The position numbers and the translations under genes are program-made. Below are positions 1 through 64,000 of a stretch of 64,000 bases of DNA, piece after piece. The stretch's first letter is position 1. The number at the start of each line of letters is the position of its first letter. Source of the stretch: a bacterium (GTDB taxonomy: Bacteria; Pseudomonadota; Gammaproteobacteria; Burkholderiales; Thiobacillaceae); NCBI GenBank assembly GCA_009772925.1, contig WOUQ01000004.1:166566-230565 (forward strand), written 5' to 3'. The notes beneath the pieces were generated by a model. It was not told where the DNA came from, did not search any database, and worked only from the letters and a program-made list of their open reading frames with translations.

Positions 1-2
1 TC

Positions 3-722
3 GAGTCGCCGTCCAACCCGCTCACCGAGATCAGCGATATCCGCGCCCTCGCAGGCCTCGCCCATGAGCACGGTGCCTGGCTGGCGGTGGACAACTGCTT
101 CTGCACGCCCATCCTGCAGCGGCCGCTGGAACTGGGCGCCGACATCGTCATCCACTCCGCCACGAAATATCTGGACGGGCAGGGCAGGGTGCTGGGGGGC
201 GCCGTTCTGGGCGCCAGGGATTTGATGGAAGGCGTGTACACCTTCCTGCGCACGGCGGGACCGACCCTTTCCGCCTTCAACGCCTGGGTGTTGTTGAAGG
301 GCCTGGAAACCCTGCCCGTGCGCATGCGCGCCCACTCCGCCGGCGCCCTGGAACTGGCGCAGTGGCTGCAGGAACAACCCGGCGTCGGCCGCGTGCTTTA
401 TCCCGGTCTGGCTTCCCACCCCCAGCACGCTCTGGCCATGTCGCAGCAGTTGGGGGGCGGCGGCATCGTCGCCTTCGAGCTGACGGGCGGGCGCGCCGCC
501 GCCTGGCGCCTGATCGATGCCTGCCGGATCCTGTCGATCACCGCCAATCTCGGCGATACCCGCAGCACCATCACGCATCCGGCCAGCACCACGCACAGCC
601 GCATGACCCCGGAGCAGCGCGCCGCCGCCGGCATCGGCGACGGCCTGGTGCGCATCGCCGTCGGCCTGGAGGACCTGCGCGATCTGCGTGCCGACCTGGA
701 GCGCGGACTGGCCGCCGCCTGA
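3..722 (+). CDS. metZ: O-succinylhomoserine sulfhydrylase, 3' part (5' end outside window)
   Basis: The reading frame is open from base 3 (ESPSNPLTEISDIRALA...) into ORF 87..722. PLP-lysine motif SATKYLDGQGRVLGG and the C-terminal SLGDTRSTITHPASTTHS-like motif are typical of Cys/Met metabolism PLP enzymes. Confidence 0.9.
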   Translation, partial: ESPSNPLTEISDIRALAGLAHEHGAWLAVDNCFCTPILQRPLELGADIVIHSATKYLDGQGRVLGGAVLGARDLMEGVYTFLRTAGPTLSAFNAWVLLKGLETLPVRMRAHSAGALELAQWLQEQPGVGRVLYPGLASHPQHALAMSQQLGGGGIVAFELTGGRAAAWRLIDACRILSITANLGDTRSTITHPASTTHSRMTPEQRAAAGIGDGLVRIAVGLEDLRDLRADLERGLAAA

Positions 723-1436
723 TCAGCCGGAGAAGCCGATCAGCCGCTGGCGGTCGAGTACCGCGATGCGCCGGCCGCGCACCTGGATGAGGCCGGCTTC
801 GGAGAGCTGGCCGAGCACACGGGAAAAGGTTTCCGGCGCCAGGTTCAGTTGCGAGGCGATGGTCTGCTTGCTGGCTGTCAGGCTGACCTCGAAGGCGTCG
901 CCGGATTCAGGCGCGGATTGCACCAGGAAGCACACCACCCGCTGCACGCTGTTGCGCAGCAGACAGGTTTCCATGTCGCTGATCATCTCGTGCAGACGCA
1001 CGGAAAGACTGGAGATCATCTTGCGGCACAGGTTGTTGCTGAGTTCCAGGGCATCGAGCAGGACGCGCTTGGGGATCAGCAGCAACAGGCTCTCGGCAGT
1101 TGCCTGCGCGTTCACCGGGTAGGGTTTGTCGAGAAACGCCACCGCTTCGCCGAAGGTGTTGCCCGGACCGCACACGTGCACCACCTTTTCCGCGCCCTGC
1201 GATGAGGGCAGCGACAGCTTGACCTGCCCCATCACCACCACATGCATACCCTCCACCGCGTCGCCGCGATGGAAGATGATCTCGTTCTTCTTCGCGCGGT
1301 ATTCGCGTGTGCCGTTGGCGATATCCCGCAGTTCGTCAGCCGCCAGACCCCGGAACATCGGTTGGCGGGAGAGGATTTCGTGAATGGAGTGGCGGGTTTC
1401 CAGGATCAAGGACGACTCGCAATGCGCAGCGAACAA
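723..1436 (-). CDS. Crp/Fnr family transcriptional regulator, Dnr-like (start may be internal)
   Basis: cNMP-binding fold (KNEIIFHRGDAVEGMHVVVMGQVKL) plus HTH with NLAPETFSRVLGQL (E..SR recognition helix). No N-terminal cysteine cluster. Divergent from nap. Confidence 0.88.
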   Translation of the reverse strand: MFAAHCESSLILETRHSIHEILSRQPMFRGLAADELRDIANGTREYRAKKNEIIFHRGDAVEGMHVVVMGQVKLSLPSSQGAEKVVHVCGPGNTFGEAVAFLDKPYPVNAQATAESLLLLIPKRVLLDALELSNNLCRKMISSLSVRLHEMISDMETCLLRNSVQRVVCFLVQSAPESGDAFEVSLTASKQTIASQLNLAPETFSRVLGQLSEAGLIQVRGRRIAVLDRQRLIGFSG

Positions 1437-1472
1437 GGCCCGACATTAAGTCATTTTGATGGTAGCGACGAA

Positions 1473-1486
1473 TTGATGTGGATCAA
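1473..1486 (+). promoter_or_regulatory. Perfect FNR/DNR box TTGATGTGGATCAA upstream of napD
   Basis: TTGAT-N4-ATCAA exact match in the divergent crp/nap intergenic region, 59 bp before the napD ATG. Confidence 0.8.
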
Positions 1487-1544
1487 GGCTTTTTGAAGAC
1501 TTGGTTGTCAGGATTCCACTACTGTCTAACCGAGGAGGAAGACC

Positions 1545-1868
1545 GTGAATCTGTCGGGCATTTTGGTGGTGACGAAACCTGAGTTTCAGGGCGAAGTGGT
1601 GGAAACCCTCAACGCCCTCGAGGGTGTTGAAGTGCATCAGGTGGATGAGGCGACCGGCCGCATCGTGGCGGTGCAGGAAGCCGCCGACATCCATGCCGAG
1701 ATCGAGGGTGTCAAGCGCATCAAGGCTGTGCCGCATGTGATTATGGCCGAGATGGTGTACCACTATCTCGCGGAGGACGAGCGGACCTATGAAGGCATGC
1801 CGCCCGAACTGGAAGACAAGCAGGACGGTTTTGATGCCTGCGTCGTGCCCGAGTATCTGAACAGTTGA
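1545..1868 (+). CDS. napD: Periplasmic nitrate reductase maturation chaperone NapD
   Basis: 107 aa, MNLSGILVVTKPEFQGEVVETLNALEGVEVHQVDEATGRIVAV; upstream of napA. Confidence 0.9.
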   Translation: MNLSGILVVTKPEFQGEVVETLNALEGVEVHQVDEATGRIVAVQEAADIHAEIEGVKRIKAVPHVIMAEMVYHYLAEDERTYEGMPPELEDKQDGFDACVVPEYLNS

Positions 1869-1886
1869 TTGAGCTAGGAGGCTAAG

Positions 1887-4655
1887 ATGGGACTTACGCG
1901 TCGTGATTTTCTGAAGACCAGCATTGCCGGCGCCACTGCCGCCACGGTGGGCGTGCCGCTTTCCAAAGAAGCCGAGGCCGCCGTCAAGGCCTCCGAAAAA
2001 GGCTGGCAATGGGACAAGTCGGTCTGCCGCTTCTGCGGCACCGGCTGCGGCATCATGGTGGCCACCCAGGGCGGCCGCATCGTCGCCACCAAGGGTGATC
2101 CGGATGCGCCGGTGAACAAGGGCCTGAACTGCGTCAAGGGCTACTTCAACGGCAAGATCAACTACGGCCAGGACCGCCTGACCCAGCCCCTGCTGCGCAT
2201 GACGGACGGCAAGTTCGACAAGAAGGGCAAGTTCACGCCCGTGTCCTGGGAACAGGCGCTCGACGTCATGGAAGAGAAGATCCGCTGGGCGCTGAAGGAA
2301 AAGGGCCCCACCGGCATCGGTGTGTTCGCTTCCGGCCAGTACACCATCCATGAGGGCTACGCCGCCGTCAAACTCTGGAAGGCCGGCTTCCGCTCCAACC
2401 ACATCGACCCCAACGCCCGTCACTGCATGGCCTCGGCCGTGGTGGCCTTCATGCAGACCTTCGGCATCGACGAACCGCAGGGCAACTATGACGATATCGA
2501 GCACACCGATACCGCCATCCTGTGGGGCGCCAACATGGCCGAGATGCACCCCATCCTGTGGTCGCGCATCACCGACCGCCGCCTGACCCACAAGCCCATG
2601 AAAGTGGTGAACCTGTCGGTGTACGGCAACATGTCGTCCGACATCGCCGACCTGGAAATCATCTTCGCCCCCAGCGGCGACCTGGCCATCCAGAACTACA
2701 TCGCCCGCGAGATCGTCAAGCGCGATGTCATCGACTGGGACTTCGTCAAGAAGCACACCCAGTTCGCTACCGGCCCGTATGACATCGGCTATGGCTTCCG
2801 TCCGGTCAATGCCGAGAAGTTCCACAGTGCCGCCGAGATGGAGATCGTCAAGAACGAGAAGGTGCGCGTTCTGGATAAATGGGAAGCCATCGCCCAGCGC
2901 CGCAAGGAGGGCGAGGCGGTCGAACAGAAGAACACCGCCGGCCTGCTGCCCATGCGCGACTGGGCCATCAGCTTCGAGGACTTCAAGACCGCCCTGGAGC
3001 CCTACACCCTGGACTTCGTCGCCGAAGTCGCGAAGGGCGATCCGGACGAATCCATGGACGCCTTCAAGGCCAAGCTGAAGCAACTGGCCGACCTGTACTG
3101 CGACAAGAACCGCAAGATCGTGTCCTACTGGACCATGGGCTTCAACCAGCACCAGCGCGGCACCTGGGTCAACGAGCAGTGCTACATGAACCACCTGCTC
3201 ATGGGCCGCCAGTCCAAGCCTGGCGATGGCGCCTTCTCGCTGACCGGCCAGCCCTCCGCCTGCGGCACCGCGCGTGAAGTGGGCACTTTCGCCCACCGCC
3301 TGCCGGCCGACATGGTGGTGATGAATCCCAAGCACCGGGAATTCACCGAGAAGATCTGGAAGCTGCCGGCCAAGACCCTGAACCCGGCCATCGGCTCGCA
3401 CTTCGTCAAGCAGATGCGCGATCTGGAGGATGGCACCATGCTGTTCTCCTGGACGCACGTGAACAACCCCTGGCAGAACACCGCCAACGTCAATCACTGG
3501 ATCAAGGGCGCGCGCGAGATGAACAACTTCATCGTCGTGTCCGAGGCCTATCCTGGCGTCTCCGCCAAGGTGGCCGATCTGATCCTGCCCGCCGCCATGA
3601 TCAACGAGAAGTGGGGCGCCTACGGCAACGCCGAACGGCGCACCCAGGTCTGGCGCCAGCAGGTCATGCCGCCCGGCCAGGCGCGGCCCGACATCTGGAT
3701 GATGATGGAGCTGTCCAAGCGCTTCAAACTCAAGGAAGTCTGGGGCGAGCAGAATATCCCGGGCCTCAAGGCCGCGGGCTTCGAGGACGGCAAATTGCCG
3801 TCGGTGCTGGATGAGGCGGTGAAGATGGGTTACAACCCCGAGCAGACCCTCTACGAGGTGCTCTACGCCACCCCGGACAACAAGAAGGTGAAGTGGCCCG
3901 ACCCCATCGCCAAGGGCCATCCCAACATTACCGCGACGCTCCTGAAGGACGGCTGGTTCCCCGAGAAAGCCCTGTTCGAGGAATACCGCCAGTTCGGCAC
4001 CGGCAAGGCGCACGACCTCGCTCCCTTCGACGTCTACCACGACGACAAGGTGCGCGGCATGAAGTGGCCGGTGCACCTCAAGGACGGCAAGTGGGTGGAA
4101 ACCCAGTGGCGCAACAACGAGAAGTACGACTCGTACTGCAAGCCCGGTTCCGGTTTCGACTTCTACGGCAACAATGGCGTCAAGATGGTCATGGGCGATC
4201 TGGACAAGCCGGGCGATCCCGCCAAGACGGTGGACATCTCCGGCAAGGCCAAGATCTACTTCCGTCCCTATGCCTCGCCAGTCGAGAAGCCGGACGCCAA
4301 CTACGACCTCTGGCTGTGTACCGGTCGCGTGTTGGAGCACTGGCACTCCGGCACCATGACCCGGCGCGTGCCGGAACTGCACCGCGCCGTGCCCAACGCC
4401 GTGTGCTGGATCCACCCCAAGGATGCGGAAGCCAAGGGACTCAAGCGCAACGATCTGGTCTGGGTGGAATCCCGCCGTGGCAAGGTCAAGGTGCGTCTGG
4501 AGACCGGCGGTCGCAACCGCATGCCGCGCGGCATGATCTACGTACCCTGGTTCGACGAGGGCGTGCTGATCAACCGGGTGACCCTCGACACCACCTGTCC
4601 GCAGTCGAAGGAAACCGACTACAAGAAGTGCTCGGTGAAGATCTACAAGGCCTGA
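1887..4655 (+). CDS. napA: Periplasmic nitrate reductase catalytic subunit NapA
   Basis: 922 aa; Tat signal TRRDFLKTS; 4Fe-4S motif [12 protein letters not shown]; molybdopterin oxidoreductase motifs throughout. Confidence 0.98.
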
Positions 4656-4668
4656 CGTAGATCCTTCC

Positions 4669-4740
4669 TCCCTCTCCTTCGGGAGAGGGTCGGGGTGAGG
4701 GAACGCCTGGTGTTTCCTCACCCCGGCCCCGAGGGCCACG
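4669..4740. repeat. Palindromic interspersed repeat between napA and napG
   Basis: CCCTCTCCTTCGGGAGAGGGTCGGGGTGAGGG...CCTCACCCCGGCCCC; related copies at about 24842-24880 and 55755-55780. Confidence 0.6.
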
Positions 4741-4756
4741 CATAAACAGGTGAAAC

Positions 4757-5551
4757 ATGTCCGATTCCAGCCAACCCGGCCTTGACTCCAGACGCCGCGA
4801 CTTCCTCGTGAAGCTGGCGCAGGGTGCCGCCTTGGCGGGCACCGGCGGTCTGCTCTGGGATTACATCCTGCGCAACGAGGCACGCGCCGCTCCGTATGCG
4901 CTGCGTCCGCCCGGCGCCCTCGACGAGGACGATTTCAACGCCGCCTGCATCAAGTGCGGTCAGTGCGTGGTGGATTGCCCGCCGCTCATCCTCAAGTTGC
5001 AGCCGGCCGGCGGCAGTCTGCCCATCGGCATGCCCTACTTTGATCCGCGCACGGGCCCCTGCATCATGTGTCCGGACATCCCCTGCATGAAGGCCTGCCC
5101 GACCGGCGCGCTGTCCCCCAGCCTCAAGAAGATCGAGGACGCGCGCATGGGCCTGGCGGTGATCGACATCGAGAACTGTCTGTCCTGGAAGGGCCTGCGC
5201 TGCGAGATCTGCCATCGGGAATGCCCCATCAAGGGCAAGGCCATCACTCTGGAAACTCACCCTCGGCAGATTTCCAAGCACGCCATGTTCGTGCCGCTGG
5301 TGCATTCCGACGCCTGCACCGGCTGCGGCATCTGCGAGAAGGCCTGCCCCACCACCATCGCCGCCATCCGCATCCTGCCGCACAAGCTGGTGCAGGGCAA
5401 AATCGGCGAGCACTACCGCCTGGGCTGGACCTTCGACACCGAAGTCACGCAGGACTTCAAGTCGCCCGAGGCCGTTGAACCGGCCGGGCCCGGCGCCGCC
5501 GTGCCGAAGACCGCCCCCGGCGTGGATTACCTCAATGAGGGTGGACTATGA
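4757..5551 (+). CDS. napG: Ferredoxin-type protein NapG
   Basis: 264 aa; twin-arginine N-terminus (SRRRDFLVKLAQGA) and several CxxCxxC/CxxxCP iron-sulfur motifs; between napA and napH. Confidence 0.92.
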   Translation: MSDSSQPGLDSRRRDFLVKLAQGAALAGTGGLLWDYILRNEARAAPYALRPPGALDEDDFNAACIKCGQCVVDCPPLILKLQPAGGSLPIGMPYFDPRTGPCIMCPDIPCMKACPTGALSPSLKKIEDARMGLAVIDIENCLSWKGLRCEICHRECPIKGKAITLETHPRQISKHAMFVPLVHSDACTGCGICEKACPTTIAAIRILPHKLVQGKIGEHYRLGWTFDTEVTQDFKSPEAVEPAGPGAAVPKTAPGVDYLNEGGL

Positions 5552-6465
5552 GCGAGGCGACCGTGCGCGCTCCGTCCACTGCCGCGGAGCATCCCGTGCC
5601 GACCGGGCTTTGGGTCTGGCGCTACATCATCCTGCGGCGCATCAGCCAGGTGGGCATTCTGCTGCTGTTCTTCGGCACCCTGCACTGGGGCTGGGAGTTC
5701 TCCAAGGATGTGGGGCTGCTGTCCGGCAATCTGTCCGCCTCCACCTTCATCGGCCTGATCCCGCTGACCGATCCCTTCGCCGCCTTGCAGATTTTCCTTA
5801 CCGGCCACGTGCTGGCGCAGGAGAGCCTGATCGGCGTCGCCGTGGTGCTCGGCTTCTATCTGCTCGTCGGCGGCCGGGTGTTCTGCTCCTGGGTCTGTCC
5901 GGTCAACCTGGTCACCGACGCCGCCGGCTGGCTGCGCAACAAACTCGGCATCCTGGCCATCTTCCATCTGCCGCGCGGACTGCGCTACTTCATTCTGGCC
6001 GCCACTCTGGTCATCACCGTGATCAGTGGCCTGGCCGCGTTCGAATGGGTCAGCCCGATCGGCATGATGCATCGCGAGATCATCTTTGGCCTGGGCATGG
6101 GCTTCACCGCCCTGCTGGCCATCTTCCTGTTCGACCTGCTCATCCTCAAGCATGGCTGGTGCGGCCATCTCTGCCCCCTGGGCGCGTTCTACAGCCTGAT
6201 CGGCAAGACTGCGCTGATTCGGGTGCGTTTCGACAAGAACACCTGCACCCACTGCGCCGAGTGCGCCAAGGTTTGCCCGGAGCCGCAGGTGCTCAACCTG
6301 AAGAAACTGGAAGAACGCGGGTATGTGTTTTCCGGCGAGTGCAGCAACTGTGGTCGCTGCACGCCCATCTGTCCCGAAGGTAGCCTGAAGTTCGATTTCA
6401 AACCCCTGATCCGCGGCCACAACGTGCAGGCGGACGCCATTGCCGTTCAAAGGAGGACGAAATGA
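5548..6465 (+). CDS. napH: Quinol dehydrogenase ferredoxin subunit NapH
   Basis: 305 aa membrane protein with CSWVCPVN, CGHLCPLGAFY and C-terminal 4Fe-4S motifs. Confidence 0.93.
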   Translation: MSEATVRAPSTAAEHPVPTGLWVWRYIILRRISQVGILLLFFGTLHWGWEFSKDVGLLSGNLSASTFIGLIPLTDPFAALQIFLTGHVLAQESLIGVAVVLGFYLLVGGRVFCSWVCPVNLVTDAAGWLRNKLGILAIFHLPRGLRYFILAATLVITVISGLAAFEWVSPIGMMHREIIFGLGMGFTALLAIFLFDLLILKHGWCGHLCPLGAFYSLIGKTALIRVRFDKNTCTHCAECAKVCPEPQVLNLKKLEERGYVFSGECSNCGRCTPICPEGSLKFDFKPLIRGHNVQADAIAVQRRTK

Positions 6466-6929
6466 GCATTACCATGAGGAAGACCTTTCTGCTGAGCGCC
6501 CTGATGGCCTGCGCCCTGTCCGCTTACGCGGTGCAGGACGTGGCGATTCCCGATGACGCCATCGGCTTGTCCAAGAGCAGCGTCTACGAGAATCCGGATC
6601 CCATCGTCGTCAACTATCGCGGCGGCGACGTCGGCACCAACAAGCGCGCGCAGCGTTCCTACCAGACCGCGCCGCCCATGATCACCCACACCATCGTCGA
6701 CATGGTGCCCATTCGCCAGGACTTCAACCTGTGCAAGGACTGCCACGTGCAGCCCGACCTGCTGAAGGAAAAGATCACCCAGGGCATGCCTGTGCCCGCG
6801 CCGGTCAGCCACTATGCAAACGTGAAGAAAGGCGAATTGCACATGGCTCGCTGGAATTGCACGCAGTGCCACGCGCCGCAGGCCGACGTGAAAACCCTGG
6901 TCAACAACACCTTCAAGAAACCCCGCTAG
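6462..6929 (+). CDS. napB: Nitrate reductase diheme cytochrome c subunit NapB
   Basis: 155 aa; signal peptide and two CxxCH motifs (CKDCH, CTQCH). Confidence 0.93.
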   Translation: MSITMRKTFLLSALMACALSAYAVQDVAIPDDAIGLSKSSVYENPDPIVVNYRGGDVGTNKRAQRSYQTAPPMITHTIVDMVPIRQDFNLCKDCHVQPDLLKEKITQGMPVPAPVSHYANVKKGELHMARWNCTQCHAPQADVKTLVNNTFKKPR

Positions 6930-7002
6930 TCGGGTGGTCGTCGCGCCGCGCGCCTCTGGCACCGGCGCGTCGCCGATGTGCCTGGCACATCCGCGACGAG
7001 GG

Positions 7003-7042
7003 CCAAACAAAAACGACCGGCAAGCCGGTCGTTTTTGTTTGG
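7003..7042. terminator. Bidirectional intrinsic terminator between napB and hfq
   Basis: CCAAACAAAAACGACCGG-CAAG-CCGGTCGTTTTTGTTTGG, perfect 18-bp stem with A-rich/T-rich arms. Confidence 0.9.
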
Positions 7043-7067
7043 AGGGGGGCGTTGCGCGCGCGGGTAC

Positions 7068-7313
7068 TTACTCGCCTTCCGCCGCCGCGCGGGGACCGAT
7101 GCTCACCTGCTTGGTCGGCGACACCGTGGAAATCGCGTGTTTGAAAATCGCCTGCACGGCCTGGTCGTTGCCGCGCAAAAGCACCATGTACTGATCGAAG
7201 GACTCGATGCGTCCCACCAGCTTGATGCCGTTCACCAGGAACACCGAGCAGTGCACGTGTTCCTTGCGCAGGGTGTTGAGAAACTGGTCTTGCAGATTCT
7301 GGCGGTCGCTCAT
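7068..7313 (-). CDS. hfq: Hfq-like RNA-binding protein (divergent paralog)
   Basis: 81 aa; [43 protein letters not shown]...[10 protein letters not shown] retains the Hfq Sm1/Sm2 pattern. Confidence 0.85.
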
Positions 7314-7678
7314 TGCAGTCGGGATAGGTTCAGGGCGGCCGCCATCATAGCACGGCCGGCCGCACGCAAGCGGTTGCCGGCACGCGCCCCGCGTCGACGC
7401 GGCGCATTCGTGGCGAACTCATACGTGCCGCAAGCCCGCGGCGTTATCGTCGAATGCTTCAGGGCTGCCCGCGCTGAGCGAGCTTCACTCGGCCGCCAGG
7501 CTGCGTGAACAGGAGATCCGCCACCCAGGCGGACGGCACGGCAAGATTTTCCGCCAGGCAATCCTTGCCGCAATCGAATCGGTGATTGGGTAAAGGTTTT
7601 CTGGGATGCCCCCGACCCCGTCCAGCAAGATGGATGCAACTGCCTGATTCATCGTCATAAAGGGTAAGAAAATGTAGT

Positions 7679-7694
7679 TGGCACACCAATTGCT
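7679..7694 (+). promoter_or_regulatory. Candidate sigma54 (-24/-12) promoter of flagellin 1
   Basis: TGGCAC-ACCAA-TTGCT; GG-N10-GC spacing preserved. Confidence 0.65.
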
Positions 7695-7829
7695 AAGTCC
7701 ACCCCGAGATTCATTCGGGCGCTATCCCGGCGACCTCCGATTGGGGCTCCTTGGGGTGGGATGGAAGGATGCCGAGAACACGGACCTCGCATCCCGTCCC
7801 GTCGGATCGCTTTTATATGGAGAGATGAC

Positions 7830-8684
7830 ATGGCAATTGGCGATATCACGTTGACATCGGCGATGCGGGCCAACCTGGTGAGCCTGCAGTCCACGGAACA
7901 GTTGTTGGGAAGAACGCAGGAGCGGCTGGCCACCGGCAAGCGTGTGAACTCGGCCATCGACAACCCCACCAACTTCTTTGCCGCGCGGGCGCATACGCAG
8001 CGGGCCGACCTGCTTAACGGGCTCAAGGACAATATCAGCGAGGCGATCCAGACGGTGAAGGCCTCGGACAATGGTGTGAAGGCCGTCAACGGCACCATCG
8101 AGGCGCTGCGCGGTATCGTTGCCCAGGCGCGTTCGGCACAGACATCCACCACTTCTGCGGCCGACCTGCAGGGTCTCACCACCCAGTACAACGAATTGAT
8201 CCGCCAGCTCAATAACACGGTGCAGGATTCCGGCTACAAGGGCGTCAACTTCCTGTCCAGCGGTTCCCTTACGGTCAATTTTAACGAACAAGCTTCCAGC
8301 TCGCTGCAAATGCAGGGCTTCAACGGCAGCGCCTCGGGCCTCGCGATTTCCGGCGGCACGCAAACCGGCTCGGGCACGCTGACGTCGGCCCAACTGACTG
8401 GCGGCACCAGCCTGGATGGTATCGAAGCGACGCTGAATGTGGCCTTGGGCAAGTTGCGCACGGAAAGTGCCGGCCTCGCTTCTAACCTGTCTATCCTGAC
8501 CACGCGTCAGCAGTTCATCACCGACATGGTGAACACCCTGGCCGAGGGTGCCACCAAGCTGACCGTGGCCGACACCAACGAGGAAGGCGCCAACATGTTG
8601 TTGCTGCAGACCAGGCAGCAGTTGGGTGTGACGGCGCTAAGCCTGTCGGCTGAGGCCAATGCCTCGGTTCTGCGTCTGTTCTAA
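7830..8684 (+). CDS. Flagellin (copy 1)
   Basis: 284 aa from ATG at 7830 (upstream part of the ORF 7761 call is non-homologous to copy 2). Flagellin N- and C-terminal domains (MAIGDITLTSAMRANLVSLQSTEQLLGRTQERLATGKRVNSAIDNPTNFFAA; NEEGANMLLLQTRQQLGVTALSLS). Confidence 0.93.
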   Translation: MAIGDITLTSAMRANLVSLQSTEQLLGRTQERLATGKRVNSAIDNPTNFFAARAHTQRADLLNGLKDNISEAIQTVKASDNGVKAVNGTIEALRGIVAQARSAQTSTTSAADLQGLTTQYNELIRQLNNTVQDSGYKGVNFLSSGSLTVNFNEQASSSLQMQGFNGSASGLAISGGTQTGSGTLTSAQLTGGTSLDGIEATLNVALGKLRTESAGLASNLSILTTRQQFITDMVNTLAEGATKLTVADTNEEGANMLLLQTRQQLGVTALSLSAEANASVLRLF

Positions 8685-8954
8685 GTCGCCTGAACATTTG
8701 GCTAGGAAATGGAAGTGACCTTGTCTGCCGTTAGTGTTGCGGCGCGGCCAAGAAGATTGGAGCGTTGCGATACCCCTTGGCGCGCGAGGATTCCGACTTG
8801 AGCGAGGAGAAGATGGCCGCCGTGATCGGGCGGACGAGCCACAAGCGCCTTGTGTAATTGCCGTTCTTATCCACGGGAGCGTGCATCAGCACGAACCGCG
8901 CGATATTGGAAGGCTTGTCGTTTGAGTAAATCCATGGATCAAGGAGAACACAAC

Positions 8955-9329
8955 ATGATGGCAATGCAGATGATGTCTCAGGAGTTGGGTGACAACACCA
9001 GCGAATTGGCTGGGCGTGAACTGGAGGCGGCCGTATTGAACAAGGCTGCGACGCTGCTTGAGGAAGTCGTCGGCAAGTGGCAGGAGGATGCCGATCATGC
9101 CTTGTTGGATAACGCCCTGAAATACAACCAGACACTATGGAGCGTGTTTCAGGCGGAACTTCTCAATGGAGACAATCCGCTGCCCATGGCACTCCGCGAG
9201 AATATTCTTACCCTGTCCAGCTTTGTTGACCGCCGTTCCTTCGAAGTCCAGGCCTATCCCGCACCTGAAAAGCTGGACATCCTGATCAGGATCAACCGCA
9301 GCCTGGCGGAAGGCCTCATGACCCACTGA
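8955..9329 (+). CDS. flaF: FlaF-family flagellar regulatory protein (copy 1)
   Basis: ELEAAVLNKAATLLEEV...LDNALKYNQTLWSVFQAEL...PLPMALRENILTLSSFVDRRSFEVQAYPAPEKLDILIRINRSLAEGL resembles the FlaF family and copy 2; AGGAGA Shine-Dalgarno upstream of ATG 8955. Confidence 0.8.
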   Translation: MMAMQMMSQELGDNTSELAGRELEAAVLNKAATLLEEVVGKWQEDADHALLDNALKYNQTLWSVFQAELLNGDNPLPMALRENILTLSSFVDRRSFEVQAYPAPEKLDILIRINRSLAEGLMTH

Positions 9330-9409
9330 GCGCAGGCGAGTTTACTGGGGCCGAGCGGTTCCGCCTTACTCGCACTTTCATCCTGAGGGGCACGAGAGAA
9401 CCTTTCCAC

Positions 9410-12400
9410 ATGCCTAAATGTAAACGCTACCCGTGGCAAGCACTAGCGGAGAAGGGGACACACAAGGACAAGTGCGATTCCTATCCTGATGTACCACGCC
9501 GGGAGGTGGTGGCCGAGTTGGGACGGCCGCCTCGACGGGTACTGGAGATCGGCTGCTACAGGGGGGGCACTGCCCAGTACCTCAAGTCACTCTATCCGGC
9601 AGTCTGGGTGGCAGGCATCGAATTGTCCCCGGCGGCGGCGGCGGTGGCGCGTGGGCGCATGAATTTGGTTCTGAGCGAGAGATTCGAAGACGCGGACCTG
9701 GAAGGCCATGGTATTGGCCCTGGAAGCATCGATACGGTGATCCTGGCCGATGTGCTGGAGCACATGTATGACCCCTGGGGTGCTCTGGTGCGCCTCAAAC
9801 CCTATCTCACGGAAGATGCCCAGGTCATCGCCAGCATTCCGAACGCACGCAATCTTTGGCTACTGAACGAACTGGCCAACGGCCGTTTTCCATACATGCC
9901 CGAAGGGTTGTTGGACATCACACACATCCGTTTCTTTACGCGTGCGGAGATCGAAAAGCTGTTCCGGGAGACCGGATACTCCATCGAAAGCTGGGCGCGA
10001 ACCGCAGATGGCCGTCTGATGCACCTGCAACTACCCCCCGGCGCTACCACCGTGGGCACGGACAAACTCATCCTGAAAGACGTGACGCCTGAAGAGTTCG
10101 AGGATTTCAAGTGTCTACAATTCATCGTGCGGGCAAGGCCGCTGCCCGCGCATGACATGGATGTCCAAGGTGGCGCCAGACGAGGCGCATCCCCCCGCGA
10201 ACTCCCGGCAAGCATCCGTATCCTCGCGTATTCACGGGACGTGCGTATCTCCTCTTGTGCCCAGATCCGTCTTGTGCGTCCCATGCAACATGTGCAACCG
10301 CAATGCGAGTTGGTGTGGGCAAGTGACGCCGGAAGGAACGGGCTTGGCGTGCTGGATGAATCCTTGCTCCAGCATGCCGACCTGATCGTCCTGCAGCGCT
10401 CCTTTCCTGGAAAAGACACGGCGCTGTTGCTGGAGGCTATCTTTGCCTCGGGCAAGCCGGTGATCTACGAGACGGACGATCTCCTCACCTACCTGCCCGA
10501 AGACAACCCCCATTACGCGGAATTCGCCCCCAACAAGCCTTTCATCGAAGACGCCATGCGGCGCGCCCATGCCGTGGTGGTTTCCACACCAGGGCTTGCG
10601 CAGCGGCTCGCCGGCTATAACGCTAACGTCCGCATCCTGCCGAATTTTCTGGACTACAACCTGTTCTACCGCCCCCTGCCGGACAACGGCCGCAAGGTGA
10701 ACATCGCGGTTGCCGGTACATCCGCCCGGCCCGGGGATTTCAAGCTCATTGACGCGGCCCTGCGCGCGATCTGCGCGGAATATGGCTCCCGCATCCGCAT
10801 CAAGTTCATCGGCGCCATGCCTGAGTCTTGGATCGGCCATGCCAACGCCGAAGCTGTGCCGTTCACGCCGGATTACGGTGGCTATGCGGCCAGGATGAAG
10901 AGCCTGGAACTGGACATTGGCCTGGCGCCGCTGGAAGACAGTGCTTTCAATGCCTGCAAGAGCGCGATCAAGTGGCTCGAGTTCTCGGCCCTGGGCATGG
11001 CTGGCGTTTACAGCCACGTTCCAGCCTATCGGGACGTGATCGAGCAGGGCAAAACCGGCTTGCTGGTGGATAACCAGCCGGAGAAATGGATTACAGCCCT
11101 TAAGTTGTTGATCGACAATTTAGATTTCCGCAGGGAAATCGCCCTGTCGGCACAGCTCAAGGTGTATCAGGAGCATTCCCTACAGCGGCGCGCTGCCCTG
11201 GTGAACGAAACCTACCGGGATTTGCTACGGGACTTTGCGGCCAGCGGGGAGGACGCTGTCGCAGGGGAAGTGGATGCTGGAGAGGGGGCGCCTCCTTCGA
11301 CAACTGCCATGCTGGACTATTACGCCCTTTGGCAGGCCGGACATGGCTATCAGGAATGGGATCTGCACTGGATGGCAGATCGCATGGCGGCCTGGGGTGA
11401 GCCGGCACGCGTGCGCCTCGGTGTGATATGCCGCGCGGGCCGCGAGGATTTACTGGCCCACAACCTCAAGAGCCTGTCCGCCCAGTTCCATCCGGGATGG
11501 CATCTGGCCGTGCTGGCGGAGACGGGTGCACCGGATGGCCTGGGGGATTTGACCCGTGTCAGTTGGCATAAGGTGCCACCCGACTTCGCCATCACTTCGT
11601 TGAACGATGCTTTGCTGGAGGGAGAAGAAGATTGGGTCGGCATGGTGGAGGCAGGGGATCGGCTACCCCTGCATGCCACCTTCGCCGTTGCCGACGCGGT
11701 AAAGCGCCACCCGGAATGGCGGATGCTCTACAGCGACGAGGACCGTCTGGCTGCGGACGGCACTCGGCATACCCCTTTCTTTAAGACCGATTTCGATGCG
11801 GATATGCTGCGTTGCGCGCCTTTCTGCCTGGGTGGTCTGCTATTGCTGAAGCGCGATCTGTTTGCCGAACTGGGTGGCTTGCGACCGCAGACCGAAGGCG
11901 TCCTTACCTGGGACCTTGCCCTGCGCGCCAGCGAGCGGCTCTCCGCAGGCGAGGTCGGCCACCTGGCGGATGTTCTCTATCACCGTCATGAGGAAGGCGC
12001 ACATTGCCTGCGCGAGCCAGAGGAGGTTTGGCAGGTGGCTGGCGAGTGCCTGCGCGAGCACCTGAGCCGGCTGGGCTGGGGTGCGGATGTCGAGGATGGA
12101 CCGCTGCCCGGCAGCTTCCGCATTCGCCATCACATCCTCGACAACCCGCTGGTTTCCATCATCGTTCCAACCAAGAACAAGGTGGACCTGCTGCGCAACT
12201 GCCTGACCAGCCTCATCGAAGGCACCCAGTACAGCTACTGCGAGGTGCTGGTGGTGGACAACGGCAGCGACGACCCGGAAACCCTGGCCTACCTCCAGGC
12301 ACTGCGGGAATTGGGTTCCAACAGCCTGAAGGTACTTTCCTTCCCCGGGCCGTTCAACTTTTCCGCCATGAACAACATGGCCGCGCGGGAGGCGCACGGT

Positions 12401-14038
12401 GAATACCTGCTGCTGCTCAACAACGATACCCAGGTGCTGCACGAGGACTGGCTGGAGGAGATGCTGGGCTACGCCCAGCGCGAGGATGTGGGGGCCGTGG
12501 GCGCGCGCCTGCTTTATCCCGACGGCACCATCCAGCATGCCGGCGCCATTCTGGGCCTGGGCGGCATGGGGTCGAACCACGTTTTCAGCAAAGCCGCCGG
12601 TGACGACCCGGGCTACTACGGTCGCCTCATGTTGCCGCAGGCCTATTCGGCGGTCACCGCCGCCTGCCTGCTCACCCGCAAGACACATTACGAGGCGGTG
12701 GGCGGCCTCGACGAAACGACGTTCCAGGTCAACTTCAACGACGTCGACTATTGCCTCAAGTTGCGCGAACGCGGCCTCAAGGTGATCTGGACACCGCATG
12801 CCACCCTGCGCCACGAGGAGTCGGTGAGCCAGGCCGCTGCCGATGTCGAATTGCTGGCGCGGGAGGAAAAATACAAGCGGCTCTACCGTGAGGTGGAGGC
12901 GGTGGTGGCGAAGTGGCCGCGCTGGTTCGCCAACGACCCGGCCTACAACCGCAACCTCAGCCTGATCCAGCCCTTCCAGCCGGAACCTACACCAGCGCTG
13001 ACCTGGGATCCGGAATGGCACCCCGCGCCCCGCGTGCTTTCCATCCACGCGGATGCCATGGGCTGCGGCGAGTACCGCATCATCGCACCCATGCGAGCGC
13101 TGACCCGGGCCGGCAAGGTCATGGGCTGGGATGCCGCCGGCTATTTCCACCCCCGCGAGTACGCCCGCATGGACCCGGAGTCTGTGGTGTTCCAGCGCCA
13201 ACTAGAGGAGGGACAGATCGAATTCATGCAGCGCATCGCCCGCATTACGAAGGCCTTCCGCGTCTATGAACTGGACGACCTGATCTCCAACATCCCCATC
13301 ATGAGCTCGCAGAAGAAGGTGTTCGTGGAGCAGAAGGATGTCAACAAGCGTTTCCGCAAGGCAGTGAGCCTGTGCCACCGTTTCGTGGTCTCCACCGAAT
13401 ACCTGGCCGAGGCCTTCAAGGGCTATTGCGACGAAATCGTGGTGGTGCCCAACTATCTGGAGCGGGCGCGCTGGGACGGCTATCGGCCCATACGCCGCGG
13501 CGGTGCCAAGGCCCGCGTGGGCTGGGCCGGCAGCGCCACACACGCCGGCGACCTGAGGCTCATCGTGGATGTGGTCAAGGCCACCGCCGACGAGGTGGAC
13601 TGGATCTTCTTCGGCATGTGTCCCGATACGATCCGACCCCTGGTCAGGGAATTCCATGAACCCGTGAAGCTGGACGATTACGCCGCCAAGCTCGCCAGTC
13701 TGGATCTCGATCTGGCCATCGCGCCGCTGGAGGATATTCCCTTCAACCATGGCAAGAGCCATCTGCGCCTGCTGGAGTATGGAGTCATGGGCTATCCCGT
13801 GGTGTGCAGCGACATCACCCCGTATCGCGGCGCTTTCCCGGTCGCCCGCGTGGCCCCCAAGTTCAAGGCCTGGGTGGAGGCCATCCGCGAACGCGTGGCG
13901 GATCGTGATGCCCTGGCGCGTGAAGGCGATGCCCTGCGCGATCACATCCAGCGACACTGGATGCTGGAAGACCATCTGGATGTGTGGCTGCGCGCCTGGC
14001 TGCCGCCTACATCAGGTTTTTCCGAGCGGAGCCGATAA
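9410..14038 (+). CDS. Large multidomain protein: SAM methyltransferase + GT4-like + GT2 + second GT4-like domain
   Basis: 1542 aa. N-term VLEIGCYRGGTAQYL...DVLEHMYDPWGAL (class I methyltransferase); VSIIVPTKNKVDLLRNCLTSL...NNDTQVL...GGLDETTFQVNFNDVDYCLKL (GT2); two related modules with YETDDL/YELDDL and LAPLEDSAFN/IAPLEDIPFN. Confidence 0.88.
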   Translation: MPKCKRYPWQALAEKGTHKDKCDSYPDVPRREVVAELGRPPRRVLEIGCYRGGTAQYLKSLYPAVWVAGIELSPAAAAVARGRMNLVLSERFEDADLEGHGIGPGSIDTVILADVLEHMYDPWGALVRLKPYLTEDAQVIASIPNARNLWLLNELANGRFPYMPEGLLDITHIRFFTRAEIEKLFRETGYSIESWARTADGRLMHLQLPPGATTVGTDKLILKDVTPEEFEDFKCLQFIVRARPLPAHDMDVQGGARRGASPRELPASIRILAYSRDVRISSCAQIRLVRPMQHVQPQCELVWASDAGRNGLGVLDESLLQHADLIVLQRSFPGKDTALLLEAIFASGKPVIYETDDLLTYLPEDNPHYAEFAPNKPFIEDAMRRAHAVVVSTPGLAQRLAGYNANVRILPNFLDYNLFYRPLPDNGRKVNIAVAGTSARPGDFKLIDAALRAICAEYGSRIRIKFIGAMPESWIGHANAEAVPFTPDYGGYAARMKSLELDIGLAPLEDSAFNACKSAIKWLEFSALGMAGVYSHVPAYRDVIEQGKTGLLVDNQPEKWITALKLLIDNLDFRREIALSAQLKVYQEHSLQRRAALVNETYRDLLRDFAASGEDAVAGEVDAGEGAPPSTTAMLDYYALWQAGHGYQEWDLHWMADRMAAWGEPARVRLGVICRAGREDLLAHNLKSLSAQFHPGWHLAVLAETGAPDGLGDLTRVSWHKVPPDFAITSLNDALLEGEEDWVGMVEAGDRLPLHATFAVADAVKRHPEWRMLYSDEDRLAADGTRHTPFFKTDFDADMLRCAPFCLGGLLLLKRDLFAELGGLRPQTEGVLTWDLALRASERLSAGEVGHLADVLYHRHEEGAHCLREPEEVWQVAGECLREHLSRLGWGADVEDGPLPGSFRIRHHILDNPLVSIIVPTKNKVDLLRNCLTSLIEGTQYSYCEVLVVDNGSDDPETLAYLQALRELGSNSLKVLSFPGPFNFSAMNNMAAREAHGEYLLLLNNDTQVLHEDWLEEMLGYAQREDVGAVGARLLYPDGTIQHAGAILGLGGMGSNHVFSKAAGDDPGYYGRLMLPQAYSAVTAACLLTRKTHYEAVGGLDETTFQVNFNDVDYCLKLRERGLKVIWTPHATLRHEESVSQAAADVELLAREEKYKRLYREVEAVVAKWPRWFANDPAYNRNLSLIQPFQPEPTPALTWDPEWHPAPRVLSIHADAMGCGEYRIIAPMRALTRAGKVMGWDAAGYFHPREYARMDPESVVFQRQLEEGQIEFMQRIARITKAFRVYELDDLISNIPIMSSQKKVFVEQKDVNKRFRKAVSLCHRFVVSTEYLAEAFKGYCDEIVVVPNYLERARWDGYRPIRRGGAKARVGWAGSATHAGDLRLIVDVVKATADEVDWIFFGMCPDTIRPLVREFHEPVKLDDYAAKLASLDLDLAIAPLEDIPFNHGKSHLRLLEYGVMGYPVVCSDITPYRGAFPVARVAPKFKAWVEAIRERVADRDALAREGDALRDHIQRHWMLEDHLDVWLRAWLPPTSGFSERSR

Positions 14039-14074
14039 CACGCGCAAGCTCGGGCCAATTCGAAACAGTGGGAC

Positions 14075-15262
14075 ATGGCGATTCAGGATATTGGTACATC
14101 CAATTTATTCGTAACGTTTGCCAGCCGTAGGGCCAGCATGGACTCCCTCGCCCAGCGCTTGTTGAGCAGGGGACTGGAGTCCTTTGTGGCCAAGCGCTAT
14201 GACGAGGCCGTCGACCAGTTCAGGCGGGCGGCGGGGCTGGCTCCGGGCTCGGACACCGCAATCAACGCCCATGACTACATGGCGCGTTCCTACCTGGCCA
14301 AGAGGCAGCCGGAACGGGCGATACAAGCCTATGAACAGGCCATACGTATCAACCCGCAACGCACGGATACGCTGATCTCCCTCGCCAAGCTCTACATCAC
14401 CTTGGAGAATCCGGAAAAATCCGTGGAGCTGTACGAGAAGGTGGTGACCCTGGATCCGGGCGCCGCCAACCGCTACAGCCTGGGTCAGGCCTATCTGGAA
14501 AGCGGCCGCTTGCGTGATGCGGAAGCGCAGTTCCAGCGGGTGCGCGAGCTCGAACCCGGCAAGCCCAACGGCGAGTATGGCCTGGGCCTGAGTTATGCCA
14601 GGCAGGGGCGCACTGAGGACGCGGTCGGGGCTTTCGAAAGGGCTCTCGCAATCCAGCCGGATTTCAACATCGCTCGGGTGGAACTGGGTTACGCCCTGAC
14701 CGATCTGGGCGATCGCGACCAGGCCCAGGATATGGTTCGCGAACTGCAATCCAAGGCCAAGGATCTGGCGAACACCCTGAGCCAATACATCTACGAGAAG
14801 ACCCCGGCTGCCATGGTAGGGGTGGATGCCAGCAGCACCTTTCCCAGATCACGGGGGGCCGGCACCCTGGTCTCCTCGCTGAGCGCGTACCTTTCGGATC
14901 CCGGCGCCCAGCAGACCTTTTCCATGAAGTTCCTGTTCAGCAAACCCATGGATGTGGCCTCGGTCCAGAATGCTCTGAACTGGAGCATTACCCGCTCCCA
15001 GGACACCGGAAAGGGCGACGGCTACAATTTTGGCTTTGCCCTGCCCTCCACGGAAGTCGCGCTGGCGCGTTATCCGGTTTCCGTGAGCTATGACGCAACC
15101 TACCGGATCGCGACGGTGTTCTTCAGAGTCCAGCAGACCGAAGGCGGGGACGGCACGCTGGACCCCTCCCACATCCAGTTCAGCTTCGCGGGCAAGGATG
15201 CCACGGGGCTGGCCATGGACCCCGCGGCCGACGAGTACACGCGTTTCTCAGGTTTTGCCTGA
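14075..15262 (+). CDS. TPR-repeat protein of the flagellin locus (alternative start at 14138)
   Basis: Four to five TPR units (AIQAYEQAIRINPQ, SVELYEKVVTLDP, AVGAFERALAIQPDF) followed by a beta-rich C-terminal region of about 150 aa with no recognised family. Confidence 0.8.
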   Translation: MAIQDIGTSNLFVTFASRRASMDSLAQRLLSRGLESFVAKRYDEAVDQFRRAAGLAPGSDTAINAHDYMARSYLAKRQPERAIQAYEQAIRINPQRTDTLISLAKLYITLENPEKSVELYEKVVTLDPGAANRYSLGQAYLESGRLRDAEAQFQRVRELEPGKPNGEYGLGLSYARQGRTEDAVGAFERALAIQPDFNIARVELGYALTDLGDRDQAQDMVRELQSKAKDLANTLSQYIYEKTPAAMVGVDASSTFPRSRGAGTLVSSLSAYLSDPGAQQTFSMKFLFSKPMDVASVQNALNWSITRSQDTGKGDGYNFGFALPSTEVALARYPVSVSYDATYRIATVFFRVQQTEGGDGTLDPSHIQFSFAGKDATGLAMDPAADEYTRFSGFA

Positions 15263-15390
15263 TCCGCGCCGCGCAGCCACGCTTGATTCATCGCGGGCAA
15301 AGGGGAGCCTGCCGGGCCATCAGTCCCGCTTCTTCGAGTTTCCCGGAAACGTCTGGGCAGAGGCGTATCCAGTTTTTTTCTGACGTGCCC

Positions 15391-15418
15391 TAAAGTTTTT
15401 CCACGCGCGCGCCGAAAA
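15391..15418 (+). promoter_or_regulatory. Candidate sigma28 (FliA) promoter of flagellin 2
   Basis: TAAAGTTT-N12-GCCGAAAA versus consensus TAAAGTTT-N11-GCCGATAA; 88 bp before the ATG. Confidence 0.6.
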
Positions 15419-15505
15419 AGGACTGACTGCCCTCGATCATCCATTCTGAGGGGCAGCCAATCGGGATAGAAATCCCGTTATCCAACCCCAGAAAGGAGTT
15501 TTATC

Positions 15506-16360
15506 ATGGCAATCGGCGACGTCTCCCTCACTTCCGCGATGCGGTCCAACCTGGTCAGCCTGCAATCGACCGAGGCTTTGCTTGGCCGCACCCAAGAAAG
15601 ACTGGCGACCGGCAAGAAAGTCAACAGCGCGATCGACAACCCCACCAACTTCTTCGCCGCGCGGGCGCACACCCAGCGGGCCGACCTGCTCAACGGCCTG
15701 AAGGACAACATCGGCGAGGCGATCCAGACGGTGAAGGCTTCCGATAGTGGCGTTAAGGCTATCAACAGCACCATCGAGGCGCTGCGCGGTATCGTTTCCC
15801 AGGCGCGTTCGGCACAGACCTCGACCACTTCCGCCACCGACCTGGCGGGCCTTACCACGCAGTACAACGAACTGGTTCGCCAGTTGAACAACACGGCGGA
15901 GGATTCGGGCTACAAGGGTGTCAATTTCCTGACCAGCGGCGCACTGGCGGTCAACTTCAACGAACAGGCCTCCACCAAGCTGCAAATGCAGGGCTTCAAC
16001 GGCAGCGCCTCGGGCCTCGCGATTTCCGGCGGCACGCAAACAGGCTCGGGCACGCTGACGTCGGCCCAACTGACTGGCGGCACCGCCCTTGATGGTATCG
16101 AAACGACGCTGAATGCGGCCTTGGGCAAGCTGCGCACGGAAAGCGCCGGCCTCGCCTCCAACCTGTCCATCCTGACCACCCGTCAGCAGTTCATCACCGA
16201 CATGGTGAACACCCTGGTCGACGGTGCGGGCAAGTTGACCAACGCCGATACCAACGAGGAAGGTGCCAACATGCTGCTGTTGCAAACCAGGCAGCAGTTG
16301 GGGGTCACTGCGCTCTCGTTGTCGGCCCAGGCGGCACAATCGGTGTTGCGTCTGTTCTAA
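15506..16360 (+). CDS. Flagellin (copy 2)
   Basis: 284 aa, strongly similar to copy 1 along its whole length. Confidence 0.94.
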   Translation: MAIGDVSLTSAMRSNLVSLQSTEALLGRTQERLATGKKVNSAIDNPTNFFAARAHTQRADLLNGLKDNIGEAIQTVKASDSGVKAINSTIEALRGIVSQARSAQTSTTSATDLAGLTTQYNELVRQLNNTAEDSGYKGVNFLTSGALAVNFNEQASTKLQMQGFNGSASGLAISGGTQTGSGTLTSAQLTGGTALDGIETTLNAALGKLRTESAGLASNLSILTTRQQFITDMVNTLVDGAGKLTNADTNEEGANMLLLQTRQQLGVTALSLSAQAAQSVLRLF

Positions 16361-16422
16361 GCAGCGTTCACTCGTGATGCAGTGGGAACCGGGGAAACCC
16401 GGTTCCCAGCAAGGAGAAGAAA

Positions 16423-17145
16423 ATGGTGAACGAGGTTGGAAGCGTGGTTTCCTTTCCCGTTGCCATGCCGCGAACCATGTCCCATGGCGGGATGCCACCC
16501 GCCGGTCGCGGTCATCAGGAGGTGGGAATGGTGGGACTGGGCGTACAGATCCAGTCCGGGCTGCATGCCCAAATCAGGCAGGCCAAGGATGCGATTGCCG
16601 AAGCAGCCATGCAGATTCGTGGCGCCCATGCGGGCCTCAGCGCGGCAGATCAGTTGTTACGTGAAATCAAGACAAATCTGACACACATCGTCAAACAGTA
16701 CCCCCCTTATGCTCAGGACAACCCAGAACGCATTGCCTATTTGAATTCCATCACCGGTTTGCGCAAGCAACTCGAAGCACTGGCTTTCCCTCCAGCAGCG
16801 GAGCGCCCCGAAATTCCTGCCCAGGCGGCGCGGATCATGGATTGGCAACAGGTCTTGCCGCCCACAGCGGTGTTACCGCGCCAGGGCGATCTTGCGATTC
16901 CCGAGCTGAACCCGCAAACCGCCAAGGATGCTGAAGTCATTAACGCTCTGGACATGGTGAACCGGACGCGGGAGAACATCGCGCAGATCCAGAAGACCAT
17001 GTGGGAAGATGTGATGCGCTTTGTCGGCGGTCTGGATGCGGAGCGCGCGACTTTCCAGGCGGACCAGATACAGGGGTATGTGGCCGGCGGTTCCAGTCGG
17101 ACGATCGGCGGCGGCGCACAACAAGTCTTGGTGGATGCCGGCTGA
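16423..17145 (+). CDS. Hypothetical, predicted helical protein between flagellin 2 and flbT
   Basis: 240 aa ORF in tight array with flagellin and flbT; good codon structure; no family recognised. Confidence 0.7.
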   Translation: MVNEVGSVVSFPVAMPRTMSHGGMPPAGRGHQEVGMVGLGVQIQSGLHAQIRQAKDAIAEAAMQIRGAHAGLSAADQLLREIKTNLTHIVKQYPPYAQDNPERIAYLNSITGLRKQLEALAFPPAAERPEIPAQAARIMDWQQVLPPTAVLPRQGDLAIPELNPQTAKDAEVINALDMVNRTRENIAQIQKTMWEDVMRFVGGLDAERATFQADQIQGYVAGGSSRTIGGGAQQVLVDAG

Positions 17146-17156
17146 CGGATCAGGGC

Positions 17157-17555
17157 ATGCCGCTGCGCCTGGATCTCAAGCCCCATGAAAAGCTCTTTGT
17201 CGGCGGTGCCGTCCTGGTCAACGGCGACAGCCGCAGTACCCTTACGGTGCTCAACGATGTATCCATACTGCGGGAAAAGGATATTCTCTCCGAGGCGCAG
17301 GCCGACACACCCTGCAAGCGAATCTATCTCGCCATCCAGCTCATGTACATGGAACCGGCGAATATGGCCAATTACCATCAGGCTTATTGGTCTTTGGTCA
17401 AGGCGATCATCGCCGCCGCGCCCAGCGCCACGGAGCGCATTACCCGCATCAGTGAGGAAGTGTTGGCCGGCAATTATTATCAGGCCCTGAAGCACACCGC
17501 GAACCTGATCCAGTACGAGAAGGAGTTGTTGTCCAATGCCCGCGAATCCCCTTGA
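17157..17555 (+). CDS. flbT: FlbT-family flagellin regulator
   Basis: MPLRLDLKPHEKLFVGGAVLVNGDSRSTLTVLNDVSILREKDIL...RIYLAIQLMYM..., FlbT-like; start ATG 17157 inside ORF 17001. Confidence 0.85.
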   Translation: MPLRLDLKPHEKLFVGGAVLVNGDSRSTLTVLNDVSILREKDILSEAQADTPCKRIYLAIQLMYMEPANMANYHQAYWSLVKAIIAAAPSATERITRISEEVLAGNYYQALKHTANLIQYEKELLSNARESP

Positions 17556-17922
17556 TGCTTACCAGAGCGTCGAGAAATCGACCCTCTCCGGCCGGGAGTT
17601 GGAGGCCTCCGTACTCACCAAGGCCGCGCTCAAGCTGCAAGATGTGCAGCAGCACTGGAACGATGCCGACCGCGATGCCCTGCTCGACGAGGCCTTGAAG
17701 TTCAACCAGCGGGTGTGGAGCTTCTTCCAGTCCGAGATCTCCCAGGCGGATAACCCGTTGCCGGCGGAGATCAAGCAGAACATCCTGGCCTTGAGCGTAT
17801 TCGTCGATCGCCGGATCTTCGAGGTCATGGCGTATCCGTCCTCGGAAAAGCTGGACATCCTCATCAACATCAACCGAAATATCGCCGCCGGACTGCGTGG
17901 TGAACAGCCCGAAGCCGCGTGA
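17536..17922 (+). CDS. flaF: FlaF-family flagellar regulatory protein (copy 2)
   Basis: 128 aa; GRELEASVLTKAALKLQDV...LDEALKFNQRVWSFFQ...FVDRRIFEVMAYPSSEKLDILININRNIAAGLR; overlaps flbT. Confidence 0.85.
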   Translation: MPANPLDAYQSVEKSTLSGRELEASVLTKAALKLQDVQQHWNDADRDALLDEALKFNQRVWSFFQSEISQADNPLPAEIKQNILALSVFVDRRIFEVMAYPSSEKLDILININRNIAAGLRGEQPEAA

Positions 17923-18119
17923 CTGACGCGCCGAGGGGCGCTGTGTCCATTGGCGGCGTTTCGCGTTTACCAGTTACCCACTGTGCTCTTGCTGCAAGCG
18001 TCGCCGCATACGAGGAACACGGGCCGGGTAAATTACCCGTGAGCAGAGCCTGCCTCGAACAAGTCTGATAGCGCAGCGGGCTTACCGGCGCTGGCCAGCC
18101 TCATGATGTGAAATCCGGT

Positions 18120-18146
18120 TCAAGTTTCCACCCCCCGCGCCGAAAT
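18120..18146 (+). promoter_or_regulatory. Candidate sigma28 promoter upstream of DUF2802-fliK-fhlB
   Basis: TCAAGTTT-N11-GCCGAAAT, exact N11 spacing, 41 bp upstream of the ATG at 18188. Confidence 0.6.
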
Positions 18147-18187
18147 ATGGCTCAATCGGGCCTCTGATTTCGAGGGATGCGCGGGCC

Positions 18188-18544
18188 ATGCTGGATACCC
18201 TGACCTTTACCGGGCGTGAACTGCTGTTGGCGGTGGTGCTGGCCAGCGCGGTGTATTTGCTGGAGGTGCTGCTTTTTTCCCGCCGTCGCAACCGGGCGCG
18301 GCAAGACCGGCTGGCCATGCGCGTCGAGGAATTGGCGCGCGAGATGGCCGCGCTGGGTCAGCGTCTGGAAACCCTTGAAGCCCGCCCGCCCACCGATTCC
18401 ACCCTCGATGCCCTCCGGAACCTGCATGCCGAGGCCGCGCGCATGGCTCGTGCCGGCGCCACGGCGGCGGAATTGGCCGAGCAGCTGGGCATTTCCCTGA
18501 CCGAGGCCGAACTCATCATTGCCCTGCAGAAATCCGGGTCATGA
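18188..18544 (+). CDS. DUF2802-like small membrane-anchored protein
   Basis: 118 aa; N-terminal TM segment, coiled coil, C-terminal HTH-like ATAAELAEQLGISLTEAELIIALQ; upstream of fliK. Confidence 0.7.
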   Translation: MLDTLTFTGRELLLAVVLASAVYLLEVLLFSRRRNRARQDRLAMRVEELAREMAALGQRLETLEARPPTDSTLDALRNLHAEAARMARAGATAAELAEQLGISLTEAELIIALQKSGS

Positions 18545-19932
18545 ATCTCTCCGCCCTGCCCGAGCTCCTGCTGACCTGGATGAAAAGCCAGGCCGGCGCT
18601 CTGACGCAGGGCAATCGCGCGGAACAGGCGCTGCCGTTCAAGGTGGGCGCCGAGTACAGCGGCAAGGTGCTCGATCAGTTGGCCAACGGCCGCCATCTGG
18701 TACAGGTGGCCGGGCAGAAGCTGGACATGGGCTTGCCGCGCGGCAGCCAGGTTGGCGACACCGTGCGCCTGACCTTCCTCAATGCCGGGCCCCGACCGAC
18801 CTTTCTGCTGAATACGGCGCCGGTGGCGCCGGTCCAGCCGGTGCGCATTTCCCAGACCGCGCAGCAGGTCAATGCCTTGATGCGCGTCGCCCAGCCGGCC
18901 GCCGCCAGTGCGGCCCCCGCCACCGCCGCGGCAACCCCTGCGGGCGCGCCGAGCGCGGCTGCGCAGAGGGTCGTCCAGGCCGCTGCCAGCGGCATGGTCA
19001 AGAATCTTGCTCCAGCATCCCCGGCCCTGCCGGCTAACACGCCCGCGGCAGCGCCTGCCTCCGCCGCGACGCGCGTGCTGCCGCCGCAGGCCGTGGCGGT
19101 GAGCGCAAGTGCCAAGGCCGCGCGCGCCGTCCAGGGCGCGGCCGCCGGACAAGCCGCTGGCCCGGCGCAGGCCGCGACGGCGTCGCAAGCCGCCGCGCGA
19201 CCCATTGTCGCTAACGTGCTTATCCTGCAAAGCTCCGCGGCGACCCCGCTGCAGGCGCCGATTGCCCTGGCCAGCGCCAACAACGCCCTGCAGGGGCAGG
19301 CCGTCGATGGCATGCGGGCGGCGCTGTCCAGCGGCACCAGTACCCGGCCCGGCGCCCTGGCCGATCCGGCGGCGCCCGGCGCCGGCGTGCTGCCCAACCG
19401 GCTGGCGCAGACCGTGCGCGAGAGCGGCCTGTTCTACGAGTCGCACCTGCAACGCTGGGCCAAGGGCGCCTATCCCTTCGAGGCCCTGCTCAACGAGCCG
19501 CAGGCCAGGCTGGGCCGCGATGCCGCCGCCCAGTCCCGGCTCACCGAACTCGGCGGCATGCCGGAGGAGGCCGCGCGCCTGGCTGGCCGTCAGTTGCAGA
19601 TGCTGGAGGGGGCTCCCTTCCAATGGCAGGGCCTGGCCTGGCCCGGCCAGTGGATGCAATGGCTGGTGGAGAGGCGGGGGGAGGGGCAGGGTGAATACGC
19701 CGGCGAGGAAGAGGGTGCCGCCTGGAATACCGAATTACGCCTGAGCCTGCCGCGCATGGGCGACCTGCATGCCCGCGTCAGCCTGCGCGGCGACGAAGTG
19801 AGCGTGCAGTTGCGCGCCCAGGAAAGCACTACGGCGGACGCGCTGCTCGAGGCCCTGCCCGCCCTGGATGATGCTCTGCGCGCGGCCGGCCTGAGGTCGA
19901 GTCAACTCACGGTGGTGCGGGAGGATCTCTGA
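18541..19932 (+). CDS. fliK: Flagellar hook-length control protein FliK-like
   Basis: 463 aa; Ala/Pro-rich middle, C-terminal FliK-like domain LRLSLPRMGDLHARVSLRGDEVSVQLRAQESTTADALLEALPALDDALRAAGLRSSQLTV. Confidence 0.8.
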   Translation: MNLSALPELLLTWMKSQAGALTQGNRAEQALPFKVGAEYSGKVLDQLANGRHLVQVAGQKLDMGLPRGSQVGDTVRLTFLNAGPRPTFLLNTAPVAPVQPVRISQTAQQVNALMRVAQPAAASAAPATAAATPAGAPSAAAQRVVQAAASGMVKNLAPASPALPANTPAAAPASAATRVLPPQAVAVSASAKAARAVQGAAAGQAAGPAQAATASQAAARPIVANVLILQSSAATPLQAPIALASANNALQGQAVDGMRAALSSGTSTRPGALADPAAPGAGVLPNRLAQTVRESGLFYESHLQRWAKGAYPFEALLNEPQARLGRDAAAQSRLTELGGMPEEAARLAGRQLQMLEGAPFQWQGLAWPGQWMQWLVERRGEGQGEYAGEEEGAAWNTELRLSLPRMGDLHARVSLRGDEVSVQLRAQESTTADALLEALPALDDALRAAGLRSSQLTVVREDL

Positions 19933-20240
19933 TGGCCGGCGGCAAGGATCGCCGCCGCGAGGCCGTCGCCCTGCATTACACCCAGGCGAAGGGCGCGCCG
20001 CGCGTGGTGGCCAAGGGCCGCGGCCTGCTGGCGGAGGAGATCATCGAGCGCGCCAGGACGGCGGGGGTGTTCGTGCACGAATCGCCCGATCTGGTGAATC
20101 TGTTGATGCAGGTGGACCTGGACGACAGCATTCCGCCGGAACTCTACGTTGCCGTGGCGGAGTTGCTGGCCTGGCTCTACCGCCTGGAGCATGGCGGCGT
20201 CGAAACTGGACCCGCCGCCCCGGCATCCCCTACAGCCTGA
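19932..20240 (+). CDS. FlhB C-terminal-domain-like protein (FhlB)
   Basis: 102 aa; AVALHYTQAKGAPRVVAKGRGLLAEEIIERARTAGVFVHESPDLVNLL resembles the cytoplasmic FlhB/EscU domain. Confidence 0.85.
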   Translation: MAGGKDRRREAVALHYTQAKGAPRVVAKGRGLLAEEIIERARTAGVFVHESPDLVNLLMQVDLDDSIPPELYVAVAELLAWLYRLEHGGVETGPAAPASPTA

Positions 20241-22791
20241 GCGATTCCGACAGGTCCTGTTCCAGGGCCAGCCGCGCGGGCGCGCCGCGCAGGTTCTCAC
20301 CAGCCAGAACGAAGACGTCCTCGGCGCGGTTGCCCAGCGTATTGATGCGCGCGGACAGTACGTTGGCGCCATGCCGGTGCAGCAACCGGGCGACCTGGGC
20401 GAGCAGGCCGGGCCGGTCGCCGGCGGTGAAGGTGAGCACGAAATCGCGGCCGTTGTCGCCGGCCGACAGGCTCACCTGGGGTTCGATGGGGAAGGCCTTC
20501 AGGCGCCGCGCCACCTTGCCGCCGGCGGCGGGAGGGGGCGCATCCTGGCGCGCCAATTCGGCGGCAAGTTCATGCTCGATGTAGTTGAGGAAATCCCGAT
20601 ACGCCACCTGGCGCAGTTCCGGGTCCAGGGCGTAGAAGGTATCCAGCGCGTGGCCATCGCGGGTGGTGTGCACGCGCGCGGCGAGGATGGTGTAGCCCAG
20701 CTTCGCGAAGAACGCGCAGATGCGGGCGAACAGGGCTTCCTCGTCGGGCGCGTAGACCAGCACCTCGACGCCTTCCCCAACCGCCGCCAGGCGGGCGCGC
20801 ACGACCAGGGATTCACGGCCGATTACCGGTAGCAGGCGGCGGGTTTGCCAGGCGATGTCGCGCGCATCCTGGCGCAGGAAGTAGACGTCGTCCAGGCGCT
20901 TCCACAGGGCCTCCTCGCTGCCCGGCGGGAAGCCATAGAGGCGCAGTTGCGCGCGCGCCTGCTCCTTCTTTTCCTCGATGCTGTCGGCTTCCGGCGCGCC
21001 GCCTTCGAGTACCCGCCGGGCGGCCAGGTAGAGCTCGCGCGTGAGCTTGTCCTTCCAGGCGTTCCACACCTTCGGGCTGGTACCGCGGATGTCCGCCACG
21101 GTGAGCAGGTAGAGGGCGCTGAGGCGGCGCACATCGCCGCAGCGCGCGGCGAAGGCGGTGATCACCTCGGGGTCGGTCAGGTCCTGTTTCTGCGCCACCT
21201 GCGACAGGGAGAGATGCTCGGCGACCAGCCAGGCCACCATTTCCCCGTCTTCGCGGGGCAGGCCGTGTTCTCGGCAGAAGCGCAGGGCGTCGCGCGCGCC
21301 CAGGCTGGAATGGTCGCCGCCGCGCCCCTTGGCGATGTCGTGGAACAGGGCCGCCAGCAGCAGCAGGTCCTGGCGCTTGCAATCGCCCATCAGGCGGTGG
21401 GCCAGGGGGTATTCGTGGGCGAATTCCGGGACGGCCAGGCGGCGCAGGTTGCGCAGCACCATGAGGATGTGCTCGTCCACCGGGTAGATGTGGAACTGGT
21501 CGTGCTGCATCTGTCCGCTGATGCGGCCGAACAGGGGCAGGTAACGGCCCAGGATGCCTAGCCGGTGCATGAGGCGCAGGCTCAGGGTGACGCCGCGCGG
21601 CTGCGCCAGGAGGCATAGAAAGCGACGGTGATTGTCGGGGTCGCGGCGGAACTTGGCATCGATGCCGCGGCCGGCGCGCCAGAGGGCGCGCAGCAGGCGG
21701 GGCGTGCAGCCGCTCACCGAGGATTCCCGCGCCAGCACCAGGAAGGTGTCCAGCAAGGCGCCGGGTTTGCGCCGGAACAGATCCTCGTCGGCGTCCAGCA
21801 AGTTGCCTTCGGCGCGGAAGTCGGTCGAGCCAGCCAGGGCGTGCGGACGCGGCGTCGGCAACAGGCGGCCGCGCAGGGCGCCGAGCACCAGTTCATTGAT
21901 CAGGCGCAGGTGGCGGGCGGCCCGGAAATAGCGCTGCATCAGCCGTTCCGAGGCGCGCCGGGTGGGACCGGCGGACACCTCCATGGCGCGCGCGATGGGT
22001 TCCTGGAATTCGAACAGCAGGCGGTCCTCGCGCCGCCTGCTGGCCAGATGCAGGCGGATGCGCAGGTGCGAAAGCAGGCGCAGGTCGGCGGCCGCCGAGC
22101 GGGCTTCTTCCGAGGTCAGCAGCCCGGCCCTGGCCAGGCCGGGCAGGCTGGTGGCCAAGCCGGCGGCACGGCTGATCCAGAGGATGGTCTGCACGTCGCG
22201 AAAGCCGCCGGGGCTTTCCTTGAGGTTGGGTTCCAGCAGCAGGGCCACGTCGGTGTGGCGGCCATGGCGGACCTTCTGTTCCAGGATCTTGGCCTGGAAG
22301 AAGGCGCTTACCTCCATGCGGGCGGCCAGGGCATCGCGCAAATGCTCGAACAGCGCGGCCTTGCCGGCGATGCGGCGGGCTTCCAGCAGGGTGGTCTGGA
22401 TGGTGATGTCGCCCGCCGCCTCGCTCAGGCACTCGGACACGCTGCGCACGCTGCTGCCGATGGGCAGGCCGACGTCCCACAGCAGGGCGATGAGGGGCTC
22501 GAAGCGGGCGCGTTCGCCTGCAGGCAGGTCGTCGTCCAGCAGGATGAGCAGATCCACATCGGATTGCGGGAACAGTTCGCCGCGCCCGTATCCGCCTACC
22601 GCCACCAGGCTGGCCTGTTCGGGCAGGTCATGGGCGCGCCAGATCTCCGCCAGGATACGGTCGGTGAGGCCGGCCAGGCCGCGCAGCAAGGGCGACACCC
22701 GTGGCCGCGCCAGATAGGCCTGGAACAGCGCATCGCGCTGCCGCGCGAGGGCCTCCCGCCAGGCGGCGACGCGGGCGAAGTCGGGATTCAT
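20230..22791 (-). CDS. glnD: [Protein-PII] uridylyltransferase
   Basis: 853 aa; nucleotidyltransferase motif VGGYGRGELFPQSDVDLLIL, HD domain (LAALFHDIAKGRGGDHSSLG), two C-terminal ACT domains. Confidence 0.96.
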   Translation of the reverse strand: MNPDFARVAAWREALARQRDALFQAYLARPRVSPLLRGLAGLTDRILAEIWRAHDLPEQASLVAVGGYGRGELFPQSDVDLLILLDDDLPAGERARFEPLIALLWDVGLPIGSSVRSVSECLSEAAGDITIQTTLLEARRIAGKAALFEHLRDALAARMEVSAFFQAKILEQKVRHGRHTDVALLLEPNLKESPGGFRDVQTILWISRAAGLATSLPGLARAGLLTSEEARSAAADLRLLSHLRIRLHLASRRREDRLLFEFQEPIARAMEVSAGPTRRASERLMQRYFRAARHLRLINELVLGALRGRLLPTPRPHALAGSTDFRAEGNLLDADEDLFRRKPGALLDTFLVLARESSVSGCTPRLLRALWRAGRGIDAKFRRDPDNHRRFLCLLAQPRGVTLSLRLMHRLGILGRYLPLFGRISGQMQHDQFHIYPVDEHILMVLRNLRRLAVPEFAHEYPLAHRLMGDCKRQDLLLLAALFHDIAKGRGGDHSSLGARDALRFCREHGLPREDGEMVAWLVAEHLSLSQVAQKQDLTDPEVITAFAARCGDVRRLSALYLLTVADIRGTSPKVWNAWKDKLTRELYLAARRVLEGGAPEADSIEEKKEQARAQLRLYGFPPGSEEALWKRLDDVYFLRQDARDIAWQTRRLLPVIGRESLVVRARLAAVGEGVEVLVYAPDEEALFARICAFFAKLGYTILAARVHTTRDGHALDTFYALDPELRQVAYRDFLNYIEHELAAELARQDAPPPAAGGKVARRLKAFPIEPQVSLSAGDNGRDFVLTFTAGDRPGLLAQVARLLHRHGANVLSARINTLGNRAEDVFVLAGENLRGAPARLALEQDLSESLRL

Positions 22792-22801
22792 GCCATCGGG
22801 T

Positions 22802-23623
22802 TCACGCCGCCGCGGGCGAGGCGAGCGCGACGAAGGCGGGTGGTGGCGGCGAGCCGGCGGACACGGTCAGCACCTCGAAGCCGGTTTCGCTGACCAGCAC
22901 CGTATGCTCCCACTGGCAGGACAGGGAATGGTCCTTGGTCACTACCGTCCAGCCGTCGCCCAGCATGCGGATGTCGCGCCTGCCGGCGTTGATCATGGGT
23001 TCGATGGTGAAGATCATGCCCGCTTGCAGGATCGGGCCGGTATCCGCCTTGCCGTAATGCAGCACCTGCGGTTCCTCGTGGAACTTGCGGCCGATGCCGT
23101 GGCCGCAGAACTCGCGTACCACCGTGTAGCCATGCCTTTCCGCGTGTTTCTGGATGGCGGCGCCGATGTCGCCGAGGCGGACCCCGGGGCGCACGGCGAG
23201 GATGCCCTTCCACATGCACTCGTAGGTCACCTCGGTGAGGCGCCGGGCCTGGATGGAGGGTTCGCCGACGTAGAACATGCGCGAGGTGTCGCCGTGCCAG
23301 CCATCCTTGATGACGGTGATGTCGAGGTTCACCACGTCGCCGTTTTTCAGCTTCTTGTCGCCGGGCACGCCGTGGCAGACCTGGTGGTTGACCGAGGTGC
23401 AGATCGACTTGGGGTAGGGCGCGTGGCCGGGCGGCGCGTAGTTGAGCGGCGCCGGAACACAGCCCTGCACGTCCACCTGGAAATCGTGGCAGAGCTTGTC
23501 CAGTTCGCCGGTGGTGATGCCGGGCTTCACGAAGGGGGAGATGTAGTCCAGCACCTCGGCGGCCAGGCGGCCGGCGATCCGCATTTTTTCGATGTCTTCC
23601 GGGGATTTGATGCTGATGGACAT
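22802..23623 (-). CDS. map: Methionine aminopeptidase type I
   Basis: MSISIKSPEDIEKMRIAGRLAAEVLDYI...CGHGIGRKFHEEP; ATG at 23623 preferred over the ORF start at 23827. Confidence 0.95.
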   Translation of the reverse strand: MSISIKSPEDIEKMRIAGRLAAEVLDYISPFVKPGITTGELDKLCHDFQVDVQGCVPAPLNYAPPGHAPYPKSICTSVNHQVCHGVPGDKKLKNGDVVNLDITVIKDGWHGDTSRMFYVGEPSIQARRLTEVTYECMWKGILAVRPGVRLGDIGAAIQKHAERHGYTVVREFCGHGIGRKFHEEPQVLHYGKADTGPILQAGMIFTIEPMINAGRRDIRMLGDGWTVVTKDHSLSCQWEHTVLVSETGFEVLTVSAGSPPPPAFVALASPAAA

Positions 23624-23730
23624 GGGTAGTACGGCACTCGGGAGGGAAGTCAGGATAGGTAGGCTGGCAGGGCTTGTAAAGCTGGAGCTGTTTTGTCGGG
23701 ATTGGTTCGGCAGAGCCGGGCCGCATGGGC

Positions 23731-24018
23731 TCAGCCGCTGGGACGCTTTTCGAAATGCGGGTAGTCGCCGACCGCCTCGTCCACCTCGATGTTCAACACT
23801 TTCGCCAGGGGCGGACCCCGCCGGCACCAGTCGATGAGCGCGTCGACGCGCGCGGCCTCGCCCTGGACCACGGCTTCCACCGCGCCGCCCGGCCGGTTGC
23901 GCACCCAGCCCGTCACCTCCAGGCCATCGGCGGCCTCGCGCATGGATTCGCGGTACCAGACGCCCTGTACGCGGCCGGTGATGAGGAGGTGGCGGGTGAT
24001 GCGGCCGCTTGGCATCAA
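23731..24018 (-). CDS. acyP: Acylphosphatase
   Basis: 95 aa; GRVQGVWYRESMREAADGLEVTGWVRNRPGGAVEAVVQG. Confidence 0.95.
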   Translation of the reverse strand: MMPSGRITRHLLITGRVQGVWYRESMREAADGLEVTGWVRNRPGGAVEAVVQGEAARVDALIDWCRRGPPLAKVLNIEVDEAVGDYPHFEKRPSG

Positions 24019-24494
24019 TAGCGGCCGTGCTGGCGGGTGATGTAGTTGGTCATTTCCATCTGCTGCACGTTCATGCGCCGCAGGGTGTTGTGCACGCCGC
24101 GGAGGATGGCGCGCATGACCCGGTAGACCAGCAGGGGCTTGCTTTCCAGCAGGGATTCGAAATGGTCGCGTTCCAGGCTGAACACGCGCGCCGGTCCCAC
24201 CGCGCGCAGCGTCGCGGAATGCGGCTCGCCGTCGATGAAGCCGAGTTCGCCCGCCAATTCACCCCTGCGCAGAACGTGCAGGATGACCCACTCCTCGCCA
24301 CCGGTCTTGCGGCTGACCGCCAGGTTGCCGTCGACGACCAGGTGCAGGCGGTTGTCCACCTTGCCCTCCTCGATGAGGATGTCGCCGTCCTTCAACTCCC
24401 GGATTTCGCCGAGATCCTTGAACAGGGCGCATTCGTCGCCGGTGAGGTCCTTGCCCAGGACCGAGCCGAGAATGAAGCATTGCTGGTCGTTCAT
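24015..24494 (-). CDS. Cyclic-nucleotide-binding domain protein without HTH
   Basis: 159 aa; LKDGDILIEEGKVDNRLHLVVDGNLAVSRKTGGEEWVILHVLRRGELAGELGFIDGEPHSATLRA. Confidence 0.88.
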   Translation of the reverse strand: MNDQQCFILGSVLGKDLTGDECALFKDLGEIRELKDGDILIEEGKVDNRLHLVVDGNLAVSRKTGGEEWVILHVLRRGELAGELGFIDGEPHSATLRAVGPARVFSLERDHFESLLESKPLLVYRVMRAILRGVHNTLRRMNVQQMEMTNYITRQHGRY

Positions 24495-24517
24495 GGTGTT
24501 TCTCCTAGAGTCGCTCC

Positions 24518-26602
24518 TTACTTGATGCGCATGCCTGCTTGGGCACCGCTGTCGGGGGAAAGCAGGAAGGGGCCGCCGCGCTCGTCGCTGGCGGCCAGGA
24601 CCATGCCTTCGGATAAGCCGAATTTCATCTTGCGCGGGGCCAGGTTGGCCACCATCACCGTGAGCCGGCCCACCAGGCTTTCCGGCGGGTAGGCCGATTT
24701 GATGCCGGCGAATACGGTGCGGGTTTCCGTGCCCAGGTCGAGGGTGAGCTTGAGCAGCTTGTCCGCGCCCTCCACGTGCTCCGCATGGGCGATGCGGGCG
24801 ACGCGTAAATCCACCTTGCTGAAGTCGTCGATGGCGATGAACCCTTCTCCCGCCGGCGGAGGGGTTTGCGGTGAGGGCGCAACGCCGGATTTTCCCGCAG
24901 TCGCCTGCTGGTGCTCGGCGTGGCGCGCGGGAGCGGGATCCGGCGTAGGGGCCAGGTTCTGCTTGTTCTCTTCCACCATGGCTTCGATCTTCTTGGGGTC
25001 GATGCGGGTCATGAGGTGCTGGTATTCGAGAATGGCGTGGCCCTCGGGTAGAGGTGCCCAGGCGTCCGTCCAGGCCAGCGCGGGAAGGTTGAGGAAGGCT
25101 TCCACCGCCTCCGCCAGCCTGGGCAGGACCGGTTTGAGGTAGAGGGTGAGATCCCGGAACAGGGTCAGGGCGGTGGAGCAGACCTGGTGCAGTTCCGCCT
25201 CGCGGCCCTCCTGCTTGGCCATCTCCCAGGGCTTCCTGTCGGCGATGTAGAGGTTGGCGGCGTCGGCCAGACGCATGATTTCCCGCAGGGCGCGACCGAA
25301 ATCGCGGGATTCGTAACTCTCCGCGATTTCACCCTTGGCGAAGCTGGCCTCGAATTCAGCCGTCGCGGCCCGGTCCACGGGCCCCAGCCTGCCGCCGAAT
25401 TTCTTGCTGATGAACCCCGCGCAGCGGCTGGCGATGTTCACGTACTTGCCCACCAGATCGCTGTTCACCCGCGCGGCGAAGTCTTCCAGGTTGAGGTCGA
25501 TGTCCTCCATGCTGCCGTTGAGCTTGGCGGCGTAGTAGTAGCGCAGCCATTCCGGGTTGAGGTGCTTGAGATAGCTCTCGGCGGTGATGAAGGTACCCCG
25601 GCTCTTCGACATCTTCGAGCCGTTCACCGTGAGAAAGCCGTGGCAGAACACCCCCGAGGGAGTACGGAAGCCGGCGTGATGCAGTTCGGCGGGCCAGAAC
25701 AGGGCGTGGAAGTAGAGGATGTCCTTGCCGATGAAGTGGTAGACCTCCGCCTTGGAGTCGGGTTTCCAATACTCGTCGAAATCCAGGCCATTCTTGCTGC
25801 AATGGTTTTGAAAACTGCCCATGTAGCCGATGGGCGCGTCCAGCCAGACGTAGTAGTACTTGCCCGGCGCGTCGGGAATCTCGAAGCCGAAGTAGGGGGC
25901 GTCGCGGGAAATGTCCCAGTCGGACAGCCCCCCCTCCAGCCATTCGTTCAGCTTGTTGGCCGCCTCCGCCTGGACGTGGGGCGGCACGATCCAGCCGCGC
26001 AGGAAGTCGGCGCAGCGCGGGTCGGAGAGCTTGAAGAAGTAGTGGTCCGAAGTCTTGCGCACCGGCGCCGCACCGGACACGGCGGAATAGGGTGCGATCA
26101 GGTCCGTCGGCTGGTAGGCGGCGCCGCAGGCCTCGCAGGAATCGCCGTACTGGTCCTTGGCGTGGCACTTGGGGCACTCGCCCTTGATGAAGCGGTCCGG
26201 CAGGAACATCGCCTTGACCGGATCGTAGAACTGCTCGATGGCCCGTTTCTCGATGAGCCCGGCGTCACGCAGGCGCGTATAGATGGTGTCGGCGTAATGC
26301 CGGGTTTCCGGACTGTTGGTGGAGTAGTAGTTGTCGAAGTCCACGTGGAAGCCATCGAAATCCCGCTTGTGCTCGTGCCAGACCCGGTCGATCAGGGCTT
26401 CCGGCGTGATGCCTTCCTTCTCCGCCCGCAACATGATGGGCGTACCGTGGGTGTCGTCGGCGCAGCAGTAGATGCAGTCGTGGCCGCGCATCTTCTGGAA
26501 GCGCACCCAGATGTCGGTCTGGATGTATTCCACCAAGTGGCCCAGGTGGATGGAGCCGTTGGCGTAGGGCAGGGCGGAGGTGACGAGGATTTTGCGGGGC
26601 AT
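24518..26602 (-). CDS. metG: Methionyl-tRNA synthetase
   Basis: 694 aa; HLGH, KMSKS, zinc-binding [18 protein letters not shown] and C-terminal tRNA-binding domain. Confidence 0.98.
24842..24880. repeat. Interspersed palindromic repeat inside metG (linker-encoding)
   Basis: Reverse strand CCCTCACCGCAAACCCCTCCGCCGGCGGGAGAAGGG translates as [12 protein letters not shown]; resembles the intergenic element at 4669. Confidence 0.55.
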
Positions 26603-26718
26603 GAGGCTTCCGGATGCGGTCGGTTCCTTGAGCCACGCATTTTAGCCGCGCCGAAGCCGGGCAAGGAGAAATCACATTGCCCAATGGTGACGCCTTGGAT
26701 AGAATGCGCCCCGACCTT

Positions 26719-26795
26719 AGGCGCGTAGCTCAGCTGGTTAGAGCATCACCTTGACATGGTGGGGGTCGTTGGTTCGAGTCCAATCGCGCCTACCA
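26719..26795 (+). tRNA. tRNA-Val (anticodon GAC)
   Basis: Cloverleaf: AGGCGCG/CGCGCCT acceptor, TTGACAT anticodon loop, TTCGAGT T-loop, encoded CCA. Confidence 0.95.
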
Positions 26796-26887
26796 ACACA
26801 CAGGATGAAACGAAATGATCTTTCGAACTTGTTTGACCGAGCGGATTCCCGTCACGGGTTGAGCCTTGATCTTGTTTCGTCCAGGAA

Positions 26888-26917
26888 AAAAGTGCGGCAG
26901 CCCCGCACTTTTTTTTT
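26888..26917 (+). terminator. Intrinsic terminator between tRNA-Val and thrS
   Basis: AGTGCGG-CAGCC-CCGCACT followed by a 9-nt T run. Confidence 0.75.
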
Positions 26918-26946
26918 GCCGTTGTAGCGGTTTTTCGGAGTAGAGC

Positions 26947-28842
26947 ATGCCCCAGATCAGATTGCCCGATGGTTCCGTCCGCGGATTCGATCATCCGGTG
27001 ACCGTCGCCGAGGTCGCCGCCGGCATCGGCGCCGGCCTGGCGCGCGCGGCACTGGCGGGCAAGGTGGACGGCGGGCTGGTGGATACTTCCTTCCGCATCG
27101 ATCGCGACGCGGACCTGGCCATCATCACCGACAGGGATGCGGAGGGCCTCGACCTGATCCGCCATTCCACCGCGCATCTGCTGGCCTACGCGGTGAAGGA
27201 GCTGTTCCCGGAGGCCCAGGTGACCATCGGCCCGGTCATCGAGGACGGCTTCTACTACGACTTTGCCTACAAGCGGCCCTTCACGCCCGAGGATCTGGCG
27301 GCCATCGAGAAGCGCATGGGCGAACTGGCGAAGAAGGACATTCCCGTCTCCCGCGAGGAATGGGATCGGGACCAGGCGGTGAGTTTCTTCAAATCCATCG
27401 GCGAGCACTACAAGGCGGAACTCATCGCCGCGATTCCCGTCGGCCAGACCATCTCGCTGTACCGGGAGGGCGACTTCGTCGACCTCTGCCGCGGGCCCCA
27501 CGTGCCCTCCACCGGCAAGCTCAAGGCCTTCAAGCTGATGAAGCTGGCGGGCGCCTACTGGCGTGGCGATTCGCGCAACGAGATGCTGCAACGGGTGTAT
27601 GGCACCGCCTGGGCCAACAAGGACGACCTGGCCGCCTACCTGCACCGCCTGGAAGAGGCGGAGAAGCGGGACCACCGCCGCCTGGGCAAGCAGCTCAACC
27701 TGTTCCACCTGCAGGAAGAGTCGCCAGGCATGGTGTTCTGGCATCCGCACGGCTGGGTGCTGTGGCAGGAAATCGAGCAGTACATGCGGCGCAAGTTCAT
27801 CGAGCATGGTTACCTGGAAGTGAAGACCCCCACCATCATGGACCACACGTTGTGGGAGAAGTCCGGCCACTGGGACAACTACCGGGAGAACATGTTCGTC
27901 ACCGCCTCGGAGAACCGGGACTACGCGGTGAAGCCGATGAACTGCCCGGGCCACATCCAAATCTTCAACAACGGCTTGCGCTCCTATCGGGATCTGCCCA
28001 TGCGCATCGCGGAGTTCGGTTCCTGCCACCGCAACGAACCCTCCGGCGCCCTGCACGGGTTGATGCGGGTGCGCGCCTTCACCCAGGACGACGCCCACAT
28101 CTTCTGTTCCGAAGGGCAGATCCAGTCGGAGGTGTCGGCTTTCATCAAGATGCTCCAGGACGTCTACGCCGATTTCGGCTTCCACGACGTGTTGGTCAAG
28201 TTGTCCACCCGGCCCGAGAAACGGGTGGGCTCCGACGAGAGCTGGGATCGGGCCGAGACCGACCTGGCCGCCGCCCTCGACCAGAACGGTCTGAAGTACG
28301 ACCTGCAACCCGGCGAAGGCGCCTTCTATGGCCCGAAGATCGAGTTCACCCTGAAGGATTCCCTGGGCCGCCTGTGGCAGGTGGGCACCATCCAGCTCGA
28401 CTTCAACCTGCCGGTGCGCCTGGGTGCCGAGTTCGTCGACGAGGACAACACCCGCAAGCCGCCGGTCATGCTGCATCGGGCCATCCTGGGCTCCATGGAG
28501 CGTTTCATCGGCATCCTCATCGAGCACTACGCCGGGAATTTCCCCACCTGGCTGGCGCCGGTGCAGGCCGTGGTCATGAACATTACCGACGCCCAGGCCG
28601 AATACGCGAAAGAGGTCACGCAAGCCCTTAAGAAACAAGGCTTCCGCGTGGTTTCGGACTTGAGGAACGAGAAGATTACCTATAAAATCCGCGAGCACTC
28701 CATGCAGCGCGTGCCGTTCCAGGTGGTCGTCGGTGATAAGGAACGCCAGGAAAACAAGCTGGCGATCCGCAAGCGCGGCGGCGAGGACCTGGGCCAGATG
28801 GACTTGCAAGCCTTCGTGGCCAAACTGCGGGAGAGCGAGTGA
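26947..28842 (+). CDS. thrS: Threonyl-tRNA synthetase
   Basis: 631 aa; TGS domain, [21 protein letters not shown], class II motifs. Confidence 0.98.
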
Positions 28843-28848
28843 ACAACC

Positions 28849-28885
28849 CGAGGAGCCGATGCAGCTGATCGGCTCCTCGTTTTTT
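28849..28885 (+). terminator. Intrinsic terminator/attenuator-like hairpin immediately upstream of infC
   Basis: CGAGGAGCCGAT-GCAGCTG-ATCGGCTCCTCG followed by TTTTTT; 12-bp perfect stem. Confidence 0.8.
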
Positions 28886-28898
28886 CAAGGGGCTTGAG

Positions 28899-29420
28899 AT
28901 AGCACAGGACAAGGACACACGGATCAATGGCGAAATCGACGTTTCGCCGGTCCGACTGGTAGGCGCGGACAGTGAGCAGTTGGGTATCGTCAGTCTGCGG
29001 GAAGCGTTGGCCAAGGCCGAAGAGGCCGAACTGGATCTGGTGGAGATTGCCCCACAGGCCCAGCCTCCGGTATGCCGGATCATGGATTACGGCAAGTTCA
29101 GGTACCAGGAGAGCAAGAAGCAGCACGAGGCCAAGCTCAAGCAGAAGCAGATCCAGGTCAAGGAAGTGAAATTCCGGCCGGGTACCGATGAAAACGACTA
29201 CCAGGTCAAGCTGCGCAACCTGATCCGCTTCCTCGGAGAGGGTGACAAGGCGAAAGTGACCTTGCGCTTCCGGGGCCGGGAAATGGCCCACCAGGAGTTC
29301 GGCCTGGACTTGTTGAAGCGGGTGGAAAGCGATCTGACCGAATGGGGTTTGGTCGAGCAGTTCCCCAAGCTGGAAGGGCGCCAGATGATCATGGTGCTGG
29401 CCCCCAAAAAGAAAAAGTGA
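28899..29420 (+). CDS. infC: Translation initiation factor IF-3 (ATA start inferred)
   Basis: In-frame N-terminal extension of ORF 28980 gives [31 protein letters not shown], typical IF-3; first plausible start is ATA at 28899 with AAGGGG upstream. Confidence 0.88.
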
Positions 29421-29592
29421 TCCGGCATTAGCCGGGTCATCCCGCGCATACCCTAAGGGGCATGAAGGCGGGGATCCAAAGTTTCACGAGGCGGGCGCGG
29501 GCCTCGCAAAAATCCGCGCCGACAAGTGCCGTGTGGCTGGTCAAGCGTTCCCGGTGGGAACCGCCAGGCGGCATCGAAAAATTGGAGCCAAC

Positions 29593-29790
29593 ATGCCCAA
29601 GATGAAGACCAAGAGCGGAGCCGCCAAGCGCTTCCGCGTGCGAGGCAGCGGCAGCATCAAGCGGTCCTCCGCCTACATGCGCCACATCCTCACCAAGAAG
29701 ACCACCAAGCGCAAGCGCCACCTGCGCGGGATGTCCGACGTGAATCCTTCCGACATCGGTCACGTGCGTGACATGATGCCCTACGCCTAA
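29593..29790 (+). CDS. rpmI: Ribosomal protein bL35
   Basis: [46 protein letters not shown]. Confidence 0.97.
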
Positions 29791-29804
29791 GAAAGGAGAC
29801 CGTC

Positions 29805-30170
29805 ATGCCTCGCGTCAAACGTGGTGTAACCGCCCACGCCAGCCACAAGAAGGTCCTGGACGCCGCCAAGGGCTTCCGCGGCCGCCGCAAGAACGTCTTC
29901 CGCATCGCCAACGAGGCGGTCATGAAGGCCGGCCAGTATGCCTACCGCGACCGTCGTCAGCGCAAGCGCCAGTTCCGCCAACTGTGGATCGCCCGGATCA
30001 ACGCCGCCGTGCGCGCGCTGGAGTTGGACATGACCTACAGCGTGTTCATGAACGGCCTGAAGAAGGCCAACATCGACATCGACCGCAAGGTGCTGTCCGA
30101 CATGGCCATCTTCGATCAGCCCGCGTTCGCCAAGATCGCCGAGCAGGCCAAGGCCAGCCTGGGGGCGTAA
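29805..30170 (+). CDS. rplT: Ribosomal protein bL20
   Basis: [68 protein letters not shown]. Confidence 0.98.
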
Positions 30171-30190
30171 GCCATCCCGGACTGCACCGG

Positions 30191-30217
30191 GGGAGGCCTG
30201 CGAGGGCCTCCCTTTTT
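30191..30217 (+). terminator. Intrinsic terminator/attenuator between rplT and pheS
   Basis: GGGAGGCC-TGCGAG-GGCCTCCC-TTTTT. Confidence 0.8.
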
Positions 30218-30227
30218 CTTTTTCTGA

Positions 30228-31259
<1,032 letters not shown>

Positions 31260-31271
31260 GGAATCTCGACC

Positions 31272-33629
31272 ATGCAATTTTCCGAAGCCTGGCTGAAAAG
31301 CCTCGTCGATCCCAAGCTGCCCACCGACCAGCTGGGCCATCTGCTCACCATGGCCGGCCTCGAAGTGGAGGCCCTGGAGCCCGCCGCGCCCGCCTTCACC
31401 CGGGTGGTGGTGGCGGAAATTCTCAGCGCCGAGAAGCATCCCAACGCCGACCGCCTGCAGGTCTGCCAGGTCAACGTGGGCGAAGCCGCGCCCCTGACCA
31501 TCGTCTGTGGTGCCCCCAACGCCCGCGCCGGCCTGAAGACCGCCTGTGCCCTGGTGGGCGCCCAACTGCCCGGTGATTTCCAGATCAAGCAGGCCAAGGT
31601 CCGCAACGTGGAGTCCTTCGGCATGCTCTGCTCGGCCAAGGAGCTGGGCCTGTCCGCCGATGCCGCCGGCATCATGGAACTGCCCGCCGACGCGCCCGTG
31701 GGTGTTGCCCTGCGCGACTGGCTGGACCTGGACGACCATCTCATCACCCTCAAGCTCACCCCCAACCGGGGCGATTGCCTGTCGGTGCTGGGTATCGCCC
31801 GGGAAGTGGCGGCCCTTACCGGCACCGCTCTGGAAGGCGTGGATTGTTCCGCCGTCGCTGCCCAAGTGGCCGACACTTATCCCGTGGTCATCGAGCACGA
31901 AGCCGGTTGCCCCCGTTATGTCGGCCGGGTGATCCGGGGCATCGACCCCAAGGCCGCCAGCCCCGCCTGGATGGTGCGGCGCCTGGAGCGTTCCGGCCTG
32001 CGCGCCATCCACCCGGTGGTGGACGTGACCAACTACGTGCTGCTGGAACTGGGCCAGCCCATGCACGGCTTCGACCTGGCCCGGCTACGGGGCCCCATCC
32101 GCGCCCGCCTGGCCCGTTCCGGTGACAAGCTCGAACTGCTCAATGGCGAGGTCATGGAGCCGGCCGCTGACGCCCTGCTCATCGCCGACGACAGCGGTCC
32201 CCTGGCCCTGGCGGGCATCATGGGCGGCGTGGGCAGCGGGGTGACTGAGGCCACCGTCGATGTGTTCCTGGAGGCCGCCCACTTCACGCCCGACGCCATT
32301 GCCGGCCGCGCCCGCCGCCACGGCCTGTCCACCGATTCCTCGCACCGCTTCGAGCGCGGCGTGGACCCGGAACTGCCGCGCTTCGCCATGCAGCGGGCCA
32401 CCCGTCTGATCCTGGAGATCTGCGGCGGCCAGTGCGGCCCCCTGGTGGAAAGCGGTCCCGGCACCGCCGCGAAGGCTCCTGTGGATTTCCGTCCCGCCCG
32501 CGCCCGCAAGATCCTGGGCTTCGATCTGGATGACGGCGCCATGCTTGGCATCCTCGCCCGCCTGGGCATGAGCATCGGCACCGAAGGCGCCAGCGTCCGC
32601 GTCCAGGCCCCCAGCCACCGCTTCGATATCAGCCGCGAAGTCGATCTCATCGAAGAGGTCGCCCGCGTTCACGGCTACGACGCCATCCCCGCCATCGCGC
32701 TGCGCGGCGATCACGCCATGCTGCCGGCGGGGGAGGGCGCGCGCTCCGTTGCCGAGATTAAAAAGCTATTGGTGGCAAGGGGTTATCAGGAAAACATTAC
32801 CTATAGCTTCACTTCCGAGGAACTGGATCGGGACTTCCGTTCCCAGGGCGAGATCCTGCCCCTGCTGAACCCCATCGCCAGCCAGATGGGCGTCATGCGC
32901 GGCAGCCTGCTGGGCGGCCTGGTGCAATCCCTGCGCCACAACCTGAACCACGGCCAGGAACGCCTGCGCATCTTCGAGGCCGGTCGCGCCTTCATCAGCG
33001 CCGGCGCCGAGGACCAGCCCCAACGTATCGCCGCCCTGGCCTTCGGCGCCTGCCGCCCCGAGCAATGGGGCGAGAAGGCCCGGCCGGTGGATTTCTTCGA
33101 TCTGCGCGCCGACCTCGATGCCATGCTGCATCCGCGTGCCGTCGAATACCGACCCGCAGCCCATCCCTCCCTGCATCCTGGCCAGTCCGCCGAGGTGTGG
33201 CTGGATGGCGCCGCCATCGGCTGGATCGGCAGCCTGCATCCCAGGTTGACGCAGAAATACGGCTTCGCCAAGGCGCCGATGTTGTTCGAGATCGACTTGC
33301 AGCCCTTGCTCGAACAGGGCGCCCCTCGCTATCAGGGGCTGGCGCGTTTCCCCGCGGTGCGCCGGGATTTGGCCGTGCTGGTGGATGCCGCCTTGTCTTT
33401 GGGCGATATCGAGGCCGCGGTCCGCGACGCGAAGCCGGCCCTGGTGGCGGACTTTGCCTGCTTCGATGTGTACCAGGGGCAGGGTGTGGAGCATGGCAAA
33501 AAAAGCCTTGCTTTCAAGATGTTGTTGCAACATACTGAGAAAACGCTTACAGATTCCGAGATCGAGGCCGCCGTGGCGGGTGTCTTGGAGTTGCTGGCAC
33601 TACGTTTCAACGCAACGCTACGTGGTTAA
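31272..33629 (+). CDS. pheT: Phenylalanyl-tRNA synthetase beta subunit
   Basis: 785 aa; characteristic N-terminal tRNA-binding domain and B5 domain; follows pheS. Confidence 0.98.
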   Translation: MQFSEAWLKSLVDPKLPTDQLGHLLTMAGLEVEALEPAAPAFTRVVVAEILSAEKHPNADRLQVCQVNVGEAAPLTIVCGAPNARAGLKTACALVGAQLPGDFQIKQAKVRNVESFGMLCSAKELGLSADAAGIMELPADAPVGVALRDWLDLDDHLITLKLTPNRGDCLSVLGIAREVAALTGTALEGVDCSAVAAQVADTYPVVIEHEAGCPRYVGRVIRGIDPKAASPAWMVRRLERSGLRAIHPVVDVTNYVLLELGQPMHGFDLARLRGPIRARLARSGDKLELLNGEVMEPAADALLIADDSGPLALAGIMGGVGSGVTEATVDVFLEAAHFTPDAIAGRARRHGLSTDSSHRFERGVDPELPRFAMQRATRLILEICGGQCGPLVESGPGTAAKAPVDFRPARARKILGFDLDDGAMLGILARLGMSIGTEGASVRVQAPSHRFDISREVDLIEEVARVHGYDAIPAIALRGDHAMLPAGEGARSVAEIKKLLVARGYQENITYSFTSEELDRDFRSQGEILPLLNPIASQMGVMRGSLLGGLVQSLRHNLNHGQERLRIFEAGRAFISAGAEDQPQRIAALAFGACRPEQWGEKARPVDFFDLRADLDAMLHPRAVEYRPAAHPSLHPGQSAEVWLDGAAIGWIGSLHPRLTQKYGFAKAPMLFEIDLQPLLEQGAPRYQGLARFPAVRRDLAVLVDAALSLGDIEAAVRDAKPALVADFACFDVYQGQGVEHGKKSLAFKMLLQHTEKTLTDSEIEAAVAGVLELLALRFNATLRG

Positions 33630-33644
33630 GGGAGCAAGACCTGC

Positions 33645-33953
33645 ATGACCCTGACGAAGGCAGAACTGGCCAACCTGTTGTTCGAAAAGGTCGGCCTCAA
33701 TAAAAGAGAAGCCAAGGACATGGTGGAGACCTTTTTCGAGGAAGTCCGCACGGCCCTGGAGAACGGCGACAGCGTCAAGCTGTCCGGTTTCGGCAACTTC
33801 CAGTTGCGCGAGAAGCCTCCGCGGCCCGGTCGCAACCCCAAGACCGGCGAGGAAATGCCCATCACGGCGCGCCGTGTCGTCACCTTCCATGCCAGCCAGA
33901 AACTGAAGGATATGGTGGAAGAGGCTCATGTCGGACCCGCTGCCCGCAACTGA
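33645..33953 (+). CDS. ihfA: Integration host factor alpha subunit
   Basis: 102 aa; [88 protein letters not shown]. Confidence 0.97.
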
Positions 33954-34296
33954 ACTTCCGCCGATCCCGCCGAAACGCTATTTCACCATCGGCGAAGTGA
34001 GCGAACTGTGCGGTGTGAAACCGCATGTCCTGCGCTATTGGGAACAGGAATTCAACCAGCTCAAGCCGGTGAAACGGCGCGGCAACCGGCGCTACTACCA
34101 GCATCACGAGGTGATGCTCATCCGCCGCATCCGCGAACTGCTCTATGAGCAGGGCTTCACCATCAGCGGTGCCCGCAACCGGTTGCTGAGCGAGGGGGGC
34201 GAATCCGCCCTTGCCGCGGTCGAGGAGGCGGAAAGCGTTGATCTGGCTTCGATCAAGAAGGAATTGGCCGAGATCATCGGCATTCTGAAAAGCTGA
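33928..34296 (+). CDS. MerR-family transcriptional regulator
   Basis: 122 aa; [52 protein letters not shown]. Confidence 0.95.
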
Positions 34297-34437
34297 GGGC
34301 CAAGCCGGCCTACTGACGGAAACTTCCACACAACTGGCGTGCAAATCCATGGATTTGCACGGGATTTTCGCGTATCGCGCGTTTTTTTTCGGGCGGTGTT
34401 TACCGATCCTCCCCGACCCCCTATAATGCGCGGCGTT

Positions 34438-34514
34438 CGGGGCGTAGCGCAGCCTGGTAGCGCACCTGCATGGGGTGCAGGGGGTCGGAAGTTCGAATCT
34501 TCTCGCCCCGACCA
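34438..34514 (+). tRNA. tRNA-Pro (anticodon GGG); attachment site of the element
   Basis: CGGGGCG/CGCCCCG acceptor, CCTGC-ATGGGGT-GCAGG anticodon arm, TTCGAAT T-loop, CCA encoded; TATAAT box upstream. Confidence 0.95.
34467..34514 (+). repeat. attL: 3' part of tRNA-Pro, direct repeat with attR
   Basis: 46/48 identity to 48276..48323, including a 31-bp exact core GTCGGAAGTTCGAATCTTCTCGCCCCGACCA. Confidence 0.93.
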
Positions 34515-34582
34515 AATAAATCAAAGACTTACCAGAAAGTCGGACCAAGAAAGCCAGCCTTCCCAGCTGGCTTTTTTCATTT

Positions 34583-34603
34583 CTGTAGCCAACCTGTAGC
34601 CAA
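34583..34603 (+). repeat. Left pair of CTGTAGCCAA repeats (putative integrase arm sites)
   Basis: CTGTAGCCAA at 34583-34592 and 34594-34603, 11-bp period. Confidence 0.7.
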
Positions 34604-34635
34604 AGCCGATTCCCTAGGGGGGTGGTGGCACAGAC

Positions 34636-34664
34636 GAAAAAAAACAGCCCCGAAGCGGGGCTGT
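34636..34664 (-). terminator. Intrinsic terminator at the end of the element's minus-strand gene array
   Basis: Reverse strand ACAGCCCCGCTTCGGGGCTGT followed by TTTTTTTT. Confidence 0.85.
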
Positions 34665-34745
34665 GAATGCCCGGCTATGCGCCGGGCAGGGAGGTCGGGG
34701 AAAGCTACCCCATAGGCAGCACCGAATAAATCGCTTGTAGGGCCC

Positions 34746-35558
34746 CTACGCAGCTTCGGCGTCGGTTTCCAGCTGGCTTGCCTTGCTGATGTTGCCGAAT
34801 TCGTCCCTGATGATGCTGGTCTCCGTCCGGCGCGGCGGCAGGCTCACGGTGACGGCAGCCGGGGGGGTGTTGATCGTGGCCTCAAGCGTGACGGGGGTGG
34901 GCTCGACCACGATCTTGTTCTCGACCACGATCTGCTGCGGCGCCGGGGGCGCGGCCTCCTCGCGCTTCGGGGGGTGGTCCAGGAAATAGCGCAGCGCCGC
35001 CTCCAGGCGGGCCTGGAGCAGGCGCAGGGCCGGCAGGACGCGGTCGGTGAGTCCCGCCCTGGTCGCCTTGGACTGGGTCTGCCAGTCGTTGATGAGGGTG
35101 ATCTGCTTGTCGAAGGACTGGAGCACCTTCTCGGTTCCGTAGCTTGGCTTCCGCGCCATGGAGCTTTCAGTATTGCCCCGCTGCCGGCGCAGATTCAGCA
35201 GCCGCTCGGCCTGCTCGTTTCCCATGCGATCGATGTTGGCCAGGTCCTTCTCCACGGCGGCGATCTCCTTGCGAATCCAGCCCATCAGCTGGGCCTGGAC
35301 GGGGTAGCCGTCGCGCACGATGCTGGCCTGATATTGCACGGTGCCGAGCCAGCCGAGTTCGATCAGGCGCACCTGAATGCCGTCATCGGCGGCCTTGACC
35401 AAGGCGTCCCGGTAGGCGGCCTGGTCGAAGGCGACGGGGGGGAATACGGCGGGGCCGGCAGGTTGAACAGCAGCGGCTTTGGCGGGCTTGCTGGCGCGGG
35501 TCTTTTCAGGGGCGGGCCTCGCGGCGCGGGGCTGTACGGGTCTCGATTGCATGGGCAT
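34746..35558 (-). CDS. Hypothetical phage-type protein
   Basis: MPMQSRPVQPRAARPAPEKTRASKPAK...; downstream of the RadC-like gene; start ATG at 35558 chosen to avoid overlap. Confidence 0.6.
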   Translation of the reverse strand: MPMQSRPVQPRAARPAPEKTRASKPAKAAAVQPAGPAVFPPVAFDQAAYRDALVKAADDGIQVRLIELGWLGTVQYQASIVRDGYPVQAQLMGWIRKEIAAVEKDLANIDRMGNEQAERLLNLRRQRGNTESSMARKPSYGTEKVLQSFDKQITLINDWQTQSKATRAGLTDRVLPALRLLQARLEAALRYFLDHPPKREEAAPPAPQQIVVENKIVVEPTPVTLEATINTPPAAVTVSLPPRRTETSIIRDEFGNISKASQLETDAEAA

Positions 35559-35569
35559 GGCACGTCCTT

Positions 35570-36097
35570 TCAGGAAGTGAGGGCCCCGCCGCAGTGCGGG
35601 CAGCGGGGGCCGGGGGTGGTTTCGGTGGGGTCGTGGTCGACCAGGTCCTCCAGGCGCACGATGTGCCCGGTGCGGATGTCGGCGACGCCGTTGCTGGCGA
35701 TCACCATGTGGCGCAACACCATGCAGCCCACCGCGGCCAGCTGGCTGTCCAGGGTATCCGCGGCCTCGCGGTCCTCCGGGCTGGGGGTGGGGTCGCCGTT
35801 CGGGTGGCAGTGCGCGAAGACCGCATGGCAGGCGCCATGCAGGGCTGCACGGCGGGCCGGCAGGTACTTGTCGTACACCAGGCCGTGAAGGCCGCCCACA
35901 GACAGTTCCTCGACTTCGATCAGCCGACAGTCGCGGTCCAGGAAGTAGCCCAGCAGCCGCTCCACCTCGGAATCGTGCAGCTGCAGCATGGCTGCGGCGA
36001 TCACGCGGCCGGTATCGGTGTAGTCCGGCATCCCATCGCGCCGCAGCTGGCGGATGGCGGCCTGCAGGCCGGCCTGGATGGTGGCGGCCTCGTTCAT
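35570..36097 (-). CDS. RadC/JAB (MPN) domain protein
   Basis: HCHPNGDPTPSPEDREAADTLDSQLAAVGCMVLRHMVIASNGV; start ATG at 36097. Confidence 0.78.
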   Translation of the reverse strand: MNEAATIQAGLQAAIRQLRRDGMPDYTDTGRVIAAAMLQLHDSEVERLLGYFLDRDCRLIEVEELSVGGLHGLVYDKYLPARRAALHGACHAVFAHCHPNGDPTPSPEDREAADTLDSQLAAVGCMVLRHMVIASNGVADIRTGHIVRLEDLVDHDPTETTPGPRCPHCGGALTS

Positions 36098-36747
36098 TCG
36101 GCCGTCCAACCGCCGGATTCCTGGCGATGGATGCCGGCACCGGCCATCAGGCTGGTGACGCGCTCGCGCAGCTGCACCGGGTCCAGGGCGGACAGGCGCA
36201 GTCGGGTGAGCCCGTCCAAGGCCCGCTCCAGGGCGGTGGCCTCGGCGGTCAGGTCGCGCAATTCGGCCTGCGCCTTGGCGACCTCCTCCCGGGGCGGCGG
36301 CGACGCCCACCAGTTCCCGGGCTGCGCCCCCATCTCGGCCAGGCGCAGGCGGGCCTCGGCGATGTCCGGCGCGAGCCCGCGCAGGCCGCTGTCGACCAGG
36401 CCGATGGCGGTTTCCAGATCGGTCTCGCCCAGGTCCGGGTCGGTGACCAGACGGGTGAGCAGGTTGGACTCGCGGCCACGGGCCTGGGCGATCTGACCCT
36501 GGGCTTGCCACAGGGCGGCGTTGGCGGCCTCCAGGGCCTGCTGGCAGGTCTTGACCTTGGCCTCCAGGGCGGGGACGGTCTTCTCGGCCTTGGCGGCGTC
36601 GGCGATGGCCGAGTGGGCGCCGGAGATCAGTTCCTGGCGCAGCCTGGCCTTGGCGGCCTGTTCCTGCGCGGCTTGCTCGGCCACCATGGACTGGAATCCA
36701 GGTAGTTTCTCAACGAACTTGGCGATGTCGGCTTGGGTGATCTGCAT
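36094..36747 (-). CDS. Coiled-coil hypothetical phage-type protein
   Basis: 217 aa, heptad-rich; overlaps the start of the RadC-like gene by ATGA-type coupling. Confidence 0.65.
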   Translation of the reverse strand: MQITQADIAKFVEKLPGFQSMVAEQAAQEQAAKARLRQELISGAHSAIADAAKAEKTVPALEAKVKTCQQALEAANAALWQAQGQIAQARGRESNLLTRLVTDPDLGETDLETAIGLVDSGLRGLAPDIAEARLRLAEMGAQPGNWWASPPPREEVAKAQAELRDLTAEATALERALDGLTRLRLSALDPVQLRERVTSLMAGAGIHRQESGGWTAE

Positions 36748-36759
36748 GATTCTTTCCTT

Positions 36760-38871
36760 TCAGTAGGGATTGCGCGTGATCCGTATCCGCCGCAAGGGAG
36801 GACGCGGGGGAACTACGGCCACCGGAGTGGGCGCAGGGGATGCGGGGGTGGATTCCGTTTCCGTGGCTTCTTCCGCGTCGCCGGTCGCAGGGAATAGTCC
36901 CTGCTGGCGGATGCGGGATTCCACGAGGTCCCACCAATGCGTTTTCTTGGCGTGCAGCCCGAGGGCATGCACCAGCCACACGGCGTACACACAGCAGTCC
37001 AGTGCCTCGTTGGCGCGATCGGTGCGCTTCTTCCATTGCCGCCGGCGGGGGTTGATGCGCATGGGGATCTTCAACTCGGAAAGCAACTGCTCGTAGAAGT
37101 CTGGCCGCACGGTCTGGTACCAGTGCATGCGCAGCGGGCCGTTGCCGGTGAGGCGCACGCGGCCGCCTTCCTGCGCCCAGCCCAGGATGCTGTCCTTGGC
37201 GCGGGCAGTGCCGACAATCTGCACCTGCACGCCGTGCTTGTCGGACTTCCGGCCGCTGCGGTGGGGGTCCAGGGTGGCGCTGGCGGGCGGGCGCCATATC
37301 TCCACCTTGCCTTCGGAGTCGCTGGCCCCCTTCACCGCATACACGGGGCGGCCTGGGCGGTTGCGCTTGCGCACGAAGTCGTACACGGCGCCGCTGGTCT
37401 GGCCGTCCGAGGAATCGATGGCCACGGCGGCGATCTTCAGTTGTGCGCCACTGGCGTGCTCGACGGCCTGTTCCAGCATCTGGTCCAGGTCCAGCCAGGC
37501 GCCGGCGAAGGCCACCACCGTGGGGCCATAGAGTTCACCCCAGAAAGCCAGCCACATTTCCTCGCGCCGGCCCGCCACCCAGCAGGTGACGGCCAGGCGG
37601 TCGTGTTGCACGTCGACGGTGAGCAGGGGTATCAGGCCGCCCTCGGGGGCCGTCCACTGCGCATAGGGCTCGGCGCGGGCCTCCAGTTCCGACTCCTCGG
37701 GCAGTTCGCCGCGATACTCCCAGGGCAGGCCCAGGGTGGAGTTCCAGAAGGCGATCATCTCCGAGTTGTCGCCCTCGTCTTGCTTGTGCTTGGCCTCCAG
37801 GTACTTGCGCGCCAGCACGGGCACGCGGCTGCCGGGGAACGTGGACAGCAGCTCGTTCAGCAGGAAGCCGACGGCGCCGGTAGCCGGGGCGGTGGCCTCG
37901 AAGTGGCCCTGGTGGATGGCCGCGTGGCGCTCCTCCTCGGTCCATGGGGCCTTGCAGGCGGGGCAGGTGTAGTAGGCCTGTTCCCAGCGGGCCTCGCCGT
38001 AGATTTCCCGGGCGGGCTGGCTGGCGTCCTCGGGGATCACCACGTTGTCCCAGGCGGGAACGTGTTCCTGGCCGCAGTGCGGGCAGGGCACCAGGTACTT
38101 GCGCTGATCGGAGGCGAGGATCTCTGCTTCGATGCTGCTGGCGCCCTTGGCGGTGGGCGTGCCGCCAATCAGCACCAGGTGATCCGGGTAGGCCTTGGCC
38201 CGCTCCTCGGCCAGCTTGATGGAGTCGCCCTGGGCGCCGGCCACGTTGCTGCTGGCATCGTCCGGTTCTTCGATAGCGACGATGCGGGCGGAGGTGGACT
38301 TCACGTCGCTGGGGCTGTTGCTGCCCACCAGCTTGATCAAGCCACCGGGGTAGTGCTTCCGGGTGGCGGAGTTACCGGCCGCGCGGCTCTTCAGGCTGAT
38401 GCGCTCGGCCAGGGGCGCGGTGGCCCGCACCATGGGGTCGAACTTCTCCGCGGCGTAGTCCTTCGCGGACTTCTCGCGCGGGAAGACCACCACCTGCACG
38501 CTGGGCCGATGGTGTACGTGGTAGCCCATGACGTTGCACAGCACGCCGACGGTGTAGCCGATCTGCGCGGATTTCATGACCACCACCTTACGGATGTCCG
38601 GGTCGGAGCAGGCCTGGAGGATGGGGCGCAGTGCCGGGGTGTAGGCCATGGAATAGCGGCCCGGGGTGGCGGACTCCTCCGGACTCAGCACGCGGTATTT
38701 CTCGGCCCAGGCATCGATGCTCATCTTGGGAGGCGGCGCCAGCTCGGCCCATACCCGCGCCAGCAGGGCGTCCAGGGATGCGGCGGTCCGGGACCTGCCC
38801 TCCAGGGCGTCCAGGGCGTCAGCGGCCCAGGTGGCGCCGGGGGGCAGGGCCAGGCCCATGGGGGTGTTCAC
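36760..38871 (-). CDS. Phage terminase large subunit, lambda GpA type
   Basis: 703 aa; VVVMKSAQIGYTVGVLCNVMGYHV, GGTPTAKGASSIEAEILASDQRKYLVPCPHCGQ, LTVDVQHDRLAVTCWVAG. Confidence 0.93.
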   Translation of the reverse strand: MNTPMGLALPPGATWAADALDALEGRSRTAASLDALLARVWAELAPPPKMSIDAWAEKYRVLSPEESATPGRYSMAYTPALRPILQACSDPDIRKVVVMKSAQIGYTVGVLCNVMGYHVHHRPSVQVVVFPREKSAKDYAAEKFDPMVRATAPLAERISLKSRAAGNSATRKHYPGGLIKLVGSNSPSDVKSTSARIVAIEEPDDASSNVAGAQGDSIKLAEERAKAYPDHLVLIGGTPTAKGASSIEAEILASDQRKYLVPCPHCGQEHVPAWDNVVIPEDASQPAREIYGEARWEQAYYTCPACKAPWTEEERHAAIHQGHFEATAPATGAVGFLLNELLSTFPGSRVPVLARKYLEAKHKQDEGDNSEMIAFWNSTLGLPWEYRGELPEESELEARAEPYAQWTAPEGGLIPLLTVDVQHDRLAVTCWVAGRREEMWLAFWGELYGPTVVAFAGAWLDLDQMLEQAVEHASGAQLKIAAVAIDSSDGQTSGAVYDFVRKRNRPGRPVYAVKGASDSEGKVEIWRPPASATLDPHRSGRKSDKHGVQVQIVGTARAKDSILGWAQEGGRVRLTGNGPLRMHWYQTVRPDFYEQLLSELKIPMRINPRRRQWKKRTDRANEALDCCVYAVWLVHALGLHAKKTHWWDLVESRIRQQGLFPATGDAEEATETESTPASPAPTPVAVVPPRPPLRRIRITRNPY

Positions 38872-39335
38872 TCGACGGCCTCAGGCTGTTGGGACTGCTG
38901 CCAGTCGGCGAGCTTGCCCAGCACCTCGTCGAAGAGATCGCGCAGCTGGGTTTCCCGCTCGGCCCGGTCCTTGCCTTCCATGGCAACGGCGATGCGCGCA
39001 GGTTCGCTGCGGATGCGCTCCCGGGCGGCCACCACCGCGGCCTTCATCGCCGGCTCGATGGCGGCGGCGGGCACCAGCTGGGCGCGCTTCTCGGCGAGGC
39101 GCAGTTCCATGTCATCGGCTTGCAGGCGGTGGAGGCGGTCCTTCGGGGATTCGGCCTGCACCTTGCGCACCTCGCGGTCGACCAGCCAGCGAATGCAGGC
39201 GGCGGCGTCGTACTCGTTGGGCACCCCACGGCCGCCCTGGACAGCCACGGGGAAGCCGGCTTCCTGCCATTCGACGATGGTCTTGGGGGCCACTCCCATC
39301 ATTTCGGCGATCTTGTCCTGGCCAATCACACGCAT
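38868..39335 (-). CDS. Terminase small subunit, Nu1-like
   Basis: 155 aa; MerR-like HTH IAEMMGVAPKTIVEWQEAGFPV; overlaps the terminase large subunit start. Confidence 0.82.
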   Translation of the reverse strand: MRVIGQDKIAEMMGVAPKTIVEWQEAGFPVAVQGGRGVPNEYDAAACIRWLVDREVRKVQAESPKDRLHRLQADDMELRLAEKRAQLVPAAAIEPAMKAAVVAARERIRSEPARIAVAMEGKDRAERETQLRDLFDEVLGKLADWQQSQQPEAVE

Positions 39336-39428
39336 GGATTACTCACATCTAAGTCATTGATATAACTAGGGAATGATCGCGGTCGGGATGGCCCGTGTGT
39401 CGCAACCCCTGGGAAGGACCCTGAGTTT

Positions 39429-40139
39429 TCATCGGGCGGTCCTCACTGCCTGGCGATAGGCCGCGCGGAAGTGGCCCGCGAACTCCTTGGCCATCACGCC
39501 CCGGGCCATCTCGGGTAGGTCGATCACCTTGCGGTATCCGGCGCCCTTGACGAATACCATCATGGCCTTGAGGGCGCGGCCCTTGCGCCAGTACACGCCG
39601 GGCGGGAGATGGGAGCGGGTACCCGGGCGGATGGCGAAATAGCCGGTCAGGGCCATGCGCTTGCCGCGTCCCTTGTACTGCTGCATGCCCGATTTCAGTG
39701 AGCCGAGCATTTCCGCCACCGCGGTGCGCCTGGGGTTGCCGTAGCCATCCAGGGGCATGCCACTGCCGGGGACGGCACGCCAGCCACTGGGCAGGGCGCC
39801 CAGGGCGGCCAGGGCCACCTCCATGGGCTTGTTGCCGCGCACGCCACCGGCGAAGTGTTCCTTGAGCAGCACGGCCGGAGCAGTGCCGCGGCCGGGCTTG
39901 CGATCCCGTATCCCGACCACGGCCTGCAGCTTGTCCCGACGGGCCGCGGTCGAGAAGGTGGAGTTGCGCGAGTAGGGCGTCGAAGACGGCAGTTCCGCGG
40001 CCACCTTGGCCTTGAGGCGCATTTCCAGGCGGCGCGCGGTCTTCGTGAGCGCCACGCCTGCGGCGAAGCGCGCCTGCTTCTGGGCAGAGATCAGGAAGCG
40101 CTGGGTGCGGCCGATGCCCTCAATCCGGATGCGGATCAC
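39429..40139 (-). CDS. Phage minor tail/neck protein-like (gpZ-like)
   Basis: 236 aa basic protein; ...ALTKTARRLEMRLKAKVAAELPSSTPYSRNSTF...; position between tape-measure-like gene and terminase. Confidence 0.5.
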   Translation of the reverse strand: MIRIRIEGIGRTQRFLISAQKQARFAAGVALTKTARRLEMRLKAKVAAELPSSTPYSRNSTFSTAARRDKLQAVVGIRDRKPGRGTAPAVLLKEHFAGGVRGNKPMEVALAALGALPSGWRAVPGSGMPLDGYGNPRRTAVAEMLGSLKSGMQQYKGRGKRMALTGYFAIRPGTRSHLPPGVYWRKGRALKAMMVFVKGAGYRKVIDLPEMARGVMAKEFAGHFRAAYRQAVRTAR

Positions 40140-41866
40140 CGCGCACCCCGTTTCAAGCTGGCCTGACGGATGTAATCATCAATGGCGCCCGCCGATGCAC
40201 CGTTGCCCCAGCTTGCCTGCACAGGCACCACCAGCGGATTACTGGCCAGTTCATCGCGGACCTGCTTGATGACGTTCCGCATCTCGTTGGCCATGGCTTC
40301 CGCCGCTAGCGGCACTGCCACCGGGTCCATGGCGGCAATCTCCAGCTTGGCCTGGTCCAGGGTGCGAGCCAGGGAGTTGGCGGTGGCCTCGGCTGTTTTT
40401 TCCTCGGCGCTGACGATAGCCAGCTCGAAATCGCGCAGACTGCGCGACCAGTAGCTGCCCTCCGGGCCAATCACGCCGGATTCGTTCAGGGCGAGCAGCA
40501 TCTCCTTGGCACGATCCGCCGCGAGACCGGCCGCCGCCGCGTTGCCGCTGTTCAATGCCGCCCGACCAGCCATCAGTTCTCCGGACAGATCGAGCACCCC
40601 GGAGGCTTCTCCGGGCTTGCCACGGCTAAGGTCCGCCTCCAGGGCGTCGTATTCCGCCGCCAGTGCGCGGCGCTTGGATGTGAACGCGCGCTGATAGTCA
40701 TCCATTGGCGAGAGGTCAAACGCCTTGCGCAACGAATCTTGCAGCTTTCCGGCCTGTTCATCGGTCAAGATGCCGCTCAAGCCTTCGGCGGTTGCGCGGG
40801 ATAGCTGGCGTATGGCCGTTTCCTGAGAACGGATCATGTCCAACGTGGTAGCGTCCCCGCCGTACTTGTTGCCGCCGATGCTGGTGAAGGCGGCGGGGCC
40901 CTGGATCGGTGCCATGATTTGCTTGATCAGCGCATCGTGCTCCTCACGCCGGCGAAGGGCCGACTCCTTGCCCATTTTTTCGATGGCGAGGGCGGACCTG
41001 AAGTTGCCGGTATAGAACGCCTCATATTTGGCGGCGACATTTCCCATGCTGTCGCCCACCTGATCGAAAACATACGCGACGTTTGCCCAGGACACCCCGA
41101 TGGTCTGGCCAACAGGACCGAGCCGCCCCAAATCGGCCAACATCTGGTCGACGCCTTCTGTGATGCCGGTATTCAGCAAATCGGCCAGGCCGTTGAGGGC
41201 AGGCAGCAGGGCGTTGCCGACAACCACGCTCAGGCCTTCGCCGGCTATTTTCAGATCACCCAGGCTATCGTTGAACCGGGCGGCGGCGTTCGCCATCTCG
41301 GCGGTTACCGGGTAGAGCTTTTGGCCTTGCTCGATCAGGCGTTCCAGGCCGTCGCCGCCTTCGTTGAGGGCGGGGATCAGGTCGGCGCCGGACTTGCCGA
41401 GCAGGCGCATGGCCAGGGCGGTTTTTTCGGCGCCGTCTGGCATGGCGGCGAACACGTCGGCGAGCTGCACCAGGGCGCCGTTGACGTCGCGGCTGGTGAC
41501 GCCGATGCGGGCCAGCAGCGGGTCTCCCTCGGCGATGTTCTTGGCCAGGAAGCGCGCGCCCTTCGCCAGTTCCTCGGTGGAGACGCCGGCGCGGTCTGCC
41601 ACCAGCTTGTAGCCCGCCAGGGTTTCGACGGATACGCCCAAGCGCTGCGACATGTCGGAGAGCGCGTCAGCGGCGTCGATGCCGGATTTGGCGAAGGCCA
41701 GCAGGCCGCCGCCGGCGAGGGCCCCTACGCCAAGCCCGGAGAGTAGATCGGATACTTTGCTGCCGGCGATGTTCAATCGATCCAGACTGCGTCGCGCGGA
41801 TTCGAATGCGGCGCGGGTGCGGTCATCCGCGTCCAGAATGACCTTCGTGTTTTCGACTGATGCCAT
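40136..41866 (-). CDS. Phage tail tape-measure-like protein
   Basis: ILDADDRTRAAFESARRSLDRLNIAGSKVSDLLSGLGVGALAGGGLLAFAKSGIDAADALSDMSQRLGVSVETLAGYKLVADRAGVSTEELAKG. Confidence 0.72.
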   Translation of the reverse strand: MASVENTKVILDADDRTRAAFESARRSLDRLNIAGSKVSDLLSGLGVGALAGGGLLAFAKSGIDAADALSDMSQRLGVSVETLAGYKLVADRAGVSTEELAKGARFLAKNIAEGDPLLARIGVTSRDVNGALVQLADVFAAMPDGAEKTALAMRLLGKSGADLIPALNEGGDGLERLIEQGQKLYPVTAEMANAAARFNDSLGDLKIAGEGLSVVVGNALLPALNGLADLLNTGITEGVDQMLADLGRLGPVGQTIGVSWANVAYVFDQVGDSMGNVAAKYEAFYTGNFRSALAIEKMGKESALRRREEHDALIKQIMAPIQGPAAFTSIGGNKYGGDATTLDMIRSQETAIRQLSRATAEGLSGILTDEQAGKLQDSLRKAFDLSPMDDYQRAFTSKRRALAAEYDALEADLSRGKPGEASGVLDLSGELMAGRAALNSGNAAAAGLAADRAKEMLLALNESGVIGPEGSYWSRSLRDFELAIVSAEEKTAEATANSLARTLDQAKLEIAAMDPVAVPLAAEAMANEMRNVIKQVRDELASNPLVVPVQASWGNGASAGAIDDYIRQASLKRGAR

Positions 41867-41883
41867 GGTGTTTCTCCTCTTTC

Positions 41884-42117
41884 TCAGGCATGGCCCGCGA
41901 CGGGGCAATGAGGCAGGCGCAGGCGCGCCGCCAGGTGTTCGTATTCGACGGCGAGGCGCTCGGCCACGGTGGGCTCGCGGACCTCAACGGCTAGGTTTCT
42001 GGAAAGGACCAAGAGCAGGGACACGGCCTCTTCAGGAGTCAGTTCGAGCAGCGCGATGAGGACGCCGTTGACGGCCCGGTCCAGATCAGCGTCGGTAGCG
42101 GGGAAGAATTGGCGCAT
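41884..42117 (-). CDS. Small hypothetical protein
   Basis: MRQFFPATDADLDRAVNGVLIALLELTPEEAVSLLLVLSRN...; start ATG 42117 preferred because the upstream part of the ORF is the iteron region. Confidence 0.55.
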   Translation of the reverse strand: MRQFFPATDADLDRAVNGVLIALLELTPEEAVSLLLVLSRNLAVEVREPTVAERLAVEYEHLAARLRLPHCPVAGHA

Positions 42118-42134
42118 TTGGGGATCCTTCAACA

Positions 42135-42373
42135 GGTTGGGAAGGTTGGGAGCAGGTTGGGAAGGCTGGAACCCGCGCCAACACTGGGTCTTCCTAACCT
42201 TCCCAACCTTCCTAACGTGTAAATGACACACACACACGGGCGTGCGCGTGCGCGGGTGCGCGGGTGCGCATACGTGCGTGCGGGAAAATAGGTTGGGAAG
42301 GTTAGGAAGGTTGGGAAGCCCCTTATTCCACGCGGCCCGCAGGGTTCCCAACCTGCTCCCAACCTTCCTAACC
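42135..42373. repeat. Symmetric iteron array, candidate replication origin of the element
   Basis: 12 copies of GGTT(G/A)GGA in four triplets (+ at 42135/42144/42155; - at 42192/42201/42210; + at 42291/42300/42309; - at 42346/42357/42366), mirror-symmetric about 42254, with a GT/GC alternating core. Confidence 0.85.
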
Positions 42374-42382
42374 TCGTGGTTG

Positions 42383-44563
42383 TCACACGCGCGCATGTTC
42401 TTCCCCCATGGGTAGCTGCGCAGGCCTGGTTGCCCTTGCGGCCTCGGGTGGTGTGTACCAGTAGCGGGTGGCCCCCTTGCGCTTCTCGATGCGCCCGCAG
42501 CCCAGCTTGCGCAGGGCCATGCCGATGCGGGTCTGCATGTCGCGGGTGAGCTTGCCGGCGTCCAGTTCCAGCCCGTCCATGGCCGCCATGGCGATGCTGA
42601 AGGGCTTGGGCTTGTTGCTGGTGTCGAACCTTGCGAATACCCAATCGTGCAATGCGTCCACCAGGGACTCGGACTGCTCGCGCTTCAGCTGTTCCGGATC
42701 GAACAGGCGGCGCTGCTCCTCGGCATTCGGGAAGAACCGCTCGCCCGCGTCGTAGGCCACCAGAGCTTCCGCGAAGAGCTGATCGCGGACGGCGCGCAGG
42801 GCGTCGAGGTCGATCTCCCCCACTTCCACCGGCCAGAAGCGCCGGCCGCCGGTGGGGTCCTTATTCCATTCCCACTCGTTCGTGCTGCCGGCGAACACGG
42901 TCTGGCGCGGCACGCGGATGTAGCGACGGCCGTAGGGCGGCCGGTATTCGTCCTGCTGGCGCGAGAGGAAGCTCTTCTGCTTCATGGCCTCCGCCCGGGC
43001 CAGCGAGCCCAGTTCCGCGAACTCGTAGAGCCATTTGCCCTGCAAAGCGGACATGGAATCCTTGTTGCCCAAATCCAGATCGGTGTCGCCGAACCACTCC
43101 CCACCCAGGATCGCCAGGGCGGTGGACTTCCCCCTGCCCTGGGGGCCTTCCAACACGAGGCAGTAGTCGAACTTGACGCCGGGGCGCATGACGCGGACCA
43201 CCATGCCCATCAGGTACCACCGCGCCACGCGCATGCTGTATTCGGTTTTGGCCACGCCCAGGAAGTCCGCCAGCCAGTGTTCCAGGCGTGGCGTACCGTC
43301 CCATCGCAGTGTGCGCAGCCAATCGCGTACGGGGTGGAAGGCACGCGCGCGGGCCAGCACCTCGACGGCTTCCGCCACCAGGCCGGTCGAAGGCGTGAAG
43401 CGATAGAGCCTGGAAAGCCACATGGCGGTGCGGCTGTCATCCGTTGTATCCCACTCACCGACCACGCCAGCCGGATACGGCGGCGGTCTCAGCTTCACGG
43501 TGCGCTGATCGAACTCATTGAGCGCCACCACGCCGGCCCAGGCGGGATCGTTGGCGAGGATGTCGAAGACGTTTGCGAGACAGGCCTGAAGCTCGCCACG
43601 GGTGTAGAGCAGCTTCTTTTTCCAGTCGGGCGCATCATCATCCAGTTGGGGGGCACGCTTGCCACCCCGCTGGCGTGGCGGCTTGGGCGGCTGCCAGCCG
43701 GCATCCATGGCCAGCTTGAACAAGGTGGCGCCGGTGATACCGCCGCCCGGATCGAAACTTTTCCAGTGCTGGGCCACCACCTGGTGACCAGGGTATTTGG
43801 CGGACTTCGCCGACCAGGCGTCCCACACGTCCATGGCGCCGCTGCCCAGTTCCGCGCATATGGCCATGCCGATGTGTATCCAGTCGTCGAAGCCGCACTC
43901 CGGCGACACGAAGGCCAGGGCGGATTCCAACTTGGCGCGGCCCTCCAAGGCTGGCGCGGGCGCCGTGGCCGGCTTCCCGTCGGCGCGCTTCTTGGAAGAC
44001 TTCACGGTGGCGCGCAGGCGGGCCAGCACCTGATCGGAAATCGGCTTCACCTCGCCCGGCGTGCCCGGGTAGGGACGGCCTGTCACCGTGAAGTACTGGC
44101 GCCCGCAGAAAACCTCGACGCCAATCTCGTTGCTTTTGAAGGTGTCCGTGGCGCCGGCGACGATGATGTGAACACCCTTGCCGCTCGGGCTGAACTCCGT
44201 GTAGCTCCCGCAGGCCTGGATGATGTTCCGTCCCCGCTCGCTGATCTCGCCGGAGCCGGTGTCGATCATGGCGTCCAGGTCGATGCCGATGAGGCCGTCA
44301 CCGGGCAGGAAGGCGAAGCCCAGTCCGTCCCATTTGCCCTTCGCCAGATCAGCCAGGGCGGGTTCAAATTCCGCCAGGGCGGCGCGGTCCGCATCCGAAC
44401 CTTGCACGCCCACCCGCCGCTTGCCGCTGACGTAATGGGGCACCTTGCGCGGCTTCTTGTCTCCGGCCTTGGCTTCGAAGCGCCAAAGCAGCCATTGCTT
44501 CCGCTGGCGGAGTTCCACAGGGATGACAGATGGATCGATGCCATTGGCCGTCATACCAGCCAC
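42383..44563 (-). CDS. Primase-helicase: Prim-Pol-like N-term + PriCT-2-like + VapE-type helicase
   Basis: 726 aa; IDLDAM, SGKGVHIIVAG, FCGRQYFTVTGRPYPG; Walker A LEGPQGRGKSTAL; FAGSTNEWEWNKDPTGGRRFWPVEV. Confidence 0.88.
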   Translation of the reverse strand: MAGMTANGIDPSVIPVELRQRKQWLLWRFEAKAGDKKPRKVPHYVSGKRRVGVQGSDADRAALAEFEPALADLAKGKWDGLGFAFLPGDGLIGIDLDAMIDTGSGEISERGRNIIQACGSYTEFSPSGKGVHIIVAGATDTFKSNEIGVEVFCGRQYFTVTGRPYPGTPGEVKPISDQVLARLRATVKSSKKRADGKPATAPAPALEGRAKLESALAFVSPECGFDDWIHIGMAICAELGSGAMDVWDAWSAKSAKYPGHQVVAQHWKSFDPGGGITGATLFKLAMDAGWQPPKPPRQRGGKRAPQLDDDAPDWKKKLLYTRGELQACLANVFDILANDPAWAGVVALNEFDQRTVKLRPPPYPAGVVGEWDTTDDSRTAMWLSRLYRFTPSTGLVAEAVEVLARARAFHPVRDWLRTLRWDGTPRLEHWLADFLGVAKTEYSMRVARWYLMGMVVRVMRPGVKFDYCLVLEGPQGRGKSTALAILGGEWFGDTDLDLGNKDSMSALQGKWLYEFAELGSLARAEAMKQKSFLSRQQDEYRPPYGRRYIRVPRQTVFAGSTNEWEWNKDPTGGRRFWPVEVGEIDLDALRAVRDQLFAEALVAYDAGERFFPNAEEQRRLFDPEQLKREQSESLVDALHDWVFARFDTSNKPKPFSIAMAAMDGLELDAGKLTRDMQTRIGMALRKLGCGRIEKRKGATRYWYTPPEAARATRPAQLPMGEEHARV

Positions 44564-44630
44564 CCGCCACTGAGGCCCACCAGGACCATGCCCGTTTCAG
44601 GGCACTGGACATTGCGGCACCAGCTTTCCT

Positions 44631-44843
44631 TCACCGGAAAAGGACGCCCTGGAAGTACACACGCCGGGCGTTTCGCTGTGCATAGGCCGCCAGGACCAGG
44701 CCGGCCAGTGCGGGGGTGTCCCTGCGAGTCAGTTGCAGGCGACGTTGGCTGCATGCATGGGACTCGCGGCGCAGCTGGGCCAGCAGCCGGCGGCGGCGGC
44801 GCTCGATGCGCCAGGCGGGCCTGGGTTTCTTGCTGGTCGGCAT
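44631..44843 (-). CDS. Small basic hypothetical protein
   Basis: 70 aa, MPTSKKPRPAWRIERRRRRLLAQLRRES...; between alpA-like and primase genes. Confidence 0.4.
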   Translation of the reverse strand: MPTSKKPRPAWRIERRRRRLLAQLRRESHACSQRRLQLTRRDTPALAGLVLAAYAQRNARRVYFQGVLFR

Positions 44844-45118
44844 CAGCCGCCCCGGTGCGGGAAACGGTGTGCGGTGCCGACGGGGGGCAGGGTCCTGCCA
44901 GCCTGAATTTTCCTGATCACCCAGCCATGCACCTCGCTCTGCACCCAGCGCAGGTTATTGCCGGCGCCGAGCGAGACAGGGCGTGGGAAGGTGGGATCGT
45001 AGTATTTCGAGTCTGGGTTCAACCTCTCCCAGAGTGCAGTGCGGCCCAAGCCCGTCATCCGCTCGACATCCTGCCGGCGGATCAAGGCCTCTTTGAGGTT
45101 TTCCAGCAGTTCGCCCAT
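44843..45118 (-). CDS. AlpA-like regulator/excisionase
   Basis: LIRRQDVERMTGLGRTALWERLNPDSKYYDPTFPRPVSLGAGNNLRWVQSEVHGWVIRKIQ. Confidence 0.82.
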   Translation of the reverse strand: MGELLENLKEALIRRQDVERMTGLGRTALWERLNPDSKYYDPTFPRPVSLGAGNNLRWVQSEVHGWVIRKIQAGRTLPPVGTAHRFPHRGG

Positions 45119-45270
45119 TTCCGTTTCCTCGCACAACCTTCGATTCCGGTTTGAATCGAACACGCGCTCAGCATAGGGAGGCGGCGCAGATGCAGCGAGT
45201 AACGGCGCATGGGGGCTTAATTCGTCCCTTTAGTTACTTTACTTTGTTGCGCGGTTGTGGGCTGGGTGGG

Positions 45271-45434
45271 TCTGGAAGGCCGGTTTCTGGAAATTATCAC
45301 CACTGGTGATAATTACCGAAACCTCACCGAACGGCGCTTCCTGCGGCCTGTGACGGGCTGGAAGGGCGCTTTTTGGAAAATGTGTCATCTGGCACAAATC
45401 TCGAAAAACTTACTGAAGGTCGCTTCCTGCGGCC
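45271..45434. repeat. 86-bp tandem repeat carrying two different palindromes upstream of alpA
   Basis: TCTGGAAG (45271) and CGCTTCCTGCGGCC (45335) recur at +86 (45357, 45421); palindromes at 45292-45314 and 45381-45396. Confidence 0.75.
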
Positions 45435-46255
45435 CTGGTGGGGCAGCTTGAGTCCTCTATTTTTTTTGCGCGGTTGCGCGCTTGCAGGACGGCCAGGCGT
45501 GAAACGGGGCGGCCCAACAGTGCGGAGAGCAGCTGGGCCAGGTGGTTGTCCGAGACCGCAAAATCGGCGGGCAGCGACCAGTGCGTGAGGTCCGCCAGGC
45601 GCGCATCGAAAAAGCGCACCAGCGCGGTGACATCGCCCGCGCCGGCCACCCCGCCGGCGCCCAGCGTCGCGTACCCGTAGTACCGCGGCGGGGTGATCTC
45701 CGTGCGCTCCATGGCATCCGCAAGGCCGCGCAGTAGCGGGGCCAGCGCGGGGAAGTCTCGCCAGCCAGGACACTCGATTTTGCAGCCTGTTGCTTCCGCC
45801 CAGGTGGTGAGCAGTTCGTACTCGCCGGCGCTCCAGCCAATCCCCTTGGATTCGCGCAGGGCCACCGCGGCGTCCCATTCGTCGGCCAGTTCGGTGGCCA
45901 GCGCGGCGATCTTTTCCATACGTCGGCCGACCTCCTCAAGGGCCGGTTTCATTTCCGCGTCCAATGCCGCCGGGGTGAGGCATAGCACGTCCAGAAACGC
46001 TTTGTAGGGCACGAGCCGGTCTTCCGGATCGGCGCGCCGGCCCCGGGCCTCGACGGCGTCGACCAACAGCCGCCAGAATGGGGCAAGCGCGGTGGGGAAC
46101 CGATTGCCCTCGGCGGGCGTGGTCCCGTAGAGCAGCCGCTCCAGGTTCCTGATCCATTCCTTGGCGATGGCGGGATCCCATGCACGGGACAAATCGACGG
46201 CCGCCTCCCAGACTTGCGCGGGGACGTGCTCTGGACGTTCGATGTTAATTGTCAT
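45410..46255 (-). CDS. Hypothetical element protein
   Basis: MTINIERPEHVPAQVWEAAVDLSRAWDPAIAKEWIRNLERLLYG...; start ATG at 46255. Confidence 0.65.
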   Translation of the reverse strand: MTINIERPEHVPAQVWEAAVDLSRAWDPAIAKEWIRNLERLLYGTTPAEGNRFPTALAPFWRLLVDAVEARGRRADPEDRLVPYKAFLDVLCLTPAALDAEMKPALEEVGRRMEKIAALATELADEWDAAVALRESKGIGWSAGEYELLTTWAEATGCKIECPGWRDFPALAPLLRGLADAMERTEITPPRYYGYATLGAGGVAGAGDVTALVRFFDARLADLTHWSLPADFAVSDNHLAQLLSALLGRPVSRLAVLQARNRAKKIEDSSCPTRAAGSDLQ

Positions 46256-46319
46256 GTCACGGCCTTTCGGTGCAACTTCGTTGGGGACCACCCCCAGGCT
46301 AGGGGGTGGTGAACTCACG

Positions 46320-46565
46320 TTATGCTGGTTGTGCTGCCACCGGGCTCTGGCTCAGATCGAATTCGTCCAGGCGCTCGGCCAGCTGGCGCAGATCGGCCTC
46401 GATGCGTTGCACCAGGAAGATCCCGGATTGAATTTCCTCGGTGGGAAATCCTTCATTTGACGCCAGCAAGGCATTTGCGCCTTGAGCCATCGCGGCGATC
46501 CTGTAGATACGGTTGATTGCCTCGCCGATGTCTGCGATGTGGGTGGTACAGTCTTTCGTAGCCAT
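46320..46565 (-). CDS. Small hypothetical element protein
   Basis: 81 aa, MATKDCTTHIADIGEAINRIYRIAAMAQGANALL..., between integrase and the 302-aa ORF. Confidence 0.55.
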   Translation of the reverse strand: MATKDCTTHIADIGEAINRIYRIAAMAQGANALLASNEGFPTEEIQSGIFLVQRIEADLRQLAERLDEFDLSQSPVAAQPA

Positions 46566-46647
46566 AGTTCAACTCCTTGCAGTTGGGTCTTGGTCAGGGG
46601 CGGCGTGAGGTTCGGTCTCTCGCTGCCCCGCTATTTGCCTGAAACCG

Positions 46648-48078
46648 TCAGGCGGCGGTCTTGCGAAAACGTCCCGCCAACACGTTGTCCGCGACCAGCC
46701 CGACCAGGTACTTGCCCCAGCTGGCGGCGGCGGCCTTGCGCTCCTTCTCGTAGGTTGCACGGTTGTAGATCGCGGCCAGTTCGTTGCTGGCGGCGTGGTT
46801 CAGGATGCGCTCGATGACGTGCGGCTGGATGCCGACATCCTCGGCCATGCGGGTAGCCACGCTGCGGCGCAGATCGTGGGCGTTGAAGTGGGGCATGTCC
46901 CAGAACGCCTTCACGCCATCGGCCTCCCGCTTATCGGTCCGGAAGCCTTGCCCGGGCATGGGGCGCAGGTGGCGGCCGATGGACTGTTCGACGCTGGCCT
47001 GGCTGATGGGGAACTCCTTCTTGCCGGGTTCGGCGCGGTCCGACAAGAAGACGAAACGGCCCGCGCCGGAGAGGTGGCGCAGCCGCTCCAGGAGCTCCAA
47101 GGCTTGCTTGGGCAGGTAGACGACATGGGTCTGGGGGGCGCTCTTGCGCCGCTCCTCTTTCTTCTGCTTGACGGCCGGGATGCGCCACTCGTCGCCGACG
47201 ATCTCGGACCACTCCATCTCACACACGTAGCCGGTACGCTGGCCCGAGTAGAGGGCCAGGGCGATGACGCCCTTGACTTGCCAGCTGGCCCGCATCTCGG
47301 GCAGGGTGCGCAGGACGATCCGCAGTTCCTCCCGGGTCAGGGCGCGGGCGCGGGTCTGTTCACGCTTGCGGATGGCCCGCTTCTCGATCTTGGCAAAAGG
47401 GCTGATCTCCAGATGGTCCCGGGTCACGGCGTAGCTGAACATGCGCTCCAGGTAGCGCAGCTGGTCATTGGCCAAAGCGTTGGCGCCGCGTTTCTGGGTG
47501 GCCTCCACGATCTCCACCACATGGGCGCGGGTGACGGCCTTCGCCGGGATGTCACGGAACAGGGTAGGGGTGGCGCCGTCTGGCTTGAAGGCGTAGTCCA
47601 GGACGCTGCCCATGACGTCGCGGCGAACCCAATCGGGCTTCTTGAACTCGGGCACGATGCGGTTTTCAAACCACTGTTCGAACAGTCCGCCCACCGTCAC
47701 CTCCAGGCGGGTGCGGCGCTCGGCCTCCTCTTGTCTGGCCCGCTCGGCCTCCTCCCGGCGCTTGGTCTCCGCTTTGCGCTCCATTGGGTCGATCTTGTCG
47801 ATCAGGAGCCGGGTAGCGTCCGCGTTGAGGACGCTCGCCTGGGCGAGGCTGACGCCGGACAAGCCATCGGGATCGAAGTCGGCGAGGTAGTGAGTGACGC
47901 GCTTCCCGGTGGTGGGCGAGACATAGCGGCGGTAGAACTTGACCTTGCCGCTGGCCATGGCCCGGGCCACCAGGCCGTCGCCCTTGGACAGCCATTCCTC
48001 ATTTCCGGATTGCCTGGCCCGGCGTTGGGCGGCTAGTATCGACATTTCCGTGAGTTGTTTGGCTACAGTCCTGCCCAT
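46648..48078 (-). CDS. int: Tyrosine recombinase/integrase (P4-like)
   Basis: C-terminal catalytic motifs ALYSGQRTGYV, HDLRRSVATRM, ILNHA...IYNRATY; ends of element adjacent; ATG at 48078. Confidence 0.95.
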   Translation of the reverse strand: MGRTVAKQLTEMSILAAQRRARQSGNEEWLSKGDGLVARAMASGKVKFYRRYVSPTTGKRVTHYLADFDPDGLSGVSLAQASVLNADATRLLIDKIDPMERKAETKRREEAERARQEEAERRTRLEVTVGGLFEQWFENRIVPEFKKPDWVRRDVMGSVLDYAFKPDGATPTLFRDIPAKAVTRAHVVEIVEATQKRGANALANDQLRYLERMFSYAVTRDHLEISPFAKIEKRAIRKREQTRARALTREELRIVLRTLPEMRASWQVKGVIALALYSGQRTGYVCEMEWSEIVGDEWRIPAVKQKKEERRKSAPQTHVVYLPKQALELLERLRHLSGAGRFVFLSDRAEPGKKEFPISQASVEQSIGRHLRPMPGQGFRTDKREADGVKAFWDMPHFNAHDLRRSVATRMAEDVGIQPHVIERILNHAASNELAAIYNRATYEKERKAAAASWGKYLVGLVADNVLAGRFRKTAA

Positions 48079-48127
48079 GGAACCTTCTCCTTTTTGCAAT
48101 TGGCAACAGCGCAGTCTTGCCGGACGT

Positions 48128-48148
48128 CTGTAGCCAAACTGTAGCCAA
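48128..48148 (+). repeat. Right pair of CTGTAGCCAA repeats (putative integrase arm sites)
   Basis: CTGTAGCCAA at 48128-48137 and 48139-48148, same 11-bp period as the left pair; one inverted copy at 48059-48068. Confidence 0.7.
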
Positions 48149-48275
48149 AAAAGCCCGGTTTGTTAAGAATTATTTTGGTTCGATTCGAACAATAGGAATG
48201 ACGAATATGACGCAACGTACTGAAAACAAACAACTCTCAGGGTTCGTTCCGGACTGATCCGGACCCCGTGCTTTT

Positions 48276-48323
48276 TGCATGGGGTGCAGGTTGTCGGAAG
48301 TTCGAATCTTCTCGCCCCGACCA
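48276..48323 (+). repeat. attR: partial tRNA-Pro copy
   Basis: Direct repeat of 34467..34514 with two mismatches. Confidence 0.93.
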
Positions 48324-48348
48324 TTTTCCCTCTCCCAATCCGCGGCGA

Positions 48349-49095
48349 ATGCGAATCCTGCTCAGCAACGATGACGGCTACTTCGCACCAGGACTCGCCG
48401 TCCTCGCCGCGACGCTGGGTCGCCGCGGCCACACCGTGACCGTCGTCGCGCCCGAGCGCGACCGCAGCGGCGCCAGCAATTCACTCACCCTGGATCGCCC
48501 GCTCATGGTTCGGCAGACACCATCCGGCTTCCATTACGTCAATGGCACGCCCACCGACTGCGTGCACCTCGCGGTGACCGGGCTGCTGCCCGAGTTGCCC
48601 GACATGGTCATTTCCGGCATCAATCACGGCGCCAACATGGGCGACGACACGGTTTATTCCGGTACCGTCGCGGCGGCCACCGAGGGATTCCTGCTCGGCA
48701 TTCCCTCCGTTGCGGTTTCCCTGGCGAACCTGCAGGGCGAGCATTTCCAGACCGCCGCCGACTTCGTGGCCGGCCTCGCCGATCGTTTCGCCGCCAATCC
48801 GGTGCCCGAGCACGTGTTATTGAATGTCAACGTGCCCGATCTGCCCGCGGATCGCATCCAGGGCGTCGAGGTGACACGCCTGGGCCGTCGCCACAAGGCG
48901 CAGGACACGGTGAAGACCGTCAATCCGCGCAATCAGACGATGTACTGGGTGGGTGCCGCCGGCGCCGCGCAGGATGCCGGTCCCGGCACCGATTTCCACG
49001 CCGTGGCGCATGGCCGCATTTCCCTGACGCCCTTGCAACTGGACCTGACGCGTTACGCACAGATGGGATTGATCGAGGATTGGCTCGGCCGATGA
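48349..49095 (+). CDS. surE: 5'/3'-nucleotidase SurE
   Basis: [23 protein letters not shown]...[14 protein letters not shown] 48349. Confidence 0.97.
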
Positions 49096-49748
49096 GCGTG
49101 CATGGCATCGGCATGACCTCGCAGCGCGCGCGTGCGCGCATGCTGGAAAACCTCAAGGCGCAAGGCATCGCCGACCCCCTGGTGCTGGTCGCCATGCAGG
49201 CGATTCCGCGCCACCCCTTCCTGGAGGAAAGCATCCAGCAAAGGGCGTACGACGAGACGCCGCTGCCCATCGGCCAGGGCCAGACCATTTCCAGTCCCTA
49301 CATCGTGGCACGCGGCTGCGAACTGGCCTGTCGCGGCCACATGCTGGAGCGCGTGCTGGAGATCGGCGGCGGCTGCGGCTATCAGGCCGCCGTGCTGTCC
49401 AGGCTGGCGCGCGAGGTGCTGAGCCTGGAGCGCATCGCCAAGCTGGTGGGCAAGGCGCGCCAGACCCTGCGGGAACTGCGCATCAACAACGTGCTGATCA
49501 AGAACGTCGACGGCAGCTTCGGCTACCCGGCGGCGGCGCCGTACGATGCCATCATCGTCGCGGCAGCCATGCCCTACATTCCCGAGGAACTGACGCGGCA
49601 GTTGAAGCCGGGCGGGCGCCTTGTGGCGCCCGTGGGGGCGGGGGACAGCCAGCGCCTGGTGATGATCGAGGCCGGCCCGGAGGGTGAATTGACGCGGCAG
49701 GAGCTGGAGGCGGTGAAATTCGTCCCCCTGCTCTCGGGAGTGACTTGA
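49080..49748 (+). CDS. pcm: Protein-L-isoaspartate O-methyltransferase
   Basis: 222 aa; [28 protein letters not shown]. Confidence 0.96.
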
Positions 49749-50461
49749 GGCTGCTCCCGCTCGTCCTGGTCGCGCTGGTTCTGGCGGGCTGTTCGGCGAC
49801 CCAGAGCCCGGCGCCGGTGCGCGAGGCGGGTTCCCGCGCGACGCGATCCCAGGCCGAGGCGCCGCCCGGCCATTACCGGGTGCGTGCCGGAGACACGCTG
49901 TACAAGATCGCTTTCCAGCATGGCGTCGATGTCGCCGCCCTCGCGGCCTGGAACCGGATCGAAGATCCGCACCGTCTGCTCGCGGGCCAGCTGCTGCGCG
50001 TGACCCCACCACCCGTGGCTTCGGGTGGCCCGAACGCCGAGGCGAAGGCTGCCCCGGCCTCGGTTCGCAGGCCGGAGCCGGACGAGGCGCCGCCCGATCT
50101 GTGGACCTGGCCGGCGCGCGGCCCCTTGCTGGCGCGCTACGGCGAGGCCGGCGGCAAGGGCCTGGGCATCGCCGGCGAGCGCGGCCAGATCGTGCGGGCC
50201 GCCGCCTCGGGCCACGTCGCCTATGCCGGCTCCGGCTTGCGGGGCTATGGAAAACTCATCATCATCCGTCACGGCAAGACCCTGCTGTCGGCCTACGCCC
50301 ACAACGCCCGCATCCTCGTGGCGGAGGGGCAGCCGGTGGCGCGCGGTCAGGCCATCGCCGAAATGGGCGACAGCGACGCGGACCGGATCAAGCTCTATTT
50401 CGAGATACGCGAGTACGGCAAGCCCGTGGATCCGCTCGATTACCTGCCCAAACTGAGTTGA
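49745..50461 (+). CDS. nlpD: LysM/LytM-domain lipoprotein NlpD-like
   Basis: Lipobox LAGCS; LysM ([29 protein letters not shown]); LytM domain lacking metal ligands; between pcm and rpoS. Confidence 0.9.
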
Positions 50462-50466
50462 GCGCC

Positions 50467-51408
50467 ATGATGCAGGAAGAGAATTATCCGGGTGCCTCCG
50501 AATCCGAACCCCACCTCGACGGCGAGGCGGAGGACATCTGCGAGGCCGCGAGCGTCGAGGCGGCCCCGGATTTCGAGGAGATTCCCGACGTCACCCAGCT
50601 CTACCTGAACGAGATCGGCAAGGAAGGCCTGCTATCCCCGGACGAGGAGCGGGATCTCGCCTTCCGCGTGCGCCGCGGCGATTTCGTCGCCCGCCAGAGC
50701 ATGATCGAGCACAACCTGCGCCTGGTGGTGAACATCGCCAAACACTACATCAATCGCGGCCTGTCCCTGCTGGATCTCATCGAGGAAGGCAATCTCGGCC
50801 TGATGCACGCCCTCGACAAGTTCGAGCCGGAACGCGGTTTCCGCTTCTCCACCTACGCCACCTGGTGGATCCGGCAGAACATCGAGCGGGCGATCATGAA
50901 CCAGTCGCGCACCATCCGCCTGCCGGTGCACATCATCAAGGAACTCAACATCTACCTGCGCGCCCAGCGCCACCTGGAGATGCATGGCGTGCCCGACGCC
51001 GGACCGGAAGACATCGCCCACCTCACCGGCCGTCCGGTCGAGGAGGTGCGCCGCGTGCTGGCCCTGAACGAACGCGTCGCTTCGCTCGACGCGCCGCTGG
51101 ATATCGACCCCACCCTGTCCATCGGCGAGGCCATCGCCGACGAGCATTCGGAACTGCCTGAAGATCTGTTGCAAACGGCGGAAGTCGAGCAATACGTGCG
51201 GGAGTGGCTGCTGGAGCTGCCGGACAAACACCGCTGGGTGATCGAGCGCCGTTTCGGCCTCAACAACCAGGACGTCGCCACCCTGGAAGACCTCGCCGAT
51301 CATCTCAACGTCACCCGCGAACGGGTCCGCCAGATCCAGCTCGAGGCCCTGCAGACCCTGCGCCGCATCCTGCGCCGCAAGGGCATGTCCAAGGACGGTC
51401 TGCTGTGA
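50467..51408 (+). CDS. rpoS: RNA polymerase sigma factor RpoS
   Basis: [21 protein letters not shown]...[55 protein letters not shown] 50467. Confidence 0.96.
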
Positions 51409-52085
51409 AGCCGGCCGCGGAGCGCTTGCCCTGGGCGGACATCGACACGGTGTTGCTGGACATGGACGGTACCCTGCTGGACCTGCATTACGACAATCAT
51501 TTCTGGCAGGTCTACGTGCCGGAGAAATTCGCCGAGCGCCACGGCCTGCCGCCGGAGGAAGCCCATGCCGAATGTTTTCGCCGCTATAACGCCAAGGCCG
51601 GCACCCTGGACTGGTATTGCGTGGATTACTGGAGCGAGCAACTGGAGCTGGACATCGTCCGCCTGAAGGAGGAACTGGCCCACCTCATCGCCGTGCATCC
51701 CGAGGTGACCGACTTCCTCGCCGCGCTGCGCGCCGCCGGCAAGCGCGTGGCGCTGGTCACCAACGCCCACCGCAAGAGCCTGCGCCTGAAGATGGAGCGC
51801 ACCGGCCTGGCGGTGCATTTCGACGCGCTGCATGTTTCCCATGAATACGGCCTCGCCAAGGAGGACCCGGGCTTCTGGGCGGCGCTGCGCGGCAACGAGC
51901 CATACGATCCGAAACGCAGCTTGCTGGTCGACGACAGCCTGCCGGTGCTGCGCGCGGCGCGGACCTTCGGCATCGCCCACCTGCGCGCGGTGTACCGGCC
52001 GGACACGCGCCTGCCGGAGAAGGACGTGGGGGAATTTCCCGCGATCCGGCGTTTCAGCGAAATCACTCCGGAGCTTCCGCAATGA
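51405..52085 (+). CDS. HAD-family nucleotidase (YrfG-like), GTG start
   Basis: [21 protein letters not shown]...[18 protein letters not shown]...LVDDSLPVL; overlaps rpoS stop. Confidence 0.88.
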
Positions 52086-52768
52086 CCATCAGCAAGAGCG
52101 ATTTCGAGACGGTCCGCCGCGTCTATCTGTTCTCCGGCCTGGCCGACGAGGAGTTCCTCGAGGTCATCGTGCACGCCACGCCCATCACCCTGGCACCGGG
52201 CCAATTGCTGTTCAACCAGGGCGATCCCGCCGTGGCCTTCTACTGGGTGGCGGAAGGTGTGGTCCGCCTGTTCCGCGCTTCGCCCCAGGGCGAGGAAAAG
52301 GTCATCGATCTGGTGGGGGTCAACCGCATGTTCGCCGAGGCCACGCTGTTCATGGGCGGCCGCTATCCGGTCAACGCCGCGGCCCAGGGCTCCTGCCGGC
52401 TGCTGGCCTTCGACAGCCGCGCCTTCAAGGAATGGCTGGGCCGCGACAGCGAACGCTGCTTCCGCATGATGGCCGGCATGAGCGCGCGCCTGCACAAGCT
52501 GGTCAACGAGATCGACCGCCTCACCCTGATGAAGGGCGCCGATCGCCTGCTGCAATACCTCCTGGATCATTCCGATCCCGATGAAACCGGCCGTCAGCGG
52601 GTGGAATGGGAAGCGCCCAAGCAGGTCATCGCTTCACGCATCGGCGTCAAGCCGGAGACCCTGTCGCGGCTGCTGCACAAGCTGACCGACCAGGGTTGCA
52701 TCGAGGTGCACGGCCAGGTGCTCTACATCCGCGACGCCGAGCGGCTGCGCCAGGCGGATATCGAATAG
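52082..52768 (+). CDS. Crp/Fnr family transcriptional regulator
   Basis: 228 aa; cNMP fold plus HTH APKQVIASRIGVKPETLSRLLHKL. Confidence 0.92.
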   Translation: MTISKSDFETVRRVYLFSGLADEEFLEVIVHATPITLAPGQLLFNQGDPAVAFYWVAEGVVRLFRASPQGEEKVIDLVGVNRMFAEATLFMGGRYPVNAAAQGSCRLLAFDSRAFKEWLGRDSERCFRMMAGMSARLHKLVNEIDRLTLMKGADRLLQYLLDHSDPDETGRQRVEWEAPKQVIASRIGVKPETLSRLLHKLTDQGCIEVHGQVLYIRDAERLRQADIE

Positions 52769-52778
52769 GCGTCGGCTG

Positions 52779-53147
52779 CTAGCCGACGATCAGCGCCGCC
52801 GCCACGCGGCGGCCCTCGGCGGCCAGAATGTTGTAGGTACGGCAGGCCGCCGCGGTGTCCATTACTTCCACGCCGATGCGGGCTTTCAGCAGGCCTGCGT
52901 ACAGGCCGGGTGGAGGAAAGCGCGGCCGGACGCCGCTGCCCAGCAGCACGATCTCCGGCGCGCGCAGGGCGATCGCATCGAAATGCACGAGCGCGAGTTC
53001 CTCGAAGGCGGCCGCCCAGCCGGTCACCACCTCGTCGGGCAGCACGATCACGCCGCGCTCGTGGCGCGCGCCGTTGACCAGCACGTGGCCCGGGCCGTGG
53101 CCGGTGATCTGGTTGAGGCCGTCGATGCGGGAAAGGTGCAGTTTCAT
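52779..53147 (-). CDS. Mth938-like (DUF498) protein
   Basis: 122 aa; GVIVLPDEVVTGWAAAFEELALVHF...EIVLLGSGVRPRFPPPGL...GIGVEVMDTAAACRTYNIL-type sequence. Confidence 0.85.
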   Translation of the reverse strand: MKLHLSRIDGLNQITGHGPGHVLVNGARHERGVIVLPDEVVTGWAAAFEELALVHFDAIALRAPEIVLLGSGVRPRFPPPGLYAGLLKARIGVEVMDTAAACRTYNILAAEGRRVAAALIVG

Positions 53148-53247
53148 GGTTGCAGAGGCGAGATATATTTCTAATCCGATCGCGCCGGATTGCCCGTGAA
53201 ATGGGCGCTCAGGTAAGATTACCCGCTTTTACGACGCCCCGTCAGCA

Positions 53248-54435
53248 ATGGAAGAATTTCCTAGAATCAAGCGGCTGCCGCCCTACGTCTTCAACATCAC
53301 CGGCGACCTGAAGATGGCCGCCCGGCGGCGGGGCGAGGACATCATCGACTTCGGCATGGGCAATCCGGACCAGCCCACGCCACCGCACATCGTCGAGAAG
53401 ATGATCGAGACCGCGCGGCGCGGCGACACCCACCGCTACTCGGTGTCGAAGGGCATCCCACGCCTGCGCAAGGCCATCTGCAACTGGTACAAGACCCGCT
53501 ACGACGTGGACTTCGACCCGGAGAAGGAAGCCATCGTCACCATCGGCTCGAAGGAGGGCATCGCCCACCTGGCGCTGGCGACCCTGGATCGCGGCGACAT
53601 CGTGCTGGTGCCCAATCCCAGCTACCCGATCCACATCTACGGCCCGGTCATCGCCGGCGCCGACATCCGCCACATCCCGATGACGCCGGGGGTGAACTTC
53701 TTCGAGGAAATGGAAACGGCCATCCGCAATCATTGGCCGAAGCCGAAGATGCTTATCCTCAACTTCCCGTCCAACCCCACCACCCAGTGCGTGGAACTCG
53801 AGTTCTTCGAGAAGGTGGTGGCCATGGCGAAGGAGTACGGCATCCTGGTGGTGCACGACATCGCCTACGCCGACATCGTCTTCGACGGCTATCAGGCCCC
53901 CTCCATCATGCAGGTGAAGGGTGCCAAGGACGTGGCGGTGGAGTTCTTCACCCTGTCCAAGAGCTACAACATGCCGGGCTGGCGGGTGGGCTTCATGGTC
54001 GGCAACCAGCGCCTGTGCGCGGCCCTGGCGCGCATCAAGAGCTACCACGACTACGGCACCTTCACGCCCATCCAGGTAGCGGCGATCACCGCCCTGGAAG
54101 GCCCGCAGGACTGCGTGAGGGATATCTGCGAGTTGTATCGCAAGCGGCGCAACTCGCTCATCAAGGGACTCAACGAGGTGGGCTGGAAGGTGGAGGCGCC
54201 CAAGGCCACCATGTTCGTCTGGACACCCATCCCCGAGCCCTACGCCGAGATGAAGTCCCTGGAATTCTCCAAGAAGCTGCTGCTCGACGCCAAGGTCGCG
54301 GTCGCGCCCGGCGTCGGCTTCGGCGACTACGGCGACGACCACGTGCGCTTTGCGCTCATCGAAAACGAACATCGCACCCGGCAAGCGATTCGCGGCCTGC
54401 GCGACATGTTCCGCAAGGATGGATTACTGAAATGA
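53248..54435 (+). CDS. alaC: Alanine-type class I/II aminotransferase
   Basis: 395 aa; [39 protein letters not shown]. Confidence 0.92.
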
Positions 54436-55745
54436 AACCAATCAACGTAGGCCTGCTGGGCATTGGCACCGTCGGCGGCGGCACCTGGACCGTTCTCACC
54501 CGCAACGCGGAGGAAATCACCCGCCGCGCCGGCCGGCCCATCCACATCACCGCCGTGGCCGACCGCAACCTGGACCTGGCCCGCTCGGTCACCGGCGGCA
54601 AGGCGCGCATCACCGACGATGCCTTCGCCCTGGTGAAGGATCCCGACATCGACATCATCGTCGAACTCATCGGCGGCTACACCGTGGCCAAGGAACTGGT
54701 CCTGGCCGCCATCGACCACGGCAAGCACGTGGTCACCGCCAACAAGGCCCTGCTCGCCGTGCACGGCAACGAGATTTTCGCCGCCGCCCAGAAGAAGGGT
54801 GTCATGGTCGCCTTCGAGGCCGCCGTCGCCGGCGGCATCCCCATCATCAAGGCCCTGCGCGAGGGCTTGTCCGCCAACCGCATCCAGTGGATCGCCGGCA
54901 TCATCAACGGCACCACCAACTTCATTCTTTCGGAGATGCGCGACAAGGGCCTGGCCTTCGCCGACGTGCTCAAGGAAGCCCAGCGCCTGGGCTATGCCGA
55001 GGCCGATCCCACCTTCGATATCGAAGGCGTCGATGCCGCCCACAAGGCGACGCTCATGTCCGCCATCGCCTTCGGCATCCCCATCCAGTTCGACAAGGCC
55101 CACATCGAGGGCATCTCCAAGCTGGAAGCCGCCGACATCCGGTACGCCGAGCAACTGGGCTATCGCATCAAGCTGCTCGGCATCACCAAGCGCGTGGAGC
55201 GCGGTGTGGAACTGCGCGTGCATCCTGCCCTGGTGCCGGCCAAGCGCCTCATCGCCAACGTCGAGGGCGCCATGAACGCCGTACTGGTCTGGGGCGACGC
55301 CGTCGGCGCCACCCTCTACTACGGCAAGGGTGCCGGTGCCGAGCCCACCGCCAGCTCGGTCATCGCCGACCTGGTGGACGTCACCCGCCTGCACACCGCC
55401 GACCCCCTGCACCGTGTGCCGCACCTGGCCTTCCAGCCGGACCAGCTCACCGACCTGCCCATCCTGCCCATGGAAGAGGTGGAGACGGCGTACTACCTGC
55501 GTCTGCGCGCCCTCGACAAGCCCGGCGTGCTGGCCGACATCACCCGCATCCTGGCCGACCTGGAAATCTCCATCGACGCCATGCTGCAGCGCGAGCCGGA
55601 AGAGGGCGAGGACCAGACCGACATCGTCCTGCTCACCCACGTGGCCAGGGAAAAGGCCGTCAATGCCGCCATCGCCAAGATCGAGGGCCTCTCCAGCATC
55701 GCCGGCAAGGTGACACGTATCCGCATGGAAGAGTTGAAGGGCTGA
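54432..55745 (+). CDS. hom: Homoserine dehydrogenase
   Basis: [22 protein letters not shown]...NGTTNFIL...[21 protein letters not shown]-terminal ACT domain. Confidence 0.97.
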
Positions 55746-55754
55746 AGGTTTTTC

Positions 55755-55780
55755 CCCTCTCCCGCCTGCGGGAGAGGGGA
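55755..55780. repeat. Short palindromic repeat between hom and thrC
   Basis: CCCCTCTCCCGCCTGCGGGAGAGGGG, perfect inverted repeat related to the 4669 element. Confidence 0.65.
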
Positions 55781-55801
55781 GTAAACGACACGGAATCCGC
55801 C

Positions 55802-57247
55802 ATGAAATACGTCAGCACCCGGGGCCGTTCCCCCGTCCTGAGCTTCTCGGAAATCCTGCTGGGTGGCCTGGCGCCGGACGGCGGCCTGTACCTGCCCGAG
55901 ACCTATCCGCATTTTGGCGCCGCCGATCTCGCGGCCATGCGCAACATGGATTACCGGGAACTGGCCTTCGCCATCCTGTCCCGGCTGGCCGACGACATCC
56001 CCGCCGCCGACCTCAAGGCCCTGGTGGACAAGACCTACACGGTCGAGGCCTACAGCCACGGCCGGCCGGATTCCGATTTCGGCCAGATCACGCCCCTGCG
56101 CAAGCTGGAGGACGGCCTTTTTATCCTCGAACTGTCCAACGGCCCCACCCTGGCCTTCAAGGACATGGCCATGCAGCTCCTGGGCAACCTGTTCGAGTAC
56201 GCCCTGGACAAGGTGGGTCAGGACATCAACATCCTCGGCGCCACCTCCGGCGACACCGGTTCCGCCGCCGAGTACGCCATGCGCGGCAAGCACAACGTGC
56301 GGGTGTTCATGCTCTCGCCGGCGCAAGGCATGACCCCCTTCCAGCAGGCCCAGATGTACAGCCTGCAGGACGCCAACATCTTCAACATCGCCGTGCGCGG
56401 GGTGTTCGATGATTGTCAGGACATTGTCAAGAATGTTTCCAATGACCTTGAATTCAAAGAGAAATATCGCATTGGCGCGGTGAATTCCATCAACTGGGGC
56501 CGCATCGCCGCCCAAGTGATCTACTACTTCAAGGCTTACTTTGCCGCGACCGCGAACGAGGGCCAGAAGGTCAGCTTCTGCGTGCCTTCCGGCAATTTCG
56601 GCAACGTTTGCGCCGGTCACATCGCCCGCATGATGGGCCTGCCCGTGGCCCAACTGGTGGTGGCCACCAACGAGAACGACGTGCTCGACGAGTTCTTCCG
56701 CAGCGGCGTCTACCGGCCCCGCACCGCCGCGCAGACCCTGCACACCTCCAGCCCGTCCATGGACATCTCCAAGGCTTCCAACTTCGAGCGTTTCATCGCC
56801 GACCTGGCCGGGCGCGATTACGCCAGGGTGGCGGAGCTGTGGAAGGCGGTCGATGCCGGCGGCAGTTTCGACCTCAACGCCGACGGCCTCTTCGCAAAGG
56901 TGGCGGATTTCGGCTTCACCTCGGGTAGTAGCAGCCACGCCGACCGGGTGGCCACCATCCGCATGGCCTGGTCGCGCTACCAGACCATGATCGACACCCA
57001 CACCGCCGACGGCCTCAAGGTGGGGTTGCAGCACAGGCAGCCGGGCATTCCCATGATCTGCCTGGAAACCGCGCTGCCCGCCAAATTCGAGGACACCATC
57101 CGCGAAGCCCTGAACCTGCGCCCCGAACGTCCCGCCGGCCTGGAGAACCTGGAAGCCCTGCCGCGCCGGGTGCAGACCATGGACCCGGACACGGCCGCCA
57201 TCCAGGCCTACATCGCCCGGCACGCCGACGATCCGCTGCCCCGATGA
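55802..57247 (+). CDS. thrC: Threonine synthase
   Basis: MKYVSTRGRSPVLSFSEILLGGLAPDGGLYLPETYP...TLAFKDMAMQLLGNL. Confidence 0.97.
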   Translation: MKYVSTRGRSPVLSFSEILLGGLAPDGGLYLPETYPHFGAADLAAMRNMDYRELAFAILSRLADDIPAADLKALVDKTYTVEAYSHGRPDSDFGQITPLRKLEDGLFILELSNGPTLAFKDMAMQLLGNLFEYALDKVGQDINILGATSGDTGSAAEYAMRGKHNVRVFMLSPAQGMTPFQQAQMYSLQDANIFNIAVRGVFDDCQDIVKNVSNDLEFKEKYRIGAVNSINWGRIAAQVIYYFKAYFAATANEGQKVSFCVPSGNFGNVCAGHIARMMGLPVAQLVVATNENDVLDEFFRSGVYRPRTAAQTLHTSSPSMDISKASNFERFIADLAGRDYARVAELWKAVDAGGSFDLNADGLFAKVADFGFTSGSSSHADRVATIRMAWSRYQTMIDTHTADGLKVGLQHRQPGIPMICLETALPAKFEDTIREALNLRPERPAGLENLEALPRRVQTMDPDTAAIQAYIARHADDPLPR

Positions 57248-57609
57248 GGGACTGGCGCCGGCTGCTCGCGGTCCTGCTCGGCCTGCTGCTGCTGGTCGGG
57301 CTGGGCCAGGCCTTCTGGAGCGGTTCGCGCGGCGAGGCGGAAATCCGTGTCGCCCAACTGCCGCCGGAGGCGCGCGAAACCTTGGCGCTGATCGAGCGCG
57401 GCGGTCCCTTCCCCTACGGCAAGGATGGCACGGTGTTCCGCAACCGCGAAGGCCTGCTGCCGGACCAGGAACGCGGCTATTACCGGGAGTACACCGTGCC
57501 GACGCCCGGCGCGCGCAACCGTGGCGCCCGCCGCATCGTCACCGGGCGGGGCGGCGAAGCCTGGTACACGGCGGATCACTACCAATCCTTCCGCCGCATA
57601 CGGGAGTGA
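57244..57609 (+). CDS. Barnase-like guanyl-specific ribonuclease with N-terminal signal/TM segment
   Basis: GGPFPYGKDGTVFRNREGLLPDQERGYYREYTVPTPGARNRGARRIVTGRGGEAWYTADHYQSFRRI. Confidence 0.92.
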   Translation: MRDWRRLLAVLLGLLLLVGLGQAFWSGSRGEAEIRVAQLPPEARETLALIERGGPFPYGKDGTVFRNREGLLPDQERGYYREYTVPTPGARNRGARRIVTGRGGEAWYTADHYQSFRRIRE

Positions 57610-57610
57610 C

Positions 57611-57994
57611 ATGCCCAAGCTGCAAGACATCCTTGCCGATCCTGCCCTGAACGGGGTCTATCGCCTCGCCGCGCAGGCGGAACTGGTGCCCGTGCTGGAT
57701 GGCGACGGCCTGCGGGGCAAGTCGGAACTGCTCGACGCCCTCGGGCGCGCCCTCGATTTCCCGGATTACTACGGCGGCAACTGGGATGCCCTGGAGGAGT
57801 GCCTGCTCGATCTGTCCTGGCGGCAAGGTCCGCTCCGGCTGCTGATTCGCCAGGCCGGGGCCCTGCCCGAAGGGACACGCGCCACGCTGTGCGACATCTT
57901 CGCCGACGCCGCGCGCCACTGGGCGCAGCGCGGCCGCGTCTGCAGCCTGTTCCTGAGTGGGCTGGAGGACGGCGATCTGCCCGAGGCGACCTGA
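57611..57994 (+). CDS. Barstar-family ribonuclease inhibitor
   Basis: LDGDGLRGKSELLDALGRALDFPDYYGGNWDALEECLLDL; adjacent to the ribonuclease. Confidence 0.93.
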   Translation: MPKLQDILADPALNGVYRLAAQAELVPVLDGDGLRGKSELLDALGRALDFPDYYGGNWDALEECLLDLSWRQGPLRLLIRQAGALPEGTRATLCDIFADAARHWAQRGRVCSLFLSGLEDGDLPEAT

Positions 57995-58004
57995 CCCCCG
58001 CGCT

Positions 58005-58658
58005 TCAGGCCTTGCCCTTCTGCAGGTGGGCCACCGCCCACACCGCCGCCTCCACGCGCGAGCGCAGGCTGAGTTTGCGCAGGATGTGCTTGACGTGCAC
58101 TTTTACCGTGCCCTCGGCGATGTCCAGTTCCTTGCCGATGACCTTGTTGCTCATGCCGGTGGCGATGCGCTCCAGGATGCGGATTTCCTGCTCGGTGAGG
58201 TCGGCCTCCTGCGGCGTTTCCGGGCGGTTCTGGTCGCGCAGGGCGGCGGCCATGACGTGGGTCAGCGCGTCGGAAATGATGACCTTGCCGGTGGCGGCGG
58301 CGCGCAGGCTCTCCACCATCTGTTCCGGTTCCATGTCCTTCAGCAGATAGCCGTCGGCGCCGATGCGCAGGGCGGACACCAGGTCCTCCGCCTGGTCGGA
58401 GACGGTGATCATCACCACGCGGGTGTCCGGCGAACTGGTTTTCACCGCCTTCAGCACCTCCAGGCCGCTCATGTCCTTCATGTTTAGATCGAGCAGCAGC
58501 AGATCCGGCTTGCACTTGCGCACCAGGGCGATGCCATCGACGCCGCAGGAGGCCTCGCCGACCAGATTGAAGCCGGGAATGGTGCCCAGCAACTGGATGA
58601 GTCCGCGACGGAAGAGGGGATGGTCATCGACGGTGACCACGCTGAGAGGGGGAGTCAA
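58005..58658 (-). CDS. narL: Nitrate/nitrite response regulator NarL (TTG start inferred)
   Basis: Receiver VVTVDDHPLFRRGLIQLL and LuxR-type HTH LTEQEIRILERIATGMSNKVIGKELDIAEGTVKVHVKHILRKL; next to narX. Confidence 0.92.
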   Translation of the reverse strand: MTPPLSVVTVDDHPLFRRGLIQLLGTIPGFNLVGEASCGVDGIALVRKCKPDLLLLDLNMKDMSGLEVLKAVKTSSPDTRVVMITVSDQAEDLVSALRIGADGYLLKDMEPEQMVESLRAAATGKVIISDALTHVMAAALRDQNRPETPQEADLTEQEIRILERIATGMSNKVIGKELDIAEGTVKVHVKHILRKLSLRSRVEAAVWAVAHLQKGKA

Positions 58659-58668
58659 GTCGTTTCCT

Positions 58669-60627
58669 TTAGGGCGCGAGGGGTACGGGGTCGGGCACGG
58701 AAATCGGTCGCGGGGCCTGTTCGGGCGGCGTGCCCGCGGCCATGGGGACGCCAAGGGCGGCCCGCTCCCGCTCGACGGCGAAGCGAAGATACACGCCCGT
58801 GCCGCCGCCGGCCCGGTTGCCGATCTCCAGGTGGCCGCGCAGGCCCGCGGCGCGCTCGCGCATGATGTTGAGGCCGTAATGGTGGGCCGGGGTGGCGGTG
58901 GCGGGCGGTAGTCCGACGCCGTCGTCCTCCACGCTTACCCGTACCTCGCCCTCGGCGTGCAGCACCTTCACCAGGATATGGCTGGCCTCGGCGTGGCGCA
59001 CCACGTTGTAGAGCGCCTCGCGAATGATCTGCAGGCTGTGGATTTCCTGGTTCGGCGAGAGATGGCAGCCCTCCAGATGGGTCTCCAGTTCGATGGGGAC
59101 GCCGCCGCGCTCGGTCATTTCGTGCACGGTCCTGCGCAGCAGATCGATGAAATCGCCATGCATCTTCAGGCGGAAGGTGACCAGCAGTTCGCGCAACTGC
59201 CGATAGGCCGAGGAGATGCCCTCGCGCAGGTCGCGCAGGATGGTCTCCGCCTGCTGGCGCTGGCGCGGCTCTGCCAGCACGGGTTGCAGCAGACTGGCCT
59301 GGATCTTCATGTAGGACAGGGACTGGGCGATGGAATCGTGCAGTTCCCGCGCGATCACCGAGCGTTCCTCCTGCAGGGCCAGCAGGCGTTCCTGCTCGGT
59401 GCGCCGGGAAATGCCGAGGGCGATGCCGATATGCCGGCTGAGGGCCTCCAGCAGCTGTGTCTGCCAGTCTTCCAGGCGGCGGCCGGCGGGCAGCGCGAGG
59501 CGCAACATGCCATACAGCCCCTCGTTGTCGCGCAGGGGCACCACCAGGACGTCCAGGTCGCACTCCCGCAAGTAGTGCCAGTGTTCTCCGGAAGCATGCG
59601 CGTGTGCGCAGCGGGCGCACCCGTGGGCGCTGTTGTCGGCGCACACCGGCAGGCTGGAGGCCAGGATCTGCGAGCCGCCTTCATGCTTGGGCAGCAGGCA
59701 GGCCATGCTGCCGGAAAGGCCGAACAGGCGTTCGATTTCGCCGAGCATGGCCTGATAGGTTTCCGGCGCCACCGGCGCGTGATGCAGGCGGGCAATGCTG
59801 TGATAGAGCAATTCCAGGGACTGGTTGCTGCGGCTGAGCGCGGCGGTCTTTTCCGCCACCCGCTGCTCAAGGCCGTGATACAGCTTGCCGAGGTCTGTCG
59901 CCATGGTGTTGAAGGCCTGGCCGAGCCGGCCCAGTTCGTCCTGGCTCGACAAGTGGTTGCGCGTCTCGAAATCGCCGCGGGAGATGCGCGTGGCGTTGTC
60001 CAGCAGCGCGTCCAGAGGGGCCAGCACGCGCTTGCGCACCCACAGCATGGCGGTCAGCAGGACTATGACGATCAGCACCAGCGCCACCCCCAGGATGGCG
60101 CGCAACTGGCTGATGCGCGCCTCGGTGTCCGCCTCGAGCTGGGCCACCATGGTGTTGATGTCGTCGACGAAGCTGTCGATAACCGCCAGCAGTTCATTGT
60201 GATGCGGAATCGGCAGCAGATTCGGGCCGGGCAGCGCATCCGCCGCCAGCATCGGCTTCAGGCGGGTTTTCCAGGTGCGCTCCACGATCTGGTAGGTAGC
60301 GGCGTAGTCGCTGTCCGGCTGACGTCGCAGGGCGTTTTGCAGGGAGGGATCCGCCAAGCTTGCCTCGAACTGCGTCATCGCCACCAGCAGGGGACCGTGG
60401 GAGGTGGCGCCGTTCATCACATCCGCGAGCACCTGGCTGCCCATGCGATGGCTCTGCTTGCGCAGGCTGCCGGCCACGTTGATGGCACTGCCGCTGCCCT
60501 GCACGCGTTCGGCGACGATGCCCGAAGCGGCGATGCCGCCCACGCCTATGGTGGTGATGGCGATCATGGACAGGGCCAGGCCCACGAGTATGGAGTGCCT
60601 GGACAGTACCCCGCGTTCATCACTCAT
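58669..60627 (-). CDS. narX: Nitrate/nitrite sensor histidine kinase NarX
   Basis: P-box-like GSAINVAGSLRKQSHRMGSQVLADVMNG, HAMP, HisKA_3 ERSVIARELHDSIAQSLSYMKIQ. Confidence 0.93.
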   Translation of the reverse strand: MSDERGVLSRHSILVGLALSMIAITTIGVGGIAASGIVAERVQGSGSAINVAGSLRKQSHRMGSQVLADVMNGATSHGPLLVAMTQFEASLADPSLQNALRRQPDSDYAATYQIVERTWKTRLKPMLAADALPGPNLLPIPHHNELLAVIDSFVDDINTMVAQLEADTEARISQLRAILGVALVLIVIVLLTAMLWVRKRVLAPLDALLDNATRISRGDFETRNHLSSQDELGRLGQAFNTMATDLGKLYHGLEQRVAEKTAALSRSNQSLELLYHSIARLHHAPVAPETYQAMLGEIERLFGLSGSMACLLPKHEGGSQILASSLPVCADNSAHGCARCAHAHASGEHWHYLRECDLDVLVVPLRDNEGLYGMLRLALPAGRRLEDWQTQLLEALSRHIGIALGISRRTEQERLLALQEERSVIARELHDSIAQSLSYMKIQASLLQPVLAEPRQRQQAETILRDLREGISSAYRQLRELLVTFRLKMHGDFIDLLRRTVHEMTERGGVPIELETHLEGCHLSPNQEIHSLQIIREALYNVVRHAEASHILVKVLHAEGEVRVSVEDDGVGLPPATATPAHHYGLNIMRERAAGLRGHLEIGNRAGGGTGVYLRFAVERERAALGVPMAAGTPPEQAPRPISVPDPVPLAP

Positions 60628-60839
60628 CGCGCTCTCCGCATGTGGCGACATCGCCAAGATTGTGCCGAATCATAAGAGATACCCCCTTCGCCTCGAAACA
60701 CCATAACCATAGTTATAGAGCTTGTCCGATATCAAGAAAATCAAGCAGCTACGTTACAAACTACTACCACCAAAGTGGCATTCCGACTACCACTGTCGGG
60801 TATTTGGTGGCCTTCACAGGCGAAATTGAGTTCATAGAC

Positions 60840-60853
60840 TTGACATCTATCAA
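60840..60853 (+). promoter_or_regulatory. FNR/DNR-like box TTGACATCTATCAA
   Basis: One mismatch to TTGAT-N4-ATCAA, upstream of the Dnr-like gene at 60894; a weaker copy, TTGTCCGATATCAA, is at 60722-60735. Confidence 0.55.
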
Positions 60854-60893
60854 GAGCCCAATCGCGCCACGAGCCAAGAAGGATGCTACCGCC

Positions 60894-61580
60894 ATGATGC
60901 TGGAGACACGTCATTCGATCACGGAGATCCTGTCCAGACAGCCGCTGTTCCGCCTGCTGGACGGCATGGAACTGGCCAGGCTGGCCAAGGGCACGGTCGA
61001 GTACCGCCTGAACAAGAACGAAATGCTGTTCCATAAAGGCGATGTTCCGCGCGGCATGCACGTGGTCATGGCCGGCCAGATCAAGCTGTTCCTGCCCTCT
61101 TCGCTGGGCTCGGAAAAGGTGGTGCAGATGGCCGGCCCCGGCGACAGCTTCGGCGAGGAGGCCGTGTTCCTCAACAAGAGTTGTCCGCTCGCCGCCCAGG
61201 CCACGCGGGAGAGCCTTCTCCTGATCATGGATAAGCAGGCCCTGTGCGATGCCCTGGAGCGCAACTGCATGCTGTCCACAGCCCTGATGGCGCGCATGTG
61301 TTCGCGCCTGTGCGACCTCATCGACAACATGGAAACCTGCGTGCAGCGCAGCAGTGCGCAACGGGTGGCGCATTACTTCACACAAATGGCGCCGGCCGGC
61401 GGCAACAGCTACGAATTGGCGCTGGACACCAACAAGCAGACCATCGCCTCGCAGCTCAACCTGGCGCCCGAGACCTTCTCCCGCGTGCTCGGCCGCCTGA
61501 GCCGGGAGGGATACATCGAAGTCAACGGCCGCAGTGTCAAGGTGCTCGACCTGCGCAGCCTGCGACAGTTCGGCGGTTAA
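60894..61580 (+). CDS. Crp/Fnr family regulator, Dnr-like paralog of the gene at 723..1436
   Basis: LETRHSITEILSRQPLFRLL...NKQTIASQLNLAPETFSRVLGRLSREGYIEV, near-identical motifs to the first regulator. Confidence 0.92.
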   Translation: MMLETRHSITEILSRQPLFRLLDGMELARLAKGTVEYRLNKNEMLFHKGDVPRGMHVVMAGQIKLFLPSSLGSEKVVQMAGPGDSFGEEAVFLNKSCPLAAQATRESLLLIMDKQALCDALERNCMLSTALMARMCSRLCDLIDNMETCVQRSSAQRVAHYFTQMAPAGGNSYELALDTNKQTIASQLNLAPETFSRVLGRLSREGYIEVNGRSVKVLDLRSLRQFGG

Positions 61581-61617
61581 TCAGCTCCGATCGAGGCCGC
61601 TTGAGCGGCCTCCCCGC

Positions 61618-62070
61618 TCAGGTATGCGGCCGGCTGTGCACGTGATGCGCATGCTGGAGCACCGCCTCCGTCTCCACCGGCACCAGATTCAAGGCAGCGT
61701 GACGCACGCCCCGCTCGGCGGAAATCTGTTCGGCGAGGGCCCGCACTTCCACGGTATGGCCGCGCAGGAACAGGGTTTCCAGGCAGTGATCGTGGTCGAG
61801 ATGGAAGTGCATGCTCGACACCACCAGATCGTGCGCATGATGCTGCAAGTCGGTGAGCCGTTCGGCCAGGCGGCGCTCGTGGTGGTTGTACACGTAGGAC
61901 AGGCTGGCCACGCAATGCGGTGCGTCCTCGCGCGCCAGGCGGTCGCTCTCCAGTTCCCGCCGCAGCATGTCGCGCACCGCCTCGGAGCGGTTGGCGTAGC
62001 CGCGCGATCGGATGAGGACGTCGAAGGCTCGCGCCAGGGATTCATCCAGGGAGATGGTGATGCGTTCCAT
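61618..62070 (-). CDS. nikR: Nickel-responsive regulator NikR
   Basis: RHH N-term MERITISLDESLARAFDVLIRSRGYANRSEAVRDMLR plus ACT-like metal-binding domain HHERRLAERLTDLQHHAHDLVVSSMHFHLDHDHCLETLFLRG. Confidence 0.93.
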   Translation of the reverse strand: MERITISLDESLARAFDVLIRSRGYANRSEAVRDMLRRELESDRLAREDAPHCVASLSYVYNHHERRLAERLTDLQHHAHDLVVSSMHFHLDHDHCLETLFLRGHTVEVRALAEQISAERGVRHAALNLVPVETEAVLQHAHHVHSRPHT

Positions 62071-62111
62071 AGGGATCTCGCGTGTGTGGGGCGACTTGTG
62101 CGATCAGTGTA

Positions 62112-64000
62112 TCAAGGCCCGTGCCGGGCCGGACGGAAGGCGCGCACCGCGACCTCCAGCTCGCCCAGCCGGTCGGCGCCGGCCGGGCCGTAACGCAGCG
62201 CCACATAGCGCCGCGTGATGTCGTCGATGTCGGCGGCCAGGTCGGGGCGGGCCGCCGCCGCCCGTACCGCGAAGTCGTGCGCGCCCTCCGCCGGCGTGCG
62301 GCGCAGATCCAGCCTGGCCAGGCGCCGGCAGAAGCGGTCGTAGGCGCGGGCGGCGCGGTCGCGCGATTGCGGCGGCCGCCGGTACAGTCGGACGGCGAGC
62401 AGCAAGAGCGCCGCCGCGGCCACCACGATCAACGCGATCAGCATGCCTTGCAGCGAGGCGAGCAGCGGATGCAGGCCGGCCAGGAAGCGCCGCTGCCGCT
62501 CCTGGTTGTAGCCCAGCACCCACTCGTTCCAGCGGCTGTTGAGCAGGTCCAGGCCCAGGCGCAGCGGCCTCAGCCAGCCGCCCTGCAGGGCGACCAGGGC
62601 GGCGGGCCGCTCGGCGGCGGGCAGGGCCGCGTTGAGGCCACGCTCCACCCGCTCGGGGGCGACGGCGGCGGTGGGATCCACCCGCATCCAGCCGCGCTCG
62701 GGCAGCCAGACCTCGGCCCAGGCGTGGGCGTCGCGCCCGCGCACGATCCAGTGGTTGCCGAGCTGGTTGAGCTCGCCGCCCTGGTAGCCGGTGACCACCC
62801 GCGCCGGCACCCCGGCCGCCCGCATCAGGAAGACGAAGGTGCTGGCGTAGTGCTCGCAGAAGCCGCGTCGCGTGCCGAACAGAAAGTCGTCCACTGCCGC
62901 CGCGCCGAGCAGGGGCGGGTTGAGGGTGTAGTGGAAGGGCTCCGCACGGAACCAGGCCAGAGCCCGTTCGACGATGGCGGCGTCGTCCGCCGCCGCCTGT
63001 CGCCACGCGCTCGCGAGTTGCCGCGCGCGCGGGTCGCTCTCGGCGGGCAGGGCCAGGCCGCGCGCGCGGGTGGCGGAGTCCAGGCGGGGCTGCAGGCGAT
63101 AGTCGAGATACGCCTCCAGTTCGTAGCGCAGGCGTTGGCGCAACGGATCGCGCGCCAGCCATTGCAGATCGGAGGCCAGCGTCGAAGGCGGCGTCGCCGG
63201 CAGGCGCGCGGGCGCGCCTGGCAGAAACAGCCAGCGTTGCTGGTGCGGCTCCAGGGTCACGGCGACATGCACGGGCGCGCCACGCGCCTCGAAGTCCGGC
63301 GGCCGCGCCGACACCGGCGTGGTGGTGCTCCAGGCGCGGCCGTCGTAGTCCCACAGCACCGGCCCGCGCCAGTAGAGTTGCCGGCTTTGCAGGCGGGTAT
63401 CGGCAAACTCGGCGCGGAAGGCCAGCTCGTCGGACAGGATGAGCTGGCTGATGTCGCCCGGCGCCATGCGCTCGGACAGGCCGCTCTTGCCGGCCGCCTG
63501 CTGCGGCAGGCCCCACAGCGGCCCGGGCAGGCGCGGAAACAGCACGAACAGCAGCAGGGCCAGGGGCAGGGCCTGGGCCAGCAGGCGCGCGGCCAGGGCC
63601 AGGTGGCCGCGCGTCTCCGCGCGGGCGGGCGCGGCCGGCTTGGGTGCGACCATCAGGCCCGCCACCAGGACCACGGCGGCCAGCGCCATGTAGGCGGCGG
63701 TGAGCAGGCTTTGCGCATCGAGGAAATGCGCCACCAGCAGGAAGATGCCGACGAACAGCAGGCCGGATCGGTCGCGCGCCGAGTCCATCTCCAGCAGTTT
63801 GGCGCCGGACAGGAACACCAGCAGGGCGACGCCGCTGGCCGGGCCGATCAGCGTGCCGAATTGCAGGAGCACGCCGGCCGCGCCGCCGAGGGCGAGGACG
63901 GCCTTGGCGAGTCGCCCGAGCGGCGGCCGGCCGCGCTCGGCGGCGTACAGGCTGAGGCCGGCGCAGGCCAGCCAGGCCAGGCTGATCCAGACCGGCAGGC
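62112..64000 (-). CDS. Transglutaminase-like membrane protein (TgpA/DUF3488 type), 5' end outside window
   Basis: Frame remains open to the window edge (LAWLACAGLSLYAAERGRPPLGRLAKAVLALGGAAGVLLQFG); catalytic GTRRGFCEHYASTF, GRDAHAWAEVWLPERGWMRVDPTAAV. Confidence 0.93.
   Translation of the reverse strand, partial: LPVWISLAWLACAGLSLYAAERGRPPLGRLAKAVLALGGAAGVLLQFGTLIGPASGVALLVFLSGAKLLEMDSARDRSGLLFVGIFLLVAHFLDAQSLLTAAYMALAAVVLVAGLMVAPKPAAPARAETRGHLALAARLLAQALPLALLLFVLFPRLPGPLWGLPQQAAGKSGLSERMAPGDISQLILSDELAFRAEFADTRLQSRQLYWRGPVLWDYDGRAWSTTTPVSARPPDFEARGAPVHVAVTLEPHQQRWLFLPGAPARLPATPPSTLASDLQWLARDPLRQRLRYELEAYLDYRLQPRLDSATRARGLALPAESDPRARQLASAWRQAAADDAAIVERALAWFRAEPFHYTLNPPLLGAAAVDDFLFGTRRGFCEHYASTFVFLMRAAGVPARVVTGYQGGELNQLGNHWIVRGRDAHAWAEVWLPERGWMRVDPTAAVAPERVERGLNAALPAAERPAALVALQGGWLRPLRLGLDLLNSRWNEWVLGYNQERQRRFLAGLHPLLASLQGMLIALIVVAAAALLLLAVRLYRRPPQSRDRAARAYDRFCRRLARLDLRRTPAEGAHDFAVRAAAARPDLAADIDDITRRYVALRYGPAGADRLGELEVAVRAFRPARHGP

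Follow-up and report, generated by a model that had tools for sequence, protein, structure and literature searches.

A mirrored twelve-iteron array beside a VapE primase-helicase gene: a probable replication origin of a tRNA-Pro element and of a large phage family

The 64-kb stretch of bacterial DNA analysed here (the window) carries an integrated element of 13.8 kb (approximately 34484-48323). Shared sequences suggest that the host belongs to the family that includes Thiobacillus/Hydrogenophilaceae-type genomes. The element is bounded by a 31-bp perfect direct repeat, of which one copy forms the att site at the 3' end of a tRNA-Pro gene (34484-34514, forward strand) and the second lies at 48293-48323 (forward strand). 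On the reverse strand it encodes its integrase (46648-48099), an AlpA-type regulator or excisionase (44843-45163), and a 726-aa primase-helicase (42383-44563) that consists of a PrimPol-like N-terminus, a PriCT_2 domain, a VapE AAA+ helicase and a C-terminal winged helix, and that is the proposed origin-binding initiator. The 77-aa product of a small gene further along (41884-42117, reverse strand) had no match in Pfam or PHROGs. The gene content of the element also includes two tail-type genes (one minor-tail-type and one tape-measure-type), a Nu1-like TerS, a gpA-like TerL and a RadC-type gene. PICI satellites carry int, xis/AlpA and pri-rep-ori, often also terS, but lack the complete structural genes of a phage. 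Of this gene set, int, AlpA, VapE, the repeat array described below and TerS are present, and TerL and the two tail-type genes come in addition. No capsid or portal gene was recognised between 34484 and 48323, and with its TerS, TerL and tail genes the element is either a prophage in decay or a satellite with an unusual set of genes.

A 239-bp repeat array occupies a single intergenic gap, with the primase-helicase gene on one side and the 77-aa gene on the far side. The window contains 11 exact matches to GGTTRGGA, every one of them inside this array, whereas 100 shuffles of the window gave a mean of 3.0 matches and at most 9. The twelfth unit is CGTTAGGA (42210-42217, reverse strand). The units form four triplets. 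Outer triplet A (42135-42162, forward strand) has three GGTTGGGA units at 42135, 42144 and 42155, and is followed by a 29-bp spacer (42163-42191). Inner triplet B (42192-42217, reverse strand) consists of GGTTAGGA at 42192, GGTTGGGA at 42201 and CGTTAGGA at 42210, in 9-bp steps. The core of 73 bp (42218-42290) is an alternating purine-pyrimidine tract with short T/A-rich edges. Beyond it lie inner triplet C (42291-42316, forward strand; GGTTGGGA at 42291, GGTTAGGA at 42300 and GGTTGGGA at 42309), a second 29-bp spacer (42317-42345) that is the mirror partner of the first, and outer triplet D (42346-42373, reverse strand; GGTTGGGA at 42346 and 42357, GGTTAGGA at 42366). The start positions pair as 42135 with 42366, 42144 with 42357, 42155 with 42346, 42192 with 42309, 42201 with 42300 and 42210 with 42291. 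Because each pair sums to 84501, the reflection about 42254 is exact, including the uneven 9/11-bp spacing. Relative to the primase-helicase gene, the array is on the 3' side, no more than 10 bp past the stop codon at 42383. The first-pass annotation of this DNA had described twelve units in four triplets, an exact mirror about 42254 and a position directly downstream of the primase-helicase gene, and all of these descriptions proved accurate. The dimer GGTTRGGAAGGTTRGGA was present in 5 copies in the 3.2-Mb genome, all within the array, and its reversed control in 0 copies.

Scanning of viral contigs for the dimer GGTTRGGAAGGTTRGGA yielded 88 stretches, many of which had the same layout and an adjoining VapE helicase domain. 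As a less biased sample, relatives were retrieved from genomes by the VapE protein alone (n=15). A complete array was found right after the VapE stop in 13 of these 15 closest genome relatives, and the other two had partial arrays (a half array in L107 and a remnant in L110). In L107 (Nitrosomonas communis) the left half-array is followed by a transposase-like open frame and there is no right half, a pattern suggestive of an insertion. The array thus follows VapE genes that were retrieved independently of it, in agreement with the earlier reading of a replication origin used by the adjoining primase-helicase. The search for such arrays beside VapE genes of other elements, which had been proposed as a check, was also positive, with 80 non-redundant loci collected in all.

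About half of the 15 protein-retrieved relatives used a second repeat word, GGTATGGA. Wider protein-based sampling, which covered the order and class of the host and named phages, revealed the further words GGTAGGAAC (L125), GGTTGGAC and GGTAGGAC. The isolated Marinobacter phage PS3, whose VapE is 40% identical, had 12 units of the word GGKRTGACC in the same layout and in a near-exact mirror. The word therefore varies by lineage while the layout is constant (GGTTRGGA, GGTATGGA, GGTAGGAAC and GGKRTGACC). VapE phages of Corynebacterium, Enterococcus, Paenibacillus and Staphylococcus had repeats of their own at the same place. Iteron arrays with their own words follow VapE in the Corynebacterium phage SamW (L233), the Enterococcus phage phiFL4A (L234) and the Paenibacillus phage Ollie (L235); phiFL4A has a stretch that is alternating yet AT-rich (ATATACATATATAGCGTATATATG). 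Against the origin reading, distant VapE homologues often had a reduced array or lacked one close by: in L054 and L144 the arrays were reduced to three units per side, and no array was found close to VapE in the Pseudomonas phages Haddon and LPPA36, in Phocaeicola BV741P1 and in one podovirus. The array very probably represents a widespread type of phage replication origin.

We compared the geometry of 80 non-redundant VapE loci whose arrays are of the GGTTRGGA or GGTATGGA kind and share the same layout. Array loci were mostly retrieved by their repeat word, and the frequencies among the 80 loci describe arrays, not VapE genes at large. The first unit began a median of 11 nt after the VapE stop. 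The inner triplets had 9-bp steps on both sides, were present as 3+3 in 62 of the 80 loci at ≤1 mismatch, and enclosed a core of 63-113 bp. The nearest outer unit was inverted and lay 36 or 37 bp outward from the distal inner unit (146 instances); beyond it, two more units followed at fixed distances and in one of few orientations. At ≤1 mismatch, six units were counted in 109 of the 160 halves, five in 33 and seven in 1, and 22 halves reached seven when two mismatches were allowed. Per locus, 12 units were found in 42 of the 80 loci, 11 in 21 and 13 in one, which was the only total above 12. Conservation of the symmetry had been suggested as a further check. The layout was kept across loci with differing words, but exact mirror symmetry (within 1 bp), as seen in the window, occurred in 18 of the 80 loci only, and strict symmetry was rejected as the defining rule. 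Conserved instead are the inner 3+3 units, an inverted outer unit placed 36/37 bp away, and a count of six per half. A maximum of six units would be expected if each half accommodated a single ring-shaped hexamer.

Two loci, L102 and L177, had fifteen units, with one more inverted pair, at a distance of 37 bp, added on the side facing VapE; this looks like a duplication of the half-origin module. The spacers of related arrays shared the motif A[CG]CCTGAAASCCGC on both sides, in mirrored orientation (consensus from 61 left and 59 right spacers). Both spacers of the window (42163-42191 and 42317-42345) carry this mirrored motif, and the reverse complement of the left one (5' AGGCTGGAACCCGC...) fits it. 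Hairpins in the 29-bp spacers were rejected, with dyad values of 12.2 on the left and 11.4 on the right against 12.0 and 11.5, respectively, in shuffles.

The alternating purine-pyrimidine centre that had been noticed at first inspection was borne out by counting. In the window core, 79% of the steps alternated, the longest run was 19, and none of 1000 mononucleotide shuffles scored as high. The core sequence itself was not conserved across the 80 loci. The mean alternating fraction was 0.81 in cores versus 0.52 in background windows, and alternation exceeded that of shuffles at p<0.05 in 80 of 80 loci and, by step fraction, at p<0.01 in 75. Alternating runs of at least 14 were present in 92.5% of cores versus 0.25% of background windows. 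The GC content of the core middle ranged from 0.41 to 0.85 (median 0.69; 0.63 for the window core), and short T/A-rich edges adjoined the inner triplets. The core as a palindrome was rejected or weak. Such a tract might be a by-product, either a dinucleotide microsatellite that slippage has extended or the trace of neutral mutation in the DNA between functional iterons, and some cores do have short (GT)n or (CG)n runs. However, CG, CA, TG and TA steps were freely mixed, lag-2 base identity being 0.527 in the cores versus 0.478 in shuffles that preserved only the purine/pyrimidine pattern, so that the microsatellite was rejected; moreover, alternation was kept over the whole GC range of the 80 loci. 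We therefore regard a by-product as unlikely. Because alternation is kept without the sequence and the core is not a microsatellite, selection likely acts on the alternation itself. It may serve Z-DNA formation, flexibility or easy shearing, which are candidate roles.

We then asked which protein reads the iterons, using a tree made from helicase columns only, with the VapE C-terminus left out. The repeat word switched six times on the tree of 34 loci. A single column of the 416 in the alignment separated GGTTRGGA from GGTATGGA arrays perfectly, namely that of Tyr701 in the window (codon at 42461-42463, reverse strand), which was Tyr in 24 of 24 GGTTRGGA loci and Phe in 10 of 10 GGTATGGA loci. 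This column was picked post hoc in the 34 loci and then held in fresh loci: among the 50 usable loci retrieved by the GGTATGGA dimer, none had Tyr at this position (43 Phe, 6 His and 1 Ser). In the combined non-redundant set, word and residue 701 were concordant in 61 of 61 loci, with ten changes of each trait on the tree, and seven supported independent pairs of changes in word and residue were all in the same direction (p=0.016). In the AlphaFold2 model (mean pLDDT 86.9), residues 633-704 (codons 42452-42667, reverse strand) form the predicted C-terminal winged helix, with helices at 633-643, 657-664 and 674-686 and strands at 690-695 and 699-704, and residue 701 falls in the second wing strand. 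For six GGTATGGA arrays the VapE protein had His at the 701 position (L162, L176, L186, L200, L217 and L220), and the right inner triplet of all six showed a 9/8-bp step.

The co-variation of word and residue could also reflect shared ancestry, the iterons being read by another protein, since both traits cluster on the tree. Against this, at least seven supported switches were independent and all were concordant, and no other column of the 416 separated the words perfectly, this one mapping to the wing of a predicted winged helix. In addition, L107 and L108 are closely related and yet unlike in word and residue alike; shared ancestry is accordingly a highly improbable explanation. Depending on the locus, the N-terminal primase part was of the PriCT_2 or the DUF6371-like type, whereas VapE and the array stayed together. 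As residue 701 tracks the word at the same time, the array belongs to the helicase C-terminus. L048 and L032 differ from the window by a swap of the N-terminal primase module (PriCT_2 versus DUF6371-like), with helicase and origin retained. The residue 701 rule is valid within one clade only, because the R-x-W (R-Tyr-W) motif is absent from a second GGTTRGGA clade (L011, L072 and others), whose C-terminus is different. From these sequence comparisons we infer that VapE itself reads the iterons, each unit probably being bound by VapE. A layout that outlasts changes of word, and a VapE winged-helix residue that changes with the word, lend further weight to the origin reading.

The terminase genes of the element point to another possible function, a packaging start (cosB-like) at which the repeats would be binding sites of the small terminase like the R sites of lambda cosB. 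Both terminase genes, for the Nu1-like TerS and the gpA-like TerL, are found downstream in the element, and the distance from the array to the start of TerS is about 1 kb in several phages. Nevertheless, the array adjoins VapE and not terS, from which it is separated in the window by two tail genes and the small gene. It also accompanied large terminases whose identity was as low as 24-30%, and the word tracks the VapE residue rather than the terminase. A cosB-type packaging site was rejected on these grounds and appears very unlikely.

We next compared the array with known origins. P4 alpha is a fused primase-helicase with origin recognition and iterons, and ori and crr of P4 are separate sites; the comparison with P4 is one of general features. 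At the origins of SV40 large T antigen and papilloma E1, inverted recognition sites assemble two hexamers. Two hexameric helicases are also described in the literature (PMC9894130). The origin-binding domain of those proteins is N-terminal (PMC7581432), whereas the one proposed here is C-terminal, and the sites are unrelated. The only sequence-profile match to the helicase part was PDB 7pds, 'PriRep1 with dsDNA' (E=2e-84). The VapE part, including its C-terminus, aligned with six of the six chains of this structure (Foldseek, E ~1e-30), and the N-terminus of the primase-helicase matched NrS-1 PrimPol. In PICIs, the origin lies 3' of rep and two iteron sets flank an AT-rich region; a plasmid with rep and ori replicates, and loss of rep abolishes replication whereas loss of ori reduces it (PMC6092414). 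SaPI Rep reportedly occupies its origin as what appear to be two hexamers (PMC7581432).

The array resembles the SaPI/PICI PriRep origins in having iterons immediately 3' of the primase-helicase gene and around a central tract (PMC6092414; PMC7581432), and in its homologous VapE-type AAA+ helicase (PDB 7pds), whose C-terminal domain is expected to read the iterons and for which a double hexamer is probable. In the window, the site is 3' of the gene, the protein is homologous to PICI Rep, and two iteron sets flank the tract, with two outer sets in addition; the central tract is not AT-rich, only its edges being T/A-rich. PICI origins are described as having two iteron sets and an AT-rich tract; the arrays here have four triplets (6+6) and differ further in the fixed 36/37-bp inverted step, the mirrored spacer motifs and the alternating, usually GC-rich core. 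In contrast to the PICI satellites, the carriers here include full-length phages. In the SCCmec Cch2 origin, too, the helicase uses its C-terminal domain to bind short direct repeats, which are located downstream of the gene that encodes it, but there are three AAGTG iterons only, the helicase is of the SaPI5 Rep/D5-type family, and the primase is a separate, polymerase-type protein (PMC7581432). The array is best read as an origin related to the SaPI/PICI PriRep origins but as a distinct version of them, set apart by its four triplets and by a core that alternates and is usually GC-rich. Of the P4/satellite-type layout named in the first-pass annotation, the iterons beside a primase-helicase are retained, but among the described kinds the SaPI/PICI PriRep origin, not P4 alpha, comes closest.

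No DnaA box (TTWTNCACA) was found in the window, and a DnaA-dependent origin was rejected. GC skew was 0.092 to the left and 0.044 to the right of the array, of the same sign on both sides and confounded with gene direction, and thus gave no clear support to bidirectional replication. Plasmid iteron arrays and P4 crr have roles in the control of expression or copy number. The array might similarly be an operator or incompatibility array (like inc iterons or P4 crr), with replication starting elsewhere, and VapE binding by itself would not prove firing. A plain handling array, however, needs no core, whereas two mirrored six-unit halves surround a special core here and lie 3' of the initiator gene, in the position of the PICI origin (PMC6092414). 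We judge a purely controlling function to be improbable. We conclude with considerable confidence that the array serves as replication origin both for the 13.8-kb tRNA-Pro element and for a large phage family, and that it is bound by the adjoining VapE primase-helicase.

In the mechanism that we propose for this origin, each VapE subunit would read one iteron through its C-terminal winged helix, and a single VapE hexamer would sit on the six iterons of a half-origin (inner plus outer triplet). With the halves in mirrored orientation, two hexamers would be placed head to head, flanking the core of 63-113 bp. ATP-driven rotation or shearing might then open the core or a T-rich edge, flexible pyrimidine-purine steps, in which the core is rich, taking the place of AT-richness. 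Subsequently the helicases would move outward and the fused primase would synthesise primers, resulting in bidirectional replication. Of this scheme, the reading of iterons by the VapE winged helix, the two six-unit halves and the special core are supported by the computational results. A more far-reaching reading is a hitherto undescribed class of phage origins that counts to twelve, with six iterons per half for each hexamer, that is opened at a tract selected for alternation (flexible or Z-DNA-forming), and whose specificity has been switched repeatedly by a single wing residue; we offer this tentatively, as somewhat less probable than even.

In the open-access literature, a VapE-type origin in Gram-negative phages was not found described. 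The same literature yielded nothing on the repeat word, on VapE combined with iterons or on alternating purine-pyrimidine tracts accompanied by iterons. Nor were the 6+6 rule, the conserved alternating core or the one-residue specificity candidate found in open-access sources. Genes for VapE-type primase-helicases are common among the replication genes of temperate phages and satellites, and the origin, the 6+6 number rule, the candidate recognition residue and the candidate opening tract were all derived from sequence alone. With the present data, the PriRep-type origin also covers a large number of phages and prophages, in which the iteron sets are doubled and the core is of another kind. 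Should alternation prove to be the opening signal, it would be an alternative to the AT-rich unwinding element of most known origins. If the one-residue specificity switch is true, families of mutually independent replicons would be easy to predict.
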